Shown here piece by piece: positions 1 through 51,778 of a stretch of DNA of 51,778 nucleotides. This DNA is from an uncultured bacterium (GTDB lineage: Bacteria; Cyanobacteriota; Vampirovibrionia; Gastranaerophilales; Gastranaerophilaceae), in the NCBI GenBank assembly GCA_902774905.1, contig CACYKF010000006.1, positions 1 through 51,778 of the forward strand, given 5' to 3'. A model generated the notes under the pieces. It was not told the origin of the DNA, ran no database searches, and was given only the letters and a program-made list of their open reading frames with translations. A program made the translations under genes and the position numbers. How positions within the stretch are numbered: the first letter of the stretch is position 1; every line of letters starts with the position of its first letter.

Positions 1-118
1 GCAGTGAAATAGCGTATTTTCTCTTTCTTGGTTCATTCTTTCTCTTTTCATCGCAAGAAAAGAGAAAGAATGAACAGGTAGAAATTATCAATCTCTCAAT
101 TACTACCGATAATATGTT
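1..118 (+). repeat. R1 interspersed repeat, left window edge
   Basis: A perfect 19-bp hairpin (GTTCATTCTTTCTCTTTTC at 31-49, its complement at 57-75, 7-nt loop) is followed by a conserved tail AGGTAGAAA and CAATCTCTCAATTA. The same unit occurs inverted at 51648-51778 and twice around 47746-48235. The window starts inside the unit, since the inverted copy at the right end extends further outward through AATGCCTGACGGCAT. Confidence 0.9.
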
Positions 119-142
119 TTGTGTACTTTGTTTTTAATATTA

Positions 143-514
143 TCAATTCAAAATTCCTGCGGTTTCGTTATACATTATCATGTTAAAATCCGAAACAGTC
201 AAATGCGGATTACTTTTCATAAACTTTTTAACATCAAATTTGCTTTTGTATTTATCAAGTTTTTCAAGAATTTTCGGTTCATTTTCATGTTCATTTTTTC
301 TTTTGGTTATAAATTCGTTTAACAGATAAATAACATCATCTTCGGTTAATTCAGGTCTTTGACTGATAGAAACTTCGTCATTGTCATCTTCATCAAGTAA
401 TCTGCGTTCATCCTCGTCTTTTTGTTGCTGATTTTGACGCTTGTTTTCCTGTCCTGTTGAAACAGCGGATTCTATTTTTTGATTGAAAGGATTACCGTTT
501 ACAAAATTGAACAT
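143..514 (-). CDS. Hypothetical charged protein, 123 aa
   Basis: I do not recognise this protein. It starts MFNFVNGNPFNQ and continues with a very polar Q/E/D/K-rich stretch (about residues 22-50) and a helical, Lys-rich C-terminal half. It has no signal peptide, membrane segment or cysteine, so it is probably cytoplasmic. The ATG at 514 is supported by an AGGA Shine-Dalgarno element 8 nt upstream. A perfect palindrome (534-565) lies just upstream in the divergent gap shared with the TM2 gene at 702. The Asn/Phe-containing N-terminus loosely resembles that of other small proteins in this window, but without the exact FG motif. Confidence 0.6.
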   Translation of the reverse strand: MFNFVNGNPFNQKIESAVSTGQENKRQNQQQKDEDERRLLDEDDNDEVSISQRPELTEDDVIYLLNEFITKRKNEHENEPKILEKLDKYKSKFDVKKFMKSNPHLTVSDFNMIMYNETAGILN

Positions 515-533
515 AGTCTTTGTCCTTTATGTT

Positions 534-565
534 AAAAAGTACCGACAAAAATATCGGTACTTTTT
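534..565. other. Perfect 12-bp palindrome in divergent gap
   Basis: AAAAAGTACCGA (534-545) and TCGGTACTTTTT (554-565) form a perfect stem with an 8-nt loop. It lies between divergent genes (starts at 514 minus and 702 plus). It could end plus-strand transcription coming out of the R1 repeat, or act as an operator or leader hairpin for the minus-strand gene. Confidence 0.5.
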
Positions 566-701
566 CTATTTTTCTTTAATAAATTCGGTCATTTAATGTA
601 TTTTTAATTTTTTACTAACTTTTATGTTTTCAGATAATAAAGAAAATGATATAATTCATTTGTTCGTTTATGTAAATTTTTGGAATTATTGAAAGGAGAA
701 A

Positions 702-1082
702 ATGATGGAAGAACAAAAAGGCAAAAATTGGTTAGCAACAATGCTTGCTTGTTGTTTTTTAGGACCTTTGGGGATGCACAGATTTTATACGGGTAAGAAA
801 AACACCGCTTGGTTAATGCTTGTTTTAACATTATTAACATGTACTTTTCCTATCAGTTGTATTTGGTCTTATGTTGACGGATTTATGATTGCTCTGGGGA
901 AATTCAAACATGCTGACGGAAGCGAATTATATGAAAGAATCAATTGGGTTGGTGTTGTTTATATAGTTTTGGCTATACTTGGAATAGTGTTTGTGTTATT
1001 TTATTTTACAACAATTTTGGCTCTTGCAGGCGCAATGGCAGGCGGATCTGGTGCAGGCGCAGGTGCAGGCGCAAGATTTTAA
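702..1082 (+). CDS. TM2 domain-containing membrane protein
   Basis: This 126-aa integral membrane protein has the TM2 domain pattern: a charged N-terminus, a first hydrophobic hairpin with GPLGMHRFYTGK (about residues 22-33), a second helix, then a WSYVDGF turn. The signature G-x-HRFY-x-G plus D-G is characteristic of the family, whose function in bacteria is unknown. A third membrane segment (about 80-112) precedes a Gly/Ala tail (GGSGAGAGAGA). Two ATGs overlap, at 702 and 705. GAAAGGAG at 691-698 is better spaced for the second, so the protein may be 125 aa. A strong terminator follows at 1105. Confidence 0.85.
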   Translation: MMEEQKGKNWLATMLACCFLGPLGMHRFYTGKKNTAWLMLVLTLLTCTFPISCIWSYVDGFMIALGKFKHADGSELYERINWVGVVYIVLAILGIVFVLFYFTTILALAGAMAGGSGAGAGAGARF

Positions 1083-1104
1083 TTAAGATTAATATATAGG
1101 TAAA

Positions 1105-1134
1105 AGGCTGTACTAAAATGAGTACAGCCTTTAT
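1105..1134 (+). terminator. Rho-independent terminator after TM2 gene
   Basis: AGGCTGTACT (1105-1114) pairs perfectly with AGTACAGCCT (1121-1130) across a 6-nt loop, followed by TTAT. An open frame beginning inside this hairpin is why the next gene is started at 1148 instead. Confidence 0.8.
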
Positions 1135-1147
1135 AATACTTGTGGAC

Positions 1148-1444
1148 ATGAATAAAAAGAATATTTGTTTAACACTTAAAAGAATTTTTGTTGTAAGTTT
1201 GCCGTTTTTGGCAGTAATTTGTGCAAATATTGCAGTAAGTGCAAATTTGAAAAATTTTTGTTTGTTCAGGTTGCTTTTTCATCATGAATGTATAGGATGC
1301 GGTTTGACAAGAGCATTTGTCGCATTATGCAGATTTGAATTTGAAAAGGCATACGAATACAATCCATTAATTGTAGTTATTTGCCCGATATTATGTGTAA
1401 TTTGGATATTTTTGCTAAAAGAAGTTTTTAAAAAGAGTAATTAA
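1148..1444 (+). CDS. DUF2752 family membrane protein
   Basis: This 98-aa protein has a hydrophobic N-terminal segment (about residues 11-32), the DUF2752 signature CIGCGLTRA (residues 48-56), the downstream A-x-x-x-NPL element (about 68-74) and a C-terminal membrane helix. The family's role is unknown. A frame opening at 1118 lies inside the upstream terminator, so I place the start at ATG 1148, which gives the short cytoplasmic lead MNKKN typical of the family. No good Shine-Dalgarno element is visible. Its TAA stop shares the four bases TTAA (1441-1444) with the stop of the convergent TIM-barrel gene. Confidence 0.75.
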   Translation: MNKKNICLTLKRIFVVSLPFLAVICANIAVSANLKNFCLFRLLFHHECIGCGLTRAFVALCRFEFEKAYEYNPLIVVICPILCVIWIFLLKEVFKKSN

Positions 1445-2280
1445 ATTGAATAATAATAATCTCTCAAAATTTTTGTATCTGTTTCAATATTAGGACTTTC
1501 ACAGACTAAAGCGCCTTTTACTCCAAAAGATTTCAGTGCTTTGAGCAGGTCTTTGTAATTCATATCTGATTCTTCAAGTATAAGATGTCGTTTTTCACCT
1601 TTGGCAGTGTAATCAATTCCTGCAAGATGTGCGTGGAAATTATCTATCGCTTTTTGTCCGAGTTCTTTTGAAATTCTGTCTAAAATCAGGCAAAATTCAT
1701 CATAGGTGTTATACTCACCTGCGGTTCTGGCATGTACATGTGAAAAATCAACGCATGGCAATACCTGTTCAAATTCTTTTGAAAGTCTGATAATTTCTTC
1801 ATAATCGCCCCATTGAGTCGCTTTGCCTGTTGTTTCAGGTCTAATCCATACATCAATTTTTTCTTTTTGCAGTGTTTCAATGATTTTTGCAGTTTGTTTT
1901 TTAACCTGTTGATAAACTGTTTCTTTTTCTCCGCCCATATAAAATGCGGCATGATATGTTATACTGTAACCTCCAAAATCGTTTGCAGCCTGAGCAGTTT
2001 CAATAATTCTTTGTACGCTTGCTTCAACTTTTTCTTCTTCTTTGGAATTAAGATTAATATAAAAAGGTCCGTGTGAAGTTAAGATAAAGCCTTGTTCCTG
2101 AGAAATTTGTTTAAGATATTTTCTTGTATCGTCAGACATTCTGACACCATGCACAAATTCGACCTCAAGTCCGTCAAGTTCCATGTCTTTTATAATTTCA
2201 AACGCTGACGGATACCCTCTTTTATCCGTTTGCAAAGGCATTCCTGCCGTTAAAAAATTCAGTTTATCAGGTTTTATCAT
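1441..2280 (-). CDS. Endonuclease IV-like / sugar isomerase-like TIM-barrel protein
   Basis: This 279-aa protein matches the AP endonuclease 2 superfamily (endonuclease IV and xylose-isomerase-like barrels). The expected metal ligands appear in order and close to their positions in E. coli Nfo: H70 (TSHGPF), H110 (YHAAF), E149 (RPETTG), D178 and H181 (CVDFSHVHA), H216 (NFHAHLAG), H232 and E261 (CESPN). The D-R-H motif that supplies an Asp ligand in Nfo reads K-R-H here, so one metal site may be altered. Likely roles are AP-site repair or a related isomerase. It ends a minus-strand operon, 1 nt after the C-GCAxxG-C-C gene, and converges on the DUF2752 gene. Confidence 0.75.
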   Translation of the reverse strand: MIKPDKLNFLTAGMPLQTDKRGYPSAFEIIKDMELDGLEVEFVHGVRMSDDTRKYLKQISQEQGFILTSHGPFYINLNSKEEEKVEASVQRIIETAQAANDFGGYSITYHAAFYMGGEKETVYQQVKKQTAKIIETLQKEKIDVWIRPETTGKATQWGDYEEIIRLSKEFEQVLPCVDFSHVHARTAGEYNTYDEFCLILDRISKELGQKAIDNFHAHLAGIDYTAKGEKRHLILEESDMNYKDLLKALKSFGVKGALVCESPNIETDTKILRDYYYSI

Positions 2281-2281
2281 T

Positions 2282-2680
2282 CTATATTTTTACTTTCATT
2301 AAATCTTCCAAAATATCGCAGGCATCAGATACAAATTTTGTGCAATGATTTTTTCTTTCGCTTCCGCTGAATCCGGCCGATAATATTCTGCAGCAAGTTA
2401 CTTTGTTGCGCTTTTTAAATTCTTCCACAAATTCACTTGCTTTTTCTCTTGCGCTGATTGTGTTTCCGAATTTGTTTCCTCTGCCAAACAGGTAACCAAG
2501 TACAAGTTGAGAACCTGTAACGCTTCCGCAGGCACAACCTGAGGACATTCCGCCTGAAAATGTAGTTGCACAAGGCAAAAGACTGTTTTCACAAATCCCT
2601 TCGTCTATACACGCCTGAACTATGCATTCCGAACAAGAATATCCGCTCATAAAATATTGTATTGCTCTATCTTTTATCAT
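2282..2680 (-). CDS. C-GCAxxG-C-C family protein
   Basis: This 132-aa cytoplasmic protein has the Cys pattern that names the family: C16/C19 near the N-terminus, C37, the G-C-A-C-G core (residues 48-52), the CC pair (96-97) and a late HC (112-113). Such proteins are thought to bind a metal cluster or act in redox reactions, and they are common in anaerobes. They often sit beside transporters or electron-transfer genes, though here the neighbours are a TIM barrel (1-nt gap downstream) and a lipoprotein (1-nt gap upstream), so the three are surely co-transcribed. Its partner is unknown. Confidence 0.85.
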   Translation of the reverse strand: MIKDRAIQYFMSGYSCSECIVQACIDEGICENSLLPCATTFSGGMSSGCACGSVTGSQLVLGYLFGRGNKFGNTISAREKASEFVEEFKKRNKVTCCRILSAGFSGSERKNHCTKFVSDACDILEDLMKVKI

Positions 2681-2681
2681 T

Positions 2682-3107
2682 TTAGTTCCTTATATAAAAA
2701 TAGTTAGTTGTCAAAAGTTTTGTCGGCTCATCTTTTGAATAAGCCCTCATTTCATAAGCACCGGCAGAATGAAACACAAAGTAATCCGTGTAATAAAAAA
2801 CCTGTTCATCACGAACTTTAACTTGTTTGCCCCAAACAGTTTCATAGCCGAGTCTTTCGTTCTTGCCCATTTTCATTACCTGTAATAACAGACGCTTTGT
2901 TTTTACTGTTTTGGGCGTTGTAACAAGATAATATATCTTTTCTCCCGGCTTAAAAACATTTGTGGTTGCACTCATTGATTCTTCGCTGAACGGGTATTTG
3001 TTGAAAAGAATATACGCTTCTTTTTCGCAAGCGGTTGTAAATATCATTACAAAACCCAATGTTGCAAGTAAAAATAAATTTTTTAAAAGTTTTATTATAA
3101 TCTTCAC
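2682..3107 (-). CDS. Putative lipoprotein, GTG start
   Basis: This 141-aa protein has a basic N-terminus, a hydrophobic stretch (about residues 9-24) and a lipobox-like TTAC ending at C27, so it is probably a lipid-anchored exported protein. The mature part is beta-rich and not recognised (VFKPGEKIYYLVTTP, YFVFHSAGAYEMRAY), recalling an Ig-like or chaperone-like fold; that is only an impression. The only start giving a full signal peptide is GTG at 3107, which lies at the edge of a GGG-rich R3 palindrome (3105-3151). The repeat therefore appears to supply the start codon. It leads the three-gene run down to 1441. Confidence 0.65.
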   Translation of the reverse strand: MKIIIKLLKNLFLLATLGFVMIFTTACEKEAYILFNKYPFSEESMSATTNVFKPGEKIYYLVTTPKTVKTKRLLLQVMKMGKNERLGYETVWGKQVKVRDEQVFYYTDYFVFHSAGAYEMRAYSKDEPTKLLTTNYFYIRN

Positions 3108-3151
3108 CCCCTACCCGCTTCGCGTACTTCCCCTAAAAGGGGGAAGAAGGG
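3105..3151. repeat. R3-type GGG/CCC palindromic repeat (variant)
   Basis: The plus strand reads CCCCCTACCCGCTTCGCG, then ACTTCCCC, a TAAAA loop and GGGGGAAG. This is the two-hairpin layout of the R3 family at 13344, 13730, 13927 and 37087. It separates the lipoprotein and TPR genes and includes the GTG start of the former. Confidence 0.7.
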
Positions 3152-3188
3152 TTTATTAACCCTATTCTTATTGTCTGATTATCTTTTA

Positions 3189-5288
3189 TTACTGTAACTT
3201 TTTAATCATTTCTTCAACGGTATTTTTTAAATCTTTATCGTTGTTATGTTTGATAAATGTTTTATAATTCTTTACGGCGTCTGATTTTTTACCCTGATGC
3301 TCAAAAGCCATTCCAAGTGCATAGTATGCATAGCCGGAATTGTAATCAGGGTCAATTTCTATGACCTTTTCAAAACTCTTTTGGGATTCAATCAGATTAT
3401 TTTCATTCGCATAAGCAAGTCCCAAATTAAACCAGCCGTCTGTGTATTCAGGATTAACAATAATTGATTTCTGATAGAAATTAATCGCTTTTGTATTATC
3501 CTCTTTCATTTTGTATATGTTGCCGATTTTTAGTAGTGTAACTTCATCATTCGGGACAAGTTGCAATGCGTCCTGATAATTTTTTACTGCCGCATCGTAG
3601 TTGTTTTCTTTGTAGTTTTTATCTCCCTGAGTGATAAAATCTTTACTTTTCTTTACTGCAACATCAGAGGTTGCAGGTTTTGATTGTGTGGTTTGGACAG
3701 GTTTTGTTTTTTCAGTTTCTTTTGGAGTTTCCTGCGGCGAATTTACGCTCAAATTTATTGATGGTAACTCGGATGATTTGTCTGAAGATTTAACCTCAAC
3801 TTTTGTACTGTATAAATCCGAAATAAATTCGCTATATTCTGCCGAATAAGCCGTTTTTTCAGGGTCTATTGATATTGCCTTTTCATAATTTTCAGCGGCT
3901 TTTGAGTTGTCGCCGTCTTTTCTGTATGCTTTGGCAAGACCGTAATAAACATAGCCTTCGGTGTAACCGCCTTTAATTGCATCTTTAAAATATGTTATGG
4001 CATCTTTTGTATTCCCTGCTTCAACAAGTTCATGCCCTCTTGAAACAAGTGCATCGTTAAGGTTGGTTTTGATACTTTTTTCATTTTTCTCCGAAAGTAG
4101 TTCTTTATAAATAGAAATGGCATCTTCATATTTGTTTAGGGCATGTAGAGCGAGTGCCTTGTTAAATCTGATATTAAAATCTTTTGGCTCAACTGCCAAA
4201 ACTTCCTCGTAATATTTTAATGCCGTTTGGTAATCCTTTTTGTTATGATAGCAGTTTGCAATATCTTTTTTGTAATCAATGTTTTTATCATCTTTTGATA
4301 TTGCAATTAAATAATTTTCGATAGCCTTATCATAATTTTGAAGTTTTTTGTAAACTCCTGCTATATTTGCGTAACCTTTAACATCATCAGGGAATGCTTT
4401 GATATACATATTGTATTGCACTACGGCTTCAGTATTTTTGTCCATATCGGCAAGCAAATTTGCATAATCAAGCCTTACGGTGTTTAGATTTGGCATATTT
4501 TTAAGAACAATTTGATATTGTTCATAAGACATTTCATTTTTCCCTAAATCTTGGTATGCTTGCGCTAAACCAAGGTGTGCGGAATCATTTTCAGCATCAA
4601 TTTCAATTGCTTTTTCAAGGAATTTTGCCGCTTTTTCAGAATCATTGTTGTTTAAAAGAGCAATCCCGTACTCGTAATTATGCTTGAAATTGTCCGGATT
4701 TTTTTCATATAATTTGCTGTATTGTGTTTCAGCATTTTGGTAATCCTTTATTGCAAGGTAAGAGCCGGCAAGATTTTCTCTTGCTTCAAGGTGCCCTGAA
4801 TATGTTTCTAAAAATGAGTTGTAATCCTTAATTGCCTCTTTGTAATTTTTTAATTGGTAATTTACATTCCCTAAATTGAAATAGTTATACTTGTATTCAG
4901 GAAAAAGGTCTAAAGCCTTTTGGTATGCATTAAGAGCATCTTTATATTTCCCTTGATTTTCGTAAATACTTCCGATACTTATATAGATAAAAGCATCTTC
5001 AGGGTTGATTTTTATTACTTTGTTGTAATTTTCAAGTGCTTTGTCAAACTCGTCAATTTCAGAATAAATTCCTGCAAGTTTGGTGTAAAGCATTGCATCA
5101 CCGCCTGAAATTGCAATAGCCTGTTCAAGTTTTGCAATGGCTTCTTTTAAATCTTGTTGATGTTCCGCACTGCAAGCCTGCTGATATAATGAACTCGCTT
5201 CAGGTGACATATAACAATATGCAGGAACACCTCCCATACATAAACCCGATACCAAAAAAGCCGTTAATAAATTTTTTCTTATATCCAT
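3189..5288 (-). CDS. Large secreted TPR-repeat protein
   Basis: This 699-aa protein has a signal peptide (cleavage near VPAYC, about residue 25) followed by about 15 tetratricopeptide repeats. The TPR signature recurs every 34 residues (Y-x-x-LG, A-x-x-x-Y-x-x-A-I, P). A Pro/Ser/Thr/Lys-rich linker (about residues 500-550, with a PKETEKTKPVQTTQSKP-like composition) divides a long N-terminal array from a shorter C-terminal one. TPR arrays are protein-binding scaffolds. An exported one of this size suggests assembly or envelope work, but no partner is identifiable. It lies 11 nt downstream of the methyltransferase gene and is probably co-transcribed with it. Confidence 0.85.
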   Translation of the reverse strand: MDIRKNLLTAFLVSGLCMGGVPAYCYMSPEASSLYQQACSAEHQQDLKEAIAKLEQAIAISGGDAMLYTKLAGIYSEIDEFDKALENYNKVIKINPEDAFIYISIGSIYENQGKYKDALNAYQKALDLFPEYKYNYFNLGNVNYQLKNYKEAIKDYNSFLETYSGHLEARENLAGSYLAIKDYQNAETQYSKLYEKNPDNFKHNYEYGIALLNNNDSEKAAKFLEKAIEIDAENDSAHLGLAQAYQDLGKNEMSYEQYQIVLKNMPNLNTVRLDYANLLADMDKNTEAVVQYNMYIKAFPDDVKGYANIAGVYKKLQNYDKAIENYLIAISKDDKNIDYKKDIANCYHNKKDYQTALKYYEEVLAVEPKDFNIRFNKALALHALNKYEDAISIYKELLSEKNEKSIKTNLNDALVSRGHELVEAGNTKDAITYFKDAIKGGYTEGYVYYGLAKAYRKDGDNSKAAENYEKAISIDPEKTAYSAEYSEFISDLYSTKVEVKSSDKSSELPSINLSVNSPQETPKETEKTKPVQTTQSKPATSDVAVKKSKDFITQGDKNYKENNYDAAVKNYQDALQLVPNDEVTLLKIGNIYKMKEDNTKAINFYQKSIIVNPEYTDGWFNLGLAYANENNLIESQKSFEKVIEIDPDYNSGYAYYALGMAFEHQGKKSDAVKNYKTFIKHNNDKDLKNTVEEMIKKLQ

Positions 5289-5299
5289 TTTTTCATACT

Positions 5300-6211
5300 C
5301 TATAACTGTGTATAACTGTTTGAAAATATTTCTTTTCCCGTCAGAATTCTGACTGTTTTAATGATGTTTGAATGCTCGGAATTATTTTTGTTATATCCGA
5401 TATCATCAACATCTCCAAAACATTGTACCATATTTGCAATATTTGTGTATAATTTATCAACATCATTTTGCGGATTGTTACATTCAAGCATGCGCATTAT
5501 CCTGATGAGTTCTTCGTCCTTTGCATCAATAATGGCACCATCAAGTCCCGCTCCAAAAAGCATTACCGCAAAAGTTCTGTTTACAAGTCTGCGCAAGTCT
5601 GAGGGCATGCCGTTTGAAATATTTGAGAGTCCGACAACCGTATTTACCTTTGGCTCAAAACTCTCTTTAATCATCTGTATTGTGCTGACAACTTCCTTTG
5701 CTTGACTTTGTTCGACATTCAAAGGCAAAATTAACGGGTCAAAAAAGATTTTACAGGATACAATTCCTTTTTCCATACATTTTTCATAAATTTTGAATAT
5801 CAATTCCATTCTTCCGTCTGCATCTTTTGGAATCCCTGTTTCTTTAGACATTCCAAGCGCAATAAGGTTGCAGTTATATTTTTTCGCCAAATCAGTCAGT
5901 TGTTCAAGTCTGTCATCATCGGCACTTGTGCTGTTGATAAAACAATTTTCAGGATTTGATACAAGTTTCAAGCCGCTTTCTATTGCATCAATATTAGATG
6001 AATCAAAAGAGATATTGTTGTGTTTTATGAGTGGGACAAGCCAATTGAAAACCATGTCAAGTTTTCCTTTTGCAGGTCCGACATTTAAATCAACCGCATC
6101 GCAATTTTGCATAATTTTTATCAAATTTTCTGCAAAATTTTGGTCCTTATTCTCTAATGCCGAGCGAACGCTCTTTGAGATTATATGTATATTTTCGCCT
6201 ATTAATTTCAT
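5300..6211 (-). CDS. AcsE-like methyltetrahydrofolate methyltransferase (pterin-binding domain)
   Basis: This 303-aa single-domain protein of the pterin-binding (DHPS-like TIM barrel) family most resembles methyl-THF:corrinoid iron-sulfur protein methyltransferase. Seen motifs are IGENIH at the start, DLNVGP (about residues 41-46), FDSSN, NSTS, FDPLILP and GLSNISNGMP, which line the pterin pocket. Family members pass a methyl group from CH3-THF to a corrinoid. No corrinoid protein, CODH/ACS or MetH module is in this window, so the acceptor is unknown. The promoter TATAAT ends 6 nt before ATG and there is no Shine-Dalgarno sequence, so the mRNA is probably leaderless. Confidence 0.8.
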   Translation of the reverse strand: MKLIGENIHIISKSVRSALENKDQNFAENLIKIMQNCDAVDLNVGPAKGKLDMVFNWLVPLIKHNNISFDSSNIDAIESGLKLVSNPENCFINSTSADDDRLEQLTDLAKKYNCNLIALGMSKETGIPKDADGRMELIFKIYEKCMEKGIVSCKIFFDPLILPLNVEQSQAKEVVSTIQMIKESFEPKVNTVVGLSNISNGMPSDLRRLVNRTFAVMLFGAGLDGAIIDAKDEELIRIMRMLECNNPQNDVDKLYTNIANMVQCFGDVDDIGYNKNNSEHSNIIKTVRILTGKEIFSNSYTQL

Positions 6212-6217
6212 AAAAAA

Positions 6218-6223
6218 ATTATA
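6218..6223 (-). promoter_or_regulatory. -10 box (TATAAT) of leaderless methyltransferase mRNA
   Basis: On the minus strand TATAAT is followed by exactly six T and then the ATG at 6211. Transcription should therefore start at or next to the start codon. Confidence 0.65.
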
Positions 6224-6357
6224 CCATGAAAAGTTTAAAATTTTGTCAAAATTTTACATTAAAGTGCGAATAATTATAAAAACAAAATATCTTTACAAAA
6301 TTTTACATTTGAAAGCCTTTAATAGTAGCAAATTTTTTGAATATCATGTTTTATACC

Positions 6358-6386
6358 TTTAAAAGGTAGAAACTATATGTTATAAT
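6358..6386 (+). promoter_or_regulatory. Probable promoter for small gene at 6437
   Basis: A consensus TATAAT at 6381-6386 lies 17 nt after a weak TTTAAA (6358-6363). It is followed by about 45 nt of leader with a GGGGGTCAGATGACCT inverted motif and then an AAAGGAG ribosome site. Confidence 0.55.
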
Positions 6387-6436
6387 TAATGGCATACAGG
6401 GGGTCAGATGACCTAAAATGTGTAAAGGAGTGTTTT

Positions 6437-6595
6437 ATGGCAACAGTAACAACGGAAAAGGAAGTAAAAAAGATTAAATCACCGTTTGCTGATGAGTTTG
6501 AAGATTACTTGAAACATCAGTGTGCAAAAACAACTTTCAATGGTACAGAACTTGAATCGTTCTCTTGGTACAAAAAAGTTTTAGGTCTTATGTAA
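6437..6595 (+). CDS. Small hypothetical protein, 52 aa
   Basis: This is a compact transcription unit: promoter TATAAT at 6381, AAAGGAG at 6424-6430, ATG at 6437 and a terminator directly after the stop. That makes it more than a chance open frame. The product (MATVTTEKEVKKIKSPF...) is charged and soluble with one cysteine and an aromatic C-terminal stretch (ESFSWYKKVLGLM), and matches nothing I know. An upstream in-frame ATG at 6389 lacks a ribosome site and lies too close to the promoter, so it was not used. The layout resembles that of the small gene at 8632. Confidence 0.65.
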   Translation: MATVTTEKEVKKIKSPFADEFEDYLKHQCAKTTFNGTELESFSWYKKVLGLM

Positions 6596-6601
6596 GAATT
6601 T

Positions 6602-6630
6602 AAAGCGGGCTTATTTAGTCCGCTTTGTTA
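6602..6630 (+). terminator. Terminator after 52-aa gene
   Basis: AAAGCGG (6602-6608) pairs with CCGCTTT (6620-6626), with inner CT/AG pairing, followed by GTTAA. The T tract is short. Confidence 0.6.
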
Positions 6631-6639
6631 AAACTTTGT

Positions 6640-6858
6640 ACTGATACCGTTTAAATTTGTGGTTTTTATATCTATTCTCTCTCATAAGTTTTGATATGTG
6701 TAATCGTATGATTTGATTCAGGGTGTTGTGTTTTTGAATGACACCCCTGTAGTGTTTTGTGTGTTTTTAGGCTGTGTTATACGATTAATATTTTTACGGC
6801 GTATTGTAGGGTATGCTTCAGTCTACCCTCAATATAAAATTGTTGACTAAAGATAAGT
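6640..6858. other. Non-coding gap with one hairpin
   Basis: I see no gene here. An imperfect stem CAGGGTGT (6719-6726) / ACACCCCTG (6741-6749) is the only clear structure. The rest is AT-rich without a credible start and ribosome site. Confidence 0.5.
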
Positions 6859-6877
6859 AGGTTGGGTGAAACCCAAC
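6859..6877. repeat. R2 repeat fragment
   Basis: GTTGGGT (6861-6867) and ACCCAAC (6871-6877) form a hairpin preceded by GTAG. This matches one arm of the R2 repeats at 6977 and 47855. Confidence 0.6.
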
Positions 6878-6976
6878 AGAATTACTATGAATTTTTACCT
6901 AATACTTTATTCCAAGCCTTACCGAAAGCCTCGTTTAACTTTTCTTTATTTGAGGTGATTTCTTTAGCAATAGCGT

Positions 6977-7035
6977 GTAGGTTGTGCTTTCAGCCCAACA
7001 AATGTATTATCGTTGGGGTAGAAACCCCAACCTAC
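6977..7035. repeat. R2 three-way palindromic repeat
   Basis: The unit holds two hairpins, one around CTTTCAG and one around GTAGAAAC, enclosed by an outer GTAGGTTG / CAACCTAC stem. The copy at 47855 has GTAAGTTG / CAACTTAC instead. The compensatory change on both arms indicates selection for pairing. A decayed copy is at 44081. Confidence 0.75.
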
Positions 7036-7047
7036 TTTTTAAATGGT

Positions 7048-7195
7048 GTCGATGGGGGGACTTGTCTTGAATTTTACTGTCTCTCGGACAAGTGATTTGC
7101 TTCACTTCGTTGTCGCAAATCTTTGTCCTCACATACTCGAGTTCGCTCGCTATCGCTCGACTTCACTCTTACGTAAAATTCGCTGAACCCCCAAA
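7048..7195. repeat. Nested palindrome with tRNA-3'-end-like edge
   Basis: GTCGATGGGGGGACTTG (7048-7064) matches 16 of 17 bases of the tRNA-Leu 3' end at 7265-7281. Outer GGGGG...CCCCC and inner GAATTTTAC (7069-7077) / GTAAAATTC (7174-7182) arms enclose further inverted sequence (GATTTGC / GCAAATC, and TCGCTCGCTATCGCTCGA). It looks like a palindromic element nested in a partial tRNA copy. No gene is seen. Confidence 0.45.
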
Positions 7196-7226
7196 AGGTA
7201 ATCCCAGCCCGACCCAACTTCATAAT

Positions 7227-7260
7227 AAAAAAGATACTGACATTAGTCAATATCTTTTTT
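7227..7260 (-). terminator. Terminator of tRNA-Leu
   Basis: On the minus strand AAAAAAGATATTGAC and GTCAGTATCTTTTTT form a 15-bp stem (one G-T pair) with a TAAT loop directly after the tRNA, ending in a T run. Confidence 0.85.
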
Positions 7261-7263
7261 ATT

Positions 7264-7344
7264 TGTCGACGGGGGGACTTGAACCCCCACAGCTCTCGCC
7301 ACATGCACCTCAAGCATGCGTGTCTACCATTCCACCACATCGAC
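7264..7344 (-). tRNA. tRNA-Leu (anticodon GAG)
   Basis: The minus strand folds as a class II tRNA. The acceptor GTCGATG pairs with CGTCGAC. The anticodon arm is CATGC-TTGAGGT-GCATG with anticodon GAG. A long variable arm is followed by a T arm GGGGG-TTCAAGT-CCCCC and discriminator A. CCA is not encoded. It reads CUC and CUU leucine codons. It stands alone, flanked by a terminator and by palindromic repeats that share its end sequences. Confidence 0.93.
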
Positions 7345-7398
7345 ATGGTATTTGATTATTTTGTAATTATACTATGAAATTGTTACTTGACCAATACC

Positions 7399-7480
7399 GT
7401 CGATGTGCCGGAAGTTGTCTTCGACAACCCTCTCCTCGAACGATACTCAATCGTTCTCGTCGGCAGAGTACCACATCGAC
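7399..7480. repeat. Multi-hairpin palindromic element beside tRNA-Leu
   Basis: The outer arms GTCGATGTG (7399-7407) and CACATCGAC (7472-7480) close a structure with inner hairpins GTTGTC/GACAAC (7414-7428) and GAACGAT/ATCGTTC (7438-7456). One outer arm equals the first nine bases of tRNA-Leu. The 3-nt loop of one arm and the missing T arm rule out a functional tRNA. Confidence 0.55.
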
Positions 7481-7499
7481 ATAATGGCATATTGCAAAG

Positions 7500-7520
7500 A
7501 TTCTGAATCAAGTTCAGAAT
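7500..7520. repeat. R7 palindromic repeat
   Basis: ATTCTGAA (7500-7507) and TTCAGAAT (7513-7520) flank TCAAG. The same palindrome is nested in the rpmB terminator at 38065-38085. Confidence 0.6.
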
Positions 7521-7572
7521 GGAATCTGCAAACATATCATAACACAAAAACTTTTTTCATACAAAAAGATTA

Positions 7573-7600
7573 TTGAAGTTAACTCTTTCTATTGTAAAAT
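7573..7600 (+). promoter_or_regulatory. Promoter of barrel-like gene (leaderless layout)
   Basis: TTGAAG (7573-7578), a 16-nt spacer and TAAAAT (7595-7600) end exactly 6 nt before ATG 7607. No Shine-Dalgarno sequence is present. Confidence 0.65.
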
Positions 7601-7606
7601 GTGGGT

Positions 7607-8527
7607 ATGAAACGGATAGTTTTAGGTTTGTTAGTATTTTCGTTTACATTTATGCCCGCTTTTTCACAGGAATTTGACATAAATTCGTTTTTTGTTGCTC
7701 AAAACGGAGTATTCAAATACCATATTCCTGATGAAGAAGATGAACAAACAGAAGAACAATCTCAAAATCTAAAAACAGATGAAGTTACTGTAAAGGAAGA
7801 TATTGTCAGTGATGATGTTACGGCAGATACTTCAGGAATTTCCAAATATGATTCTGACCAAGAAATCTCTAATGAAGATGATTATGAATTAGAAGATATG
7901 TATGGTTATGTTCTGCACGGTTATGCCGAGTATTTTGATGATGAAGAAAATGCTATCTCACTTGATTTGCCTGAAAATGAATATCTTGTTTTGAATATCA
8001 AAAAACCTGTTGCGATAGAAGGTAAATATTTTGGTTATCTTCAGTCTTCACCGTCGTTATTTGATAATAATTATACAAAATATAACGGTTCTGAATACAG
8101 TATTTCGCCTATATCAGGTTCAAGTTCAAAATCTGTCGGCGGTTTTAGTGCAGGTGCAACATATTCTCAAGGTATAGATTACGGTGAACTTGAGCAGTCA
8201 TCAGGGATATTTACAAAATATCAGTACAAAAGATTTTCCATAAGCACTTCTTATGCAAAAACCGTAAATACCACAAATAATACATATAACGATAATTTTT
8301 ATATAATGCCTGAATTAAAGTTAAGTCAATATTTTACAATAAAAAATATACTTTCTGCCGACACTGTCAAAAAACGCAAGAAAGCAGAAGTTGTCTTATC
8401 AGTCAATCCGTTTGGGAATAAAGATTTTGACAGATTGCGTCTTGAATTTGGTGCAAGCGGAACTTATGATGAAGTTAATAATGCTTTTAAAAATCAGTTA
8501 AAATTTTCAACAATGTATAAATTTTAG
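7607..8527 (+). CDS. Secreted acidic protein with beta-barrel-like C-terminus
   Basis: This 306-aa protein has a signal peptide ending at AFSQ (about residue 21), an acidic D/E-rich linker (about 40-100) and a C-terminal half of alternating polar and aromatic beta strands (AGATYSQGIDYG, YKRFSISTSYAKT, LKFSTMYKF). It ends in Phe, as outer-membrane barrel proteins do. That suggests outer-membrane localisation in a diderm cell. No named family is recognised. A GTG at 7601 is also in frame, but ATG 7607 fits both the signal peptide and a promoter whose -10 box ends 6 nt before it. Confidence 0.7.
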   Translation: MKRIVLGLLVFSFTFMPAFSQEFDINSFFVAQNGVFKYHIPDEEDEQTEEQSQNLKTDEVTVKEDIVSDDVTADTSGISKYDSDQEISNEDDYELEDMYGYVLHGYAEYFDDEENAISLDLPENEYLVLNIKKPVAIEGKYFGYLQSSPSLFDNNYTKYNGSEYSISPISGSSSKSVGGFSAGATYSQGIDYGELEQSSGIFTKYQYKRFSISTSYAKTVNTTNNTYNDNFYIMPELKLSQYFTIKNILSADTVKKRKKAEVVLSVNPFGNKDFDRLRLEFGASGTYDEVNNAFKNQLKFSTMYKF

Positions 8528-8631
8528 AGTTTGTAAATATTTGTTACAAATTTTTCGTTTTTTCTAAAGTTTTGCATTGAACACTCCGACTAAAAGTATG
8601 TTGAGTTTAATACATATTAAGGAGTGTAGAA

Positions 8632-8841
8632 ATGTCTGAAAAAAGAATTATGGATGTAGAAGATTTGATGATTGATTATGCTGAAATGACAAGTTTTGAT
8701 TTCGGTACTTTATCAAACGAAGAAATGGATACTTTAAACAAGATAACTAATACAGAGTATATGAAAAAACCTATTCCGTTTAAATATGGCAATTTTAAGA
8801 TGGCAGATTTCTTTCACGAATTGATGTCAGACAGAGGTTAA
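8632..8841 (+). CDS. Small acidic hypothetical protein, 69 aa
   Basis: AAGGAG (8620-8625) is well spaced from ATG 8632. The acidic soluble product (MSEKRIMDVEDLMIDYAEM...) is rich in Met, Asp and Glu and has no cysteine, signal or membrane segment. I do not recognise it. The next small gene begins 28 nt after its stop on the same strand and a shared terminator follows, so the two form a mini-operon that may encode interacting partners. A regulator or adaptor role is possible, but nothing in the sequence proves it. Confidence 0.65.
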   Translation: MSEKRIMDVEDLMIDYAEMTSFDFGTLSNEEMDTLNKITNTEYMKKPIPFKYGNFKMADFFHELMSDRG

Positions 8842-8869
8842 TTGCTGAAGATTTTGGAGATATGTGAAC

Positions 8870-9106
8870 ATGAACGAAGAAAGATGGCTATTTGAAAAAG
8901 GATGTTTCTTAGGAGGCTGGAATGATGATATTCCGGTCAAAAAAGAAACCCCGATTGAATCAGTCACCAAACTGCAGGATAAAGATATGAACACTTTACT
9001 TGCAGAACTTGAGGACATCAAACATCACATTGAAGATGTCAAACAAAGGCAGTGGCATTTGGCAAAACTGATTGAATATCACAATCACGGTTTTGTCGCA
9101 GATTAA
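8870..9106 (+). CDS. Small coiled-coil hypothetical protein, 78 aa
   Basis: This is the second gene of a two-gene unit. ATG 8870 lies 10 nt after GGAG (8856-8859). A GTG at 8864 is also in frame but too close to that site. The N-terminus is aromatic and Gly-rich (ERWLFEKGCFLGGWNDD), and residues about 40-72 form a probable amphipathic coiled coil (LLAELEDIKHHIEDVKQRQ). It is unrecognised and cytoplasmic. The pairing with the acidic 69-aa protein upstream suggests a small complex. A strong terminator follows. Confidence 0.65.
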   Translation: MNEERWLFEKGCFLGGWNDDIPVKKETPIESVTKLQDKDMNTLLAELEDIKHHIEDVKQRQWHLAKLIEYHNHGFVAD

Positions 9107-9138
9107 CGGCTACCAGAACAAATTTACACAAATTTATA

Positions 9139-9168
9139 GGGCATAAACATTGTTTATGCCCTTTTGTT
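9139..9168 (+). terminator. Terminator of small-protein operon
   Basis: GGGCATAAAC (9139-9148) and GTTTATGCCC (9152-9161) form a perfect 10-bp stem with an ATT loop, then TTTTGTTTT. Confidence 0.9.
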
Positions 9169-9191
9169 TTAATTTTTTTGTAAAGTGCTTT

Positions 9192-9569
9192 TTAGTAGTA
9201 TGATCTCCAGCCTTTACCGCCTGCGTTCCAGTAAGAATTACCCTGACTTCTTTGTTTTGTTCTGATTCTTACTCTCGGTTTAGTTTGAACCGGTACCGGT
9301 TCACCTTTTGCTGCTGCATTCTGCGGAACCATATTAGGGTCTGTTTCAACCTGACTTGCAGGAACATAAGTTGCTTCATAAGTACCGTTTGCACTTGATG
9401 AAGCATTTGAATTTGATGAAACTGTTTGATTGACACCTTCTGCAATGGCTGATTTTGCCGTAGGTTCAGGCCCGATAGACAAAACTGTTGATATCGGTAA
9501 CAGACTTTCTGCACAGGCAAATGATGGGATTAACATCATAACTGCCAATAATAACGCTGTTTTTTTCAT
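9192..9569 (-). CDS. Secreted low-complexity protein, 125 aa
   Basis: A clear signal peptide (KKTALLLAVMMLIPSFACA, about residues 2-20) is followed by a disordered Ser/Asn/Ala-rich segment (VSSNSNASSSANGTYEA) and a basic, Arg/Lys/Gly-rich tail with aromatic residues (RVRIRTKQRSQGN, ending WRSYY). The tail could bind nucleic acid or envelope polymers, but this is guesswork. The mature protein has no cysteine apart from the one at the signal peptide end, so a lipoprotein is possible though the lipobox is poor. AGGAG stands 8 nt before the ATG. Confidence 0.7.
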   Translation of the reverse strand: MKKTALLLAVMMLIPSFACAESLLPISTVLSIGPEPTAKSAIAEGVNQTVSSNSNASSSANGTYEATYVPASQVETDPNMVPQNAAAKGEPVPVQTKPRVRIRTKQRSQGNSYWNAGGKGWRSYY

Positions 9570-9682
9570 TTTGTACTCCTGTTATTCATTTTATATTACA
9601 TTTTATATTATAATTATATTATAACATAAATCTAAACAAAAATAAATTTGCTATTTATTATAAAACAAATGAGGGATAAAAA

Positions 9683-10528
9683 TTGCGCACAAGATTGCCT
9701 GAATATTTAAAACGACCGATAATTGATACCGAAAAAACAAGAGAGGTAAGAAAAATACTCAAAGTAAATTGTCTCAATACCGTTTGTGAAAATGCAAGAT
9801 GCCCCAACAAAAACGAATGTTATACAAAACACACCGCAACTTTTTTGATTATGGGTAACAATTGCACAAGGAATTGCCGTTATTGCAATATTACCTGCGC
9901 AAAACCGGAGCCTTTGGATATTGAAGAACCAAAACATATTGCACAGGCAGTAAAGGCGCTTAAATTAAAATATGCGGTTATAACATCCGTTACAAGAGAT
10001 GATTTAGATGATGGCGGTGCAGAACATTTCGCCAATTGTATTTATGAAATTAAAAAACTTTGTCCTGAAACAAAAATAGAAATTCTTACACCGGATTTTA
10101 AAAATAATAAAAATTCGCTTAATGTAATCATTAAGGCAAAACCTGATGTTTTTAATCATAATATTGAAACGGTAAAAGAAGTTTTTAAAATTGCGCGACC
10201 GCAGGGAAATTATCAAAATTCGCTTGATGTTTTGAAATATATTAAAGAAAACAGCGATATAAAAACAAAGTCAGGACTTATGATAGGTTTAGGCGAAACA
10301 TTTGAACAAATAAAATCTACAATGAAGGATTTGAATGAGGTTTGTTGTGATATTTTGACAATAGGACAGTATATTCAGCCATCAAAAGAACATCTTGAAG
10401 TTTCTAAATATTATACTTTAGACGAATACGAAATATTAAAACAAATGGCAAAAGAAAGCGAATTCAAAAACTATCAAATCGGACCATTGGTAAGAAGTTC
10501 TTATAATGCATCAGGACTGATTAAATAA
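9683..10528 (+). CDS. lipA: Lipoyl synthase
   Basis: This radical SAM enzyme inserts two sulfurs into octanoyl groups on lipoyl-dependent proteins. Both cluster motifs are intact: the auxiliary C-x4-C-x5-C (C35, C40, C46) and the radical SAM C-x3-C-x2-C (C61, C65, C68). The C-terminal RSSYNA matches the family's RSSYHA with Asn for His. At 281 aa it has normal length. The start is TTG at 9683, with GAGGGA 7 nt upstream, because no ATG precedes the conserved RLPEYLKRP. No lipB or lplA is nearby. It overlaps the convergent small gene by 8 nt. Confidence 0.95.
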   Translation: MRTRLPEYLKRPIIDTEKTREVRKILKVNCLNTVCENARCPNKNECYTKHTATFLIMGNNCTRNCRYCNITCAKPEPLDIEEPKHIAQAVKALKLKYAVITSVTRDDLDDGGAEHFANCIYEIKKLCPETKIEILTPDFKNNKNSLNVIIKAKPDVFNHNIETVKEVFKIARPQGNYQNSLDVLKYIKENSDIKTKSGLMIGLGETFEQIKSTMKDLNEVCCDILTIGQYIQPSKEHLEVSKYYTLDEYEILKQMAKESEFKNYQIGPLVRSSYNASGLIK

Positions 10529-10835
10529 CAACATCAATTTCTTCACCAAGTTCTTTGGATAATCGCTCAATTTCCTCTAATTTCAAATTTTTTTCTCTTA
10601 ATATAGATATGTTATTTAAAATTTTTTTTATATGCGGATTTTTACTTTCAATCATGCTGACATAATTTAATGCATTTTTATAGTAACCGACATGTCCGGG
10701 GAATTTTTGGTCAAAAGAACTGCATAAATTTTTTGCATCATTATAATCAAATATTCCTGAACCCATCTTTAAAAAAGAAGATGTTGGAATTTTTTGCCCG
10801 AAATTTATATTATTATAATTGTTTATAGCATTCAT
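10521..10835 (-). CDS. Small protein with N-terminal INFG motif, 104 aa
   Basis: The product starts MNAINNYNNINFGQK: an Asn-rich lead, then NFG at residues 12-14, as in the proteins at 26266 (ISFG) and 51183 (PNFG). The remainder is helical and ends in a probable coiled coil (LREKNLKLEEIERLSKELGEE). A TTG six codons upstream is in frame, but the ATG is preferred since it brings the motif close to the N-terminus as in its relatives. Function is unknown. It overlaps the 3' end of lipA by 8 nt. Confidence 0.6.
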   Translation of the reverse strand: MNAINNYNNINFGQKIPTSSFLKMGSGIFDYNDAKNLCSSFDQKFPGHVGYYKNALNYVSMIESKNPHIKKILNNISILREKNLKLEEIERLSKELGEEIDVVI

Positions 10836-10868
10836 ATCTGTTATAAAGTACAAACAAAATATTTTTTG

Positions 10869-12242
10869 TTATTTCAATTCAACTTTTGTTCCGTCAGGTG
10901 TGTCCTTTAAAACAATCCCGATATTATCAAGTGAAACTCTGATTTTATCGGCAATTTCCCAATTTTTCTCTGCTCTTGCTTTTTTGCGCAAGTCAAGAAT
11001 ATCATCCATAGACTCGAAAGTTTGCCCCAAAGCCTCTGATACAGACTTTATTGCTTTTGATAAATCTTCGTCACTTAAACCTGCTTTTTCAAAGGTGAAC
11101 CCAAGTGTCGTACCGAGTTTATAGAGAATTGTATAAGCGTCTTTTTCGTCTTTGTTTGCTCTTGTTGTAAGGTCAAACAGTACGGCAAGTGCTTTTGATG
11201 TGTTCAAATCTTCATCCATTGCTTCGCAAAAAGCCTTATATTCAGAGGTTTGTGTTATATCCAAATTCTCATTCACAGGAGTTTGTTTTGCGTTTGTCAA
11301 TCGTTTTGCACCTGCCTGAGCAGAGGCTAACGCTTCGTCAGAAAACTCAACAGGCATGCGATAATGATTTGTCAGAATAAATAATCGCAAAGTATTTGCA
11401 TCATAATTTTTGAGCATATCGTCTATTGTCAAAAAGTTGCCCAATGATTTTGACATTTTTTCTTTATTAATGGTCACAAATCCGTTGTGAAGCCAATAAT
11501 TTACAAATCTGCAATCGTTTGCACATTCACTCTGCGCAATTTCATTTTCGTGGTGCGGGAATATTAAATCTGCTCCGCCTGCGTGAATATCAATGGTTTT
11601 CCCCAAATGTTTGCGATTCATTGCGGAACATTCTATATGCCATCCCGGACGACCAACTCCCCATGGAGAATTATAACCGAATTTTTCGTCTTTTTTCCAA
11701 AGTGCAAAATCCAAAGGATCTTCTTTTTGTTCTCCAACAGCAATTCTTGCTCCGCTTTCAAGTTGGTCAATCGGCTGACCTGAAAGACTTCCGTACCTGC
11801 CGAATTTTTTAACTCTGAAATAAACATCACCATTTGATTCGTAAGCATAACCTTTTGCTATCAAATCCTTTACCATAGAAATCATTTCGCCCAGTGTTTT
11901 TGTGGCAAACGGCTCAATGTCGGGTTTCAGGTTATTTAGTTTATTCATTGAATTTGTAAATTGCTGATACCAATATTGCGAAACTTCTTGCGGTGTTTTG
12001 TTTTCTTTTTCCGCTTTTTTTAGGATTTTATCATCAACATCAGTGACATTTCTGCAATATGTAACATCATATCCTCTGAATTTGAGGTAACGGTATAAAA
12101 CATCCCAGGTTATATAGCATCTTGCGTGTCCAAGGTGTGCATAATCATATACAGTCGGCCCGCAGACATACATTTTGACCTTGTTTTCTTCAATTGGTTT
12201 AAATTCTTCTAATTTCCCAGAATATGTGTTAAATAATTGCAT
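10869..12242 (-). CDS. cysS: Cysteinyl-tRNA synthetase
   Basis: This class I synthetase of 457 aa charges tRNA-Cys. Visible motifs are the zinc ligand C27 in MYVCGPTVYDYAHLGHAR, the HIGH-type HLGH (36-39), a further zinc Cys and His in GWHIECSAM and HAGGADLIFPHHENE, and KMSKS in NKEKMSKSLGNF. The C-terminal helical tRNA-binding region is complete. AAAGGAG precedes the ATG, and a GTCGGCAT palindrome (12255-12274) forms a hairpin immediately upstream of that ribosome site, so it may affect translation or merely be an inserted repeat. There are no operon partners. Confidence 0.97.
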   Translation of the reverse strand: MQLFNTYSGKLEEFKPIEENKVKMYVCGPTVYDYAHLGHARCYITWDVLYRYLKFRGYDVTYCRNVTDVDDKILKKAEKENKTPQEVSQYWYQQFTNSMNKLNNLKPDIEPFATKTLGEMISMVKDLIAKGYAYESNGDVYFRVKKFGRYGSLSGQPIDQLESGARIAVGEQKEDPLDFALWKKDEKFGYNSPWGVGRPGWHIECSAMNRKHLGKTIDIHAGGADLIFPHHENEIAQSECANDCRFVNYWLHNGFVTINKEKMSKSLGNFLTIDDMLKNYDANTLRLFILTNHYRMPVEFSDEALASAQAGAKRLTNAKQTPVNENLDITQTSEYKAFCEAMDEDLNTSKALAVLFDLTTRANKDEKDAYTILYKLGTTLGFTFEKAGLSDEDLSKAIKSVSEALGQTFESMDDILDLRKKARAEKNWEIADKIRVSLDNIGIVLKDTPDGTKVELK

Positions 12243-12254
12243 TTTTACTCCTTT

Positions 12255-12274
12255 GTCGGCATAGTAATGCCGAC
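12255..12274. repeat. R6 palindrome in cysS leader
   Basis: GTCGGCAT-AGTA-ATGCCGAC is a perfect 8-bp hairpin followed by CTACAAA. The same unit with loop TGTA stands at 37911-37930 after the dehydrogenase gene, so this is an interspersed repeat and not a cysS-specific element. Confidence 0.7.
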
Positions 12275-12404
12275 CTACAAAATTATATTATCACAAATAA
12301 ATGTAAACAAATGTGAACATGTCTAAATTTTCATGGCAATTTTTGGTATAAAAAATATTTAATAAATATATATCGTAATAGAACACGAAGAAAGGATTGA
12401 GACG

Positions 12405-12863
12405 ATGGGTAACATTATTCCTGTAAAATTGAGTGTATGCGTAAATGGTAAGTATGAACCAAGAACCATATATGCCGAAGAAGGTATGAGCATATCATTT
12501 GGCGGTAAATCATACAAATTCACAAAAGATGCAAAGGCAATCGTAATGGATGCAAAATATTATGCTGCATTGGGCGGAGTATCGCAAGAAGTAAGAGAAA
12601 AAGACCCCCACAATAAAGATTCTTATGTTTTAACTAATTCTGATGTGGCAAATGTTTATAACAACAGACATGACGGATTTGGTATATTACAAAACCATGT
12701 AAATAATGCTCAGGACAGATTAGCGACAGGTTCTAAATTGAAAACAAGCCCTGAGACCGGCAATGCAACTGATGTAAGTCCGCAGCAAAACGGATTGACT
12801 ATTCATTTAAGAGATAGTCATAATAAATCAACGGGTTCTATCAGTATATTTAAAGCGAAATAG
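12405..12863 (+). CDS. Hypothetical protein, 152 aa
   Basis: AAAGGA is well placed before ATG 12405. The soluble product has a beta-rich N-terminal half (KLSVCVNGKYEPRTIYAEE, ISFGGKSYKF) and a polar Asn/Ser/Gln-rich C-terminal half, without signal peptide or membrane helix. It is not a family I can name. The internal SFGGK resembles the N-terminal FG motif of other small proteins here, but at residue 31 this is probably coincidence. Its 3' end overlaps the convergent peptidase gene by 14 nt, and no terminator is visible between them. Confidence 0.65.
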   Translation: MGNIIPVKLSVCVNGKYEPRTIYAEEGMSISFGGKSYKFTKDAKAIVMDAKYYAALGGVSQEVREKDPHNKDSYVLTNSDVANVYNNRHDGFGILQNHVNNAQDRLATGSKLKTSPETGNATDVSPQQNGLTIHLRDSHNKSTGSISIFKAK

Positions 12864-13926
12864 AACTTAATGTATCAAAAATTTCAAATACCGGTTGTTC
12901 AAGTTGATCAATCGGTATTTTTTCGTCTAATTCGAGTGTAACAGTCGGGATATTGCGTTCAACCCCGCAATATGTACCGAAACTCCCCGGTGTTGGGTAG
13001 CCGATACTTGCCTCAACAGGATAACCGATAATATCTGATATTTTTTGTGCAATATCTTGTGCCGGCCCGTCATAATTAACTATTTTATATGGTGCATGCA
13101 AGGTTAAAATCATTTTCGGCTGATATTTTTCAATAATATCAATAACAAATTGAGTTTCAATTTCGCTGCCTGCTGATTTTCCCACATAATAATCATCAGG
13201 ATTATTTCCTGCGGCACTTGTATCTTCCCCCCAATTTGCGGTTGGAAAATTCCTGTTTAAATCAACCCCGTTTGCATTTGTTCTTGTGCCGTTTTGAAGC
13301 CCGTCAGGGTTTAAACAAGGGATGAATAACAGATTATCACTATTACCCTCCCCTTGAGGGAGGGTGGGAATTTCAAATTCCCGGGTGGGGGATATTTTAT
13401 CTTTTATATATTCTAAAACACTTTCGATATCTTTTGAAATATCATTATTAAATATTCGTATAACCTCAAAACCTGCATTTTTTAAAAATATATCTCTTTT
13501 TTTGTCATATTCTTTGTTATCTATATGTTGACTGCCATCAAGTTCAATTATAATTTTTGGATAAAAACAAGTAAAATCGGCAATATAAGGTCCTATAGGT
13601 TGTTGCCTTCTGAATTTTAAACCTAAAAATTGGCTTCTTCTTAAATATTGCCACAATATTTGTTCATTTGGAGTTGGGTTATTTCTTAATTCTTTAGATT
13701 TTTCCTTTGCGAACACACTATATTTATGTCCCCACCCCGAAATCACAGATTTCGACCCTCCCTCAAGGGGAGGGTATTCTCCTATTAAATATTTCTCAAT
13801 CAGGTATTTTCCCTGAGGCTCGTCACCATGAAAAACACCGATTATTAAAACATTATTTTTATTCGGTGTTCCGATAAGTTCTATTTTATTGCCAAGCTTT
13901 GTTGTTGCAGATTTTAATATTTTCAT
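12850..13926 (-). CDS. MpaA-like M14 peptidase interrupted in frame by a DUF559 nuclease cassette
   Basis: Residues 1-49 and about 195-358 form an M14 zinc carboxypeptidase-like domain close to murein peptide amidase MpaA. It has FHGDEPQG (zinc ligands H33, E36), CLNPDGLQNGTRTNANG then VDLNRNFP, a late zinc His in LTLHAPY, and a C-terminal LELDE with the catalytic Glu. Residues about 50-194 are foreign. They form a complete DUF559/Vsr-like domain (NPTPNEQILW, KFRRQQPIGPYIADF with D117, IIELDGSQH with E128/D130, a late IRIFNND), flanked by peptides translated from R3 palindromes (PPLEGGSKSVISGWG and PTREFEIPTLPQGEG). The frame stays open throughout, so a fusion protein is plausible. ATG 13926 is chosen over a GTG at 13932 that lies in a repeat. 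Confidence 0.85.
   Translation of the reverse strand: MKILKSATTKLGNKIELIGTPNKNNVLIIGVFHGDEPQGKYLIEKYLIGEYPPLEGGSKSVISGWGHKYSVFAKEKSKELRNNPTPNEQILWQYLRRSQFLGLKFRRQQPIGPYIADFTCFYPKIIIELDGSQHIDNKEYDKKRDIFLKNAGFEVIRIFNNDISKDIESVLEYIKDKISPTREFEIPTLPQGEGNSDNLLFIPCLNPDGLQNGTRTNANGVDLNRNFPTANWGEDTSAAGNNPDDYYVGKSAGSEIETQFVIDIIEKYQPKMILTLHAPYKIVNYDGPAQDIAQKISDIIGYPVEASIGYPTPGSFGTYCGVERNIPTVTLELDEKIPIDQLEQPVFEIFDTLSSISL
13344..13776 (-). mobile_element. DUF559 nuclease cassette with 22-bp terminal inverted repeats
   Basis: The 433-bp segment begins with TACCCTCCCCTTGAGG... (13344-13365). It ends with the exact reverse complement of those 22 bases (13755-13776). Each end is the outer half of an R3 palindrome unit (13344-13391 and 13730-13776, inverted to each other), and the DUF559 domain fills the middle. 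TA stands at both outer edges. The host M14 frame continues on either side. I infer a self-contained nuclease element; the insertion and transposition mechanism is unknown. Confidence 0.75.
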
Positions 13927-13973
13927 CCCCACCCCGAAATCGTAGATTTCGACCTTCCCTCAAGGGGAAGGTA
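13927..13973. repeat. Solo R3 palindrome between ftsY and the M14 gene
   Basis: This 47-bp unit, CCCCACCCCGAAATC...AAGGGGAAGGTA, fills the whole gap between the ftsY stop and the peptidase ATG. Compared with the copy at 13730 it has CTTCC/GGAAG where that has CCTCC/GGAGG, a compensatory change on both arms. Confidence 0.85.
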
Positions 13974-13976
13974 TTA

Positions 13977-14894
13977 TTATTCAAACAATGCGTTAATAAA
14001 ATCGTCAGCATTGAAAGGTTTTACATCTTCCATTTTTTCGCCGACCCCGACAAGTTTTACAGGCAATTTCATTTCTTTTGCAATAGCCAAAATAATCGCC
14101 CCTTTTGCACTTCCGTCAAGTTTTGTCAATGCGGCACAGGTAAGATTTACACACTCGCCAAAAACTTTTGCCTGTTGCAGACCGTTTTGACCTGTATTTG
14201 CATCAAGTACCAAAATACTTTCCCTCAAAGATTCAGGTGCTTGTTTATCAATAACTGTTTTGATTTTTTTGAGTTCTTCCATAAGGTTAAACTTGTTTTG
14301 CAAACGCCCTGCGGTATCTACCAAAATTACATCATAATTTTCACTTCTTGCTTTTTGGATTGCTTCATAAACAACAGATGCCGGGTCTGCTTTATCTCTG
14401 CGCACAATATCTGCCCCTGCTCTGACAGACCAAATATTTAACTGTTCTTCTGCTGCTGCTCTAAAAGTATCTCCTGCCGCAACCAAAACTTTTTTGCCTT
14501 CTTGTTTAAATTTGTAAGCAAGTTTTGCAATCAAAGTTGTTTTTCCTGCGCCGTTTACCCCTGTTATGAAATAAATGTTCAGTTCTCCGTCTTTGAAATT
14601 TAATTCGGTTGAACCTGCTTCATAAAGAGTTTTTTTAAATTCTTCTTTTAAGTAGTTTTTCAATTCAGATGGTTTTGCACCTTTTTTTGAACGCAGATTA
14701 TCAACAAGTTCTGATGCGTAAGTTACCCCCAAATCTGCACCGATTAAAGTGTCTTCTATGTCATCAAGCGCAAACTCAGAGTACTGTTCCTCGCTTTGGT
14801 CAACATTAGAAAGTACATTCCCGACCAAATTCTTTGCCGTATTTGACACGGTTTGCTTAAAATCTTCAATTTTTTCTTTAAAAAATCCAAACAT
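13977..14894 (-). CDS. ftsY: Signal recognition particle receptor FtsY
   Basis: This 305-aa NG-domain GTPase receives SRP-bound ribosomes at the inner membrane for co-translational insertion. It has G1 GVNGAGKTT (112-120), the family motif DTFRAAA (142-148), G3 DTAGR (193-197), G4 TKLD (257-260) and a C-terminal GVGEKMEDVKPF. The acidic A domain is short, as in many non-proteobacterial forms. On the minus strand TAATAT stands 6 nt before the ATG and no Shine-Dalgarno sequence is seen, so the transcript may be leaderless. The peptidase gene follows after one R3 repeat and is likely co-transcribed. Confidence 0.96.
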   Translation of the reverse strand: MFGFFKEKIEDFKQTVSNTAKNLVGNVLSNVDQSEEQYSEFALDDIEDTLIGADLGVTYASELVDNLRSKKGAKPSELKNYLKEEFKKTLYEAGSTELNFKDGELNIYFITGVNGAGKTTLIAKLAYKFKQEGKKVLVAAGDTFRAAAEEQLNIWSVRAGADIVRRDKADPASVVYEAIQKARSENYDVILVDTAGRLQNKFNLMEELKKIKTVIDKQAPESLRESILVLDANTGQNGLQQAKVFGECVNLTCAALTKLDGSAKGAIILAIAKEMKLPVKLVGVGEKMEDVKPFNADDFINALFE

Positions 14895-14900
14895 AAATAC

Positions 14901-14906
14901 ATATTA
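14901..14906 (-). promoter_or_regulatory. -10-like box (TAATAT) before ftsY
   Basis: The box is separated from the ftsY ATG by exactly 6 nt (GTATTT), the same spacing as at six or more other genes here. It is a weaker match than the others. Confidence 0.4.
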
Positions 14907-14978
14907 GCATAAAATTTTTATTGCATTTTATTTTTTAAGTTCTATTATATGTTTATATTGAAAAGAAGGAGCGTATAT

Positions 14979-15704
14979 ATGTTAGAAAAAATTGAAAAAT
15001 TCCAAATCTTACTATTGGCGTTAGTATTAGGAATTTGCGGTATTATAGCAACCGTAATTTTTACAAATACTATGTCAAAGGATGTCATTACCGTTACCGG
15101 TTCTTATTCTCAAACGGTTACCTCTGATAAAGGAACTTATGATTTTGATGTGATAGCAAGAGATAAATCAAGAGCGGCTGCTTATGCGACGCTGAAAAAA
15201 CAAAAACCGATTATTATAAAATACTTGAAATCACAGGGTTTTAAAGACAATCAGATTGAAGAAAAATATGTAAACGGATACAATCTTTACAAAACAAATT
15301 ATAACGGCAATTCAACAGAAGAAATTATCGGTTTTAATGCTAATCAAAAATATACCGTAAAGTCTGATGATGTTGAAAAAATCAAAAAACTTTCTACTGA
15401 AATTAACACTTTGACTGAACAGGGTATTGAAATTTCAGGTTACGAACCGTCATATTTTTATTCTAAACTTTCCGATTTGAAAATCGAAATGCTTGAAAAG
15501 GCGTCAAAAGATGCAAAACAACGAGCAAAAGCAATGTTGAAGGCAACTCATAACAGAGTAGGGAAAATTCAGTCATTGCAAATGGGAGTATTCCAAATTA
15601 CTCCGGAAGATTCAAATGATGTATCTGATATGGGTATAAGTGATTCTTCCTCTATTAAAAAGAAAGTAACTTCTGTTGCAAATGTAACTTTCAGAATAAA
15701 ATAA
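14979..15704 (+). CDS. SIMPL domain (DUF541) protein, membrane-anchored
   Basis: This 241-aa protein has one N-terminal membrane anchor (about residues 8-32, QILLLALVLGICGIIATVIF) and a SIMPL/DUF541 domain exposed outside the cytoplasm. The family features are VTGSYSQTVTSDKGTYDFDV at the domain start, a DNQIEEKYVNG element and the helix KASKDAKQRAKAML. Members form oligomeric periplasmic or outer-membrane assemblies, and some protect against oxidative stress. AAGGAG (14966-14971) supports ATG 14979. An ATG ten codons upstream lacks a ribosome site. Confidence 0.88.
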   Translation: MLEKIEKFQILLLALVLGICGIIATVIFTNTMSKDVITVTGSYSQTVTSDKGTYDFDVIARDKSRAAAYATLKKQKPIIIKYLKSQGFKDNQIEEKYVNGYNLYKTNYNGNSTEEIIGFNANQKYTVKSDDVEKIKKLSTEINTLTEQGIEISGYEPSYFYSKLSDLKIEMLEKASKDAKQRAKAMLKATHNRVGKIQSLQMGVFQITPEDSNDVSDMGISDSSSIKKKVTSVANVTFRIK

Positions 15705-15725
15705 ATTTGAATTTGTATAAGAAAA

Positions 15726-15750
15726 GGCGGAGTTTTAACTCCGTCTTTTT
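15726..15750 (+). terminator. Terminator after SIMPL gene
   Basis: GGCGGAGTT (15726-15734) pairs with AACTCCGTC (15737-15745), then TTTTT. It reaches the convergent OmpH-like stop. Confidence 0.8.
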
Positions 15751-16213
15751 ACTGCATTTCTTTAATTACATTATCAGTTATATCTTCTCCTCCTGAGATT
15801 ACCATACCTGTCGGCAGAACAAGATTATAGTCTGTTTTTTTTGCTTGATTAGAGATTAGATTTTTAATATTCGTGGTTATCTGAACAATTTTTTTGCTGT
15901 AATCTTCATCAATGGCGTTTCTTTTTGTTTCAATTTCTTTGCTGTAATTTGTTTGTAGTTCAAGTGCTTTATTTTGGTCTTGTGTGTTTGCGATTTCGTT
16001 TTGTGCTTTTGAAATTAGGGTTTCAAGTTCCTTGAGTTGTTTATCTTGTGAGGCTTTAAGATTTTTGATGTCTTTAGATTGCTCCATGACTTTTGTAATA
16101 TCTACAACCGCAACTTTGTATCTTGGCAAAGAAATAGCAACATCATTCATTGTGTAACCGCCGATAAAAAATAGTGCGCATGCGCCGACTAACCAAATGT
16201 TTTCTTTTTTCAT
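15749..16213 (-). CDS. OmpH/Skp-like periplasmic chaperone
   Basis: This 154-aa protein has a hydrophobic N-terminal signal or anchor (about residues 6-20) and the Skp/OmpH layout: a short beta strand (YKVAVVDITKVMEQS), a long Lys/Glu/Gln coiled coil (about 45-120) and a return strand (DYNLVLPTGMVISGG) ending in DITDNVI. Skp-type chaperones hold unfolded outer-membrane proteins, so this supports a diderm envelope. It could serve the barrel-like protein encoded at 7607. The signal sequence lacks an obvious cleavage site, so it may stay anchored. A GAGGAT ribosome site precedes the ATG. Confidence 0.8.
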   Translation of the reverse strand: MKKENIWLVGACALFFIGGYTMNDVAISLPRYKVAVVDITKVMEQSKDIKNLKASQDKQLKELETLISKAQNEIANTQDQNKALELQTNYSKEIETKRNAIDEDYSKKIVQITTNIKNLISNQAKKTDYNLVLPTGMVISGGEDITDNVIKEMQ

Positions 16214-16284
16214 TTTTAAATCCTCATCTGTTTGAACATTAGAATTTTATTCCGGTTTATAAAAAAAAATATTGCCCGTACGGA

Positions 16285-16315
16285 TAAAAAAATATCTTCT
16301 CTTTTGAGAAGATAT
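16285..16315 (-). terminator. Terminator of gene at 16374-16907
   Basis: On the minus strand ATATCTTCTC and GAGAAGATAT form a perfect 10-bp stem with an AAAA loop, followed by seven T. Confidence 0.85.
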
Positions 16316-16373
16316 CTGTTATACACTTACTTTGTAAACACTTTAGATGCCTCTTATACATGAGGATTTATAA

Positions 16374-16907
16374 TTAAGCAAAAATGCTTTTTAATTCGTT
16401 TTTGGTTTCTTCTTTTTTAGGATTGTTGTTATTCATAAGTAATTCGCCGCCGTAGAAAGGATTGGAACCGTTTTTGTCTTTTGCGGTTTCTGAAGTGAAA
16501 ATACTTACAAATTGAGATTTGTTTGTTTCAGAAGTTTTTTGAACTTCCGGTGCTATTGCATTAGCATTAACATTTGGCATATATTTCCCATCTATTTTAG
16601 AAGAAATTGCTGCCTGTGAATTCAAAAACTTAATTGAATTTAATGTTTCTGAATTGAACTGAAATTGTAAGGTGTTATTTAATGCGATTTGCTTTTGAGC
16701 CTGAACATCTATTTTCCCGTTATATAAATCAATCCCCAATTCAACAGGTTTAGCAAGAGTATTAACCTGAGCATTTGCAGAGATATTGTTTGAATAATTC
16801 GCACTTTTTTGAGCAGCACGATTAAGAATCTCCTGAGAAACTTCTTTAAGCATTGATCTGTCAATGCCGTTATTGTATAGAGAAGTATAGTTTACATTAA
16901 GACTCAT
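16374..16907 (-). CDS. Hypothetical Asn-rich protein, 177 aa
   Basis: This polar protein is rich in Asn, Ser, Gln and Lys, with no cysteine, signal peptide or membrane segment. It starts MSLNVNYTSLYNNG and has a short helical N-terminal region (SMLKEVSQEILNRAAQK), a central QAQKQIALNNTLQFQF stretch and a disordered C-terminus (NNNNPKKEETKNEL). The composition resembles that of secreted effectors or flagellar/appendage-associated proteins, but no family is recognised. AAGGGAT precedes the ATG and a terminator follows 58 nt after the stop, so it is a single-gene unit. Confidence 0.65.
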   Translation of the reverse strand: MSLNVNYTSLYNNGIDRSMLKEVSQEILNRAAQKSANYSNNISANAQVNTLAKPVELGIDLYNGKIDVQAQKQIALNNTLQFQFNSETLNSIKFLNSQAAISSKIDGKYMPNVNANAIAPEVQKTSETNKSQFVSIFTSETAKDKNGSNPFYGGELLMNNNNPKKEETKNELKSIFA

Positions 16908-17000
16908 AGTTAATCCCTTGTTTCCTTACAAATAAATAATCGGCATTTTTGTAAGAAACTTTAGGATTTTAACAGAAATTATTAAGAATTTGTAACAAAA

Positions 17001-17735
17001 CTAAATATGTCTTTGCCCCGGAGTTAATAATAAGTCTGCAAGCCTGTCAGCACCTTCAAAATCTCTTTTAGACATCAGTCTTGCGGCAAGGTGATTATCA
17101 TAAGGAACAAATCTGTGCCTTAATTCAAACGAACCTTCATTAAAATCAATTATGCAATAGCATGCTTTTGGTTCTTCTGTCATAGGACGACCGATAGAAC
17201 CGACATTTACAACGGTTTGACCTGTATTTGTCTGATACCCGCAAGGAATATGTGTGTGTCCGCAAAGGATAAGTTTTTCTGTTGTGCCTTCAATGATTTC
17301 TTCAATTGTTTCAAGCGGCATATTGGGTAAAATATCCTCATTGTTAGCCCTTGGCGAACCATGGACAAAAAGTACACTACAACCTTCAATTTCCTGACTC
17401 AATTGTGGTGGAAGATTATTGAGGTATGCTCTGTATGATTCGTCTAAAAGTTCAACATCACTTTCTATGGCATTTGCCATAACAGGATATTGAGCATCAA
17501 GAAAATCAACAACCTCAGGTCCGAAATTTGCAATCATTTTATCGGTATTCCCTTGAATTACTGTCCAGGTGTCCTGTTCCATTACATAATCCATAACTTC
17601 TTTTGGCTGAGGACCTGCAAGAGCCAAATCGCCTAAACAAAAAACATGTTCGCAACCCTGTTCAACAACATCAGTCATTACTGCTTCAAGTGCCTGAACA
17701 TTTGCGTGAATATCAGATAAAACTGCAACTCTCAT
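17001..17735 (-). CDS. Calcineurin-like metallophosphoesterase (YfcE/MJ0936-like)
   Basis: This 244-aa cytoplasmic phosphoesterase carries the full dimetal motif set: DIHAN at the N-terminus (D8, H10), GDLALAGP, GNTDK, FVHGSPRA and CGHTHIP, matching the order D-x-H, GD, GN(T/H), GH, GHTH. The family cleaves phosphodiesters or phosphomonoesters, with varied and often unknown substrates. The GNTD form, instead of GNHE, is typical of the MJ0936/YfcE-like branch. AAGGAG precedes its ATG. It is divergent from ispG, with only 38 nt between starts, so the two promoters overlap or abut. Confidence 0.88.
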   Translation of the reverse strand: MRVAVLSDIHANVQALEAVMTDVVEQGCEHVFCLGDLALAGPQPKEVMDYVMEQDTWTVIQGNTDKMIANFGPEVVDFLDAQYPVMANAIESDVELLDESYRAYLNNLPPQLSQEIEGCSVLFVHGSPRANNEDILPNMPLETIEEIIEGTTEKLILCGHTHIPCGYQTNTGQTVVNVGSIGRPMTEEPKACYCIIDFNEGSFELRHRFVPYDNHLAARLMSKRDFEGADRLADLLLTPGQRHI

Positions 17736-17761
17736 TTATTTCTCCTTAATTTTTATTGTGA

Positions 17762-17767
17762 TAAAAT
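17762..17767 (+). promoter_or_regulatory. -10 box (TAAAAT) of leaderless ispG mRNA
   Basis: TAAAAT is separated from the ispG ATG by exactly 6 nt (TATTTT), with no ribosome-binding site in between. The -35 region is weak. Confidence 0.6.
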
Positions 17768-17773
17768 TATTTT

Positions 17774-18823
17774 ATGATAAACAGACGAAAATCAAAAGTA
17801 ATTTCAATTGGAAATGTAAAAATCGGCGGAGATAATCCTGTCAGTGTTCAATCAATGTGCAATACTGATACTCGTGATATAAATGCAACTTCAAGACAGA
17901 TTTGCGAACTTGCGGATGCGGGGTGCGAAATTGTCAGACTTGCAGTTTTGAATAAAGATGCCGGCGAAGCAATAAAAGAACTTGTAAAAATTTCACCTGT
18001 GCCATTGGTTGCGGATATTCATTTTGATTATCGTCTTGCGCTTCAGTGTATAAATAACGGGATTTCTGCATTAAGGCTTAACCCTGGAAATATCGGAAAA
18101 ATTGAACATACACAGGAAGTTGTAAAACTTGCCAAGCAACAAAAAATACCTATAAGAATCGGTGTTAATGCAGGTTCTTTGGAAAAAAACTTGCAGGATA
18201 AAGATATTCCGTTGAGCGAAAAAATGGTTGAAAGTGCATTAAATCATGTAAAAATTCTTGAGGATTTGGATTTTGACCTTATAAAAATTTCTTTAAAATC
18301 GTCAGATGTAATGACGACAATCGAGGCATACAGATTGATTGCCGAAAAAGTTGATTACCCTTTACATATCGGTTTAACCGAAGCAGGAACTTTAAAGGGC
18401 GGGCTCATTAAATCGGCAGTTGGCATAGGTGCCCTTTTATCTGAAGGTATAGGGGATACAATAAGAGTTTCGTTGACTGAAAATCCTGTAGAAGAAGTTT
18501 ATGCCGGATATGATATTTTAAAAAGTTTGGGGTTGCGAAAACGAGGGGTAAATTTTGTTTCCTGTCCGACATGTGGCAGAACGCAGATTAATCTTATAGA
18601 ACTTGCCAAAAAAGTTGAAGAAAGATTTAAAAATTATGATAAAGATATTACAATTGCCGTTATGGGCTGTGCGGTAAACGGCCCGGGGGAAGCAAAGCAT
18701 GCTGATTTTGGTATAGCAGGCGGAATCGGAGAAGGATATATTTTCAAAAAAGGTGAAATTATTGCAAGAGTCCCTGAAGCAGAACTTTTGCAAAAATTTG
18801 AAGAAATTGTTTTAAATTCATAA
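17774..18823 (+). CDS. ispG: 4-hydroxy-3-methylbut-2-enyl diphosphate synthase (IspG/GcpE)
   Basis: This is the penultimate step of the MEP isoprenoid pathway: a 4Fe-4S enzyme converting MEcPP to HMBPP. The 349-aa bacterial short form has the N-terminal barrel (VSVQSMCNTDTRD, LVADIHFDYRLAL, LRLNPGNIG) and the C-terminal cluster domain with ligands in VSCPTCGRTQ (two Cys), AVMGCAVNGPGE (third Cys) and a downstream Glu. IspA in the same window (42654) would use its products. The start is ATG 17774 with a -10 box 6 nt upstream, so it is probably leaderless. Confidence 0.96.
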   Translation: MINRRKSKVISIGNVKIGGDNPVSVQSMCNTDTRDINATSRQICELADAGCEIVRLAVLNKDAGEAIKELVKISPVPLVADIHFDYRLALQCINNGISALRLNPGNIGKIEHTQEVVKLAKQQKIPIRIGVNAGSLEKNLQDKDIPLSEKMVESALNHVKILEDLDFDLIKISLKSSDVMTTIEAYRLIAEKVDYPLHIGLTEAGTLKGGLIKSAVGIGALLSEGIGDTIRVSLTENPVEEVYAGYDILKSLGLRKRGVNFVSCPTCGRTQINLIELAKKVEERFKNYDKDITIAVMGCAVNGPGEAKHADFGIAGGIGEGYIFKKGEIIARVPEAELLQKFEEIVLNS

Positions 18824-18831
18824 ATTTTCTG

Positions 18832-18859
18832 ATGACATTTATTAAAAATTCGTTATAAT
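18832..18859 (+). promoter_or_regulatory. Promoter before secreted gene at 18866
   Basis: ATGACA (18832-18837), a 16-nt spacer and consensus TATAAT (18854-18859) end 6 nt before the ATG. No Shine-Dalgarno sequence is present. Confidence 0.65.
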
Positions 18860-18865
18860 AATTAT

Positions 18866-19390
18866 ATGAAAAAATGTTTTTTGTTGTTTTTGTTGATATT
18901 TGCACTTCCTGTAAGCGCAGAAACTTTGACGGGCGGTGTAAAATACACCGTTGATGATGCTAAAATCGAACTTCGGAATAATCGTCCTTCTGCATCAGAT
19001 TATATAGTTACCCAAAATAATTTTGTTGATAAAGAACGAAATGCTAATTATTTTGCTCTGTTGAAAGGAAAAACAGATTTAAAAGACAGAATTTTAGCGA
19101 TGTTTTCTGACGGAAGTTATGCTGTTAATTATAAAAATGACTTGCAACATGTATGGTATTACGCTAAAGATGGAACTTTAATTAATGTTGAATTTCGTAC
19201 ATCTTTAGAATATCCATACGGTAGTTACAAATACAGCCCTGACGGTGAGTTGGTCAATATGAGTTTAAGAGTTTCAAAAGATGAAACATTTATCTTCTCC
19301 CCTTTTGGAGAACTTTTGGGACATTGGGTTGGGGACAAATGCTATGACGAAAACGGCAAAGTTGTTATGACAAGAGAGATTTTAAAATAA
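18866..19390 (+). CDS. Secreted protein with MORN-like strands, 174 aa
   Basis: A clear signal peptide (KKCFLLFLLIFALPVSA, about residues 2-18) precedes a beta-rich mature domain. Near the C-terminus short strand pairs recur in the form YAKDGTLINVEF, YSPDGELVNMSL, FSPFGELLGHWVG and YDENGKVVMT. This spacing and the D/N-G turn resemble MORN or toxin-type YD-like antigen repeats; the match is suggestive only. It has one cysteine late in the mature part. It is a single-gene unit with a leaderless-type promoter, and an R5 palindrome follows it. Function is unknown. Confidence 0.7.
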   Translation: MKKCFLLFLLIFALPVSAETLTGGVKYTVDDAKIELRNNRPSASDYIVTQNNFVDKERNANYFALLKGKTDLKDRILAMFSDGSYAVNYKNDLQHVWYYAKDGTLINVEFRTSLEYPYGSYKYSPDGELVNMSLRVSKDETFIFSPFGELLGHWVGDKCYDENGKVVMTREILK

Positions 19391-19421
19391 GTCACTAAGA
19401 AAAGTTCATATCGTATTATTT

Positions 19422-19526
19422 GTGAATTGTGAATGGTGAGTTGTGAATAGTTGTTATCAGTGCTTTCGCACATTTCATAAATACATAAATTTATAAAGGT
19501 TTATTCACAACTCATTATTCGCATCA
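19422..19526. repeat. R5 GTGAAT-type palindromic element
   Basis: The left arm is GTGAATTGTGAATGGTGAG and onward (19422-19450), built of GTGAATx units. The right arm ATTCACAACTCATTATTCGC (19503-19522) is its imperfect complement. Related elements are at 34088, 40206 and 45527. Confidence 0.65.
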
Positions 19527-19594
19527 TTTCAAGCAAACGGTTGATGGAAAGTGCCTTAATTTATTATAAAATTATCCTAAAAAGGATAAAGATT

Positions 19595-20803
19595 ATGGCA
19601 GTAAATAAAGAATTACTTGAACGATATAAAGCAATGAAAGCGGCAAAACTTGCGCAAAATGAGCAAAACGGGCAAACTCCCAAAACCGGTTTTTCGGCAT
19701 TGAGTCAGCCTTCATATACTTCGGCTCCAACGGCTGAACCTGTGTCTGAACCTGTTCAGCCACAAAGTTCTTGGCAGACTACTTACGCTAATACTTCTCA
19801 AAGTCCGCAGACTTCAAGTAATTATGAGAGTTCGTTTGTAAATACACAGTCATTTATGACTCCTGCTCCTATGCCTGAAACGACAGACATTTTTAATACT
19901 CCTACTCCGACACCGACAATTAATCCCGTTCAGTATCAGGCTCCGGTTCAGGTACAAACCGTTAAAAAATTTGCACTGATAGGTTATCCTATTGATTATT
20001 CAATGTCTGAATATATACATATTGCAGGGTTCAAAAGTATGGGTATTGATGCCACTTATGAAATTTTGCCAACAACTCCAGAAGAACTTTCAGACAGAAT
20101 AAAATATTTAAGAACTAACGGTTACAGCGGTTTTAATGTTACCATACCTCTAAAACTCTCTGTTACACTGTTTCTTGATGAAATAGACAAGTCTGCTGAA
20201 GTTGTTAACGCAATTAATACAGTGATGATTGACCCTCAAACCAATGCATTGAGAGGGTATAATACGGATGCAAAAGGTTTTATTTCGGCAATTCCGGATG
20301 ATTTTCAGTTGTATCAGAAGACTGTTGCAGTTCTCGGAACAGGCGGGGCTGCAAGAGCCGCTATTACTGCACTTGCACAAAAGCAGGTGAAAGAAATAAG
20401 GCTTTATACAAGAAATATTGCAAATAGTCTTGAATTGATTGATTATTTGAGAAAAACATTCCCCAATATTACTTTTAATTCTTATCAGATAGACAAATTC
20501 AAAGATTTTTCAGATATAAATTTACTTGTAAATGCTACTCCGATAGGCATGAGCGGTTCTGCAGTGGGCTATACTCCTGCAGAAGAAGATGAACTCCGTA
20601 CTCTGCCTTGTGATGCGCTTATTTATGATGTTGTTTATAACCCTAAAAAGACTAACTTGATAAGACTTGCTGAAAAATTAAATTTAAGACACATTAATGG
20701 TGTCGATATGCTTGTATGGCAGGCTTATGAGGCTCAAAAAATCTGGACAGGGCGTACTCCTGATTTTAAAGATATGAAAATCGCCCTGCTTGAAAATCTT
20801 TAA
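19595..20803 (+). CDS. aroE: Shikimate dehydrogenase with long N-terminal extension
   Basis: Residues from about 124 form a complete shikimate dehydrogenase, which reduces 3-dehydroshikimate with NADPH in aromatic amino acid synthesis. Seen motifs are ALIGYPIDYSMSEYIH, FNVTIPLK (catalytic Lys), YNTDAKGF (catalytic Asp), the Rossmann VLGTGGAARAA and NATPIGM. The usual S-K-S in the first motif is S-M-S here. The first 123 residues are unusual: a helical MAVNKELLERYKAMKAAKLA, then a disordered Pro/Thr/Gln/Ser linker. ATG 19595 has AAAGGAT upstream. An ATG 18 codons earlier lacks one. The stop abuts the convergent permease stop with no gap. Confidence 0.92.
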   Translation: MAVNKELLERYKAMKAAKLAQNEQNGQTPKTGFSALSQPSYTSAPTAEPVSEPVQPQSSWQTTYANTSQSPQTSSNYESSFVNTQSFMTPAPMPETTDIFNTPTPTPTINPVQYQAPVQVQTVKKFALIGYPIDYSMSEYIHIAGFKSMGIDATYEILPTTPEELSDRIKYLRTNGYSGFNVTIPLKLSVTLFLDEIDKSAEVVNAINTVMIDPQTNALRGYNTDAKGFISAIPDDFQLYQKTVAVLGTGGAARAAITALAQKQVKEIRLYTRNIANSLELIDYLRKTFPNITFNSYQIDKFKDFSDINLLVNATPIGMSGSAVGYTPAEEDELRTLPCDALIYDVVYNPKKTNLIRLAEKLNLRHINGVDMLVWQAYEAQKIWTGRTPDFKDMKIALLENL

Positions 20804-21643
20804 TTATCCTTTTACTGCGCCTTCATTTTCACCTGAAATGAAATATTTTTGCATAGCAAGAAAAAATATTATAATAGGAACGGTTGAAATTATTGAACCT
20901 GCCGCAATAAAACGCCAATTTGATGAGAACATTCCCTGCAAATTATTCACTCCGACAGGCAAAGTAAACATGGATTCTTTTGTTAAAACGATACTTGGCC
21001 ATAAAAATTCTCCCCACGAACCTATAAATGTAAATATTGCCAAAACCGCCAAAGAAGGTTTTACCATTGGTAAAAGTACTTTCCAAAATACCTGAAAAAC
21101 ATTACATCCATCAACAATTGCTGCTTCTTCCATTTCCTTTGGAATTGCCAAAAATGCCTGACGCATAAGAAATATCCCAAATGCACTCACCGCAAAAGGC
21201 ATTACAAGCCCGATAAACCCTAAAGTATCGCCATAAGTATCAACAAGATGAAGTTTTAGCGTTATCAGGTAAACAGGCAGCATTATTGCCTGAAAAGGTA
21301 TCATAATTGTTGCCAAAATTGCAAAAAATGTAATCTTTTTACCCCTAAACTCCATTCTTGCCAATGGATATGCAGCAAGGGATGATAAAATCAAATTCAA
21401 AACAACCGTTGCACCCGCAACTATCATTGAATTTATAAAATAACGCATTAAATCAACTCTTTGCCATACTCCGACATAATTATCCCAGGTAAAATCCTGC
21501 GGGATTATTGTAGGCGGGTACGCAAAAATGTTTTCCCCTGCGCCTTTTAGTGAGGTCGATAAAAGCCAGATAAAAGGGAAAATCGACAGCAATGATACGA
21601 TAATTAGTATTATATGTGTTGGTATATTTTTAAATTTCATCAA
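20804..21643 (-). CDS. Carbohydrate ABC transporter permease (MalG/UgpE-like)
   Basis: This 279-aa inner-membrane permease has six predicted helices and the EAA loop that contacts the ATPase (EEAAIVDGCNVFQVFWKVLLP, about residues 185-205). The N-terminal ILIIVSLLSIFPFIWLLSTS and C-terminal PIIIFFLAMQKYFISGENEGAVKG-type ending (two halves, NEGAVKG at the end) are typical of MalG-type sugar permeases. No second permease, ATPase or binding protein adjoins it. The only related gene in the window is the solute-binding protein at 34109. Its stop directly abuts aroE's stop. Confidence 0.9.
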   Translation of the reverse strand: MMKFKNIPTHIILIIVSLLSIFPFIWLLSTSLKGAGENIFAYPPTIIPQDFTWDNYVGVWQRVDLMRYFINSMIVAGATVVLNLILSSLAAYPLARMEFRGKKITFFAILATIMIPFQAIMLPVYLITLKLHLVDTYGDTLGFIGLVMPFAVSAFGIFLMRQAFLAIPKEMEEAAIVDGCNVFQVFWKVLLPMVKPSLAVLAIFTFIGSWGEFLWPSIVLTKESMFTLPVGVNNLQGMFSSNWRFIAAGSIISTVPIIIFFLAMQKYFISGENEGAVKG

Positions 21644-21686
21644 CTCTATTATATATGTTGTACAAATTTTAGTCCATAACTTATTA

Positions 21687-22205
21687 CTAATTAAATTTTA
21701 TTATTTCAACCGGTTTTTCAAAAATTTTTTCAGATGTTACCGTAAGATAATAGTTATTTTTAAAAAATGTCGTATAGTAATCTTTTACGGGAGTGTGCTG
21801 CTTATAAGTTGCCTCTTTTAGAGTCCAAAAACGGTAAAATTCATCAGCATTGATAAAATTTTCATTGTAGTGTTGTGATAATTTTTCGAAATTTCGTTCT
21901 TTTGCAAATTCTATGTCAATTCCACATTCATTTTCATCAAAGCAAACAATTGCATAATCTTTTGAATGAGAGAGGCTGAAATTCAGGTCAGAGTTTTTGA
22001 ATTGCGGTTTGCCGTTTTCATCAACAGTAATTTCGCAGTCATCAATTTTATAGATTTTTTTTGCAACATTTTTTATTAAATATCTGCCGATAGTGTACTC
22101 AAAAAATCTTTTTTTACTCTTGATTTCCTTATCAGCGTATTTTGACAAAAAAATTTTATCGTGAGTTTTTTTAAATTCTTCAATATCAATATAATAAATA
22201 TTCAT
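21687..22205 (-). CDS. Sfp-type 4'-phosphopantetheinyl transferase
   Basis: This 172-aa enzyme transfers phosphopantetheine from CoA to carrier proteins. The family core is present: LNFSLSHSKDYAIV, then the metal motif CGIDIE, then FWTLKEATYK with the W-x-x-KEA signature. It is shorter than Sfp (about 220 aa) and nearer the compact type. The frame is open for 43 codons upstream, but only ATG 22205 gives the family-like start MNIYYIDIEEF. No polyketide or peptide synthetase is in the window, so the substrate may be fatty-acid ACP or an unlinked pathway. Confidence 0.85.
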   Translation of the reverse strand: MNIYYIDIEEFKKTHDKIFLSKYADKEIKSKKRFFEYTIGRYLIKNVAKKIYKIDDCEITVDENGKPQFKNSDLNFSLSHSKDYAIVCFDENECGIDIEFAKERNFEKLSQHYNENFINADEFYRFWTLKEATYKQHTPVKDYYTTFFKNNYYLTVTSEKIFEKPVEIIKFN

Positions 22206-22275
22206 AATTGCTTTAAAAATTCTATTTTTAGAAAAAGAAACAGGATAATTTTGACAATTTGAGTGATAAAATTGT

Positions 22276-22551
22276 TTAAATATTATGCATACTGTCAAAA
22301 ATTTCTTTTTTTTGAACCCAAACTTCCATTCCAAGTTCTGCCCCTGTTTTTGTTACGGCTTCTTTAATTTCTTTGAATGAATATGTTGATTTTTCAATAT
22401 CACAAAGCATAAACATTACAAAATGTCCCTGCATAAGAGTTTGTTTTATGTCTTCAATATTAACCTCACATTGTGCCAATATTGCTGTAACTTTGGCTAC
22501 AATGCCGACTTTATCAACACCTGAAACTGTAACAAATATCTTTGAACTCAT
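22276..22551 (-). CDS. ACT domain protein, 91 aa
   Basis: This is a single ACT domain of the UPF0237 type: KIFVTVSGVDKVGIVAKVTA at the N-terminus with the ligand-binding Gly turn, then CEVNIEDIKQTLMQGHFVMF and a C-terminal strand (GMEVWVQKKEIF). Such stand-alone ACT proteins bind amino acids or regulate enzymes. It lies 5 nt after the AGCS amino-acid symporter gene, so it is surely co-transcribed and may sense or regulate the imported alanine or glycine. That link is inference from operon position. Confidence 0.9.
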   Translation of the reverse strand: MSSKIFVTVSGVDKVGIVAKVTAILAQCEVNIEDIKQTLMQGHFVMFMLCDIEKSTYSFKEIKEAVTKTGAELGMEVWVQKKEIFDSMHNI

Positions 22552-22556
22552 ATCAT

Positions 22557-24068
22557 TTACCCCTTATTTACCCATTTTGCAATATTATGTGTATTGCAGT
22601 ATTCTTTAAGGTCTTTTTTAACATCTTTGCACAAGATATACAATACAATAACATTTGGCACGCACATTGCAATCATCATAGCATCCGTAATATTGATGAT
22701 TGATGCTACATTCATACAAGAACCGATTATTATGAATAAACAATATATCATATTGAATGTGAATACACGCTTTTTACCTTCACCCAATAAAAATGTCCAT
22801 GCTTTTTGCCCGTAATATGCCCAACTAATCAATGTTGACATAGCAAACAAAACCGCAATAACCGACAAAATAATCGGGAAGAACGGAATAACGGATTGGA
22901 AAGCATTTGAAGCAAGTTCGATACCCGAAATTTCACCGATTTTTGTATTATCAAGCACCCCTGAAAATACGATAGCACAAGAAGTGAATAAACATAAAAC
23001 ACCTGTCAAAAATGTTTCAAGCAGTGCAACGAACCCCTGAGAAACATGTTCTTTGGTTTGAGCAGTTGCATATACAATAGCAGCAGCGCCTGTTCCTGCT
23101 TCGTTAGACTGAACGGAGCGTCTTAAACCTATGATTATCACGCCGAAAAATCCGCCAGCAACAGCAGTCGGGTGGAATGCTTCTCTTACGATAAGTTCAA
23201 CGGCATGTGGCAATTGTGTGATATTTGCGCCGATAACTATCAAGCCTGAAATTATGTATAAAAGACACATTGTCGGTGTTAAAATGGTTGTAACTTTTGC
23301 TATACTTTTTATACCTCCGACAACGACAAGTCCGATTAAAATTGCGGCGACAAGTCCGATTACCCACGCATAACCGTGGAATATGCTGTGTTCTCCACCT
23401 GTAATAAATATAATTTGATGTGCTGTTTGGTTAATCTGAATCATATTACCGCCCGTTATACCTCCGCCGATACAAAGAATCGCAAAGATAACCGATAACG
23501 GCTGACCTAACCAGCGCATATTTTTTCTTGTAAGACCGTGTGCTATATAGTGCATAGGTCCGCCTGAAATTGAACCGTCAAGGTTAAATCTTCTGTATTT
23601 TACCGCTAATGTTGCTTCAACAAATTTTATGGACATACCTAAAATTGCGCCGAAAAATATCCAAAATGCAGCCCCCGGACCGCCGATAGATATTGAAATT
23701 GCTACCCCTGCAATACTTCCGATACCTATTGTTCCTGACAGAGCGGTTGCAAGTGCCTGAAAAGATGATACTTCCCCTTCTCCGCTATTACCGTCATTTT
23801 TAGGTTTAATAATTAAATCTAAAGCATGTTTAAATCCCCAAATGGCAATTCCTTTGAAGTAGATTGTGAAAAATATCCCTGCAAAAAGTATCCAAAAGAT
23901 AATTATCGGAACTTCGTTACCGCAAATTTTTACAGGATAAAAAATAATATTTGCGATAAAATCAGAAATCGGTGCGACATGTTTATCCATAAACGCATCA
24001 AGATTCATTGCATTTGCACTCTGTATTCCGCTTAAAAGTAACATCATAAAGGTCAAAAATTTTTTCAT
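22557..24068 (-). CDS. Alanine/glycine:cation symporter (AGCS family)
   Basis: This 503-aa polytopic protein of the AlsT/DagA type imports alanine or glycine with Na+ or H+. It has about 11 membrane segments and the family signatures FQALATALSGTIGIGSIAGV (about residues 105-124), GPGAAFWIFFGA, SISGGPMHYI and the late RRSVQSNEAGTGAA. A cleavable-looking N-terminal segment (KKFLTFMMLLLSGIQSANA) is extra relative to many homologues. Transcription probably starts from the promoter at 24131-24159 and continues into the ACT gene. I looked for a glycine riboswitch in the leader and saw none. Confidence 0.93.
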   Translation of the reverse strand: MKKFLTFMMLLLSGIQSANAMNLDAFMDKHVAPISDFIANIIFYPVKICGNEVPIIIFWILFAGIFFTIYFKGIAIWGFKHALDLIIKPKNDGNSGEGEVSSFQALATALSGTIGIGSIAGVAISISIGGPGAAFWIFFGAILGMSIKFVEATLAVKYRRFNLDGSISGGPMHYIAHGLTRKNMRWLGQPLSVIFAILCIGGGITGGNMIQINQTAHQIIFITGGEHSIFHGYAWVIGLVAAILIGLVVVGGIKSIAKVTTILTPTMCLLYIISGLIVIGANITQLPHAVELIVREAFHPTAVAGGFFGVIIIGLRRSVQSNEAGTGAAAIVYATAQTKEHVSQGFVALLETFLTGVLCLFTSCAIVFSGVLDNTKIGEISGIELASNAFQSVIPFFPIILSVIAVLFAMSTLISWAYYGQKAWTFLLGEGKKRVFTFNMIYCLFIIIGSCMNVASIINITDAMMIAMCVPNVIVLYILCKDVKKDLKEYCNTHNIAKWVNKG

Positions 24069-24130
24069 TTAACTGTTATCCTTTCGGCTTTGCAAGGTAA
24101 ATCCAACCTGTTTTTTAAACTTCTGCTAAA

Positions 24131-24159
24131 AGTATAGCAAAAACATGAAAATCTGTCTG
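24131..24159 (-). promoter_or_regulatory. Promoter of AGCS-ACT operon
   Basis: The minus strand reads CAGACA (24159-24154), a 17-nt spacer and TATACT (24136-24131), about 60 nt before the symporter ATG, which has GAAAGGAT upstream. Confidence 0.55.
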
Positions 24160-24244
24160 TTTATCGCATTTTTTTATTTCGGTTTGTAACAAGGGATTAA
24201 ATTTTAAGGCAAAAAATATATTTTCGTGTTTTATATTCAGTGTC

Positions 24245-26218
24245 ATGATAATTAGTCCCGTAAAAGTGCCTGTAATTCCGTATTTTAATACTCAACAGGC
24301 TCAAATTCTGCATAAAAATCTTCTTACTTTGCCGTATCAAAATGACAGGGCGGAGTTTAGTTTTACGGGAATTTTTGAGAGTTCAAATGTTCCGATAAGA
24401 CTTGAACAGGCTCAGGAACATTCGGGAATACATTGCCCAAATTGCGGGGTAGCAATGCTGTCAAAACACGATTATGATTGTATTGTAAAAAAAGCAATGA
24501 ATTCTTCAAATGCTGGGCAACTTGTAAATATTATAGAAAATAACAAGAAATTTGTTCCCAAAAGATTTTTACAAATTTTTGAGGATATAGAAAGCCTGCA
24601 GAACTGTGAGCAAATGTCTATTCCTGAGTTTAGAGAGGAAATGAGAAAAATTTCTTATTATAAAAAAAGACAGGTTACTCATGGTGTTCGGGATTATTTG
24701 CGTGAGTATGCGCAAAATTTTGATGCCGAGAAACGGGAAAAAGCACTTGAAAATGTTGATAAAATTCGAACAAAACAAATATATCAGGTTCAGAAAGATT
24801 TGATAATGAATTTTGTAAAAGATTTGAATTTGAATACGGAACAAACAAATCAGGTCCTTGCAAATACTCTTAAGCCATTATTTGATGCAAACGGCTATTG
24901 TATGCTTTTTAACTACTCAAAAGCAACCGAAGTCCCGCAGGATTATTACGGAGTTTTTATTATACAAAGGATTTTTTATCCTTCAATAAGTCAAATTACT
25001 CCGATATCTAAATATCCGGTGCATAAAAATTTATCTAATAATAATGTTTTGGTCTGCCAAAATTGTTATCAAAACCAATCTAAAAATGTTTTTTGGAAAA
25101 CTGATAATTATTCTGAGTTAAAAGATAATATCAAGGCGTATTTAACCGATATTTCATATTTGATGGGAACAGGAAAAATGGAGCCTTCAAGCGATTATCT
25201 CAAAGCCTTTTCTTCCATTTCTTCAAAAATTTCAAAACAGAGAATTATATTTACTCCGAGTGAAATTATTGGAATACAAAATATGCAAAGGGCGGTAAAA
25301 AGGCATGAACGCTTTATACCGATAGAGCAAACTCAAGTTGATATTCCATGCGCAGAATGCGGTTCTGTAATGCTTCCGCACTTAAAAAGAAAAGAGATTG
25401 AAAAAGAATTAAAACAATGTTCAACACCTTATGAGTATTCTCAAGTGTTAGAAAAAAATATGAAGTATATCGGAAAAAATTACAGGGTTTTGGCAAACAT
25501 TTTTCTGGATATTGTAAAAGACAATCCCAATATATCAAACGAAAAATTTATAAAAAAATTTCTTAAAAAAGAGGCACATTATTCTGATAAAGCCGTTGAA
25601 AATGCGCTAAGAACATTTTTTAGTAATCGTTCGTATGTGGCAGATAATTATCCGCCTCAATGCCTTGAAATTTATGATACTTTTTCAAAAAGATTATTAA
25701 AATATGTTTCTCATGGGAATTTTAATGATTATGATGTTCCTGCTTTATATAATGCTTGCCTCAAGGACTTGGATATGAAAAATTATCCTGTTAAGCCTAT
25801 TTATATATTGATGAGAAATTTGAAAACAATATCATACAAACATTTATGTGCAACACTTGATAATAAATATAATTTCAATGACAAAGATTCTATATATACG
25901 ATTTTGTTTCATTTATTTAAGTCCAATGTTGCTACTGTCGATCATCTTATAGCGGAAGTAAAAGGCGGGGAAGGGGATAAATATAATCTGATAGGACTTT
26001 GTAAAAGTTGCAACAGAACAAAATCACAAAAGAATGTTTATAATTGGTATCTTGAAAATAAACATCTTGAACCTAATTTGAAAAAACAATTAAGAATAGT
26101 TGATAAAATGGCAAAATCAGGACAAATAGAAGGGTATGATGACTGGGCAAAAACTATTGCCCAAAAAGTTTATGAACAAACCTACGGGAAACTTGATTTG
26201 AGAGAAGATTTTAAATAA
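24245..26218 (+). CDS. Duplicated zinc/HNH-nuclease-like protein, 657 aa
   Basis: The protein appears to be two paralogous modules. Each begins with a zinc knuckle: CPNCGVAML (64-72) and CAECGSVML (369-377). Each continues through similar helical segments with E-N-x-K and F-x-DI, and ends in an HNH-like half with paired Cys: CQNCYQNQSKNVF (271-283) and CKSCNRTKSQKNVY (586-599). Only the second module has the catalytic DH (D566-H567, in VATVDHLIAEVKGGEG) and N581; the first has PI at that place, so it looks inactive. The N-terminus contains FSFTG (38-42). A -10-like TATATT stands 7 nt before the ATG. A nuclease is likely, but its role is unknown. Confidence 0.75.
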   Translation: MIISPVKVPVIPYFNTQQAQILHKNLLTLPYQNDRAEFSFTGIFESSNVPIRLEQAQEHSGIHCPNCGVAMLSKHDYDCIVKKAMNSSNAGQLVNIIENNKKFVPKRFLQIFEDIESLQNCEQMSIPEFREEMRKISYYKKRQVTHGVRDYLREYAQNFDAEKREKALENVDKIRTKQIYQVQKDLIMNFVKDLNLNTEQTNQVLANTLKPLFDANGYCMLFNYSKATEVPQDYYGVFIIQRIFYPSISQITPISKYPVHKNLSNNNVLVCQNCYQNQSKNVFWKTDNYSELKDNIKAYLTDISYLMGTGKMEPSSDYLKAFSSISSKISKQRIIFTPSEIIGIQNMQRAVKRHERFIPIEQTQVDIPCAECGSVMLPHLKRKEIEKELKQCSTPYEYSQVLEKNMKYIGKNYRVLANIFLDIVKDNPNISNEKFIKKFLKKEAHYSDKAVENALRTFFSNRSYVADNYPPQCLEIYDTFSKRLLKYVSHGNFNDYDVPALYNACLKDLDMKNYPVKPIYILMRNLKTISYKHLCATLDNKYNFNDKDSIYTILFHLFKSNVATVDHLIAEVKGGEGDKYNLIGLCKSCNRTKSQKNVYNWYLENKHLEPNLKKQLRIVDKMAKSGQIEGYDDWAKTIAQKVYEQTYGKLDLREDFK

Positions 26219-26265
26219 ACGCAAAAAATATTTTTATGATTTTTAATCTTAAAAAGGAGTGAAAA

Positions 26266-26685
26266 ATGGAAATATCAAATAACATAAGTTTTGGCGCAAA
26301 ATTTGTAGAAAATAAAGATTTTATCGCAGTCGCAGACTACGCATTCAGCAAACACAGAATGGATTTATTTAATGAAGCATTGCAAAATATAGACAGAATT
26401 CGCAAAGATACTTTTATAAAAATGGATTTGTGTTATACGGATAAAAAGCCGACAGTTGTATTTTCAAGATACGAAAAAGGCTGGAATCATAAATTGCAGA
26501 AGCAAACAGATAAATATGTATTGAAAAGACAAGTGGATTATATTGCAGAAAATGAAAAACTTAATCCGTTAAAAATGGCTTTTGATAAAATTATCAAAAT
26601 GGGTAATAATAAAGCGCGCAACAATACTTTTGATTATGTTGTAATTGAAAAAGAGCAAAGTAAAAAACCGTATTTTTTGTTTTAG
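26266..26685 (+). CDS. Small protein with N-terminal ISFG motif, 139 aa
   Basis: AAAAAGGAG supports ATG 26266. The sequence starts MEISNNISFGAKF, with SFG at residues 8-10 after an Asn-containing lead, like the proteins at 10521 and 51183. The rest is a basic, mixed alpha/beta protein (a central KPTVVFSRYEKGWNHKLQKQ) with one cysteine and no signal peptide or membrane span. I know no family for it. It follows the HNH-like gene by 47 nt on the same strand. Its stop overlaps that of the convergent phosphatase by 4 nt. Confidence 0.65.
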   Translation: MEISNNISFGAKFVENKDFIAVADYAFSKHRMDLFNEALQNIDRIRKDTFIKMDLCYTDKKPTVVFSRYEKGWNHKLQKQTDKYVLKRQVDYIAENEKLNPLKMAFDKIIKMGNNKARNNTFDYVVIEKEQSKKPYFLF

Positions 26686-27320
26686 ATGATATTAGGTGAT
26701 TGGACAAAATATTCATTCCCGTTTTCGCTTATAAAGGCGGTCAGCGGATGGTCTTTAAATTTCCCGCAACCGGTGTCAATACAAATTTTATCTTCCATAA
26801 TTAAAGGTTTATCAAATTCAGTGTGCCCAAAGATAATTTTTTGAGGCAAATTGTGTTTATGATTATAAAATTCGCTTCTTATATAAACCATATCAACCAA
26901 ATCCTGTTGTTCTAAAGGTATTCCTATGCGTATGCCGGCATGGATAAATAAATATTTATCAGTCAGAAAATATGGTTTTAGCGAATTAAAAAAATTCCCG
27001 TGGATTTTAAAAATATTTTCATAACTCCCGTAACTTCTTGCAGTTGAATCACCGCCGTAATTCCAAAATAAATATTTGTAATACTCATCGCTATCAGAAT
27101 GTAAAAGTGCATATTCATGCGAACCTATTAAATATTCACAGTCGCAAATATCTTTCATTGAAATTACTTTATCAACAACTTCTTTTGACTTTTGCCCTCG
27201 GTCTATGTAGTCACCCATAAAAATTATTTTATCTTCAAATGTGGGGGTAATTTCGTCCAAAAGTGAGCATAATTTTTCGTATTCGCCGTGAATATCTGTT
27301 ATTGCTATTAATCTTCCCAT
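26682..27320 (-). CDS. PPP-type metallophosphatase with GSHE substitution
   Basis: This 212-aa protein resembles PrpE/PphA/ApaH phosphatases. It has TDIHGE (D9, H11), GDYIDRG (36-42), FIHAGI and FGHTEF, and a C-terminal CIDTGCG. The metal-binding GNHE motif is GSHE here (S67, H68), so the Asn that bridges the second metal is missing. Possible substrates are phosphoproteins or dinucleoside polyphosphates. The substitution may change metal use or activity. TATAAT lies 11 nt before the ATG without a Shine-Dalgarno sequence, so the leader would be only a few nucleotides long. Confidence 0.85.
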   Translation of the reverse strand: MGRLIAITDIHGEYEKLCSLLDEITPTFEDKIIFMGDYIDRGQKSKEVVDKVISMKDICDCEYLIGSHEYALLHSDSDEYYKYLFWNYGGDSTARSYGSYENIFKIHGNFFNSLKPYFLTDKYLFIHAGIRIGIPLEQQDLVDMVYIRSEFYNHKHNLPQKIIFGHTEFDKPLIMEDKICIDTGCGKFKDHPLTAFISENGNEYFVQSPNII

Positions 27321-27445
27321 ATAAAAAGATTATTATAAAAAACTTTGCAGTTCAAATGTAATAATTTGCCTGAAGTAATATTGCAAATTTTAGTGTTTAT
27401 ATTACAATTATTAGTATATTGTGTACATAAAAGGAGGATTTCTAT

Positions 27446-29047
27446 ATGGAAACTTATGGTATTGAAAAATTAGGTATCACTTCTCCATCAGCAGTTCACA
27501 GAAATTGGACCCCGGCTCAGTTAACTGAAGCAGCATTAAGACGCGGAGAAGGTACATTAGCAAACAATGGTGCGCTTGTTGTTACAACAGGTAAATATAC
27601 AGGTCGTTCACCTAAAGACAAATTTATTGTTGATACTCCGTCAATTCATGATGATATTGCATGGGGTAAGGTAAACAGACCGATTTCAAGAGAAGCATTT
27701 AATTCAATTAAATCAAAAATGATTGATTATTTGAATGGTAAAGAAGTATTTATTTTTGACGGTTTTGCAGGTGCAGATAAAAAATACACTCAAAAATTCA
27801 GAGTAATAAACGAAATGGCATCTCAAAATATGTTCATTCACCAGTTGTTAATCAGACCGACTGAAGAAGAATTAGCATCTTACGGTGAAGCGGATTATAC
27901 AATCATTTGTGCCCCTGGCTTTAAATGTAATCCTGAAGTTGACGGTACAAATTCAGAAGCATGTATCGCTATTGACTATGAAGCACACATGATTATTATT
28001 GCCGGTTCTCAATATTCAGGTGAAATCAAAAAATCAGTTTTTGCTACAATGAACTATGTAATGACAAAGAAAAATGTTCTTCCAATGCACTGCAGTGCAA
28101 ATATGGATCCGCAAACTCATGAAACAGCAGTTTTCTTTGGTCTTTCAGGTACTGGTAAAACAACATTATCAGCTGATCCTTCAAGAAAATTAATCGGTGA
28201 TGATGAACACGGTTGGTCACCTGATGGTGTATTCAACTTTGAAGGCGGTTGCTATGCAAAATGTATCAACCTTACTGAAGAAAATGAACCTGATATTTAT
28301 CATGCTATCAAATTCGGTTCATTGGTTGAAAATGTAATTATGAATCCTGAAACAAGAGAACTTGATTTTGCTGACGGTTCATTAACAGAAAACACTCGTG
28401 TAGGTTACCCTGTTAATTACATCAACAACGCTGCTATCCCTTCAATGGGCGGTATTCCAAAAGTTGTTGTATTCTTGACTGCTGATGCGTTTGGCGTATT
28501 GCCTCCAATCTCAAGATTAGACAAAAACGCTGCAATGTATCACTTTGTAACAGGCTTTACATCTAAACTTGCAGGTACTGAAAGAGGAATTACAGAACCT
28601 GTTCCTACATTCTCAACATTGTTCGGTGAACCGTTTATGCCGATGGATGCAAGTGTTTACGCTAAAATGTTAGGTGACAAATTAGACCAATATGGTACTA
28701 AAGTTTACTTAGTAAACACAGGATGGGCAGGCGGAAGTGCATCTTCAGGTGCTAAGAGAATGAAACTTGCTTACACAAGAGCAATGGTTACTGCAGCATT
28801 GAACGGATCATTTGACAATGTTGAATTCAAACATCATGATGTATTCAATGTTGATTATCCGACATCTTGTCCGAATGTTCCTGATGAAATGCTTGATGCA
28901 AGAGGAATGTGGTCTGATAAGGCTGCTTATGATGAAGCGGCTAACAAGTTGGCTCAAATGTTCAACGATAACTTTACTTCAAAATATCCGAACATGCCAT
29001 CAGAAATTGTTAATGCAGGCCCAAAGCCATTAAGCACTGTTAGATAA
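27446..29047 (+). CDS. pckA: Phosphoenolpyruvate carboxykinase (ATP)
   Basis: This 533-aa ATP-type PEPCK interconverts oxaloacetate and PEP. In fermenting gut bacteria it often runs toward oxaloacetate and makes ATP. Motifs are TGKYTGRSPKDKF near the N-terminus, the substrate/metal region, kinase-1a GLSGTGKTTLSAD (about residues 231-243), kinase-2 GDDEHGW and a late adenine-binding region. Length is normal. AAAGGAGG precedes the ATG and a strong terminator follows, so it is monocistronic. The codons look more uniform (frequent GGT, GAA, AAA) than in neighbouring genes, as expected for a highly expressed gene. Confidence 0.97.
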   Translation: METYGIEKLGITSPSAVHRNWTPAQLTEAALRRGEGTLANNGALVVTTGKYTGRSPKDKFIVDTPSIHDDIAWGKVNRPISREAFNSIKSKMIDYLNGKEVFIFDGFAGADKKYTQKFRVINEMASQNMFIHQLLIRPTEEELASYGEADYTIICAPGFKCNPEVDGTNSEACIAIDYEAHMIIIAGSQYSGEIKKSVFATMNYVMTKKNVLPMHCSANMDPQTHETAVFFGLSGTGKTTLSADPSRKLIGDDEHGWSPDGVFNFEGGCYAKCINLTEENEPDIYHAIKFGSLVENVIMNPETRELDFADGSLTENTRVGYPVNYINNAAIPSMGGIPKVVVFLTADAFGVLPPISRLDKNAAMYHFVTGFTSKLAGTERGITEPVPTFSTLFGEPFMPMDASVYAKMLGDKLDQYGTKVYLVNTGWAGGSASSGAKRMKLAYTRAMVTAALNGSFDNVEFKHHDVFNVDYPTSCPNVPDEMLDARGMWSDKAAYDEAANKLAQMFNDNFTSKYPNMPSEIVNAGPKPLSTVR

Positions 29048-29075
29048 TTTATCTGATTAGTGCAAAGATTTGAAA

Positions 29076-29109
29076 ACAAGCCTCCGAAAATTCAGAGGCT
29101 TGTTTTTTA
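29076..29109 (+). terminator. Terminator after pckA
   Basis: ACAAGCCTC (29076-29084) and GAGGCTTGT (29095-29103) form a perfect 9-bp stem followed by TTTTTT. Confidence 0.9.
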
Positions 29110-29178
29110 TATAAATAGTGCATGTTTCAGTGTGCTATGAGGTCATCCGTACTCAGGTATAAATCTCAACCGGAATAA

Positions 29179-29787
29179 TTACAACCAGTCAAGAAGCCTT
29201 TTAAATTCCCCAAAATCAAGTTCCATAATCTTCTGCCCAAATTCTTTGACAAGAAATTCAACCCCTAAATTATAAGTAAGCGGTTCTTGTTTATATCCTG
29301 TTTTTTTGAATAATTCAGTTGAAAAAGTTTTGTTTTCCTGATCGTAAACTTCGCTGTAATTTAAACCTTGCTCAATACAAAAAGGAACTTTGAGCGTATT
29401 TTTCTTTGTATATTCGTCTTTATCATAATATGAAAGCCCGAAAGTTCGGCAAATTATCATTCTGTAAGGATAAACACTACATTTGTGGTCAATGAGAAAC
29501 GGGCATTTGTGCATAAACATTTTGCCTGTATATTTTGCTTTTTCTTCTTTTAATTTTATGGTTTCATCCACAATTTTTTGTTGGGTTTCTCTGTCTAAAG
29601 TCATAAAACCTATTTTTAAAAATTCAAATTCAAGTTCGGAACAGGGATATTCGCCTTTTTCACAGCAAAATGAACAACCTTCTTTGCAGTGAATATACTC
29701 TTTTTGATTTTCAAAATGAGCGTTTATTCTCTCCATTATCACTCGTATGAACTGGTAAAATTTGTCCATTCTTTCCTGTTCAACCAT
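29179..29787 (-). CDS. YkgJ family cysteine-cluster protein
   Basis: This 202-aa cytoplasmic protein has the YkgJ/Fe-S oxidoreductase-like cysteine pattern: HCKEGCSFCCEKGEYPCSE near the N-terminus, HKCPFLIDHKCSVYPYR in the middle and ICRTFGLSY after it. The family is predicted to bind zinc or iron; its reaction is not established. ATG 29787 follows the stop of the upstream gene by 1 nt, so the pair is translationally coupled. A more upstream in-frame ATG would overlap that gene and was rejected. Confidence 0.85.
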   Translation of the reverse strand: MVEQERMDKFYQFIRVIMERINAHFENQKEYIHCKEGCSFCCEKGEYPCSELEFEFLKIGFMTLDRETQQKIVDETIKLKEEKAKYTGKMFMHKCPFLIDHKCSVYPYRMIICRTFGLSYYDKDEYTKKNTLKVPFCIEQGLNYSEVYDQENKTFSTELFKKTGYKQEPLTYNLGVEFLVKEFGQKIMELDFGEFKRLLDWL

Positions 29788-29788
29788 A

Positions 29789-30466
29789 CTAATAATGCCT
29801 TTCACCCGAAAATACATTGTAAAACAACATGATAGTCAAAATTCCGATTACACCGTAAATTTTAAAATTTAGTACTATAACAGTAACCATAATTCCGATA
29901 ATCAGCATAATAAATGTCATTTTGAGATAATGTTTCATTTTTTCTTTTTTTTGTTCTTCCAAATATTTTTGTGCCATTTTTTCTATATTTGACTGAACTT
30001 TTGCTTTTTCTTCGGTTTCTTCTGTTATAATATTAGAATTTTTTAATTCTTCAACGGCATCATTATAGGTTCTTGTAACATATCTTTCGATTATGCTCAA
30101 AACAACATTATCAGGAGCATTATTTTGGATACATGCAAACATAACTTCCCACATTGTGTACCAAATTTTCTGCATAACAATTTTCCAGTACTTTGCAGGA
30201 ATACCTGAACGGAAAAGGTCAATTTCTTTATGGAATGACCATTCTGCCATTATTTGAATAAAGGTGCATTGTCTTTCAAAATCCAAAGTCTGAAAAACTT
30301 TATCTTCCTGCATAGAGCGGGCAAGAAGCATAGTCGAACGCCTGATATTACTAATCAGATAATCCCGCTGAAGTTTGTTTACATCTTCGGGAAGTTCAGG
30401 TGCAATCTGCTTTATCATATTTTCAATATATATAATATATTTGCGTTCAACTTTTATTTCTTCCAT
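29789..30466 (-). CDS. Membrane-anchored hypothetical protein, 225 aa
   Basis: A cytoplasmic helical domain (about residues 1-165, with Trp/Met-rich AEWSFHKEIDLFRSG and YWKIVMQKIWYTMWEVMF) leads into a charged coiled coil (EETEEKAKVQSNIEKMAQ) and two C-terminal membrane segments (MTFIMLIIGIMVTVIVL and GVIGILTIMLFY). I recognise no family. The frame is open 40 codons upstream, but ATG 30466 has TATAAT exactly 6 nt before it, which gives a leaderless start. It is translationally coupled to the YkgJ gene. Confidence 0.65.
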   Translation of the reverse strand: MEEIKVERKYIIYIENMIKQIAPELPEDVNKLQRDYLISNIRRSTMLLARSMQEDKVFQTLDFERQCTFIQIMAEWSFHKEIDLFRSGIPAKYWKIVMQKIWYTMWEVMFACIQNNAPDNVVLSIIERYVTRTYNDAVEELKNSNIITEETEEKAKVQSNIEKMAQKYLEEQKKEKMKHYLKMTFIMLIIGIMVTVIVLNFKIYGVIGILTIMLFYNVFSGERHY

Positions 30467-30472
30467 TCTGAT

Positions 30473-30478
30473 ATTATA
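30473..30478 (-). promoter_or_regulatory. -10 box (TATAAT) of leaderless operon 30466-29179
   Basis: TATAAT, six bases (ATCAGA), then ATG on the minus strand. There is no ribosome site. Confidence 0.6.
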
Positions 30479-30602
30479 GATGAGAAAATCGAATAATTTG
30501 TCATATAGATAGAGTAAATATAAAAAATTAAAAAACTTGAATAATGACTTTGTCTGTGTTAGGATTTTGTTTAAAGTTACAGACATTGCGGAGAGGTACT
30601 AA

Positions 30603-31313
30603 ATGAAAAGTTCTACAATCAGAAGATCCGCTCTTTCTAAAGAGTCTATGGATGTTATTGAAAATCTTGCAAATGAAACACAGACAGATTATTCTCAAAA
30701 TTCGGAGCAAAACAGTGATTATACTCCGAGTGAATATTACAGAGAAACTGACAATCGTCCTGATAACAAATCAAAAGAAATTGATTTGTTATGGCAGACA
30801 TTCAAATCTGCACAATTTAACACAAAATCACCGATTATACACTGGATTGGCGGATTTATTTTAGGTGTTATTACAACTGTTGTTGCAATTTCTCTTTGGG
30901 GAATGTTTGTTGCAAATTCCGATAATACGGCACTCAAAAATAAAATGCCGATATTGAATACAACTACTGAAACGCAAAAAATCAAAGATGATGTTGAAGA
31001 TGCTTCAACAATGGTAAATGAACAAAACATACCGACTGACGAAGTTGATACTCCAACAGTTGTTTTAGAAGAAAAAGTTACGGAAAATAAAAAATCTCAT
31101 AAAACATCTAAAGAGGAAAAAATCGAAGCAAAAGCACCGATTAAAACTAAAAAATATGTTATCAAAGACGGTGATACGGTTGAAGCAATTATAAAACGCA
31201 ACTACGGTTCATATACTCCTGAAAGAGCCGAAGCGATTATGAAAGCGAACAATTTAAAAGATTTAGACCATATAAGTATCGATCAGGAACTTCTTTTACC
31301 TATCGAAAAATAG
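30603..31313 (+). CDS. Membrane-anchored LysM domain protein
   Basis: This 236-aa protein has a cytoplasmic N-terminal region (about 1-80), one membrane helix (about 82-105, WIGGFILGVITTVVAISLWG), an acidic/Lys linker and a C-terminal LysM domain (about 183-234: KYVIKDGDTVEAIIKRNYG, ending DQELLLP). LysM binds peptidoglycan or chitin-type glycans, so the protein probably links the inner membrane to the wall. GAGAGG precedes the ATG. The GH13 gene follows by 9 nt, suggesting joint envelope or glycan functions. Confidence 0.85.
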   Translation: MKSSTIRRSALSKESMDVIENLANETQTDYSQNSEQNSDYTPSEYYRETDNRPDNKSKEIDLLWQTFKSAQFNTKSPIIHWIGGFILGVITTVVAISLWGMFVANSDNTALKNKMPILNTTTETQKIKDDVEDASTMVNEQNIPTDEVDTPTVVLEEKVTENKKSHKTSKEEKIEAKAPIKTKKYVIKDGDTVEAIIKRNYGSYTPERAEAIMKANNLKDLDHISIDQELLLPIEK

Positions 31314-31322
31314 GAGTTTAAA

Positions 31323-32840
31323 ATGAAAAAACTTCTTTTGGTATTGTTAATGTTGTCACTCCCGAGTGCTGTTTTTGCACAAGACGAGTGGAAGAATGAT
31401 TTGCGTTCAAAATTTCTTAATAACGAAACGATTATTATGGAAATTAATATGCGCTCTTTTAATTCACAGGATATAGACGGTGACGGGTTTATCAATGAAG
31501 ATTTGGGCGAAGTTAGAGGAACTTTTGTTAATGGTGTTGAAAGACTTGATGAAATAAAAAATCTTGGAATAAATACACTGCATATTTTACCGATTACCCC
31601 GACAGGAAAATTAAAATCTCTCGGTACGGCGGGAAGTCTTTATGCTGCATCTGATTTTAAATCTCTGAATAAAGATTTGTATGATAAAAATTCTAAATTA
31701 ACATTTGAAGAACAAGCCAAAAATTTTATTGACGAAGCGCATAAAAGAGGAATCCGAATAATCGTTGATATTCCTGCGTGCGGGAGTTACGATTTATTTT
31801 TACAAAGACCTGATTTGTTTGTAACAAATTCCTCAGGCGAACCTATTGTGCCTTCAGATTGGACTGATGTAAGACTGCTGGCAACTGGTACTGAAGAAAA
31901 AATTGATGTTAATGTATATAGTTTATACAAAGATTTTGTTAAATATATGATAAATCTTGGTGTTGACGGGATAAGAGCAGATGTTGCTCACTCAAAAACT
32001 ATGGCTTTCTGGAAAGAACTTATCGCTTATTCAAGAAAAAATGACCCTGAATTTATGTGGCTTGCCGAAGTTTCTGAAAGTTGGAATGAACCTGTATCTT
32101 CTTATGGTGTTTTTACCCCGTATGACAAACTTTTAGAAGCGGGTTTTGACGGATATTACGGTTCATTTTTTAACATAAAAGACTGGAAAAATGCAGACGA
32201 ATTGTATAATCAAATTAATTTTACCCTTAATGAACTTAAAAAATTTAACGGCTCAAAAGCGGTAATCGGAAGTTTTACAACTCATGATGAGGTCAGTCCT
32301 ATATTGTTAAAAGGTTCTGCGTTAAGTGATATGATTATCTGGCTTAATGCAACTTTGCCTGTTAATTCTTACTTTGTTGACGGATTTCAGACAGGGGATG
32401 ACTACAAATATGTAATGGGGAATAAACCTGCACCAAATACAAATACGGATGATGATATTTATTTTACTCACAGGGGTAAAATTGATATATTCAATCTTTC
32501 CCGTAAACCAGGCGGGAATAATACTTATCTGAAAAATGATTTTATTTTGGGAAATGATGTCAAAAAAAGTCTTTTACCAATTTTGAATGAGAAAAATTTT
32601 ACTCCGCTAAAAACCAAAAATTCAAAAGTTTTTGCTTACACAATCGGCGATTTAAACAAAAGAGTTCTTGTAGTCGGAAATCTTAATTTTAACGAAAATG
32701 AAAAAGCAACAATTATTATACCAAAGTATAAAAAAAATAATGTTTTACCGATAAAAGTAACTCAGGTTCCGACGATAAAACATGGCAAAATTCAGATGAA
32801 TTTGCAATCAGGCGAGATTGTTGTGTTGATTTTGAATTAG
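31323..32840 (+). CDS. Exported GH13 alpha-amylase-family enzyme
   Basis: The signal peptide ends at AVFAQ (about residue 20). A 505-aa GH13 barrel follows. It keeps the nucleophile region GIRADVAHS (D220), the acid/base region LAEVSES (E249) and the transition-state region FTTHDE (H321, D322). Region I reads VDIPACGSYD and lacks the usual N-H pair, so substrate binding may differ. DIDGDGFINED near the N-terminus is the family's Asp/Gly-rich, possibly Ca-binding loop. The C-terminal beta domain is complete. It likely cleaves alpha-glucans in the periplasm. It is co-transcribed with the LysM gene, and its stop overlaps rarA's by 4 nt. Confidence 0.88.
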   Translation: MKKLLLVLLMLSLPSAVFAQDEWKNDLRSKFLNNETIIMEINMRSFNSQDIDGDGFINEDLGEVRGTFVNGVERLDEIKNLGINTLHILPITPTGKLKSLGTAGSLYAASDFKSLNKDLYDKNSKLTFEEQAKNFIDEAHKRGIRIIVDIPACGSYDLFLQRPDLFVTNSSGEPIVPSDWTDVRLLATGTEEKIDVNVYSLYKDFVKYMINLGVDGIRADVAHSKTMAFWKELIAYSRKNDPEFMWLAEVSESWNEPVSSYGVFTPYDKLLEAGFDGYYGSFFNIKDWKNADELYNQINFTLNELKKFNGSKAVIGSFTTHDEVSPILLKGSALSDMIIWLNATLPVNSYFVDGFQTGDDYKYVMGNKPAPNTNTDDDIYFTHRGKIDIFNLSRKPGGNNTYLKNDFILGNDVKKSLLPILNEKNFTPLKTKNSKVFAYTIGDLNKRVLVVGNLNFNENEKATIIIPKYKKNNVLPIKVTQVPTIKHGKIQMNLQSGEIVVLILN

Positions 32841-34069
32841 TTTGTATACTTTCTTCCGACAAGTTCATCAGGCAAAAATTGTTGTTCAACATCAGGCGCA
32901 TTGTGGGTATAGACATAACCTATCCCAAAACCGTAATTTTTAGCATCTTTATAGTGTGCATCTCTCAAATGCATTGGCGGCGGATAATCTTTTCCGCCTG
33001 CAATATCATTCAAAGCACTATCAATTGCCATAATTGTTTCATTTGATTTTTTTGCCCTTGCGACATAAATTACTGCCTGTGCAAGCGGTATTCTGCCTTC
33101 CGGTAAACCCAAAAGTTCTACTGCTTTATAGGCATTTACTGCAACATTGAGGGCATTAGGGTCGGCATTGCCGACATCTTCTGATGCGCAAACAATTAAT
33201 CGTCTTGCAATAAACCTTGGATCTTCTCCTGCGGTTATCATTTTGGCAAGGTAATAAATTGCAGCATCAGGGTCGCTTCCTCTGAGGCTTTTTTGAAATG
33301 CAGAAGCACAATCATAATGTTCTTGTTGCGAGTATCTTGTATTCCTTTGCTGACAAATTTCTTCTATTGTTTTAACAGATAAAAACCTTTTTCCGTCTTT
33401 TAAATCACTTGCAAAATAGGCATTTTCAACTATATTGAGCGCATATCTTGCATCCCCTCTTGCAAGGTTTATAATAAAATCCAAAACTCCGCTTTCGCAA
33501 TCCATTTGGGAATAAGTTTTTGCAAGATAACCAAACCCTTTTTTGATAATACTTGCCATACTTTCATCATCAATAGAATTTAGCCTTATAACCTGAACTC
33601 TTGATAAAAGCGCGGGAACAACCTGAAAAGACGGATTTTCGGTCGTTGAACCGATTAAAAACAGTGTTCCGTTTTCAAGATGTGGTAAAAGTGCATCCTG
33701 CTGAGTCTTTGAATAACGATGAATTTCGTCTATAAAAAGAATTGTTTTTTGTCCTGCCCTCAAACATTCTTTTGCTTTTTCTACTGCATCTTTAATATCT
33801 TTTACCCCTGAAGTTACGGCTGAAATTTCAATAAAATTTGCGTTTGTTTTAGTCGCAATTAGTCTTGCTAAAGTTGTTTTTCCGCACCCCGGAGTTCCCC
33901 AAAAAATCAGGGAAAATAATCTGTTTGTTTTTAGCAAATTTAACAGGGGGCTTTTGGGGGAAATAACATTACTCTGTCCTAAAAAATCTTCAATAGTTTT
34001 CGGGCGAAGTATCTCTGCAAGCGGTGTTTGCTTTGTTTGATTTTCAAGTTCCGTAAATAAGTTATTCAT
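32837..34069 (-). CDS. rarA: Replication-associated recombination protein A
   Basis: This AAA+ ATPase of the clamp-loader-like MgsA/WRNIP1 family acts at stalled replication forks. At 410 aa it has LRPKTIEDFLGQ, Walker A GTPGCGKTT (58-66), Walker B ILFIDEIHR, the sensor region GSTTENPSF, ARGDARYALN and the C-terminal tetramerisation domain with DYPPPMHLRDAHYKDAKNYG-like signature (PPPMHLRDA). It is slightly short of the usual 430-450 aa but appears complete. It faces the sugar-binding protein gene across a 39-nt gap that contains TATAAT for the plus strand and half an R5 element. Confidence 0.95.
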   Translation of the reverse strand: MNNLFTELENQTKQTPLAEILRPKTIEDFLGQSNVISPKSPLLNLLKTNRLFSLIFWGTPGCGKTTLARLIATKTNANFIEISAVTSGVKDIKDAVEKAKECLRAGQKTILFIDEIHRYSKTQQDALLPHLENGTLFLIGSTTENPSFQVVPALLSRVQVIRLNSIDDESMASIIKKGFGYLAKTYSQMDCESGVLDFIINLARGDARYALNIVENAYFASDLKDGKRFLSVKTIEEICQQRNTRYSQQEHYDCASAFQKSLRGSDPDAAIYYLAKMITAGEDPRFIARRLIVCASEDVGNADPNALNVAVNAYKAVELLGLPEGRIPLAQAVIYVARAKKSNETIMAIDSALNDIAGGKDYPPPMHLRDAHYKDAKNYGFGIGYVYTHNAPDVEQQFLPDELVGRKYTN

Positions 34070-34087
34070 AGTATAATGTTATCATGG

Positions 34088-34118
34088 TTAGTGAATTGTG
34101 AGTAGTGAATGGTGAATC
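34088..34118. repeat. R5 GTGAAT-type repeat, single arm at a gene start
   Basis: TTAGTGAATTGTGAGTAGTG and onward repeats the 7-mer units of R5. It covers the ATG (34109) of the solute-binding protein gene, so the repeat may have replaced the original start region. Confidence 0.55.
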
Positions 34119-35371
34119 GTCCTTTACAAATTATAATAATTACAATTATTTTAATAATCACAGGAATATTTTTTATCTTCAAAAAAACACCCTCAAATAA
34201 TGAAGTAGTTTTTTGGACTTTGCAGATGAGTGATTTTGCGCCGTACATAAACGGGGTTATAAGTGATTTTGAAAAAGAAAATCCTGATATAAAAATTAAA
34301 TGGGTAGATGTTCCGTTCAGCGAAGGCGAAAAGCGCACTCTTGCCTCTGTTTTGAGTGATAATCCGCCGGATTTGGTTAATCTTAACCCTGATTTTAGTG
34401 CAACTTTGGCTCATAAAGGCGCACTTTGGGAGATACAAAAAAGTGAACTTATACAATTTAATGATGAAATTCTGAAATCACTTGAAACAGACGGAAAAAT
34501 GTTTTCAATCCCTTGGTATGCAACAAGTGCGATAACAATTTATAACAAAGATTTAATTTCATCTGTTCCTAAAACTTATGGGCAGTTAGCAGAAATTGCT
34601 CCGCAAATTCGTAAAAAAGGAGCATATATCACTCTGCCAAACATCACAGAAAACGACACAATGCTAAAAATTTTAAATAAATACGACTGTACCCTCTCTA
34701 ATGGAGATGGAGCCAATGTTAGTGAGCAAAGCAAACTTTACATTGGCGGGAGAGGGTTAATTTCTGTTAGTTGTAAAAAAGTATTCGCTTTATTCAAAGA
34801 CCTCTATTCAAAAGATTTGATACCGAAAGAAACTGTTACAATGACATTATCGGAAGCGTTGGAAAAATATATGTCAGAAAATATTGCACTAATCGGTGCA
34901 GGAGCAAATTTTTTGAATATGATAAAAGAAAATGCGCCGCAGACTTATTCAAAGACTGATGTGGCAGAGCAAATAAAAGGGGATTTGGGACAAAATGATT
35001 TTTCTTTAATGAATTTTGTAATTCCACTAAGAGCAAAACACAAAGATGAAGCACTTAAATTTGCGTTGTTTTTGACAAACGATAAAAACCAGTTAGAACT
35101 TGCGAAACTTACTAATGTCCTTGCGGTAAATAAAGAAACTTTGAATAATGATTTTTACAAAAAATATGACAAAAACGATCTTATGGCAAAGGCAAGAGTA
35201 ATCAGCGCAGGTCAGTTAAACAAACTTCAGCCTGTATTCAGAACGCAAAAAAATCAAAAAGAAATCAATAATCTTGTAAATAACGCAGTACAAAATATAT
35301 TGCTAAATAAAGGTGAAACAGAAAAAATATTAAAAGAACTTGATAATAATATAAAATTATTAGAAAAATAA
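34109..35371 (+). CDS. Extracellular solute-binding protein (sugar ABC type) with in-frame palindrome
   Basis: This 420-aa family 1 binding protein has an N-terminal membrane segment (about 6-24) instead of a lipobox, then EVVFWTLQMSDFAPYI, a DVPFSEGEKRTLASVLSDNPPDL hinge region (the PPDL motif) and IPWYATSAITIYNKD, as in sugar ABC systems. Residues about 195-217 (CTLSNGDGANVSEQSK..IGGRG) are translated from a palindrome (34690-34758) and look foreign to the family. The permease at 20804 may be its partner, though they are unlinked. The start codon lies in an R5 repeat without a good ribosome site, so the true N-terminus is uncertain. Confidence 0.85.
   Translation: MVNRPLQIIIITIILIITGIFFIFKKTPSNNEVVFWTLQMSDFAPYINGVISDFEKENPDIKIKWVDVPFSEGEKRTLASVLSDNPPDLVNLNPDFSATLAHKGALWEIQKSELIQFNDEILKSLETDGKMFSIPWYATSAITIYNKDLISSVPKTYGQLAEIAPQIRKKGAYITLPNITENDTMLKILNKYDCTLSNGDGANVSEQSKLYIGGRGLISVSCKKVFALFKDLYSKDLIPKETVTMTLSEALEKYMSENIALIGAGANFLNMIKENAPQTYSKTDVAEQIKGDLGQNDFSLMNFVIPLRAKHKDEALKFALFLTNDKNQLELAKLTNVLAVNKETLNNDFYKKYDKNDLMAKARVISAGQLNKLQPVFRTQKNQKEINNLVNNAVQNILLNKGETEKILKELDNNIKLLEK
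34690..34758 (+). repeat. Palindromic element in frame inside the binding-protein gene
   Basis: The outer arms ACCCTCTC (34691-34698) / GAGAGGGT (34750-34757) and inner arms GCCAATGT (34712-34719) / ACATTGGC (34740-34747) form a nested palindrome of 69 bp. It keeps the frame open for 23 codons. The TACCCTC...GAGGGT outline is that of the R3 repeats. Confidence 0.65.
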
Positions 35372-35392
35372 GGTGCAAAAATTTGCACCCTA
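35372..35392 (+). terminator. Hairpin after binding-protein gene
   Basis: GGTGCAAA (35372-35379) and TTTGCACC (35382-35389) form a perfect stem directly after the stop. The T tract is weak, so termination efficiency is uncertain. Confidence 0.5.
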
Positions 35393-35400
35393 CATCCTTT

Positions 35401-35503
35401 CTCCCCTAAGTAGGGGTGGTTAGGAGGGGTTTTAGGCATTTGTAATCTGACACCCATCCCCAGCCCTTCCCTAAATAGGGAAGGGAGCAGATAAATAAGT
35501 TAG
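35401..35503 (+). repeat. R4 103-bp direct repeat, copy 1
   Basis: It begins CTCCCCTAAGTAGGGG and ends with CAGATAAATAAGTTAG. It differs from the copy at 36747-36849 at four positions by my reading. Internal hairpins include CCCTTCCCTAAATAGGG. With copy 2 it brackets the two genes at 35600 and 36203. Confidence 0.9.
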
Positions 35504-35537
35504 TAGTGTGGGTACGCTTTTGCTATTCCCACACTAC
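35503..35537 (-). terminator. Hairpin downstream of EF-hand gene
   Basis: GTAGTGTGGG (35503-35512) and CCCACACTAC (35528-35537) form a perfect 10-bp stem at the edge of the R4 repeat, downstream of the minus-strand gene ending at 35600. It has no T run, so it may be another repeat. Confidence 0.4.
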
Positions 35538-35599
35538 AGTCTTATTTGCTATTTGATAGACTAAAGTATACACTAAAGTTTTGACTTACAACTTATAAT

Positions 35600-36064
35600 T
35601 TACGATTTTGCCGGATTACCACTCTCTAAAAATTTATTAAAGAAATTTTTTACGCGTTCACCAAATGATGCTTTTGGTCTTGTATCGATAATAAGTTTAC
35701 CTTTTTCATATACAGTATCATATGTTCCGTTATCTTTAGAACTTCGCATAGTAATACTTCTTCCGTTTTTATACGTTTCTACCCTTGCGTCAAAGTTCCC
35801 ATCTCCATCAAAATCATGTAGTTCAACTTTTGCAGCATGCCCCTCGGCATCATAACCATCGTAATAATAGGATACTCTACCTTTTTCGTCTTCATGTTTT
35901 TCTAAAACACGATTACCGTTTTTGTCACAAAAAATACTGATTTCATAACCTTCTCCGCCGATTTTTGGGTGTTTGGTTTGAGAATAATCAATTTTTTCTT
36001 TCAAAGCACCTAAATCAGGATTTCTGAACATACTTGTTTTAGGCAAATCTGCACCACTTGTCAT
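35600..36064 (-). CDS. Hypothetical protein with EF-hand-like loop, 154 aa
   Basis: AAAGGAG supports ATG 36064. There is no signal peptide. The central region is a run of short beta strands with turn motifs (FCDKNGNRVLEKHEDEKGR, YYDGYDAEGHAAKV) and a canonical calcium loop D-x-DGDG-x-x-D (residues 84-92), then a basic C-terminal helix (GERVKNFFNKFLESG). The strand-turn spacing recalls YD/RHS-like or FG-GAP-like repeats. No firm family assignment is possible. It lies between two R4 direct repeats with the XRE gene, which may mark a recently acquired segment. Confidence 0.65.
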   Translation of the reverse strand: MTSGADLPKTSMFRNPDLGALKEKIDYSQTKHPKIGGEGYEISIFCDKNGNRVLEKHEDEKGRVSYYYDGYDAEGHAAKVELHDFDGDGNFDARVETYKNGRSITMRSSKDNGTYDTVYEKGKLIIDTRPKASFGERVKNFFNKFLESGNPAKS

Positions 36065-36202
36065 AAGATACTCCTTTCATTTTTACTCTTATCTCTTAAG
36101 TAAACATTGTTATACTCATGTAAAAACAAAGGAGTATATAAAAATTGCATAAATTATGTATATTTGTTACATAAATTTACAATTTTATGCAGATTTATTT
36201 CA

Positions 36203-36529
36203 TTATTCGTTTGATAAAGACATTATTACTTTATAAATAGTTTCAACCTTTTCTCTGTTATCTTTTATATTGTCTAAATATTTATATATATCATCTAACA
36301 ATTCAGTAGTTGGTCGCAAGTGACTTGAAATTATAAAGTCCTCAAATGTAATATTGCAATATTTTAGTATGTTTTCTATCGTTTGCACGGATGCAAAACT
36401 TTCCCCAATTTCTAATCCTGCAAGAGTTCTTGTTGCGATATTAATTTTTTCCGCAAACTGTTCTTGCGACAGATTTTCTTTTTTCCTAAGCCTTTTTATT
36501 TTTAGCCCGATTTCTTTTTTAATATCCAT
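36203..36529 (-). CDS. XRE-family HTH transcriptional regulator
   Basis: This 108-aa protein has an N-terminal helix-turn-helix of the Cro/CI (XRE) type (about residues 6-62: IGLKIKRLRKKENLSQEQFA, then TRTLAGLEIGE and ILKYCNITFEDF). A C-terminal helical segment (about 68-108) probably serves dimerisation. Single-domain XRE proteins usually repress their own or an adjacent promoter, and the EF-hand gene downstream on the same strand is the natural candidate. No toxin-antitoxin partner or phage gene is visible. Both genes lie within the R4-bounded segment. Confidence 0.9.
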   Translation of the reverse strand: MDIKKEIGLKIKRLRKKENLSQEQFAEKINIATRTLAGLEIGESFASVQTIENILKYCNITFEDFIISSHLRPTTELLDDIYKYLDNIKDNREKVETIYKVIMSLSNE

Positions 36530-36683
36530 ACCTATATTTTATAAATTGTTTTTAAAAATAGTAATGCAACATCAATGCATAAAATATTATACTAATGTGA
36601 CTATTTGACATAATAATTTAAAATCATGCATTTAAAATGCATGAATAGAAATTTATAACTCGTGATATAATAAAAACGGCTGG

Positions 36684-36706
36684 ATTGCTTCGCTATCGCT
36701 CGCAAT
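36684..36706. repeat. R8 palindrome (ATTGC...GCAAT type)
   Basis: ATTGCTTCGCTATCGCTCGC and the closing AAT form an imperfect palindrome flanked by CTGG and GACA. Sequences of this kind are scattered in many bacterial genomes (from memory). The whole gap 36530-36886 contains only this unit and R4 copy 2. Confidence 0.6.
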
Positions 36707-36746
36707 GACATGTTATCGTAGAATATTATATAATTAAAATATCTCT

Positions 36747-36849
36747 CTCCCCTAAGTAGGGGAGGTTAGGAGGGGTTTCAGACATTTGTAATCTGACACC
36801 CATCCCCAGCCCTTCCCTAAATAGGGAAGGGAACAGATAAATAAGTTAG
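36747..36849 (+). repeat. R4 103-bp direct repeat, copy 2
   Basis: It is nearly identical to 35401-35503 and in the same orientation, ending in the shared GATAAATAAGTTAG. It is followed by a GGCTTTACCAAGCC hairpin and the ribosome site of the dehydrogenase gene. Confidence 0.9.
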
Positions 36850-36886
36850 CAGGTAGGCTTTACCAAGCCGACAAGAAGGAGAATAA

Positions 36887-37897
36887 ATGAAAGCATTAGT
36901 ATTTGATAAAGAATTAAAATTCGTTGAGAATTACGAAAAACCTGTGCCAAAACAAGGTGAGGCACTTGTGCGTGTTAATTTGGCAGGAATTTGTAATACC
37001 GATTATGAAATAACAAAAGGTTATATGGGTTATGAAGGAATTTTAGGTCACGAAGCAGTCGGAGTTGTGGAAGATGTAAATATTGCCCCCACCCCGAAAT
37101 CAGAGATTTCGACCCTCCCGCAAGGGGAGGGTAAACATCCGTTAATTGGCAAGAGGGTTGTGCCTGAAATCAGTTACGGGTGTAAAGACCCGGATTGTGA
37201 GTGGTGTGCAAAGAAAAACTACCGCCATTGTCCGAATAGGCACACTCTCGGTATTTGGAGAAAAGACGGTGTTTTTGCACAATATTTCACTATGCCGGTT
37301 GAAGTTCTGTTTGAAGTTCCTGATAATGTCCCCGATACTCAGGCTGTTTTTGTTGAACCTTTGGCGGCAGCATTGGAAATAAATGAACAATTGCATATAA
37401 AACCGATGGATAAGGTTGTGGTGCTTGGTGACGGAAAGTTAGGCTTAATTACGGCACTTGCGCTAAACGCTCAAAATATTAATGTGACATTAGTCGGAAA
37501 ACACCAAAATAAACTTGATATTGCAAAAGCACAAGGGGTAAAAACCGCACTTTTGAGTGATTTTAAAACAGAAAAAATCTATGATGTCGTAGTTGAAGCA
37601 ACGGGAAGTGTAAACGGATTTGAAACCTCACTTGCCCTGACCAAACCAAGAGGAACACTCGTTCTAAAAAGTACGGTTGCGACAGGGAAAGAACTGAATC
37701 TTGCTCCGATAGTTATTGATGAAATTACTGTTTTAGGCTCCCGCTGCGGTCAGTTTCCGCCGGCTTTGAGGATGTTAGAATCCGGAAAAGTTGATTTCTC
37801 TCCGCTAATTTCAGGGATTTATTCAATAGATGAAGCCCAAAAAGCGTTTGAAAAGAATAAAGAAAAAGACACTCTCAAAGTGCTTTTGAAGATGTAA
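36887..37897 (+). CDS. Zinc-dependent MDR alcohol/threonine dehydrogenase-like protein with in-frame palindrome
   Basis: This 336-aa medium-chain dehydrogenase has the catalytic zinc set (C36 in GICNTD, H55-E56 in GHEAVG), the structural zinc cysteines C99, C104, C107 and C115, and a Rossmann fold (VVVLGDGKLGLIT). Residues 68-82 (PTPKSEISTLPQGEG) are the translation of a 47-bp R3 palindrome (37087-37133) placed in the loop before HPLIGKRV. The same peptide frame appears in the M14/DUF559 gene. The loop is a surface turn where family lengths vary, so function may survive. AGAAGGAG precedes the ATG. The substrate is unknown. Confidence 0.9.
   Translation: MKALVFDKELKFVENYEKPVPKQGEALVRVNLAGICNTDYEITKGYMGYEGILGHEAVGVVEDVNIAPTPKSEISTLPQGEGKHPLIGKRVVPEISYGCKDPDCEWCAKKNYRHCPNRHTLGIWRKDGVFAQYFTMPVEVLFEVPDNVPDTQAVFVEPLAAALEINEQLHIKPMDKVVVLGDGKLGLITALALNAQNINVTLVGKHQNKLDIAKAQGVKTALLSDFKTEKIYDVVVEATGSVNGFETSLALTKPRGTLVLKSTVATGKELNLAPIVIDEITVLGSRCGQFPPALRMLESGKVDFSPLISGIYSIDEAQKAFEKNKEKDTLKVLLKM
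37087..37133 (+). repeat. R3 palindrome inside the dehydrogenase coding region
   Basis: CCCCACCCCGAAATC-AGA-GATTTCG followed by ACCCTCCC-GCAA-GGGGAGGGTA: two perfect hairpins, the same 47-bp unit as at 13730 and 13927. It contains no stop in the host frame. Confidence 0.88.
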
Positions 37898-37910
37898 TAA
37901 TATTAAAAGC

Positions 37911-37930
37911 GTCGGCATTGTAATGCCGAC
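37911..37930. repeat. R6 palindrome
   Basis: GTCGGCAT-TGTA-ATGCCGAC, followed by CAAC. It is the same unit as at 12255-12274, here just after the dehydrogenase stop where it could also act as a weak terminator. Confidence 0.65.
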
Positions 37931-37965
37931 CAACTTTTGAAAATTGAATAATGCCCAAAATATAT

Positions 37966-38035
37966 TACCCTCTACCTTTGGGAGAGGGTAGAAAATCAAA
38001 ACGAATAATGAGTTTTAGATTTTCGGGTGAGGGTA
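37966..38035. repeat. R3-type repeat, inverted orientation
   Basis: TACCCTCTACC-TTT-GGGAGAGGGTA, then GAAAATC / GATTTTC arms and GGGTGAGGGTA. It has the two-hairpin R3 outline reversed, with an extra 22 nt in the second loop. Confidence 0.6.
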
Positions 38036-38052
38036 TAATGCACATAAAAAAC

Positions 38053-38104
38053 GGGAATTTTGTCATTCTGAACTTGTTTCAGAATCTTAAATTCCCGCTT
38101 TTTA
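38053..38104 (-). terminator. Terminator of rpmB containing an R7 palindrome
   Basis: On the minus strand the outer GCGGGAATTTAAG / CAAAATTCCCG stem encloses ATTCTGAA / TTCAGAAT (38065-38085) and ends in TTTTTT. The inner palindrome is the interspersed repeat also seen at 7500-7520. Confidence 0.75.
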
Positions 38105-38120
38105 TAATCAAAATTTTTAA

Positions 38121-38309
38121 TTACGCTTTTGTAACTTTACCTGCTTTGATGCAAGAAGTACAAACTCTGATTCTTTTTACAGTACCGTTTACGACTGCTT
38201 TAACAGACTGCAAATTCGGTTCTTGTGTATGAACATTCTGCTTCATAGAAAATGATCTGTCAGCAGATTTTCTTGGTGCTTTTCCGCATATTTCACAACA
38301 TTTTGCCAT
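38121..38309 (-). CDS. rpmB: 50S ribosomal protein L28
   Basis: This 62-aa protein has the L28 signature CEICGK near the start, PNLQSVKAVVNGTVKRIRV and CTSCIKAGKV at the end. It is a zinc-binding (C+) form with paired CxxC motifs (C5/C8 and C50/C53). It is a component of the large ribosomal subunit. AAAAGGAA precedes the ATG. The gene stands alone, away from rpmG, and ends in a terminator that has absorbed an interspersed repeat. Confidence 0.96.
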   Translation of the reverse strand: MAKCCEICGKAPRKSADRSFSMKQNVHTQEPNLQSVKAVVNGTVKRIRVCTSCIKAGKVTKA

Positions 38310-38433
38310 AATTATATTCCTTTTCTATTTGATGTAAATCTTTAACATTATCTATATTATCCTAAAAATACTATTTTGCAAGTTTAGGGATGAATAAAGT
38401 GTTAAATTTTGTTAAATGATTTTATAATTATGG

Positions 38434-38439
38434 TAGAAT
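38434..38439 (+). promoter_or_regulatory. -10 box (TAGAAT) of leaderless gene at 38446
   Basis: TAGAAT is followed by 6 nt (CAGATT) and ATG, with no ribosome site. A TTAAAT lies about 17 nt further upstream. Confidence 0.6.
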
Positions 38440-38445
38440 CAGATT

Positions 38446-38859
38446 ATGAAAAAGATATTTTTAAGTTTAGCATTATTATCATTTTTAACTCCGCTTTGTT
38501 TTGCCGACCAATATGTGCCGGAATTTGACAAAATGAAAGTTATGCGTTGTGAAGTTGTGGAAACAGTTTTTGAAAACGATAGAGAAAAAGCAGTAAACGG
38601 TTACCACAGGACATACAGGCTTGATGATGAGTATCAAAACATTTATCTTGAAAAAGATTTTATAAATGGTCTTGCTTATTATGGCGATGATAAAATTATA
38701 TATAATGAACAAACCATGACAGATTTTTCAATAGTTTCAACTAATGTTGAAATTGACAGAAAAGAAATGAAAATTACTGTTTCTTCCCGTATAGAATACG
38801 ATAATCCCGATTTTGGAGAAAAAGAATCTGTCGGAATTGGCGAATGTAAATATTTATAA
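38446..38859 (+). CDS. Secreted hypothetical protein, 137 aa
   Basis: A clear Sec signal peptide (KKIFLSLALLSFLTPLCFA, cleavage near residue 20) precedes a beta-rich acidic mature domain of about 117 residues. It has a cysteine near each end (C34 in KVMRCEVVET and one in GIGECKYL), which could form a disulfide outside the cytoplasm. The strand pattern resembles a small lipocalin-like or beta-sandwich fold, but no family is recognised. It is transcribed from a leaderless-type promoter and appears monocistronic. Confidence 0.7.
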   Translation: MKKIFLSLALLSFLTPLCFADQYVPEFDKMKVMRCEVVETVFENDREKAVNGYHRTYRLDDEYQNIYLEKDFINGLAYYGDDKIIYNEQTMTDFSIVSTNVEIDRKEMKITVSSRIEYDNPDFGEKESVGIGECKYL

Positions 38860-38901
38860 TAAAATTTTTGTTTTAGGGGCAATTTTTTCTGCTGAAAATA
38901 C

Positions 38902-38920
38902 TTTATATATATGTAGGTAA
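38902..38920 (+). promoter_or_regulatory. Shared upstream motif (TTTATATATATGTAGGTAA)
   Basis: This 19-nt motif recurs nearly unchanged before the genes at 49037 (48976-48994) and, in its first 15 bases, 41533 (41555-41569, minus). It could be a promoter variant or a regulator site for a shared regulon. Confidence 0.45.
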
Positions 38921-38966
38921 AATGTATTGCATATTTTTGCAAAAAAAGGTTAAAGGTTAGTTATAT

Positions 38967-39677
38967 ATGGGAAAAACAGTAGAAGAAATTTGTAATGTTT
39001 TAATCTCAAAACACTCCAAAAATTTTGAAGTTAAATTTTCTTTGGTTGAAAAAACACAAAAGAAAACGCTGACTTCATGTGTTTGCTGTTCCAACCCCAT
39101 AAAAAATAACCCTTATCAGTCATTTTTTGATGACGAAAATTTATACAATAATCTTGAAAGAAAAATTACAACCGAACTTGCTCAGGCAATAGATGATAAT
39201 TCGGTTGAAAAAATAAAGTATTTGAAAAACAAATACGGCGATAAAAAAGAATTTAAAAGTGCAAAAGAATTTCTCAATAAAAAATGCAAAGAAATCTGGA
39301 ATGTTTATGAAAAAACAAACAGAATACCTAAAGAAGCAATGAAATGTCTTGGCATCTCAAATCAGCCTGATTTGGATTTCATTTTAGGGAATAGTCTTAA
39401 ATATTTTGAAAAAGATAATTCCGATACAACTTCTTATATCATTTCTTCTACATTAAAAAATGAGAATTTGTCTTATACGATAGAAGATATTCATAAATAC
39501 CTTAAAGAAATGAATAAAAAAGCAGTATGTAAATACAATTTTAAAACAGTAAAATATCTTATCGCAGAGCAAAATTATACAAAAGAACAACTTTTTGATT
39601 TGGGCATAGATAAAGAAAGCATAAAAACAGCACTCAAATCTTTGGGATTAAAATACAAACTGAAATATTTATTCTAA
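38967..39677 (+). CDS. Hypothetical protein with N-terminal CVCC cluster, 236 aa
   Basis: This helical, Lys/Asn-rich soluble protein has a Cys cluster SCVCCSNP (about residues 37-44) and isolated Cys later, but lacks an HNH motif. The zinc-knuckle-like start plus a long helical body recalls the modules of the HNH-like protein at 24245 without the nuclease end; that comparison is weak. The leader carries AAAGGTTAGTTA before the ATG, a sequence shared with the gene at 49037, and the 19-nt motif at 38902. No signal peptide or membrane segment is present. Function is unknown. Confidence 0.6.
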   Translation: MGKTVEEICNVLISKHSKNFEVKFSLVEKTQKKTLTSCVCCSNPIKNNPYQSFFDDENLYNNLERKITTELAQAIDDNSVEKIKYLKNKYGDKKEFKSAKEFLNKKCKEIWNVYEKTNRIPKEAMKCLGISNQPDLDFILGNSLKYFEKDNSDTTSYIISSTLKNENLSYTIEDIHKYLKEMNKKAVCKYNFKTVKYLIAEQNYTKEQLFDLGIDKESIKTALKSLGLKYKLKYLF

Positions 39678-39714
39678 ATGAGAGCAAGGACATTAATATA
39701 ATCAAGCATATCTT

Positions 39715-40188
39715 TTAATCAATTTTCAAAGTATTTGGTGTGCCTATACCAAAGAAATTTTTGATAAATTTGTATGCCCCGTAAACGGCTAAACCGACAG
39801 CCGAAGCCTTTCCAATGGTTTTACCGCCGAACAATGCCCCTGCGCCTAAACCCAAAGGTATAACAGAGTTAACTAATGAACTGGTAAAGCCTTTTATATA
39901 GCCTATTCCTTCATTGAAAAATCTTTTATAGGTTTGGTCAAGTTCTGTTGTAAAAGACCAATTCTTAATCTTTTCGGTAAATTTGCTCATATTAGGCATA
40001 TACATCGAATTATTGAGATAATATGCAGTTGATTGTGCATCTTTTGAACTTGAATATAAATCAGACTGAATTTTACCCACATAATTTGCATCATAAGCAA
40101 CAATTCCAAGCGCAGCAAGCCCCGCACCTTTTGTCAGGACACTTGATACACTCGGTAACACACTTCTGATTCTTGTTAGTATAGCCAT
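39715..40188 (-). CDS. Hypothetical protein with Gly-rich hydrophobic segments, 157 aa
   Basis: ATG 40188, with AAGGA upstream, is chosen because the open frame further upstream runs through an R5 repeat. The protein has two hydrophobic Gly/Ala-rich stretches (LTKGAGLAALGIVAYDA near residue 20, and LGLGAGALFGGKTIGKASAVG near 117-137) separated by a polar helical region. This resembles proteins with glycine-zipper membrane insertion. The 182-aa protein at 46818 has a similar layout. No family is known to me. Confidence 0.65.
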   Translation of the reverse strand: MAILTRIRSVLPSVSSVLTKGAGLAALGIVAYDANYVGKIQSDLYSSSKDAQSTAYYLNNSMYMPNMSKFTEKIKNWSFTTELDQTYKRFFNEGIGYIKGFTSSLVNSVIPLGLGAGALFGGKTIGKASAVGLAVYGAYKFIKNFFGIGTPNTLKID

Positions 40189-40205
40189 TGTATTTTTCCT
40201 TATTT

Positions 40206-40314
40206 TAGTGAATAGTGAGGAGTGAGAAATGAATAGACCTTTACGGATTTTGTCATATAATGTGCAAAGCACCGAAATTGACTATTCATTATTCACCATT
40301 TTCTGTTCACTTAT
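40206..40314. repeat. R5 GTGAAT-type palindromic element
   Basis: The left arm is GTGAATAGTGAGGAGTGAG (40208-40226) and the right arm ACTATTCATTATTCACC (40281-40297), with a further TTCAC at 40306. The right arm provides the stop codon of the gene ending at 40307. Confidence 0.6.
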
Positions 40315-41533
40315 TGTTTGATTTTATCTGACTTTTTTTCTTGTCGTCTTTCTTTTCTTCCGTCTTTATTTTTGTACGCTTGTCGGGGTCAACAGGAACA
40401 TCTTTGTCCACTCTTTGTGCTGACATATCTAATAATATACGGGAAGCATCCGCTGCGTCAAATCCCTGTCCCTGCGGATTGGATTGCATTTGTTGTAATA
40501 TTGCTACCGTAAAATCATCACCGTTACAAATTCTGCCTTCCAATGCACTCAGGGCAAGAAGTCTGATTTCCTGAACAGGATCCTGTAACATCTTGTTAAT
40601 TAAAGCCGTTAATGCTTTGTCATCTTTCCTTGTTGAATCTTCATCAAGTCGTTCAAATACCGCTTTAGCAGCAGTTATACGCTGAGATTTGTCCTGACTG
40701 TTTAACATATTTTCAAGATTTTTTATGTAATTATCATTCAATAATACAACACGCTTTTTCTCTGTTTTATCTCCTGTTGACGAAATATTATTGTTTGTTG
40801 TGTTGGTATTATTTGAATTAGCCATATTATACGGGCTTATAGGATTATTAGGGTCTAACAAACCTCCTGCCCCATATTTATTTTCTTTATTATTCGGATC
40901 TAAAGGTCCGTTTGGTCTGTACGGATTATTCGGGTCATTAGGATTTGCTCCGTAAGGATTGTGCGGACTGTTCGGGTCTAACGGACCACCTGCTCTGTAC
41001 GGATTGTTCGGGCTTTTTGGGTCTTGAGGGTTGTATCCTGAATCTGTTCTGTACGGATTGTTTGGATTGGTTGAATCAAATGCTCCGCCCGGTCTGTACG
41101 GATTATTCGGATTTTGTGGGTCTGCTCCGTAAGGATTATTTTTATCGTTCGGGTCTAACAAACCACCCGGTCTGTACGGATTATTTGCCTGATTTATCCC
41201 GCCATGATTTTGACAACAAGGACAGGTTTGTCCCATCTGTGTTGTGTAATAATTTGACGGATATGCTCCTGCCGGATAATAGTTCGGAGCATTTACATTA
41301 TAAGTCGGTGCCTGTGCTCCGGGTGGAGTAACAGACGGATTAAATATCTGAATATTGACACCTGTAGCCCCCGGAGATGTCGTAACCTGCGGAGGATAGT
41401 AAGGCGGATTATACGGTTGAGAAGTCTGCATGGCAGGAGCAGTCTGCACAGGTGCAACAGGCACACTTGCACAGTTGTATGCCGCATTATATTGCGGATT
41501 TATAGGTTGCTGATTTTGTCCTGTAATTTGCAT
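40307..41533 (-). CDS. Pro/Asn-rich tandem-repeat protein with HEAT-like C-terminus
   Basis: This 408-aa protein has three parts. Residues 1-115 are Pro/Tyr/Gln-rich with a CPCC motif (104-107). Residues about 117-235 hold nine tandem units built on NNPYRPGG and DPN. Residues about 262-370 form a helical domain with HEAT-like pairs (NSQDKSQRITAAKAVFE, DPVQEIRLLALSALEG). A Lys-rich tail follows. The repeats are probably disordered and multivalent, and HEAT domains bind proteins, so a scaffold is likely. No signal peptide is seen. The 15-nt motif TTTATATATGTGTAG lies 21 nt before its ATG. Confidence 0.75.
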   Translation of the reverse strand: MQITGQNQQPINPQYNAAYNCASVPVAPVQTAPAMQTSQPYNPPYYPPQVTTSPGATGVNIQIFNPSVTPPGAQAPTYNVNAPNYYPAGAYPSNYYTTQMGQTCPCCQNHGGINQANNPYRPGGLLDPNDKNNPYGADPQNPNNPYRPGGAFDSTNPNNPYRTDSGYNPQDPKSPNNPYRAGGPLDPNSPHNPYGANPNDPNNPYRPNGPLDPNNKENKYGAGGLLDPNNPISPYNMANSNNTNTTNNNISSTGDKTEKKRVVLLNDNYIKNLENMLNSQDKSQRITAAKAVFERLDEDSTRKDDKALTALINKMLQDPVQEIRLLALSALEGRICNGDDFTVAILQQMQSNPQGQGFDAADASRILLDMSAQRVDKDVPVDPDKRTKIKTEEKKDDKKKSQIKSNNK

Positions 41534-41554
41534 ACTATATTACCCTACCTAATT

Positions 41555-41569
41555 CTACACATATATAAA
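41555..41569 (-). promoter_or_regulatory. Shared upstream motif (TTTATATATGTGTAG)
   Basis: On the minus strand this precedes the gene at 41533 by 21 nt and matches the first 15 bases of the motif at 48976. It is followed by AGGTAGGGTAA. Confidence 0.45.
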
Positions 41570-41656
41570 GTAAATTTATTCAAAATAATTGCTATTTTAC
41601 TAAAATATTAGTTTACAAAACGCAACATGTTTCATGAACATAATATATTTTTTTAG

Positions 41657-41662
41657 TAAAAT
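41657..41662 (+). promoter_or_regulatory. -10 box (TAAAAT) of leaderless rsgA mRNA
   Basis: TAAAAT is followed by TTAACT (6 nt) and the rsgA ATG, without a ribosome site. Confidence 0.6.
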
Positions 41663-41668
41663 TTAACT

Positions 41669-42667
41669 ATGCAAGGGCAAATTTATAAAATATATTCAGA
41701 CTCATATTTCGTTAATTTAAACGGAAATATTATCCCATGCAAGATAAGAGATGTATTAAAAAAACAAAAAACTTCAATTGTTACTGGAGATTTTGTCGAA
41801 GTTGATAAAGATGTAATAACAAAAGTTTTGCCACGAAAAAGTTTTATAAAACGCCCATCGGTTGCAAATGTTGACCAGATTGTTGTTGTAAGCGCACTAA
41901 AAGAACCCGAACTTGATTTCGGGCAGTTAAATCGGTACATTTCACTTGCAAAGTACTACAAACTCCCCGTTATTTTATGTTTTAACAAAGAAGATTTGGA
42001 ATATGAAAACAACCTGCAGGATAAAATAGAAGAAATCTATGGCGGTTTGGGGTACAAAATTGTATTCACATCAGCAAAAGAAAAAGCAGGGATTGACTGT
42101 TTCGCTAAACTTATGAAAGATAAATTGTCTGCTCTGTGCGGAAATTCAGGTGTCGGAAAGTCAAGTTTAATCAATGCTCTTAACCCGAATATAAATTTAA
42201 GAACTCAAAGTGTCAGCGAAAAATTAAACAGAGGTACACATACTACAAGACATTGTGAAATAATTGAAATTTCGACTTTTACAAGAATTATAGATACTCC
42301 CGGATTTAGTAACCTGAAATTTGATTTTATACTGCCAAAAGATGTGGATAGTCTTTTTGACGATATTTATAAATATAAGCATAAGTGCAAATATTCAGAC
42401 TGTCTGCACATCAACGAAACAGGATGCGAAGTTTTGAAAAACATTGATACTATTGACAATTCAAGATATGAAAGTTACCTTGAATTTGTCAAAGAAGCAT
42501 TTGAATACAAAGAAAAAATTAAATATAACGGCAGAAAAACAGAAACTCACAACAAATTTCACAATGACAAATCGGTAGTAAAAATCAGCGAGAAAAAACG
42601 CCACGGCGCAAGAAATACACAAAAACAAAGAATATACAGGGAATTAGACGAACATGAAGATGAATGA
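41669..42667 (+). CDS. rsgA: Ribosome small-subunit GTPase A
   Basis: This circularly permuted GTPase matures the 30S subunit. The N-terminal OB fold (about 1-65) is followed by G4 NKED (106-109), G1 GNSGVGKSS (158-166) and G3 DTPG (209-212), the order expected for RsgA/YjeQ. The zinc finger ligands are C240, C245, H247 and C253 (KCKYSDCLHINETGC). At 332 aa it has normal length plus a basic tail. A -10 box 6 nt before the ATG suggests a leaderless mRNA. It overlaps ispA by 14 nt and heads the rsgA-ispA-DUF212 operon. Confidence 0.95.
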   Translation: MQGQIYKIYSDSYFVNLNGNIIPCKIRDVLKKQKTSIVTGDFVEVDKDVITKVLPRKSFIKRPSVANVDQIVVVSALKEPELDFGQLNRYISLAKYYKLPVILCFNKEDLEYENNLQDKIEEIYGGLGYKIVFTSAKEKAGIDCFAKLMKDKLSALCGNSGVGKSSLINALNPNINLRTQSVSEKLNRGTHTTRHCEIIEISTFTRIIDTPGFSNLKFDFILPKDVDSLFDDIYKYKHKCKYSDCLHINETGCEVLKNIDTIDNSRYESYLEFVKEAFEYKEKIKYNGRKTETHNKFHNDKSVVKISEKKRHGARNTQKQRIYRELDEHEDE

Positions 42668-43532
42668 TTATATAAAACTTGTCAATGACAAACTTGACGA
42701 ATTTATACAGATAGAAACACCGCAAACACTTTTTAAATCTATGAAATATACGGTAACTTTGCCCGGAAAAAGGTTAAGACCTGTTATGTGTCTTGAAACT
42801 TGCAAAATGCTTGGCGGAGAAATTGAAGATGCAATCCCGACAGCCTGCGCAATAGAAATGTTGCATGCTCAAACGCTTATTCACGATGATTTACCTTGTA
42901 TGGATAATGACGATTACAGGCGGGGAAAACTTACGAATCATAAAGTTTTTGGTGAAGCGGTAGCCGTTTTGGCAGGTGATGCGCTTTTGACTTTCGCTCC
43001 GCAAATTATTTCAAAATTTTCCGATAACCTTCCACCGTCAACAAAAATTCGTGTATTGAACGAATATTTCAACTACGCAGGTGCAAGAGGGGTAATAGCA
43101 GGGCAGGTTGTAGATATTGAAAGCGAAAATAATCCGGGTATTATTGATAAAGAAAAGACTTTGGAATATTTGCATCTTCACAAAACCTCTGATTTATTTC
43201 AACTTGCGATGCGCACCGGTGCGATAATTGCAAACGCTGATGATGAAAAACTTGATGCGGTGACCGAGTTTGCAAAGAATTTCGGACTTGCTTTTCAGAT
43301 AGCAGACGACATTTTAGACGAAATTTCAACTTTTGAGGAAATGGGTAAAACTATGGGCAAAGATAAACAGGAGAATAAACTTACCTATGTTTCGCTTTAC
43401 GGACTTGAACAGGCAAAATGTAAACTTTCTTGCCAATTAGACAAATGCCGTGATATAATGCAAAAGCACAATTTTAGTTCAGAAATATTCAATGAAATTA
43501 TTGAACAAATATCACAAAGGGCAGGGATTTAA
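42654..43532 (+). CDS. ispA: Farnesyl/geranylgeranyl diphosphate synthase
   Basis: This trans-prenyltransferase condenses IPP with allylic diphosphates made by the MEP pathway (ispG is at 17774). At 292 aa it has GKRLRP (38-43), the first Asp motif DDLPCMDND (78-86) and the second Asp motif DDILDE (about 220). The two-residue insertion in the first motif is typical of bacterial FPP/GGPP synthases of the IspA group. Product length cannot be read safely from the sequence. It overlaps rsgA by 14 nt, and its stop overlaps the next ATG by one base (TAATG). Confidence 0.92.
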   Translation: MKMNDYIKLVNDKLDEFIQIETPQTLFKSMKYTVTLPGKRLRPVMCLETCKMLGGEIEDAIPTACAIEMLHAQTLIHDDLPCMDNDDYRRGKLTNHKVFGEAVAVLAGDALLTFAPQIISKFSDNLPPSTKIRVLNEYFNYAGARGVIAGQVVDIESENNPGIIDKEKTLEYLHLHKTSDLFQLAMRTGAIIANADDEKLDAVTEFAKNFGLAFQIADDILDEISTFEEMGKTMGKDKQENKLTYVSLYGLEQAKCKLSCQLDKCRDIMQKHNFSSEIFNEIIEQISQRAGI

Positions 43533-44005
43533 TGTTAGAAACTTTCAGACAAATAGTTGCAAATAACGGATATGAAGCATTGAGTTGCGGAATATTGGCG
43601 GCTTTTACAGGACAAATAATTAAATTTATTATTTTTACAATAAGAACAAAAAAAGTTAATTTTAAAATATTTACAACAACAGGCGGGATGCCGAGTACCC
43701 ATTCCGCTGCCGTAATTTCCCTTTCTACTATAGTTGGGATTTTGGAGGGTTTTGATTCAATAATTTTTGCATTGTCGCTTGGTATATCTCTTATTATTAT
43801 GTATGATGCTGCGGGTTTAAGGCGTGCCGCAGGTAAGACTGCTGCTTGCCTGAATAAAGTTATGGAAGAAATGTATAATCATGATTTAGAAGCGGTCGGC
43901 GGAAAGTTAAAAGAACTTTTGGGGCATACCCCGCTGGAAGTTTGGGCTGGTGCGGCTTACGGTCTTGTCTTTGCATATTGTTACCATTTGTATATTGTCG
44001 GATAA
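43532..44005 (+). CDS. DUF212 / divergent PAP2 family membrane protein
   Basis: This 157-aa integral membrane protein of the DUF212 group is distantly related to PAP2 phosphatases and vanadium haloperoxidases. The signatures are TTGGMPSTHSAAV (about 51-63), MYDAAGLRRAAGKTA and GHTPLEVWAGA near the C-terminus. The His and Ser of PSTH correspond to the PAP2 active site region. It overlaps ispA by one base, so translation is coupled, and dephosphorylation of a prenyl diphosphate is an attractive role. The same family commonly follows ispA in cyanobacteria and Firmicutes (from memory). Confidence 0.9.
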   Translation: MLETFRQIVANNGYEALSCGILAAFTGQIIKFIIFTIRTKKVNFKIFTTTGGMPSTHSAAVISLSTIVGILEGFDSIIFALSLGISLIIMYDAAGLRRAAGKTAACLNKVMEEMYNHDLEAVGGKLKELLGHTPLEVWAGAAYGLVFAYCYHLYIVG

Positions 44006-44080
44006 ATGCTGACTCAGGGAATTGATAAAATTAAGCAACTTTCAAATTATAGCCGAGAGTTTTAAGTATTTTAGCAATTT

Positions 44081-44134
44081 GTAAGTTGGGCTTTCAGCCC
44101 AACAATATTGAGTTTGGGTAGAAATCACGACTTA
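44081..44134. repeat. R2 repeat, decayed copy
   Basis: GTAAGTTGGG-CTTTCAG-CCCAACA is intact as the first hairpin, while the second (GAGTTTGGGTAGAAATCACG) has lost pairing. It lies in the gap 44006-44286, which otherwise holds only the CCC/GGG hairpin at 44141. Confidence 0.6.
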
Positions 44135-44140
44135 AATTTT

Positions 44141-44169
44141 ACCCCCTTTCCTGAAATTAGGAGAGGGAG
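44141..44169. repeat. R3-like CCC/GGG hairpin
   Basis: ACCCCCTTTCCT and AGGAGAGGGA are imperfect arms around GAAATT, about 120 nt before glyA. It is related in composition to R3 and R4. Confidence 0.4.
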
Positions 44170-44286
44170 ATATTTTAATTAAACCCAAAAAACTTTCAAC
44201 CTTTTAACTACTCCATTTATTTACTTATTTGCCAATTTTTCTTTATCACTCTATAATAAATAAGAAAAAAGGGAGAGTGTATAATT

Positions 44287-45525
44287 ATGAATCTTGAGCA
44301 TATAAAACAAACTGACCCTCAGATTGCACAGGCAATTGAGGCAGAATTAGACAGACAGCAAAATACAATAGAACTTATCGCAAGCGAAAATTGCACCTCA
44401 TTAGCGGTAATGGAAGCATGCGGAAGCGTTTTAACAAACAAATATGCGGAAGGGAAGCCTCACAAACGCTATTACAACGGCTGTGAGCATATTGATGTTA
44501 TAGAAGAACTTGCACAAAAAAGAGCATGCGAACTTTTTGGAATGGATCATGCCAATGTCCAGCCACATTCAGGCGCACAGGCTAATATGGCCGTATTTAT
44601 GGCAACAATGAAACCTGGTGACAGAGTTTTATCAATGGATTTGTCTAACGGCGGTCATTTATCCCACGGATCACCTGTTAATTTCTCAGGCTTGTATTTT
44701 GATGTAAAATCCTACGGAATTAACGAATACGGCGAAATTGACTATGAAGATGTCAGAAAAATGGCACTTGAACATAAACCGAAACTGATTATTTGCGGTG
44801 CAAGTAACTATTCTAAAATTATAGATTTTAAAAAGTTCAGAGAAATCGCAGACGAGGTTGGCGCACTTTTACTTGCCGATATCGCTCATATTGCAGGACT
44901 TGTTGTGGCAGGATTGCATCCGTCACCTGCCGGGTATGCACAGTTTGTAACAACTACAACTCACAAGTCTTTAAGAGGTCCGAGAGGCGGAATTATTATG
45001 TGTGATGAGCAATATGCTCAGGCGATAGACAAAGCGGTATTTCCGGGCATGCAGGGCGGACCTTTGGAGCACATTATTGCAGGTAAAGCCGTTGCTTTAC
45101 TTGAAGCATCAAAACCTGAATTTAAAGAGTATGCAAGCCAAATTATTAAAAATGCAAAGGCGCTTGCGCAAGGGTTGATGGACGAAGGTCTTGATATCGT
45201 CGGCGGCATGACAGAAAATCACCTTATGACTTTAGACCTCAGAAAAACAGGCAAAACAGGTAAAGACATGGCAAATGTGCTTGAAAGAGTAGGCATTACG
45301 GCAAACAAAAATACCGTACCGAATGACCCTCAAAGTCCGTTTGTAACATCAGGCATAAGGCTTGGCACACCTGCAGTTACCACAAGAGGATTCAAAGAAG
45401 ACGATATGACAGAAGTTGCAAAAATTATTGCATCTGCGATATATTCGTCAGATAATGAAATTGCACTTGATAATCTTCGTGCAAGAAGCATGAAATTATG
45501 TGCAAAACACCCGCTATACAAGTAA
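44287..45525 (+). CDS. glyA: Serine hydroxymethyltransferase
   Basis: This PLP enzyme converts serine and THF to glycine and methylene-THF, and feeds the one-carbon pool used by the methyltransferase at 5300. At 412 aa it has [23 protein letters not shown]-type start motifs (TNKYAEG), [23 protein letters not shown] and the PLP-lysine region [14 protein letters not shown] (about residues 221-234). The THF-binding and C-terminal domains are complete. AAAGGGAGAG precedes the ATG. I saw no riboswitch upstream. An R5 palindrome follows immediately after the stop. Confidence 0.97.
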
Positions 45526-45526
45526 A

Positions 45527-45598
45527 GTGAATTGTGAATTGTGAGTGGTGAATAGAAACATCAGCACCGATAACAACAATTCACTATTCACAATTCAC
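45527..45598. repeat. R5 GTGAAT-type palindromic element, best copy
   Basis: GTGAATTGTGAATTGTGAG (45527-45545) and GTGGTGAATAG face ATTCACTATTCACAATTCAC (45579-45598). The loop is about 23 nt. It separates glyA from the transferase gene. Confidence 0.75.
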
Positions 45599-45621
45599 AT
45601 AAATCAAAGGAGACTAAAACC

Positions 45622-46659
45622 ATTATTATCAAATTAACACATGCTCATATAATCGGAACAATAATAGCCTATATAATCGGGGTATTTTTAGTTCCTATGG
45701 TTATAAGTTTTTCCAAAAAAGAGGGGCTTGTTGATTTGCCTAATGCAAGAAAAATTCACACAAAACCTATTTCACGAATAGGCGGTGTTGCAATTTGGGG
45801 CAGTACAATGCTGACTTTTTTGTGTTTGGTGTTAATGAGTTATTATCCTTACGGAAAATTATTATCAGGGATTTTGCTTGGCGGATCTTTGATGTTTTTG
45901 CTTGGGTTTATTGATGATGTTTACGGTTTGGGTGCAAAATTCAAACTTTTAATGCAGTTGTCAATTGCTACTATTGTTTATCTGCTCGGAGTACAGATAG
46001 ACAGTGTGCCGTTTTTCGGAGGTATACAACTTGGATGGTGGTCATATCCGATTACGCTTTTGTGGATAGTCGGGATTTCGAATGCTATTAATTTTATTGA
46101 CGGTGTAGATGGTTTGGCAGGTTCGGTTATTACTGTAAATTCAATAACTTTAGGTTTGTTGGCGGTTACGGTTTCTCCTGCAAGTCCGATTAGTGCGCTA
46201 ATAGGGTTTATTCTTGCCGGCTCTATGCTTGCGTTTTTAACTTTTAACTTTAATCCGGCAAAAATATTTATGGGGGACAGCGGTTCTCTGTTTTCAGGTT
46301 TTTTGCTCGCCGCAATTTCAATAACAGGAGTTATGAAAGTTGCGACTATTGCAATATTATTACCGTTTATAGTTTTGGCAGTTCCGATTATTGATATTAC
46401 TTTTTCATCATTGAGAAGAATTTTCAAAGGCACATCACCATTTGTTGCAGATGCCGAACATATACATCACAAACTTTTGCATGCGGGATTTTCACAGAAA
46501 AAAACCGTTGTGATTTTAACATCTGTTGCAATAATTTCAGGCGGACTTGCATGTTTATTTGCAAGCCACAATGCCATAATATACTATTTTTACCTTACTC
46601 TTGCACTTGTAATTATTATGTTACTGTTAAATTTGGCAAGGGTGTTGACAAAAAAATAA
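45622..46659 (+). CDS. WecA/TagO-like undecaprenyl-phosphate glycosyl-1-P transferase, ATT start
   Basis: This polytopic enzyme joins a sugar-1-phosphate to undecaprenyl phosphate at the inner membrane. Motifs are LVDLPNARKIHTKPISRIGG, GFIDDVYGL, NAINFIDGVDGLAGS, FMGDSGS and HIHHKLL. Starting at the first ATG (45697) would remove the first membrane helix. The frame stays open upstream to ATT at 45622, 9 nt after AAGGAG (45607-45612), restoring that helix (IIGTIIAYIIGVFLVPM). No ATG, GTG or TTG occurs in frame between, so an ATT start is likely. That gives 346 aa, the usual size. Confidence 0.88.
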   Translation: MIIKLTHAHIIGTIIAYIIGVFLVPMVISFSKKEGLVDLPNARKIHTKPISRIGGVAIWGSTMLTFLCLVLMSYYPYGKLLSGILLGGSLMFLLGFIDDVYGLGAKFKLLMQLSIATIVYLLGVQIDSVPFFGGIQLGWWSYPITLLWIVGISNAINFIDGVDGLAGSVITVNSITLGLLAVTVSPASPISALIGFILAGSMLAFLTFNFNPAKIFMGDSGSLFSGFLLAAISITGVMKVATIAILLPFIVLAVPIIDITFSSLRRIFKGTSPFVADAEHIHHKLLHAGFSQKKTVVILTSVAIISGGLACLFASHNAIIYYFYLTLALVIIMLLLNLARVLTKK

Positions 46660-46817
46660 AATTGTAATATAATGTCAAAAAATGAGTTTCTGATTACTCA
46701 GTTTCATTTGAATTTTGTAATTCTATATGGAATATTTAAGTGCAGATTCTCCCAGATTTCAATTATCAAACATAGTGTAATTGTCTTCATTTCAATTCAG
46801 AAAAGGAAATAAAAACA

Positions 46818-47366
46818 ATGGCAGTAGAAGCAGTAAACAACTATAATACACAAAATACCTGTCTTGTTCCGATGGTAAAAGGAGCAGGAGTCGGTGCTGC
46901 TATCGGATGGGCATTAAAATACGGCTATCCGTTAAATGAAGATGAAAAAACAACAAAAGAGTATTTGCATGCTCAGAATGAAATTAAAAGAACAAAGGAA
47001 ACATTTAGCCCTTGGACAAGATCTTACATAGACGAAATTAATGCAAAAAAGAATAAATCATTAGCCGAAGATGTATTTGTAAGCGCTTATGACGGTTTAA
47101 AAAGCGGAGAAAAAATAGGTAAAGGAAGAATCCTTAAAGCATTCCGCACAATCAGCGAAAAAGACCCTGAAAGCATGAATGAACTCAAATCGCTTTTCTA
47201 TGATGCAAGATTACAAGCCGAAAAAGTAGCCAAAAAAGCGGTTGAGTCATACAAACTCGCAACAAAACATTTCAGACCGACGGAATTTTTTGTAACAACA
47301 GGTGCCGTCGCAGGTGCAGCGGTAGCATTATTACATAATGTTTTAAAAACAGATGTAAAAAGTTAA
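46818..47366 (+). CDS. Hypothetical protein with Gly-rich termini, 182 aa
   Basis: AAAAGGAAA precedes the ATG. A hydrophobic Gly-rich segment near the N-terminus (VKGAGVGAAIGWALKYG, about 20-36) and another at the C-terminus (TTGAVAGAAVALLHNV) frame a charged helical middle (about 40-155, Lys/Glu-rich). The layout recalls the 157-aa protein at 39715 and could be a membrane-associated or shell-forming protein. I cannot place it in a family. It is followed by a terminator and faces a small convergent gene. Confidence 0.65.
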   Translation: MAVEAVNNYNTQNTCLVPMVKGAGVGAAIGWALKYGYPLNEDEKTTKEYLHAQNEIKRTKETFSPWTRSYIDEINAKKNKSLAEDVFVSAYDGLKSGEKIGKGRILKAFRTISEKDPESMNELKSLFYDARLQAEKVAKKAVESYKLATKHFRPTEFFVTTGAVAGAAVALLHNVLKTDVKS

Positions 47367-47406
47367 GACAGAGAATATAAAAACCATTTATTAGTAATTG
47401 ATTATG

Positions 47407-47431
47407 ACAGGTTCAAAGGACCTGCCTTTTT
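47407..47431 (+). terminator. Terminator after 182-aa gene
   Basis: CAGGT (47408-47412) and ACCTG (47420-47424) plus flanking pairs form a short stem, then CCTTTTTATT. The stem is modest. Confidence 0.55.
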
Positions 47432-47435
47432 ATTA

Positions 47436-47591
47436 TTAATATCCAAACAGTCTTATTCTGTTTTGTTCCATGTTGATTTCAAAACTCAATTCAAAATCTT
47501 GTAATCTTTGTGCAAAACTTTTATCTTCGTCTTTTGCAAATAATTTGAATCCGTAAGCCATATTTTGAAAGCAAAAATAAATTTCAGGCAT
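47436..47591 (-). CDS. Small hypothetical protein, 51 aa
   Basis: AAGGAG lies 8 nt before ATG 47591. An upstream in-frame ATG (47618) has no such site. The product (MPEIYFCFQNMAYGFKL...) is aromatic at its start and contains a predicted helix (KSFAQRLQDFELSFEINMEQ). It is soluble and unrecognised. The good ribosome site and the convergent terminator between it and the 182-aa gene argue for a real gene, though it is short. Possible partners are unknown. Confidence 0.55.
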   Translation of the reverse strand: MPEIYFCFQNMAYGFKLFAKDEDKSFAQRLQDFELSFEINMEQNRIRLFGY

Positions 47592-47745
47592 AACTCTTGT
47601 CTCCTTATTAAACTTCATCTTTAAACTTCAACTCTTATATAAAGTAAAATTGTTTTGCAAAATTTCACAAAATTCGTATTTATTAATAATTCGTAATATA
47701 CATAGATTATATTATCTGAATATCTTGCTAAGATATTCTTATTAT

Positions 47746-47837
47746 GTTCATTCTTTCTCTTTTTTGCGATGAAAAGAGAAAGAATGAACCAAGAAAGAGA
47801 AAAAACGCTATTTCATTGCAATGCCTGACGGCATTGC
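47746..47837 (-). repeat. R1 repeat, minus orientation, with terminal hairpin
   Basis: The long hairpin spans 47746-47789. It is followed, as at the right window edge, by CAAGAAAGAGAAAA, CGCTATTTCA and the hairpin GCAATGCC-TGAC-GGCATTGC (47818-47837). The usual CTACCT flank before the hairpin is missing. Confidence 0.85.
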
Positions 47838-47854
47838 TCCGCGCATAAGATATT

Positions 47855-47910
47855 GTAAGTTGGGCTTTCAGCCCAACAAAATAAATGTTGGGGTAGAAAC
47901 CCCAACTTAC
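47855..47910. repeat. R2 three-way palindromic repeat, best copy
   Basis: The outer GTAAGTTGGG / CCCAACTTAC stem encloses two hairpins, one around CTTTCA and one around TAGAAA. All arms pair perfectly. Confidence 0.85.
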
Positions 47911-48112
47911 GATTTTCACCCTCACCCGCAGTTGTACGGGGCTCATAAATTCGCCTACCACTGCTCCCTCTCCCAAGGGGAGAGGGGTGGGGTGAGGGGT
48001 AAAATGCGCGCCGTAGTTTTAGGCGCGCTAAGTGATTTTTGCCGACAGGCAAAAACACATATCACTGCGTAAGCAGTCTTATACCGCCAAAGGCGGTATT
48101 GTAATCGGCGAA

Positions 48113-48235
48113 GTTTTCTTTTCTTTGGTTCATTTCTTTTCTTTTGCCTCGCAAACAAAAGAAAAGAAATGAACAGGTAGAAAGTGTTAATCTCTCAATT
48201 AATACCGATAATATAATTTATGTATAGTTATAATT
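48113..48235 (+). repeat. R1 repeat, plus orientation, covarying stem
   Basis: The stem GTTCATTTCTTTTCTTTTG (48128-48146) pairs perfectly with 48156-48174, although several bases differ from the other copies. The AGGTAGAAA and AATCTCTCAATTA tail is conserved. Confidence 0.85.
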
Positions 48236-48288
48236 AATTTGCGTAAATATGATATTTGGGATAAAATCTTGTTATAAAGGAGAGGGTA

Positions 48289-48909
48289 ATGGATCAAGAA
48301 ACTTATATGAAAATAATGGGCTATGTCCCGACTGTTATTGAAGCATCTTCAAGAGGCGAACGCTCTTTTGATATTTTTTCAAGACTTTTAAGAGAAAGAA
48401 TTATATTTTTAGGGACTGAAATTGATGACGATGTAGCAAACTCTGTTGTTGCTCAGTTATTGTTGTTAGACAGTGAAAACCCTGATAAAGATATCATGTT
48501 ATATATTAATAGCCCCGGCGGTGTAATTACTGCAGGTATGGCAATTTATGACACGATGAACCTTATTAAAGCCGATGTTGCGACAATTTGCCTTGGTGAA
48601 GCGGCATCAATGGGTGCATTTTTGCTATGCTCAGGTGCAAAAGGCAAAAGAATGTCCCTGCCGAGTTCAAGAATTATGATTCACCAACCGTTAGGCGGTG
48701 CAAAAGGTCAGGCAACAGATATAGAACTTGAAGCAAAAGAAATTATGCGTATGAAAGATATGTTAATTGATATAATTTCTAAAAACTCAGGACAAGATCC
48801 GAAAAAAGTTCGTGAAGATTGCGAACGCGATCATTATTTATCTGCATACGAAGCAAAAGATTATGGCTTGATTGATAAGGTTGTGGAAAAGGTTCCGTCA
48901 AGCAATTAA
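48289..48909 (+). CDS. clpP: ATP-dependent Clp protease proteolytic subunit
   Basis: This serine protease subunit assembles as a tetradecamer and works with ClpX or ClpA/C. At 206 aa it has [32 protein letters not shown] and the catalytic triad S107 ([11 protein letters not shown]), H132 (MIHQP) and D181 (CERDHYLSA). AAAGGAGAGG precedes the ATG. No clpX or tig is adjacent, unlike the common arrangement. A terminator follows, and its T tail runs into the motif upstream of the next gene. Confidence 0.97.
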
Positions 48910-48944
48910 TTTATAATCAACTTTACAAAACTTAATAAAAGGCT

Positions 48945-48980
48945 AAAAACATGCAATTACTTGAAGTTGCATGTTTTTAT
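48945..48980 (+). terminator. Terminator after clpP
   Basis: AAAAACATGCAA (48945-48956) and TTGCATGTTTTT (48967-48978) form a perfect 12-bp stem with a 10-nt loop. Confidence 0.88.
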
Positions 48981-48994
48981 ATATGTGTAGGTAA
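48976..48994 (+). promoter_or_regulatory. Shared upstream motif (TTTATATATGTGTAGGTAA)
   Basis: The best copy of the 19-nt motif found before three unrelated genes. AGGTTAGTT follows twice before the ATG at 49037. Confidence 0.5.
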
Positions 48995-49036
48995 AAAAAA
49001 TAGGTTAGTTTAAAAAATTAAAAAGGTAGGTTAGTT

Positions 49037-49567
49037 ATGGGATTTCTAATGTTTACCGCAAGAGTCCATGACTTGGCTCGTCAGAAATCTGACACGCAGT
49101 ACAAGTTATTGAAAATCTCGCGAAAATTACGAGATTTGCAGCAGTACGCCGCTATGGTTGGAAATGGCAATATCTCAATCGGAGACATTTTAAGTTCTCC
49201 TGGTTCAATGATGGGCAGGTCAATGGCATACATTGGCTATGCACACAATATGGCACTGCAATATATGCAGCAAAATGCGCCGATGATGCAAATGATGTAT
49301 CAGCAGCAAATGGGTGGCGCGATGCAAAATCCGCAACAAATGCAGCAAATGCAAAATTACATTATGCGAACATTGTATATTCAGGGGCGGGAACAAGCAG
49401 CGCAAGAAGAACAAAAGAATTTAAAAGTCGAAGAAGGCAAACTCGCACAGGAGCAAGAAACTTTGAAAACACTTCTTGATGAAATAACCGCAGAATTACA
49501 GGAAGCCAAAAAGGCAAGAGATGAAGATGTAAAAATGATGGCTCCTAAATATACTGCGAACGCATAA
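49037..49567 (+). CDS. Met/Gln-rich coiled-coil protein, 176 aa
   Basis: The leader AGGTAGGTTAGTT precedes ATG 49037. The N-terminal 60 residues are helical and basic (RVHDLARQKSDTQYKLLKISR). The middle is extremely rich in Met, Gln and Asn (about residues 70-110, MMQMMYQQQMGGAMQNPQ), and the C-terminus is a Glu/Lys coiled coil (EEGKLAQEQETLKTLLDEI). There is no signal peptide or cysteine. The composition suits a self-associating or secretion-apparatus-associated protein, but no family is recognised. It shares its upstream motif with the genes at 38967 and 41533. Confidence 0.7.
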   Translation: MGFLMFTARVHDLARQKSDTQYKLLKISRKLRDLQQYAAMVGNGNISIGDILSSPGSMMGRSMAYIGYAHNMALQYMQQNAPMMQMMYQQQMGGAMQNPQQMQQMQNYIMRTLYIQGREQAAQEEQKNLKVEEGKLAQEQETLKTLLDEITAELQEAKKARDEDVKMMAPKYTANA

Positions 49568-49610
49568 ATAAAAGATTGATATAACTTACCTTAAAATAAC
49601 TAACCCTACA

Positions 49611-49648
49611 AAGCGGGATTTGAAAATTCTTTCAAATCCCGCTTTTTC
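49611..49648 (+). terminator. Terminator after Met/Gln-rich gene
   Basis: AAGCGGGATTTGAAA (49611-49625) and its exact complement (49630-49644) form a 15-bp stem with an ATTC loop, then TTT. Confidence 0.92.
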
Positions 49649-49734
49649 ATGTTTATTTGTGAATTTTTGTAACAACATGTTTAAGGTTGTGCAATTTTTA
49701 AATTTGAAAATACTTATTAAGTATATAAGAAGTA

Positions 49735-49850
49735 TATAATTTATTTCAAATTATATAACTACTACCTTCTACTTTCTACCTACTAACCTTTTACACGAGG
49801 AATTGTAACAGATTCCAAGGAAGCTTCTTTTTAAAAGAGGCTTTTTTTTT
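49735..49850 (+). ncRNA. Possible small RNA ending in an orphan terminator
   Basis: The gap 49649-49938 has no open gene, yet a second terminator (AAGCTTCTT...AAGAGGCTT, then nine T, 49821-49850) stands there. A TATAAT (49733-49738) lies upstream. The intervening ~110 nt contain repeated CTACTACCTTCTAC pyrimidine-rich sequence. A short transcript is possible. I recognise no known RNA family, and both boundaries are guesses. Confidence 0.25.
49821..49850 (+). terminator. Orphan terminator before coaD
   Basis: AAGCTTCTTT and AAAGAGGCTT arms (one G-T pair) are followed by a run of T. No coding region ends nearby. Confidence 0.65.
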
Positions 49851-49938
49851 GCTTAGGAGTAAAGATTTAACATGATTAATTTCTGAAAAGAACTTATCTG
49901 CTTTTTATGTTATAATCTCAGTGTAAGGAGTGCCAATT

Positions 49939-50424
49939 ATGAAAATTGCTATATATCCGGGAAGTTTTGATCCGATAACATACGGACATTTGGATATTTT
50001 AAAAAATGCATCTGAAATATTTGACAAAGTAATTATTGCAGTTGCTCATAACGGTGCAAAAACAGTTTTTTTAAGTGTTGATGAAAGAGTTGAACTGATA
50101 AAAAAAAGCGTAAAAGATATTGAAAATGTTGAAGTTGATTCCTTTGAAGGTTTGACTGTCGAATATGCAAAAAAACATGATGCAAATGTCTTGATACGAG
50201 GTTTGCGTGCAGTTTCGGATTTTGAATTTGAAATGCAACTGTCACAAACTAACAGTGCGCTTTGTGATGAAATAAAAACCGTATTTTTGACAACAAAACC
50301 GAAATATAATTTTATTTCGTCTTCAACCATAAAAGAAATTTATGCAAACGGAGGTGATATTTCAAAATTTGTACCGGAAGCAGTAGATAAATATTTAAAT
50401 AAAAAAAATGCAAAACCATGTTAA
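49939..50424 (+). CDS. coaD: Phosphopantetheine adenylyltransferase
   Basis: This is the penultimate step of CoA synthesis: ATP plus 4'-phosphopantetheine gives dephospho-CoA. At 161 aa it has YPGSFDPITYGH with the T-x-GH nucleotidyltransferase motif (14-17), the RGLRAVSDFEFEMQ loop and the C-terminal FISSSTIKE. AAGGAG at 49925-49930 fits ATG 49939. A GTG three codons earlier overlaps that ribosome site and was rejected. CoA made here is also the donor for the Sfp-type transferase at 21687. The coiled-coil gene at 50522 may follow in the same transcript. Confidence 0.96.
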   Translation: MKIAIYPGSFDPITYGHLDILKNASEIFDKVIIAVAHNGAKTVFLSVDERVELIKKSVKDIENVEVDSFEGLTVEYAKKHDANVLIRGLRAVSDFEFEMQLSQTNSALCDEIKTVFLTTKPKYNFISSSTIKEIYANGGDISKFVPEAVDKYLNKKNAKPC

Positions 50425-50521
50425 AATATGTAATTTGGCAGTACAAAATTATTTGACAATTAAAAATTGCTTATGTAATATATTATTGTAAATAAATGCG
50501 AAAGGGATAAGGGATATAAGC

Positions 50522-51118
50522 ATGCCTCAAAATGAAGTGTATGATTTACTCAAGATACTTGAAATGACTTTAGATGATGGATTTTCAATTTCAAAGTACG
50601 CAGTAGTCAATAAAAGAGAAATAGAAACATTAATCGACAGAATATATGCGGCTTTACCTCCTGAAGTTCAGGAAGCAAGAGTGTTTATGAAACGCAAAGA
50701 AGAATTGTTGAATGAAGCGCAGGCTCAGGCTGCAAAAATTGTTCAGGACGCTCAAAACGAAGCAAATCGTCTGATTAGTGAATCAGAAATAAGAAAAGCC
50801 ATTGAAAGAGATGGTATAAGACTGAAAAATGAAGTTGTCGCAGAGATGGAAAACATCAAACATGTTTCAATGCAGGATGCAGAACAGGTCAGACTTCAGG
50901 CAACGGAAGAATCAATGAAAATTCGAGAAGGCGCAGAACTTTATGCAAAACAGGTTCTCACAAGTCTTGAAGATAATTTAACCCAATTACAGCAGGTTGT
51001 TAAAAACGGTCAAATTTATATGGAGCAAATCAAAAATGACAATGCAAGATATGCCCCGCAACCTAACCAACAGAATAACCGTGGCTGGGTAAACAGCAAA
51101 GATGCAAAAAAAATATAA
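50522..51118 (+). CDS. DivIVA-like / ATP-synthase-B-like coiled-coil protein
   Basis: This 198-aa protein starts with a short domain (MPQNEVYDLLKILEMTLDDG, then KREIETLIDRIYAALPPEVQEA) and continues as a long Ala/Glu/Gln coiled coil (about 55-160, with EELLNEAQAQAAKIVQDAQNE). The tail is polar (PQPNQQNNRGW). Such proteins are found beside coaD in Firmicutes and relatives and have been labelled DivIVA-like or ATP synthase subunit-like (from memory). A role in membrane or division-site scaffolding is plausible but unproven. AAGGGATA precedes the ATG and a strong terminator follows. Confidence 0.75.
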   Translation: MPQNEVYDLLKILEMTLDDGFSISKYAVVNKREIETLIDRIYAALPPEVQEARVFMKRKEELLNEAQAQAAKIVQDAQNEANRLISESEIRKAIERDGIRLKNEVVAEMENIKHVSMQDAEQVRLQATEESMKIREGAELYAKQVLTSLEDNLTQLQQVVKNGQIYMEQIKNDNARYAPQPNQQNNRGWVNSKDAKKI

Positions 51119-51136
51119 TTAATGGATTTATTAAAT

Positions 51137-51170
51137 AAAAAAAGACCGAAACATTTGTTTCGGTCTTTTT
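51137..51170 (+). terminator. Bidirectional terminator
   Basis: AAAAAAAGACCGAAAC and GTTTCGGTCTTTTT pair perfectly around ATTT. It serves the plus-strand coiled-coil gene and, by its A run, also the minus-strand gene ending at 51183. Confidence 0.92.
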
Positions 51171-51182
51171 AATGATTAAGTC

Positions 51183-51575
51183 TTATTGTGCTACTTTTGT
51201 TTTTTCAAAAATATCTTTAAGTTTGCTATTCATATTAGGAGCATAAGTTTCTTCGTTCTTTTTATCAGCAACTTTACAACATCTTTCAATAAAGGCTAAC
51301 GGGCTTTTGAAATGTTTTTCAAAAAAGCCTTCTTTAAGAACTTGCGTTTGATAATCTTTAACTCCTTCGGTCGTATCCGCAATATAACCATAAAGTTTTC
51401 CTAATTCTTCTCTTATATCTATTTCAAACGGATTCTTTTTCTGAGTTTCAACAAGTGAATCTAACAATTGAATATCTGCATCAGATTTAATTTTTTGAGC
51501 CAAAAGTTTTTGTGCATCTTTGCGTATAATCATAGCCATACCGAAATTCGGTGATTGATTGTTGTTTATTTGCAT
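51183..51575 (-). CDS. Small protein with N-terminal PNFG motif, 130 aa
   Basis: AAAAAGGAG supports ATG 51575. The start MQINNNQSPNFGMAM has the Asn-rich lead and NFG (residues 10-12) seen in the proteins at 10521 and 26266. The remainder is helical and Lys/Glu-rich (KDAQKLLAQKIKSDADIQLLD, NPFEIDIREELGKLYGYIAD), with a CC pair (about 99-100). No signal peptide or membrane segment is present. I know no family. It lies directly inside the right-hand R1 repeat. Confidence 0.65.
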   Translation of the reverse strand: MQINNNQSPNFGMAMIIRKDAQKLLAQKIKSDADIQLLDSLVETQKKNPFEIDIREELGKLYGYIADTTEGVKDYQTQVLKEGFFEKHFKSPLAFIERCCKVADKKNEETYAPNMNSKLKDIFEKTKVAQ

Positions 51576-51647
51576 AAGTTTCTCCTTTTTTTGTTTTAAA
51601 ACAAGTAAAAATATTTTTTGCTAATAAAAACAAAATATTACATAAAA

Positions 51648-51778
51648 CATATTATCGGTAGTAATTGAGAGATTGAAACTTTCTACCTGTTCATTCTTTC
51701 TCTTTTCTTGCGATGAAAAGAGAAAGAATGAACCAAGAAAGAGAAAATACGCTATTTCACTGCAATGCCTGACGGCAT
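51648..51778 (-). repeat. R1 interspersed repeat, right window edge
   Basis: This minus-oriented copy has ATTATCGGTAGTAATTGAG, CTTTCTACCT, the long hairpin (51689-51733), GCTATTTCACTGCAATGCC and a truncated TGACGGCAT end. It is nearly identical to the reverse complement of 1-118. The window stops inside the terminal small hairpin. Confidence 0.9.

Follow-up and report, generated by a model that had tools for sequence, protein, structure and literature searches.

Holder et al. (2015; PMC4666352) described an intrastrand triplex motif, TM_ECO, with the plan 5'-CCCTCNCCC N3-6 GGGNGAGGG N3 GGGNGAGGG-3'. Triplex repeats of this type occur in more than 260 genomes and are associated with genome rearrangement; their origin was left unclear. 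No mobility functions were found near them, and in MG1655 they are always intergenic (PMC4666352). The ITxF search used in that survey limited loops to 1-6 nt (PMC4666352), so that copies with a long second loop would have been invisible to it.

Other described systems share some of these properties. The Rickettsia palindromic elements (RPE) are palindromic repeats that lie in frame in unrelated genes, where the added peptide is tolerated; by their description they differ from the repeats considered here in length and lineage, and neither triplex arms nor a nuclease unit are described for them (PMC10969869). GTAG/CGTC REP sequences and their RAYT genes are also comparable, being short dispersed palindromes, some of them intragenic, with a cognate nuclease gene flanked by repeats (PMC3733652; PMC3116915). 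In the present family, in contrast, the GTAG/CGTC tag is absent from the foot of the hairpin, the bases beside the core vary (TA, CA, TT, AG and others), and the flanked nuclease is DUF559, of the PD-(D/E)XK type, rather than Y1/HUH. DUF559 is referred to as Vsr-like (PMC12907096). It matches the PDB entry 3HRL and, distantly (E 0.01), 3R3P, a Vsr-like homing endonuclease annotated as "Mobile intron protein". Both DUF559 and 3R3P are small single-domain nucleases in a mobile setting, but 3R3P is intron-borne, whereas the nuclease gene here is flanked by hairpin repeats.

The locus described below lies in the window, by which we mean the whole 51,778-nt stretch of Gastranaerophilales DNA that was analysed. 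It resembles TM_ECO in having three arms in the same order and with nearly the same sequence (CCCTCNCCC / GGGNGAGGG / GGGNGAGGG), and in being one of many dispersed copies without strand preference, some of them in inverted pairs. A C-rich stem, a G-rich stem and a second G-rich stem of the TM_ECO kind (9 nt, one mismatch allowed) are present in the copy of a sister species, G015 (CCCTCTCC-AAT-GGAGAGGG...GGGAGAGGG); in the window copy stem B has decayed. The differences are that the second loop, 3 nt in TM_ECO, is here a variable hairpin, that TM_ECO is intergenic in MG1655 whereas some of these repeats lie in frame in a solute-binding protein (SBP) gene and about ten others, that the host clade is Gastranaerophilales, and that a link to DUF559 is unreported for TM_ECO. 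The triplex in the window repeat is a prediction from sequence.

A triplex-type insertion in a solute-binding protein gene

The host gene encodes an ABC-type sugar-binding protein, the fold matches of which are oligosaccharide-binding proteins (top match Synechococcus 6wpm, E 1.7e-26). Features of the locus and of related elements in the window are collected in Table 1. The original prediction of a 69-bp palindrome in frame within this gene was borne out. Its outer arms are ACCCTCTC (34691-34698) and GAGAGGGT (34750-34757), its inner arms GCCAATGT (34712-34719) and ACATTGGC (34740-34747), and the same pattern of G-arm, core and G-arm recurs throughout the genome. The description of the encoded peptide (TLSNGDGANVSEQSKLYIGGRGL) as low-complexity Gly/Ser/Asn was loosely worded but acceptable. 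A first hairpin, formed by stems A and B, had been overlooked; it is decayed in the window copy (CCCTCTCT-AAT-GGAGATGG) and perfect, with a stem of 8 bp, in G015, where the insert has the less decayed form GTACCCTCTCCAATGGAGAGGGAGCCAATGTTAGTGAGCAAAGCGAACTTTACATTGGCGGGAGAGGGTTAAG. The second loop of the window copy is a 37-nt hairpin, and in the sister copy the core has a folding z of -4.7 relative to base-shuffled controls.

Table 1. Positions of the repeat in the SBP gene, its parts and related elements, numbered along the window.
Feature	Position	Strand	Basis
Host gene, ABC-type sugar/solute-binding protein (SBP_bac_8), 420 aa	34109..35371	+	ORF, Pfam PF13416 E 4.9e-28, fold match
Inserted triplex-motif (TM) element with loop-2 hairpin, in-frame residues 195-217	34690..34758	+	presence/absence comparison, family pattern
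Stem A, C-rich arm CCCTCTCT (CCCTCTCC in G015)	34692..34699	+	sequence
Stem B, G-rich arm GGAGATGG (GGAGAGGG in G015), partner of stem A, decayed in the window copy	34703..34710	+	sequence
Core hairpin (variable), GCCAATGT...ACATTGGC; G.A mismatches in tandem (G015: TGAGC-AAA-GCGAA)	34712..34747	+	folds, family covariation
Stem C, third strand GGGAGAGGG plus T	34748..34757	+	near-invariant in family
360-aa ORF, M14-type carboxypeptidase gene with the whole TM-DUF559-TM unit in frame	12850..13932	-	ORF; Pfam DUF559 76-180, Peptidase_M14 201-287
TM-type end of composite element	13344..13391	+	sequence
DUF559 (PF04480) Vsr-like nuclease domain of composite	13393..13698	-	Pfam E 1.4e-36
Second, inverted TM-type end of composite	13730..13775	-	sequence
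In-frame relative within the ADH gene (36887-37897); short-core GGGG variant	37086..37132	-	sequence
Full-length intergenic family copy (core GAAAATC...GATTTTC)	37966..38034	+	sequence
Back-to-back pair of family copies, intergenic	47918..47998	.	sequence

Comparison with relatives shows that the palindrome is a true insertion, carried by three related rumen Gastranaerophilales species. Among 30 loci from the genome itself (G000) and members of its genus, residues 195-217 are present in G000 and G015 alone. When 80 records of further relatives were added, the insert was found in RUG13741 (which is G015) and RUG12313 and was missing from the other 78, as the original prediction of an insertion would have it. 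The compared stretch of the protein has 52 residues in carriers, compared to 27-35 in the other records in which it could be aligned. The spread of 27-35 residues among orthologues would be expected if a native loop had grown in place, but the DNA of the insert is that of a repeat family of which dozens of copies are dispersed, and growth in place is extremely improbable.

The history of the insert appears to differ from that of its host gene. Synonymous divergence (dS) among the three carriers is 0.06-0.13 in the insert, a rough figure from few sites, compared to 0.46-1.07 in the remainder of the SBP gene. In the gene tree, some forks of which are weakly supported, every carrier pairs with a non-carrier (G002, RUG13924 or RUG11206). 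RUG12313 also shows a local peak of identity to the other carriers over the insert, 92-93% compared to 78-84% on either side. To judge from the low dS of the insert, the conflict with the gene tree and the identity peak, the insert allele probably crossed between species in a short tract. A second tract of high identity between RUG12313 (L094) and G000/G015, also a sign of interspecies recombination, lies in an MgsA-like gene at 33464-33704 of the window.

In the AlphaFold2 model of the protein (mean pLDDT 87.1), the sole segment below 50 comprises residues 198-213, between helices 184-190 and 220-234; the insert is thus predicted to add a disordered loop. Cysteines are found on both sides of it, and a cysteine pair is also present in the corresponding loop of some insert-free relatives (L101, L102, L117).

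A repeat family with a variable core hairpin

The SBP copy and those at 37966 and 37086 have a common plan: a C-rich arm, a G-rich arm, a variable core hairpin and a second G-rich arm. The original prediction had treated the SBP palindrome as a second family, distinct from its "R3" repeats. R3-like copies have the same three-part frame and differ in the core hairpin alone, which is variable throughout the family; since the frame is common to both, the two-family reading was rejected.

The genome of the window contains 29-30 strict copies of the G-arm, core, G-arm pattern and no match to the reversed control pattern, so that chance does not account for it. For GGGWGAGGG such a reversal makes no fair control, since GGGAGAGGG reads the same in mirror image. 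Exact CCCTCTC-N-GAGAGGG hairpins number 20. The strict pattern is present in 15 of 36 members of the genus and in none of the 23 genomes from outside the genus in the same set. A scan of the phylum for the three-arm pattern gave 53 matches among 386 genomes, and 45 of these belong to one family (nine of the genus and 36 others). The eight from elsewhere in the phylum mostly resemble overlapping simple triplex arrays. The second loop is mostly 33-45 nt long, and 12-16 nt in a few copies; stem C is near-invariant. Intergenic copies have no strand preference relative to neighbouring genes, the neighbour being on the same strand in 8/18 cases upstream and 8/18 downstream. The core subfamily of the SBP copy also occurs in G007 (GCCGTTGT/ACAACGGC) and G020 (GCCAGCGT/ACGCTGGC); the core string TTAGTGAGCRWAGCGAAC alone was of no use as a family probe.

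Other repeats occur in the same genome. A palindrome family with arms GTTCATTCTTTCTCTTTTC/GAAAAGAGAAAGAATGAAC is found in the window at 31-75, 47737-47798, 48128-48174 and 51689-51733, so that copies lie near both ends of the contig. Two RAYT-like genes (L173 2224-2787 and L174 2589-3188) are accompanied by further REP types (GTAGTGTGGGC... and GTAAGTTGGGC...), and repeats lie inside the RAYT reading frames themselves.

The cores are strongly folded, with a mean z of -4.5 and 70 of 73 below -2. The outer eight positions are 90.9% Watson-Crick paired in 124 unique cores from 33 genomes, which are not independent events, many copies being descended from others, compared to 60.7% when the 3' arms were re-dealt among copies (maximum 64.5% in 2000 re-deals). 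The register of each core was picked for maximal pairing among a few offsets, which biases the first figure slightly toward pairing. Ends were anchored by hand before pairs were counted, since MAFFT had placed full elements with 1-nt and 2-nt spacers out of register. Fifty arm-pair types were distinguished among the 124 cores, and symmetric GA/GA mismatches next to a pair are present in 65% of cores, compared to 2% after shuffling of the unpaired bases. In these sequences the arms change and yet remain paired, and markedly different arms, each still with its partner, are hard to explain by descent alone.

In-frame copies in other genes

The original prediction that coding regions of this genome may receive palindromes was supported: family copies lie in frame in about eleven genes. 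Besides the SBP gene these are the ADH gene in the window, folC-like, thiL-like and proC genes, a PD-(D/E)XK nuclease gene, and UvrD-like helicase, YfiH-like, L-aspartate-oxidase-like, NFACT-like and YmdB-like genes; five of these names come from Pfam and the rest from reading of the sequences. The folC-like gene (L174 1223-2596) also has an N-terminal extension of tandem GTAAGTTGGGG repeats (YVGVETPTYDNVETPTYD...) beside its in-frame triplex-type copy.

Filled and empty sites were compared, in draft metagenome assemblies, for the SBP, ADH, proC and PD-(D/E)XK genes. The net gain in proC is 42 nt (14 codons) for an element of 45 nt, and in the PD-(D/E)XK gene 63 nt (21 codons) for one of about 69 nt. 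The gain is thus smaller than the element, and a small amount of target sequence was lost. The target-site duplication expected of a MITE moved by a DDE transposase was not found at either of these two genes. At one and the same codon of the ADH gene, G000/G007 have a triplex-type repeat (window 37086-37132) and G015/G016/G014 an unrelated palindrome, GTCATTCTGAG...CTCAGAATGAC (L177, L179, L181). The target-site analysis of ADH is ambiguous because two repeat families used the site; some loops accept repeats more than once. The original suggestion that several palindrome families enter genes therefore holds for the ADH codon of the sister species, but not for the SBP copy, which is no separate family.

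DUF559 genes flanked by repeats

Pairs of family copies in inverted orientation, separated by about 450-550 nt, are a recurrent arrangement. Ten of ten such pairs that were checked, picked in Gastranaerophilales by their spacing, enclose a DUF559-like ORF; Pfam PF04480 was confirmed at seven of the inverted-pair loci and in the window gene (E 1e-34 to 1e-40). In the window, the whole TM-DUF559-TM unit is in frame within an M14 ORF, and a nuclease domain is therefore predicted inside a peptidase. A third, GGGG-type triplex-like repeat lies at the start of this ORF (window 13926-13973).

So that repeats had no part in the choice, a further 21 DUF559 loci, on plasmids, were gathered by protein homology alone, from Cyanobacteriota, Deinococcota, Alpha- and Gammaproteobacteria, several of them from related species; 232 ORFs from seven of the same plasmid records served as controls. 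At 19 of the 21 loci a pyrimidine/purine hairpin lies no more than about 280 bp away on one side or both, compared to 18 of the 232 control ORFs; hairpins stand on both sides at 13 loci, compared to no control ORF (Fisher about 1e-16 in each case). The cyanobacterial loci L321 and L324 failed the hairpin test, and C-rich/G-rich repeats are visible there by eye. At the E. coli DUF559 gene (L322, L328) the hairpins are on one side only. Some loci have long matched terminal inverted repeats, 56 nt with 98% identity in one case and 114 nt with 96% in another. The presence of DUF559 units flanked by repeat ends in numerous unrelated bacteria points to a possible mobile element; a full-text literature search for DUF559, judged mainly by title and abstract, gave no link to such repeats and no published description of the element.

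The 56-nt repeats are those of L326 (Deinococcus psychrotolerans, 395-889), where they surround DUF559 and contain GTGAGTGAGCAAAGCGAAT, which closely resembles the SBP core (TAGTGAGCAAAGCGAAC in G015). The flanking repeats in two sphingomonads (L330, L331) and in Shinella (L319) consist of a C-arm, a G-arm, a short hairpin and a G-arm, with for example ACCGGCGAAGCCGGT between arms; the core hairpin is therefore not confined to Gastranaerophilales.

How the repeats may spread

On balance, we are inclined to regard the SBP insert as a solo, probably non-autonomous TM repeat with a variable loop-2 hairpin, belonging to a family the full form of which would be about 0.5 kb long, with inverted repeats flanking DUF559, and would be copied by nuclease-driven break repair. 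The DUF559 nuclease would make or process breaks at the hairpin ends or at target sites, and repair would then copy the whole unit or a single end into the break, much as with homing elements; no target-site duplication would arise. Genic copies would survive only where the frame is kept and the loop is tolerant, as may be the case in the SBP, with a loop between two helices and a cysteine on either side. We infer both the mobilising enzyme and the copying route. A break-and-repair route fits better than cut-and-paste transposition because target duplications are lacking, target losses are small and the SBP allele spread in a short tract. A broader proposal, about as likely as not, is that DUF559 nucleases mobilise a multi-phylum family of elements with intrastrand-triplex hairpin ends, of which the triplex repeats known in hundreds of genomes, including the SBP copy, would be solo ends; the hypervariable, always self-paired hairpin with tandem G.A mismatches in Gastranaerophilales may be the recognised structure.

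The repeats might instead spread without DUF559, the folded single strand promoting template switching or gene conversion in replication and the gene being a passenger, or a separate selfish gene favouring repeat-rich sites. Triplex motifs have been tied to genome instability (Holder et al.; PMC4666352), the SBP insert apparently moved between species by short-tract recombination, and DUF559 units in this genome are fewer than single repeats. Against the DUF559 reading stand also the one-sided hairpins in E. coli and the two cyanobacterial loci that failed the hairpin test, and the gene could often ride as a passenger where repeats are dense. The two-sided flanking at the plasmid loci argues against this explanation, and the matched long terminal repeats together with the in-frame TM-DUF559-TM unit point to one element rather than a neighbourhood; we consider spread without DUF559 rather unlikely. 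Mobilisation in trans by RAYT (Y1/TnpA-REP) transposases, as for REP sequences, was tested and downgraded, and is now improbable. RAYT-like PF01797 genes are present in 8 of 11 repeat-bearing genomes, compared to none of 12 repeat-free ones (G000-G022, two strong IS200-like matches left out), and the lack of target duplication is expected of Y1 enzymes, but both RAYT genes of this genome adjoin other repeats rather than the SBP type, the conserved GTAG tag is absent from the family, and G002, with its 15 strict copies, lacks any PF01797 match.

Selection on structure could be reflected in the strong covariation of the cores and the low dS of the insert, and the element might then be kept for a role in RNA, as a terminator or riboregulator, or for a benefit that the extra peptide brings to the protein. 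The RNA role was downgraded because strand preference is lacking; stem B has decayed in the window copy, the insert is predicted to be disordered, and sister species do without it, so that retention of this kind is highly improbable. On the preferred explanation, copying by a DUF559 nuclease, that enzyme would be a concrete candidate for the mobility function missing near triplex repeats, and a single small enzyme and a single oligonucleotide would suffice to put the question to the test. A possible role would also emerge for DUF559, which is widespread and which Pfam continues to list as of "unknown function". Within this genome, the repeats show that new loops in housekeeping proteins can arise from a palindromic repeat family in bacteria other than Rickettsia.
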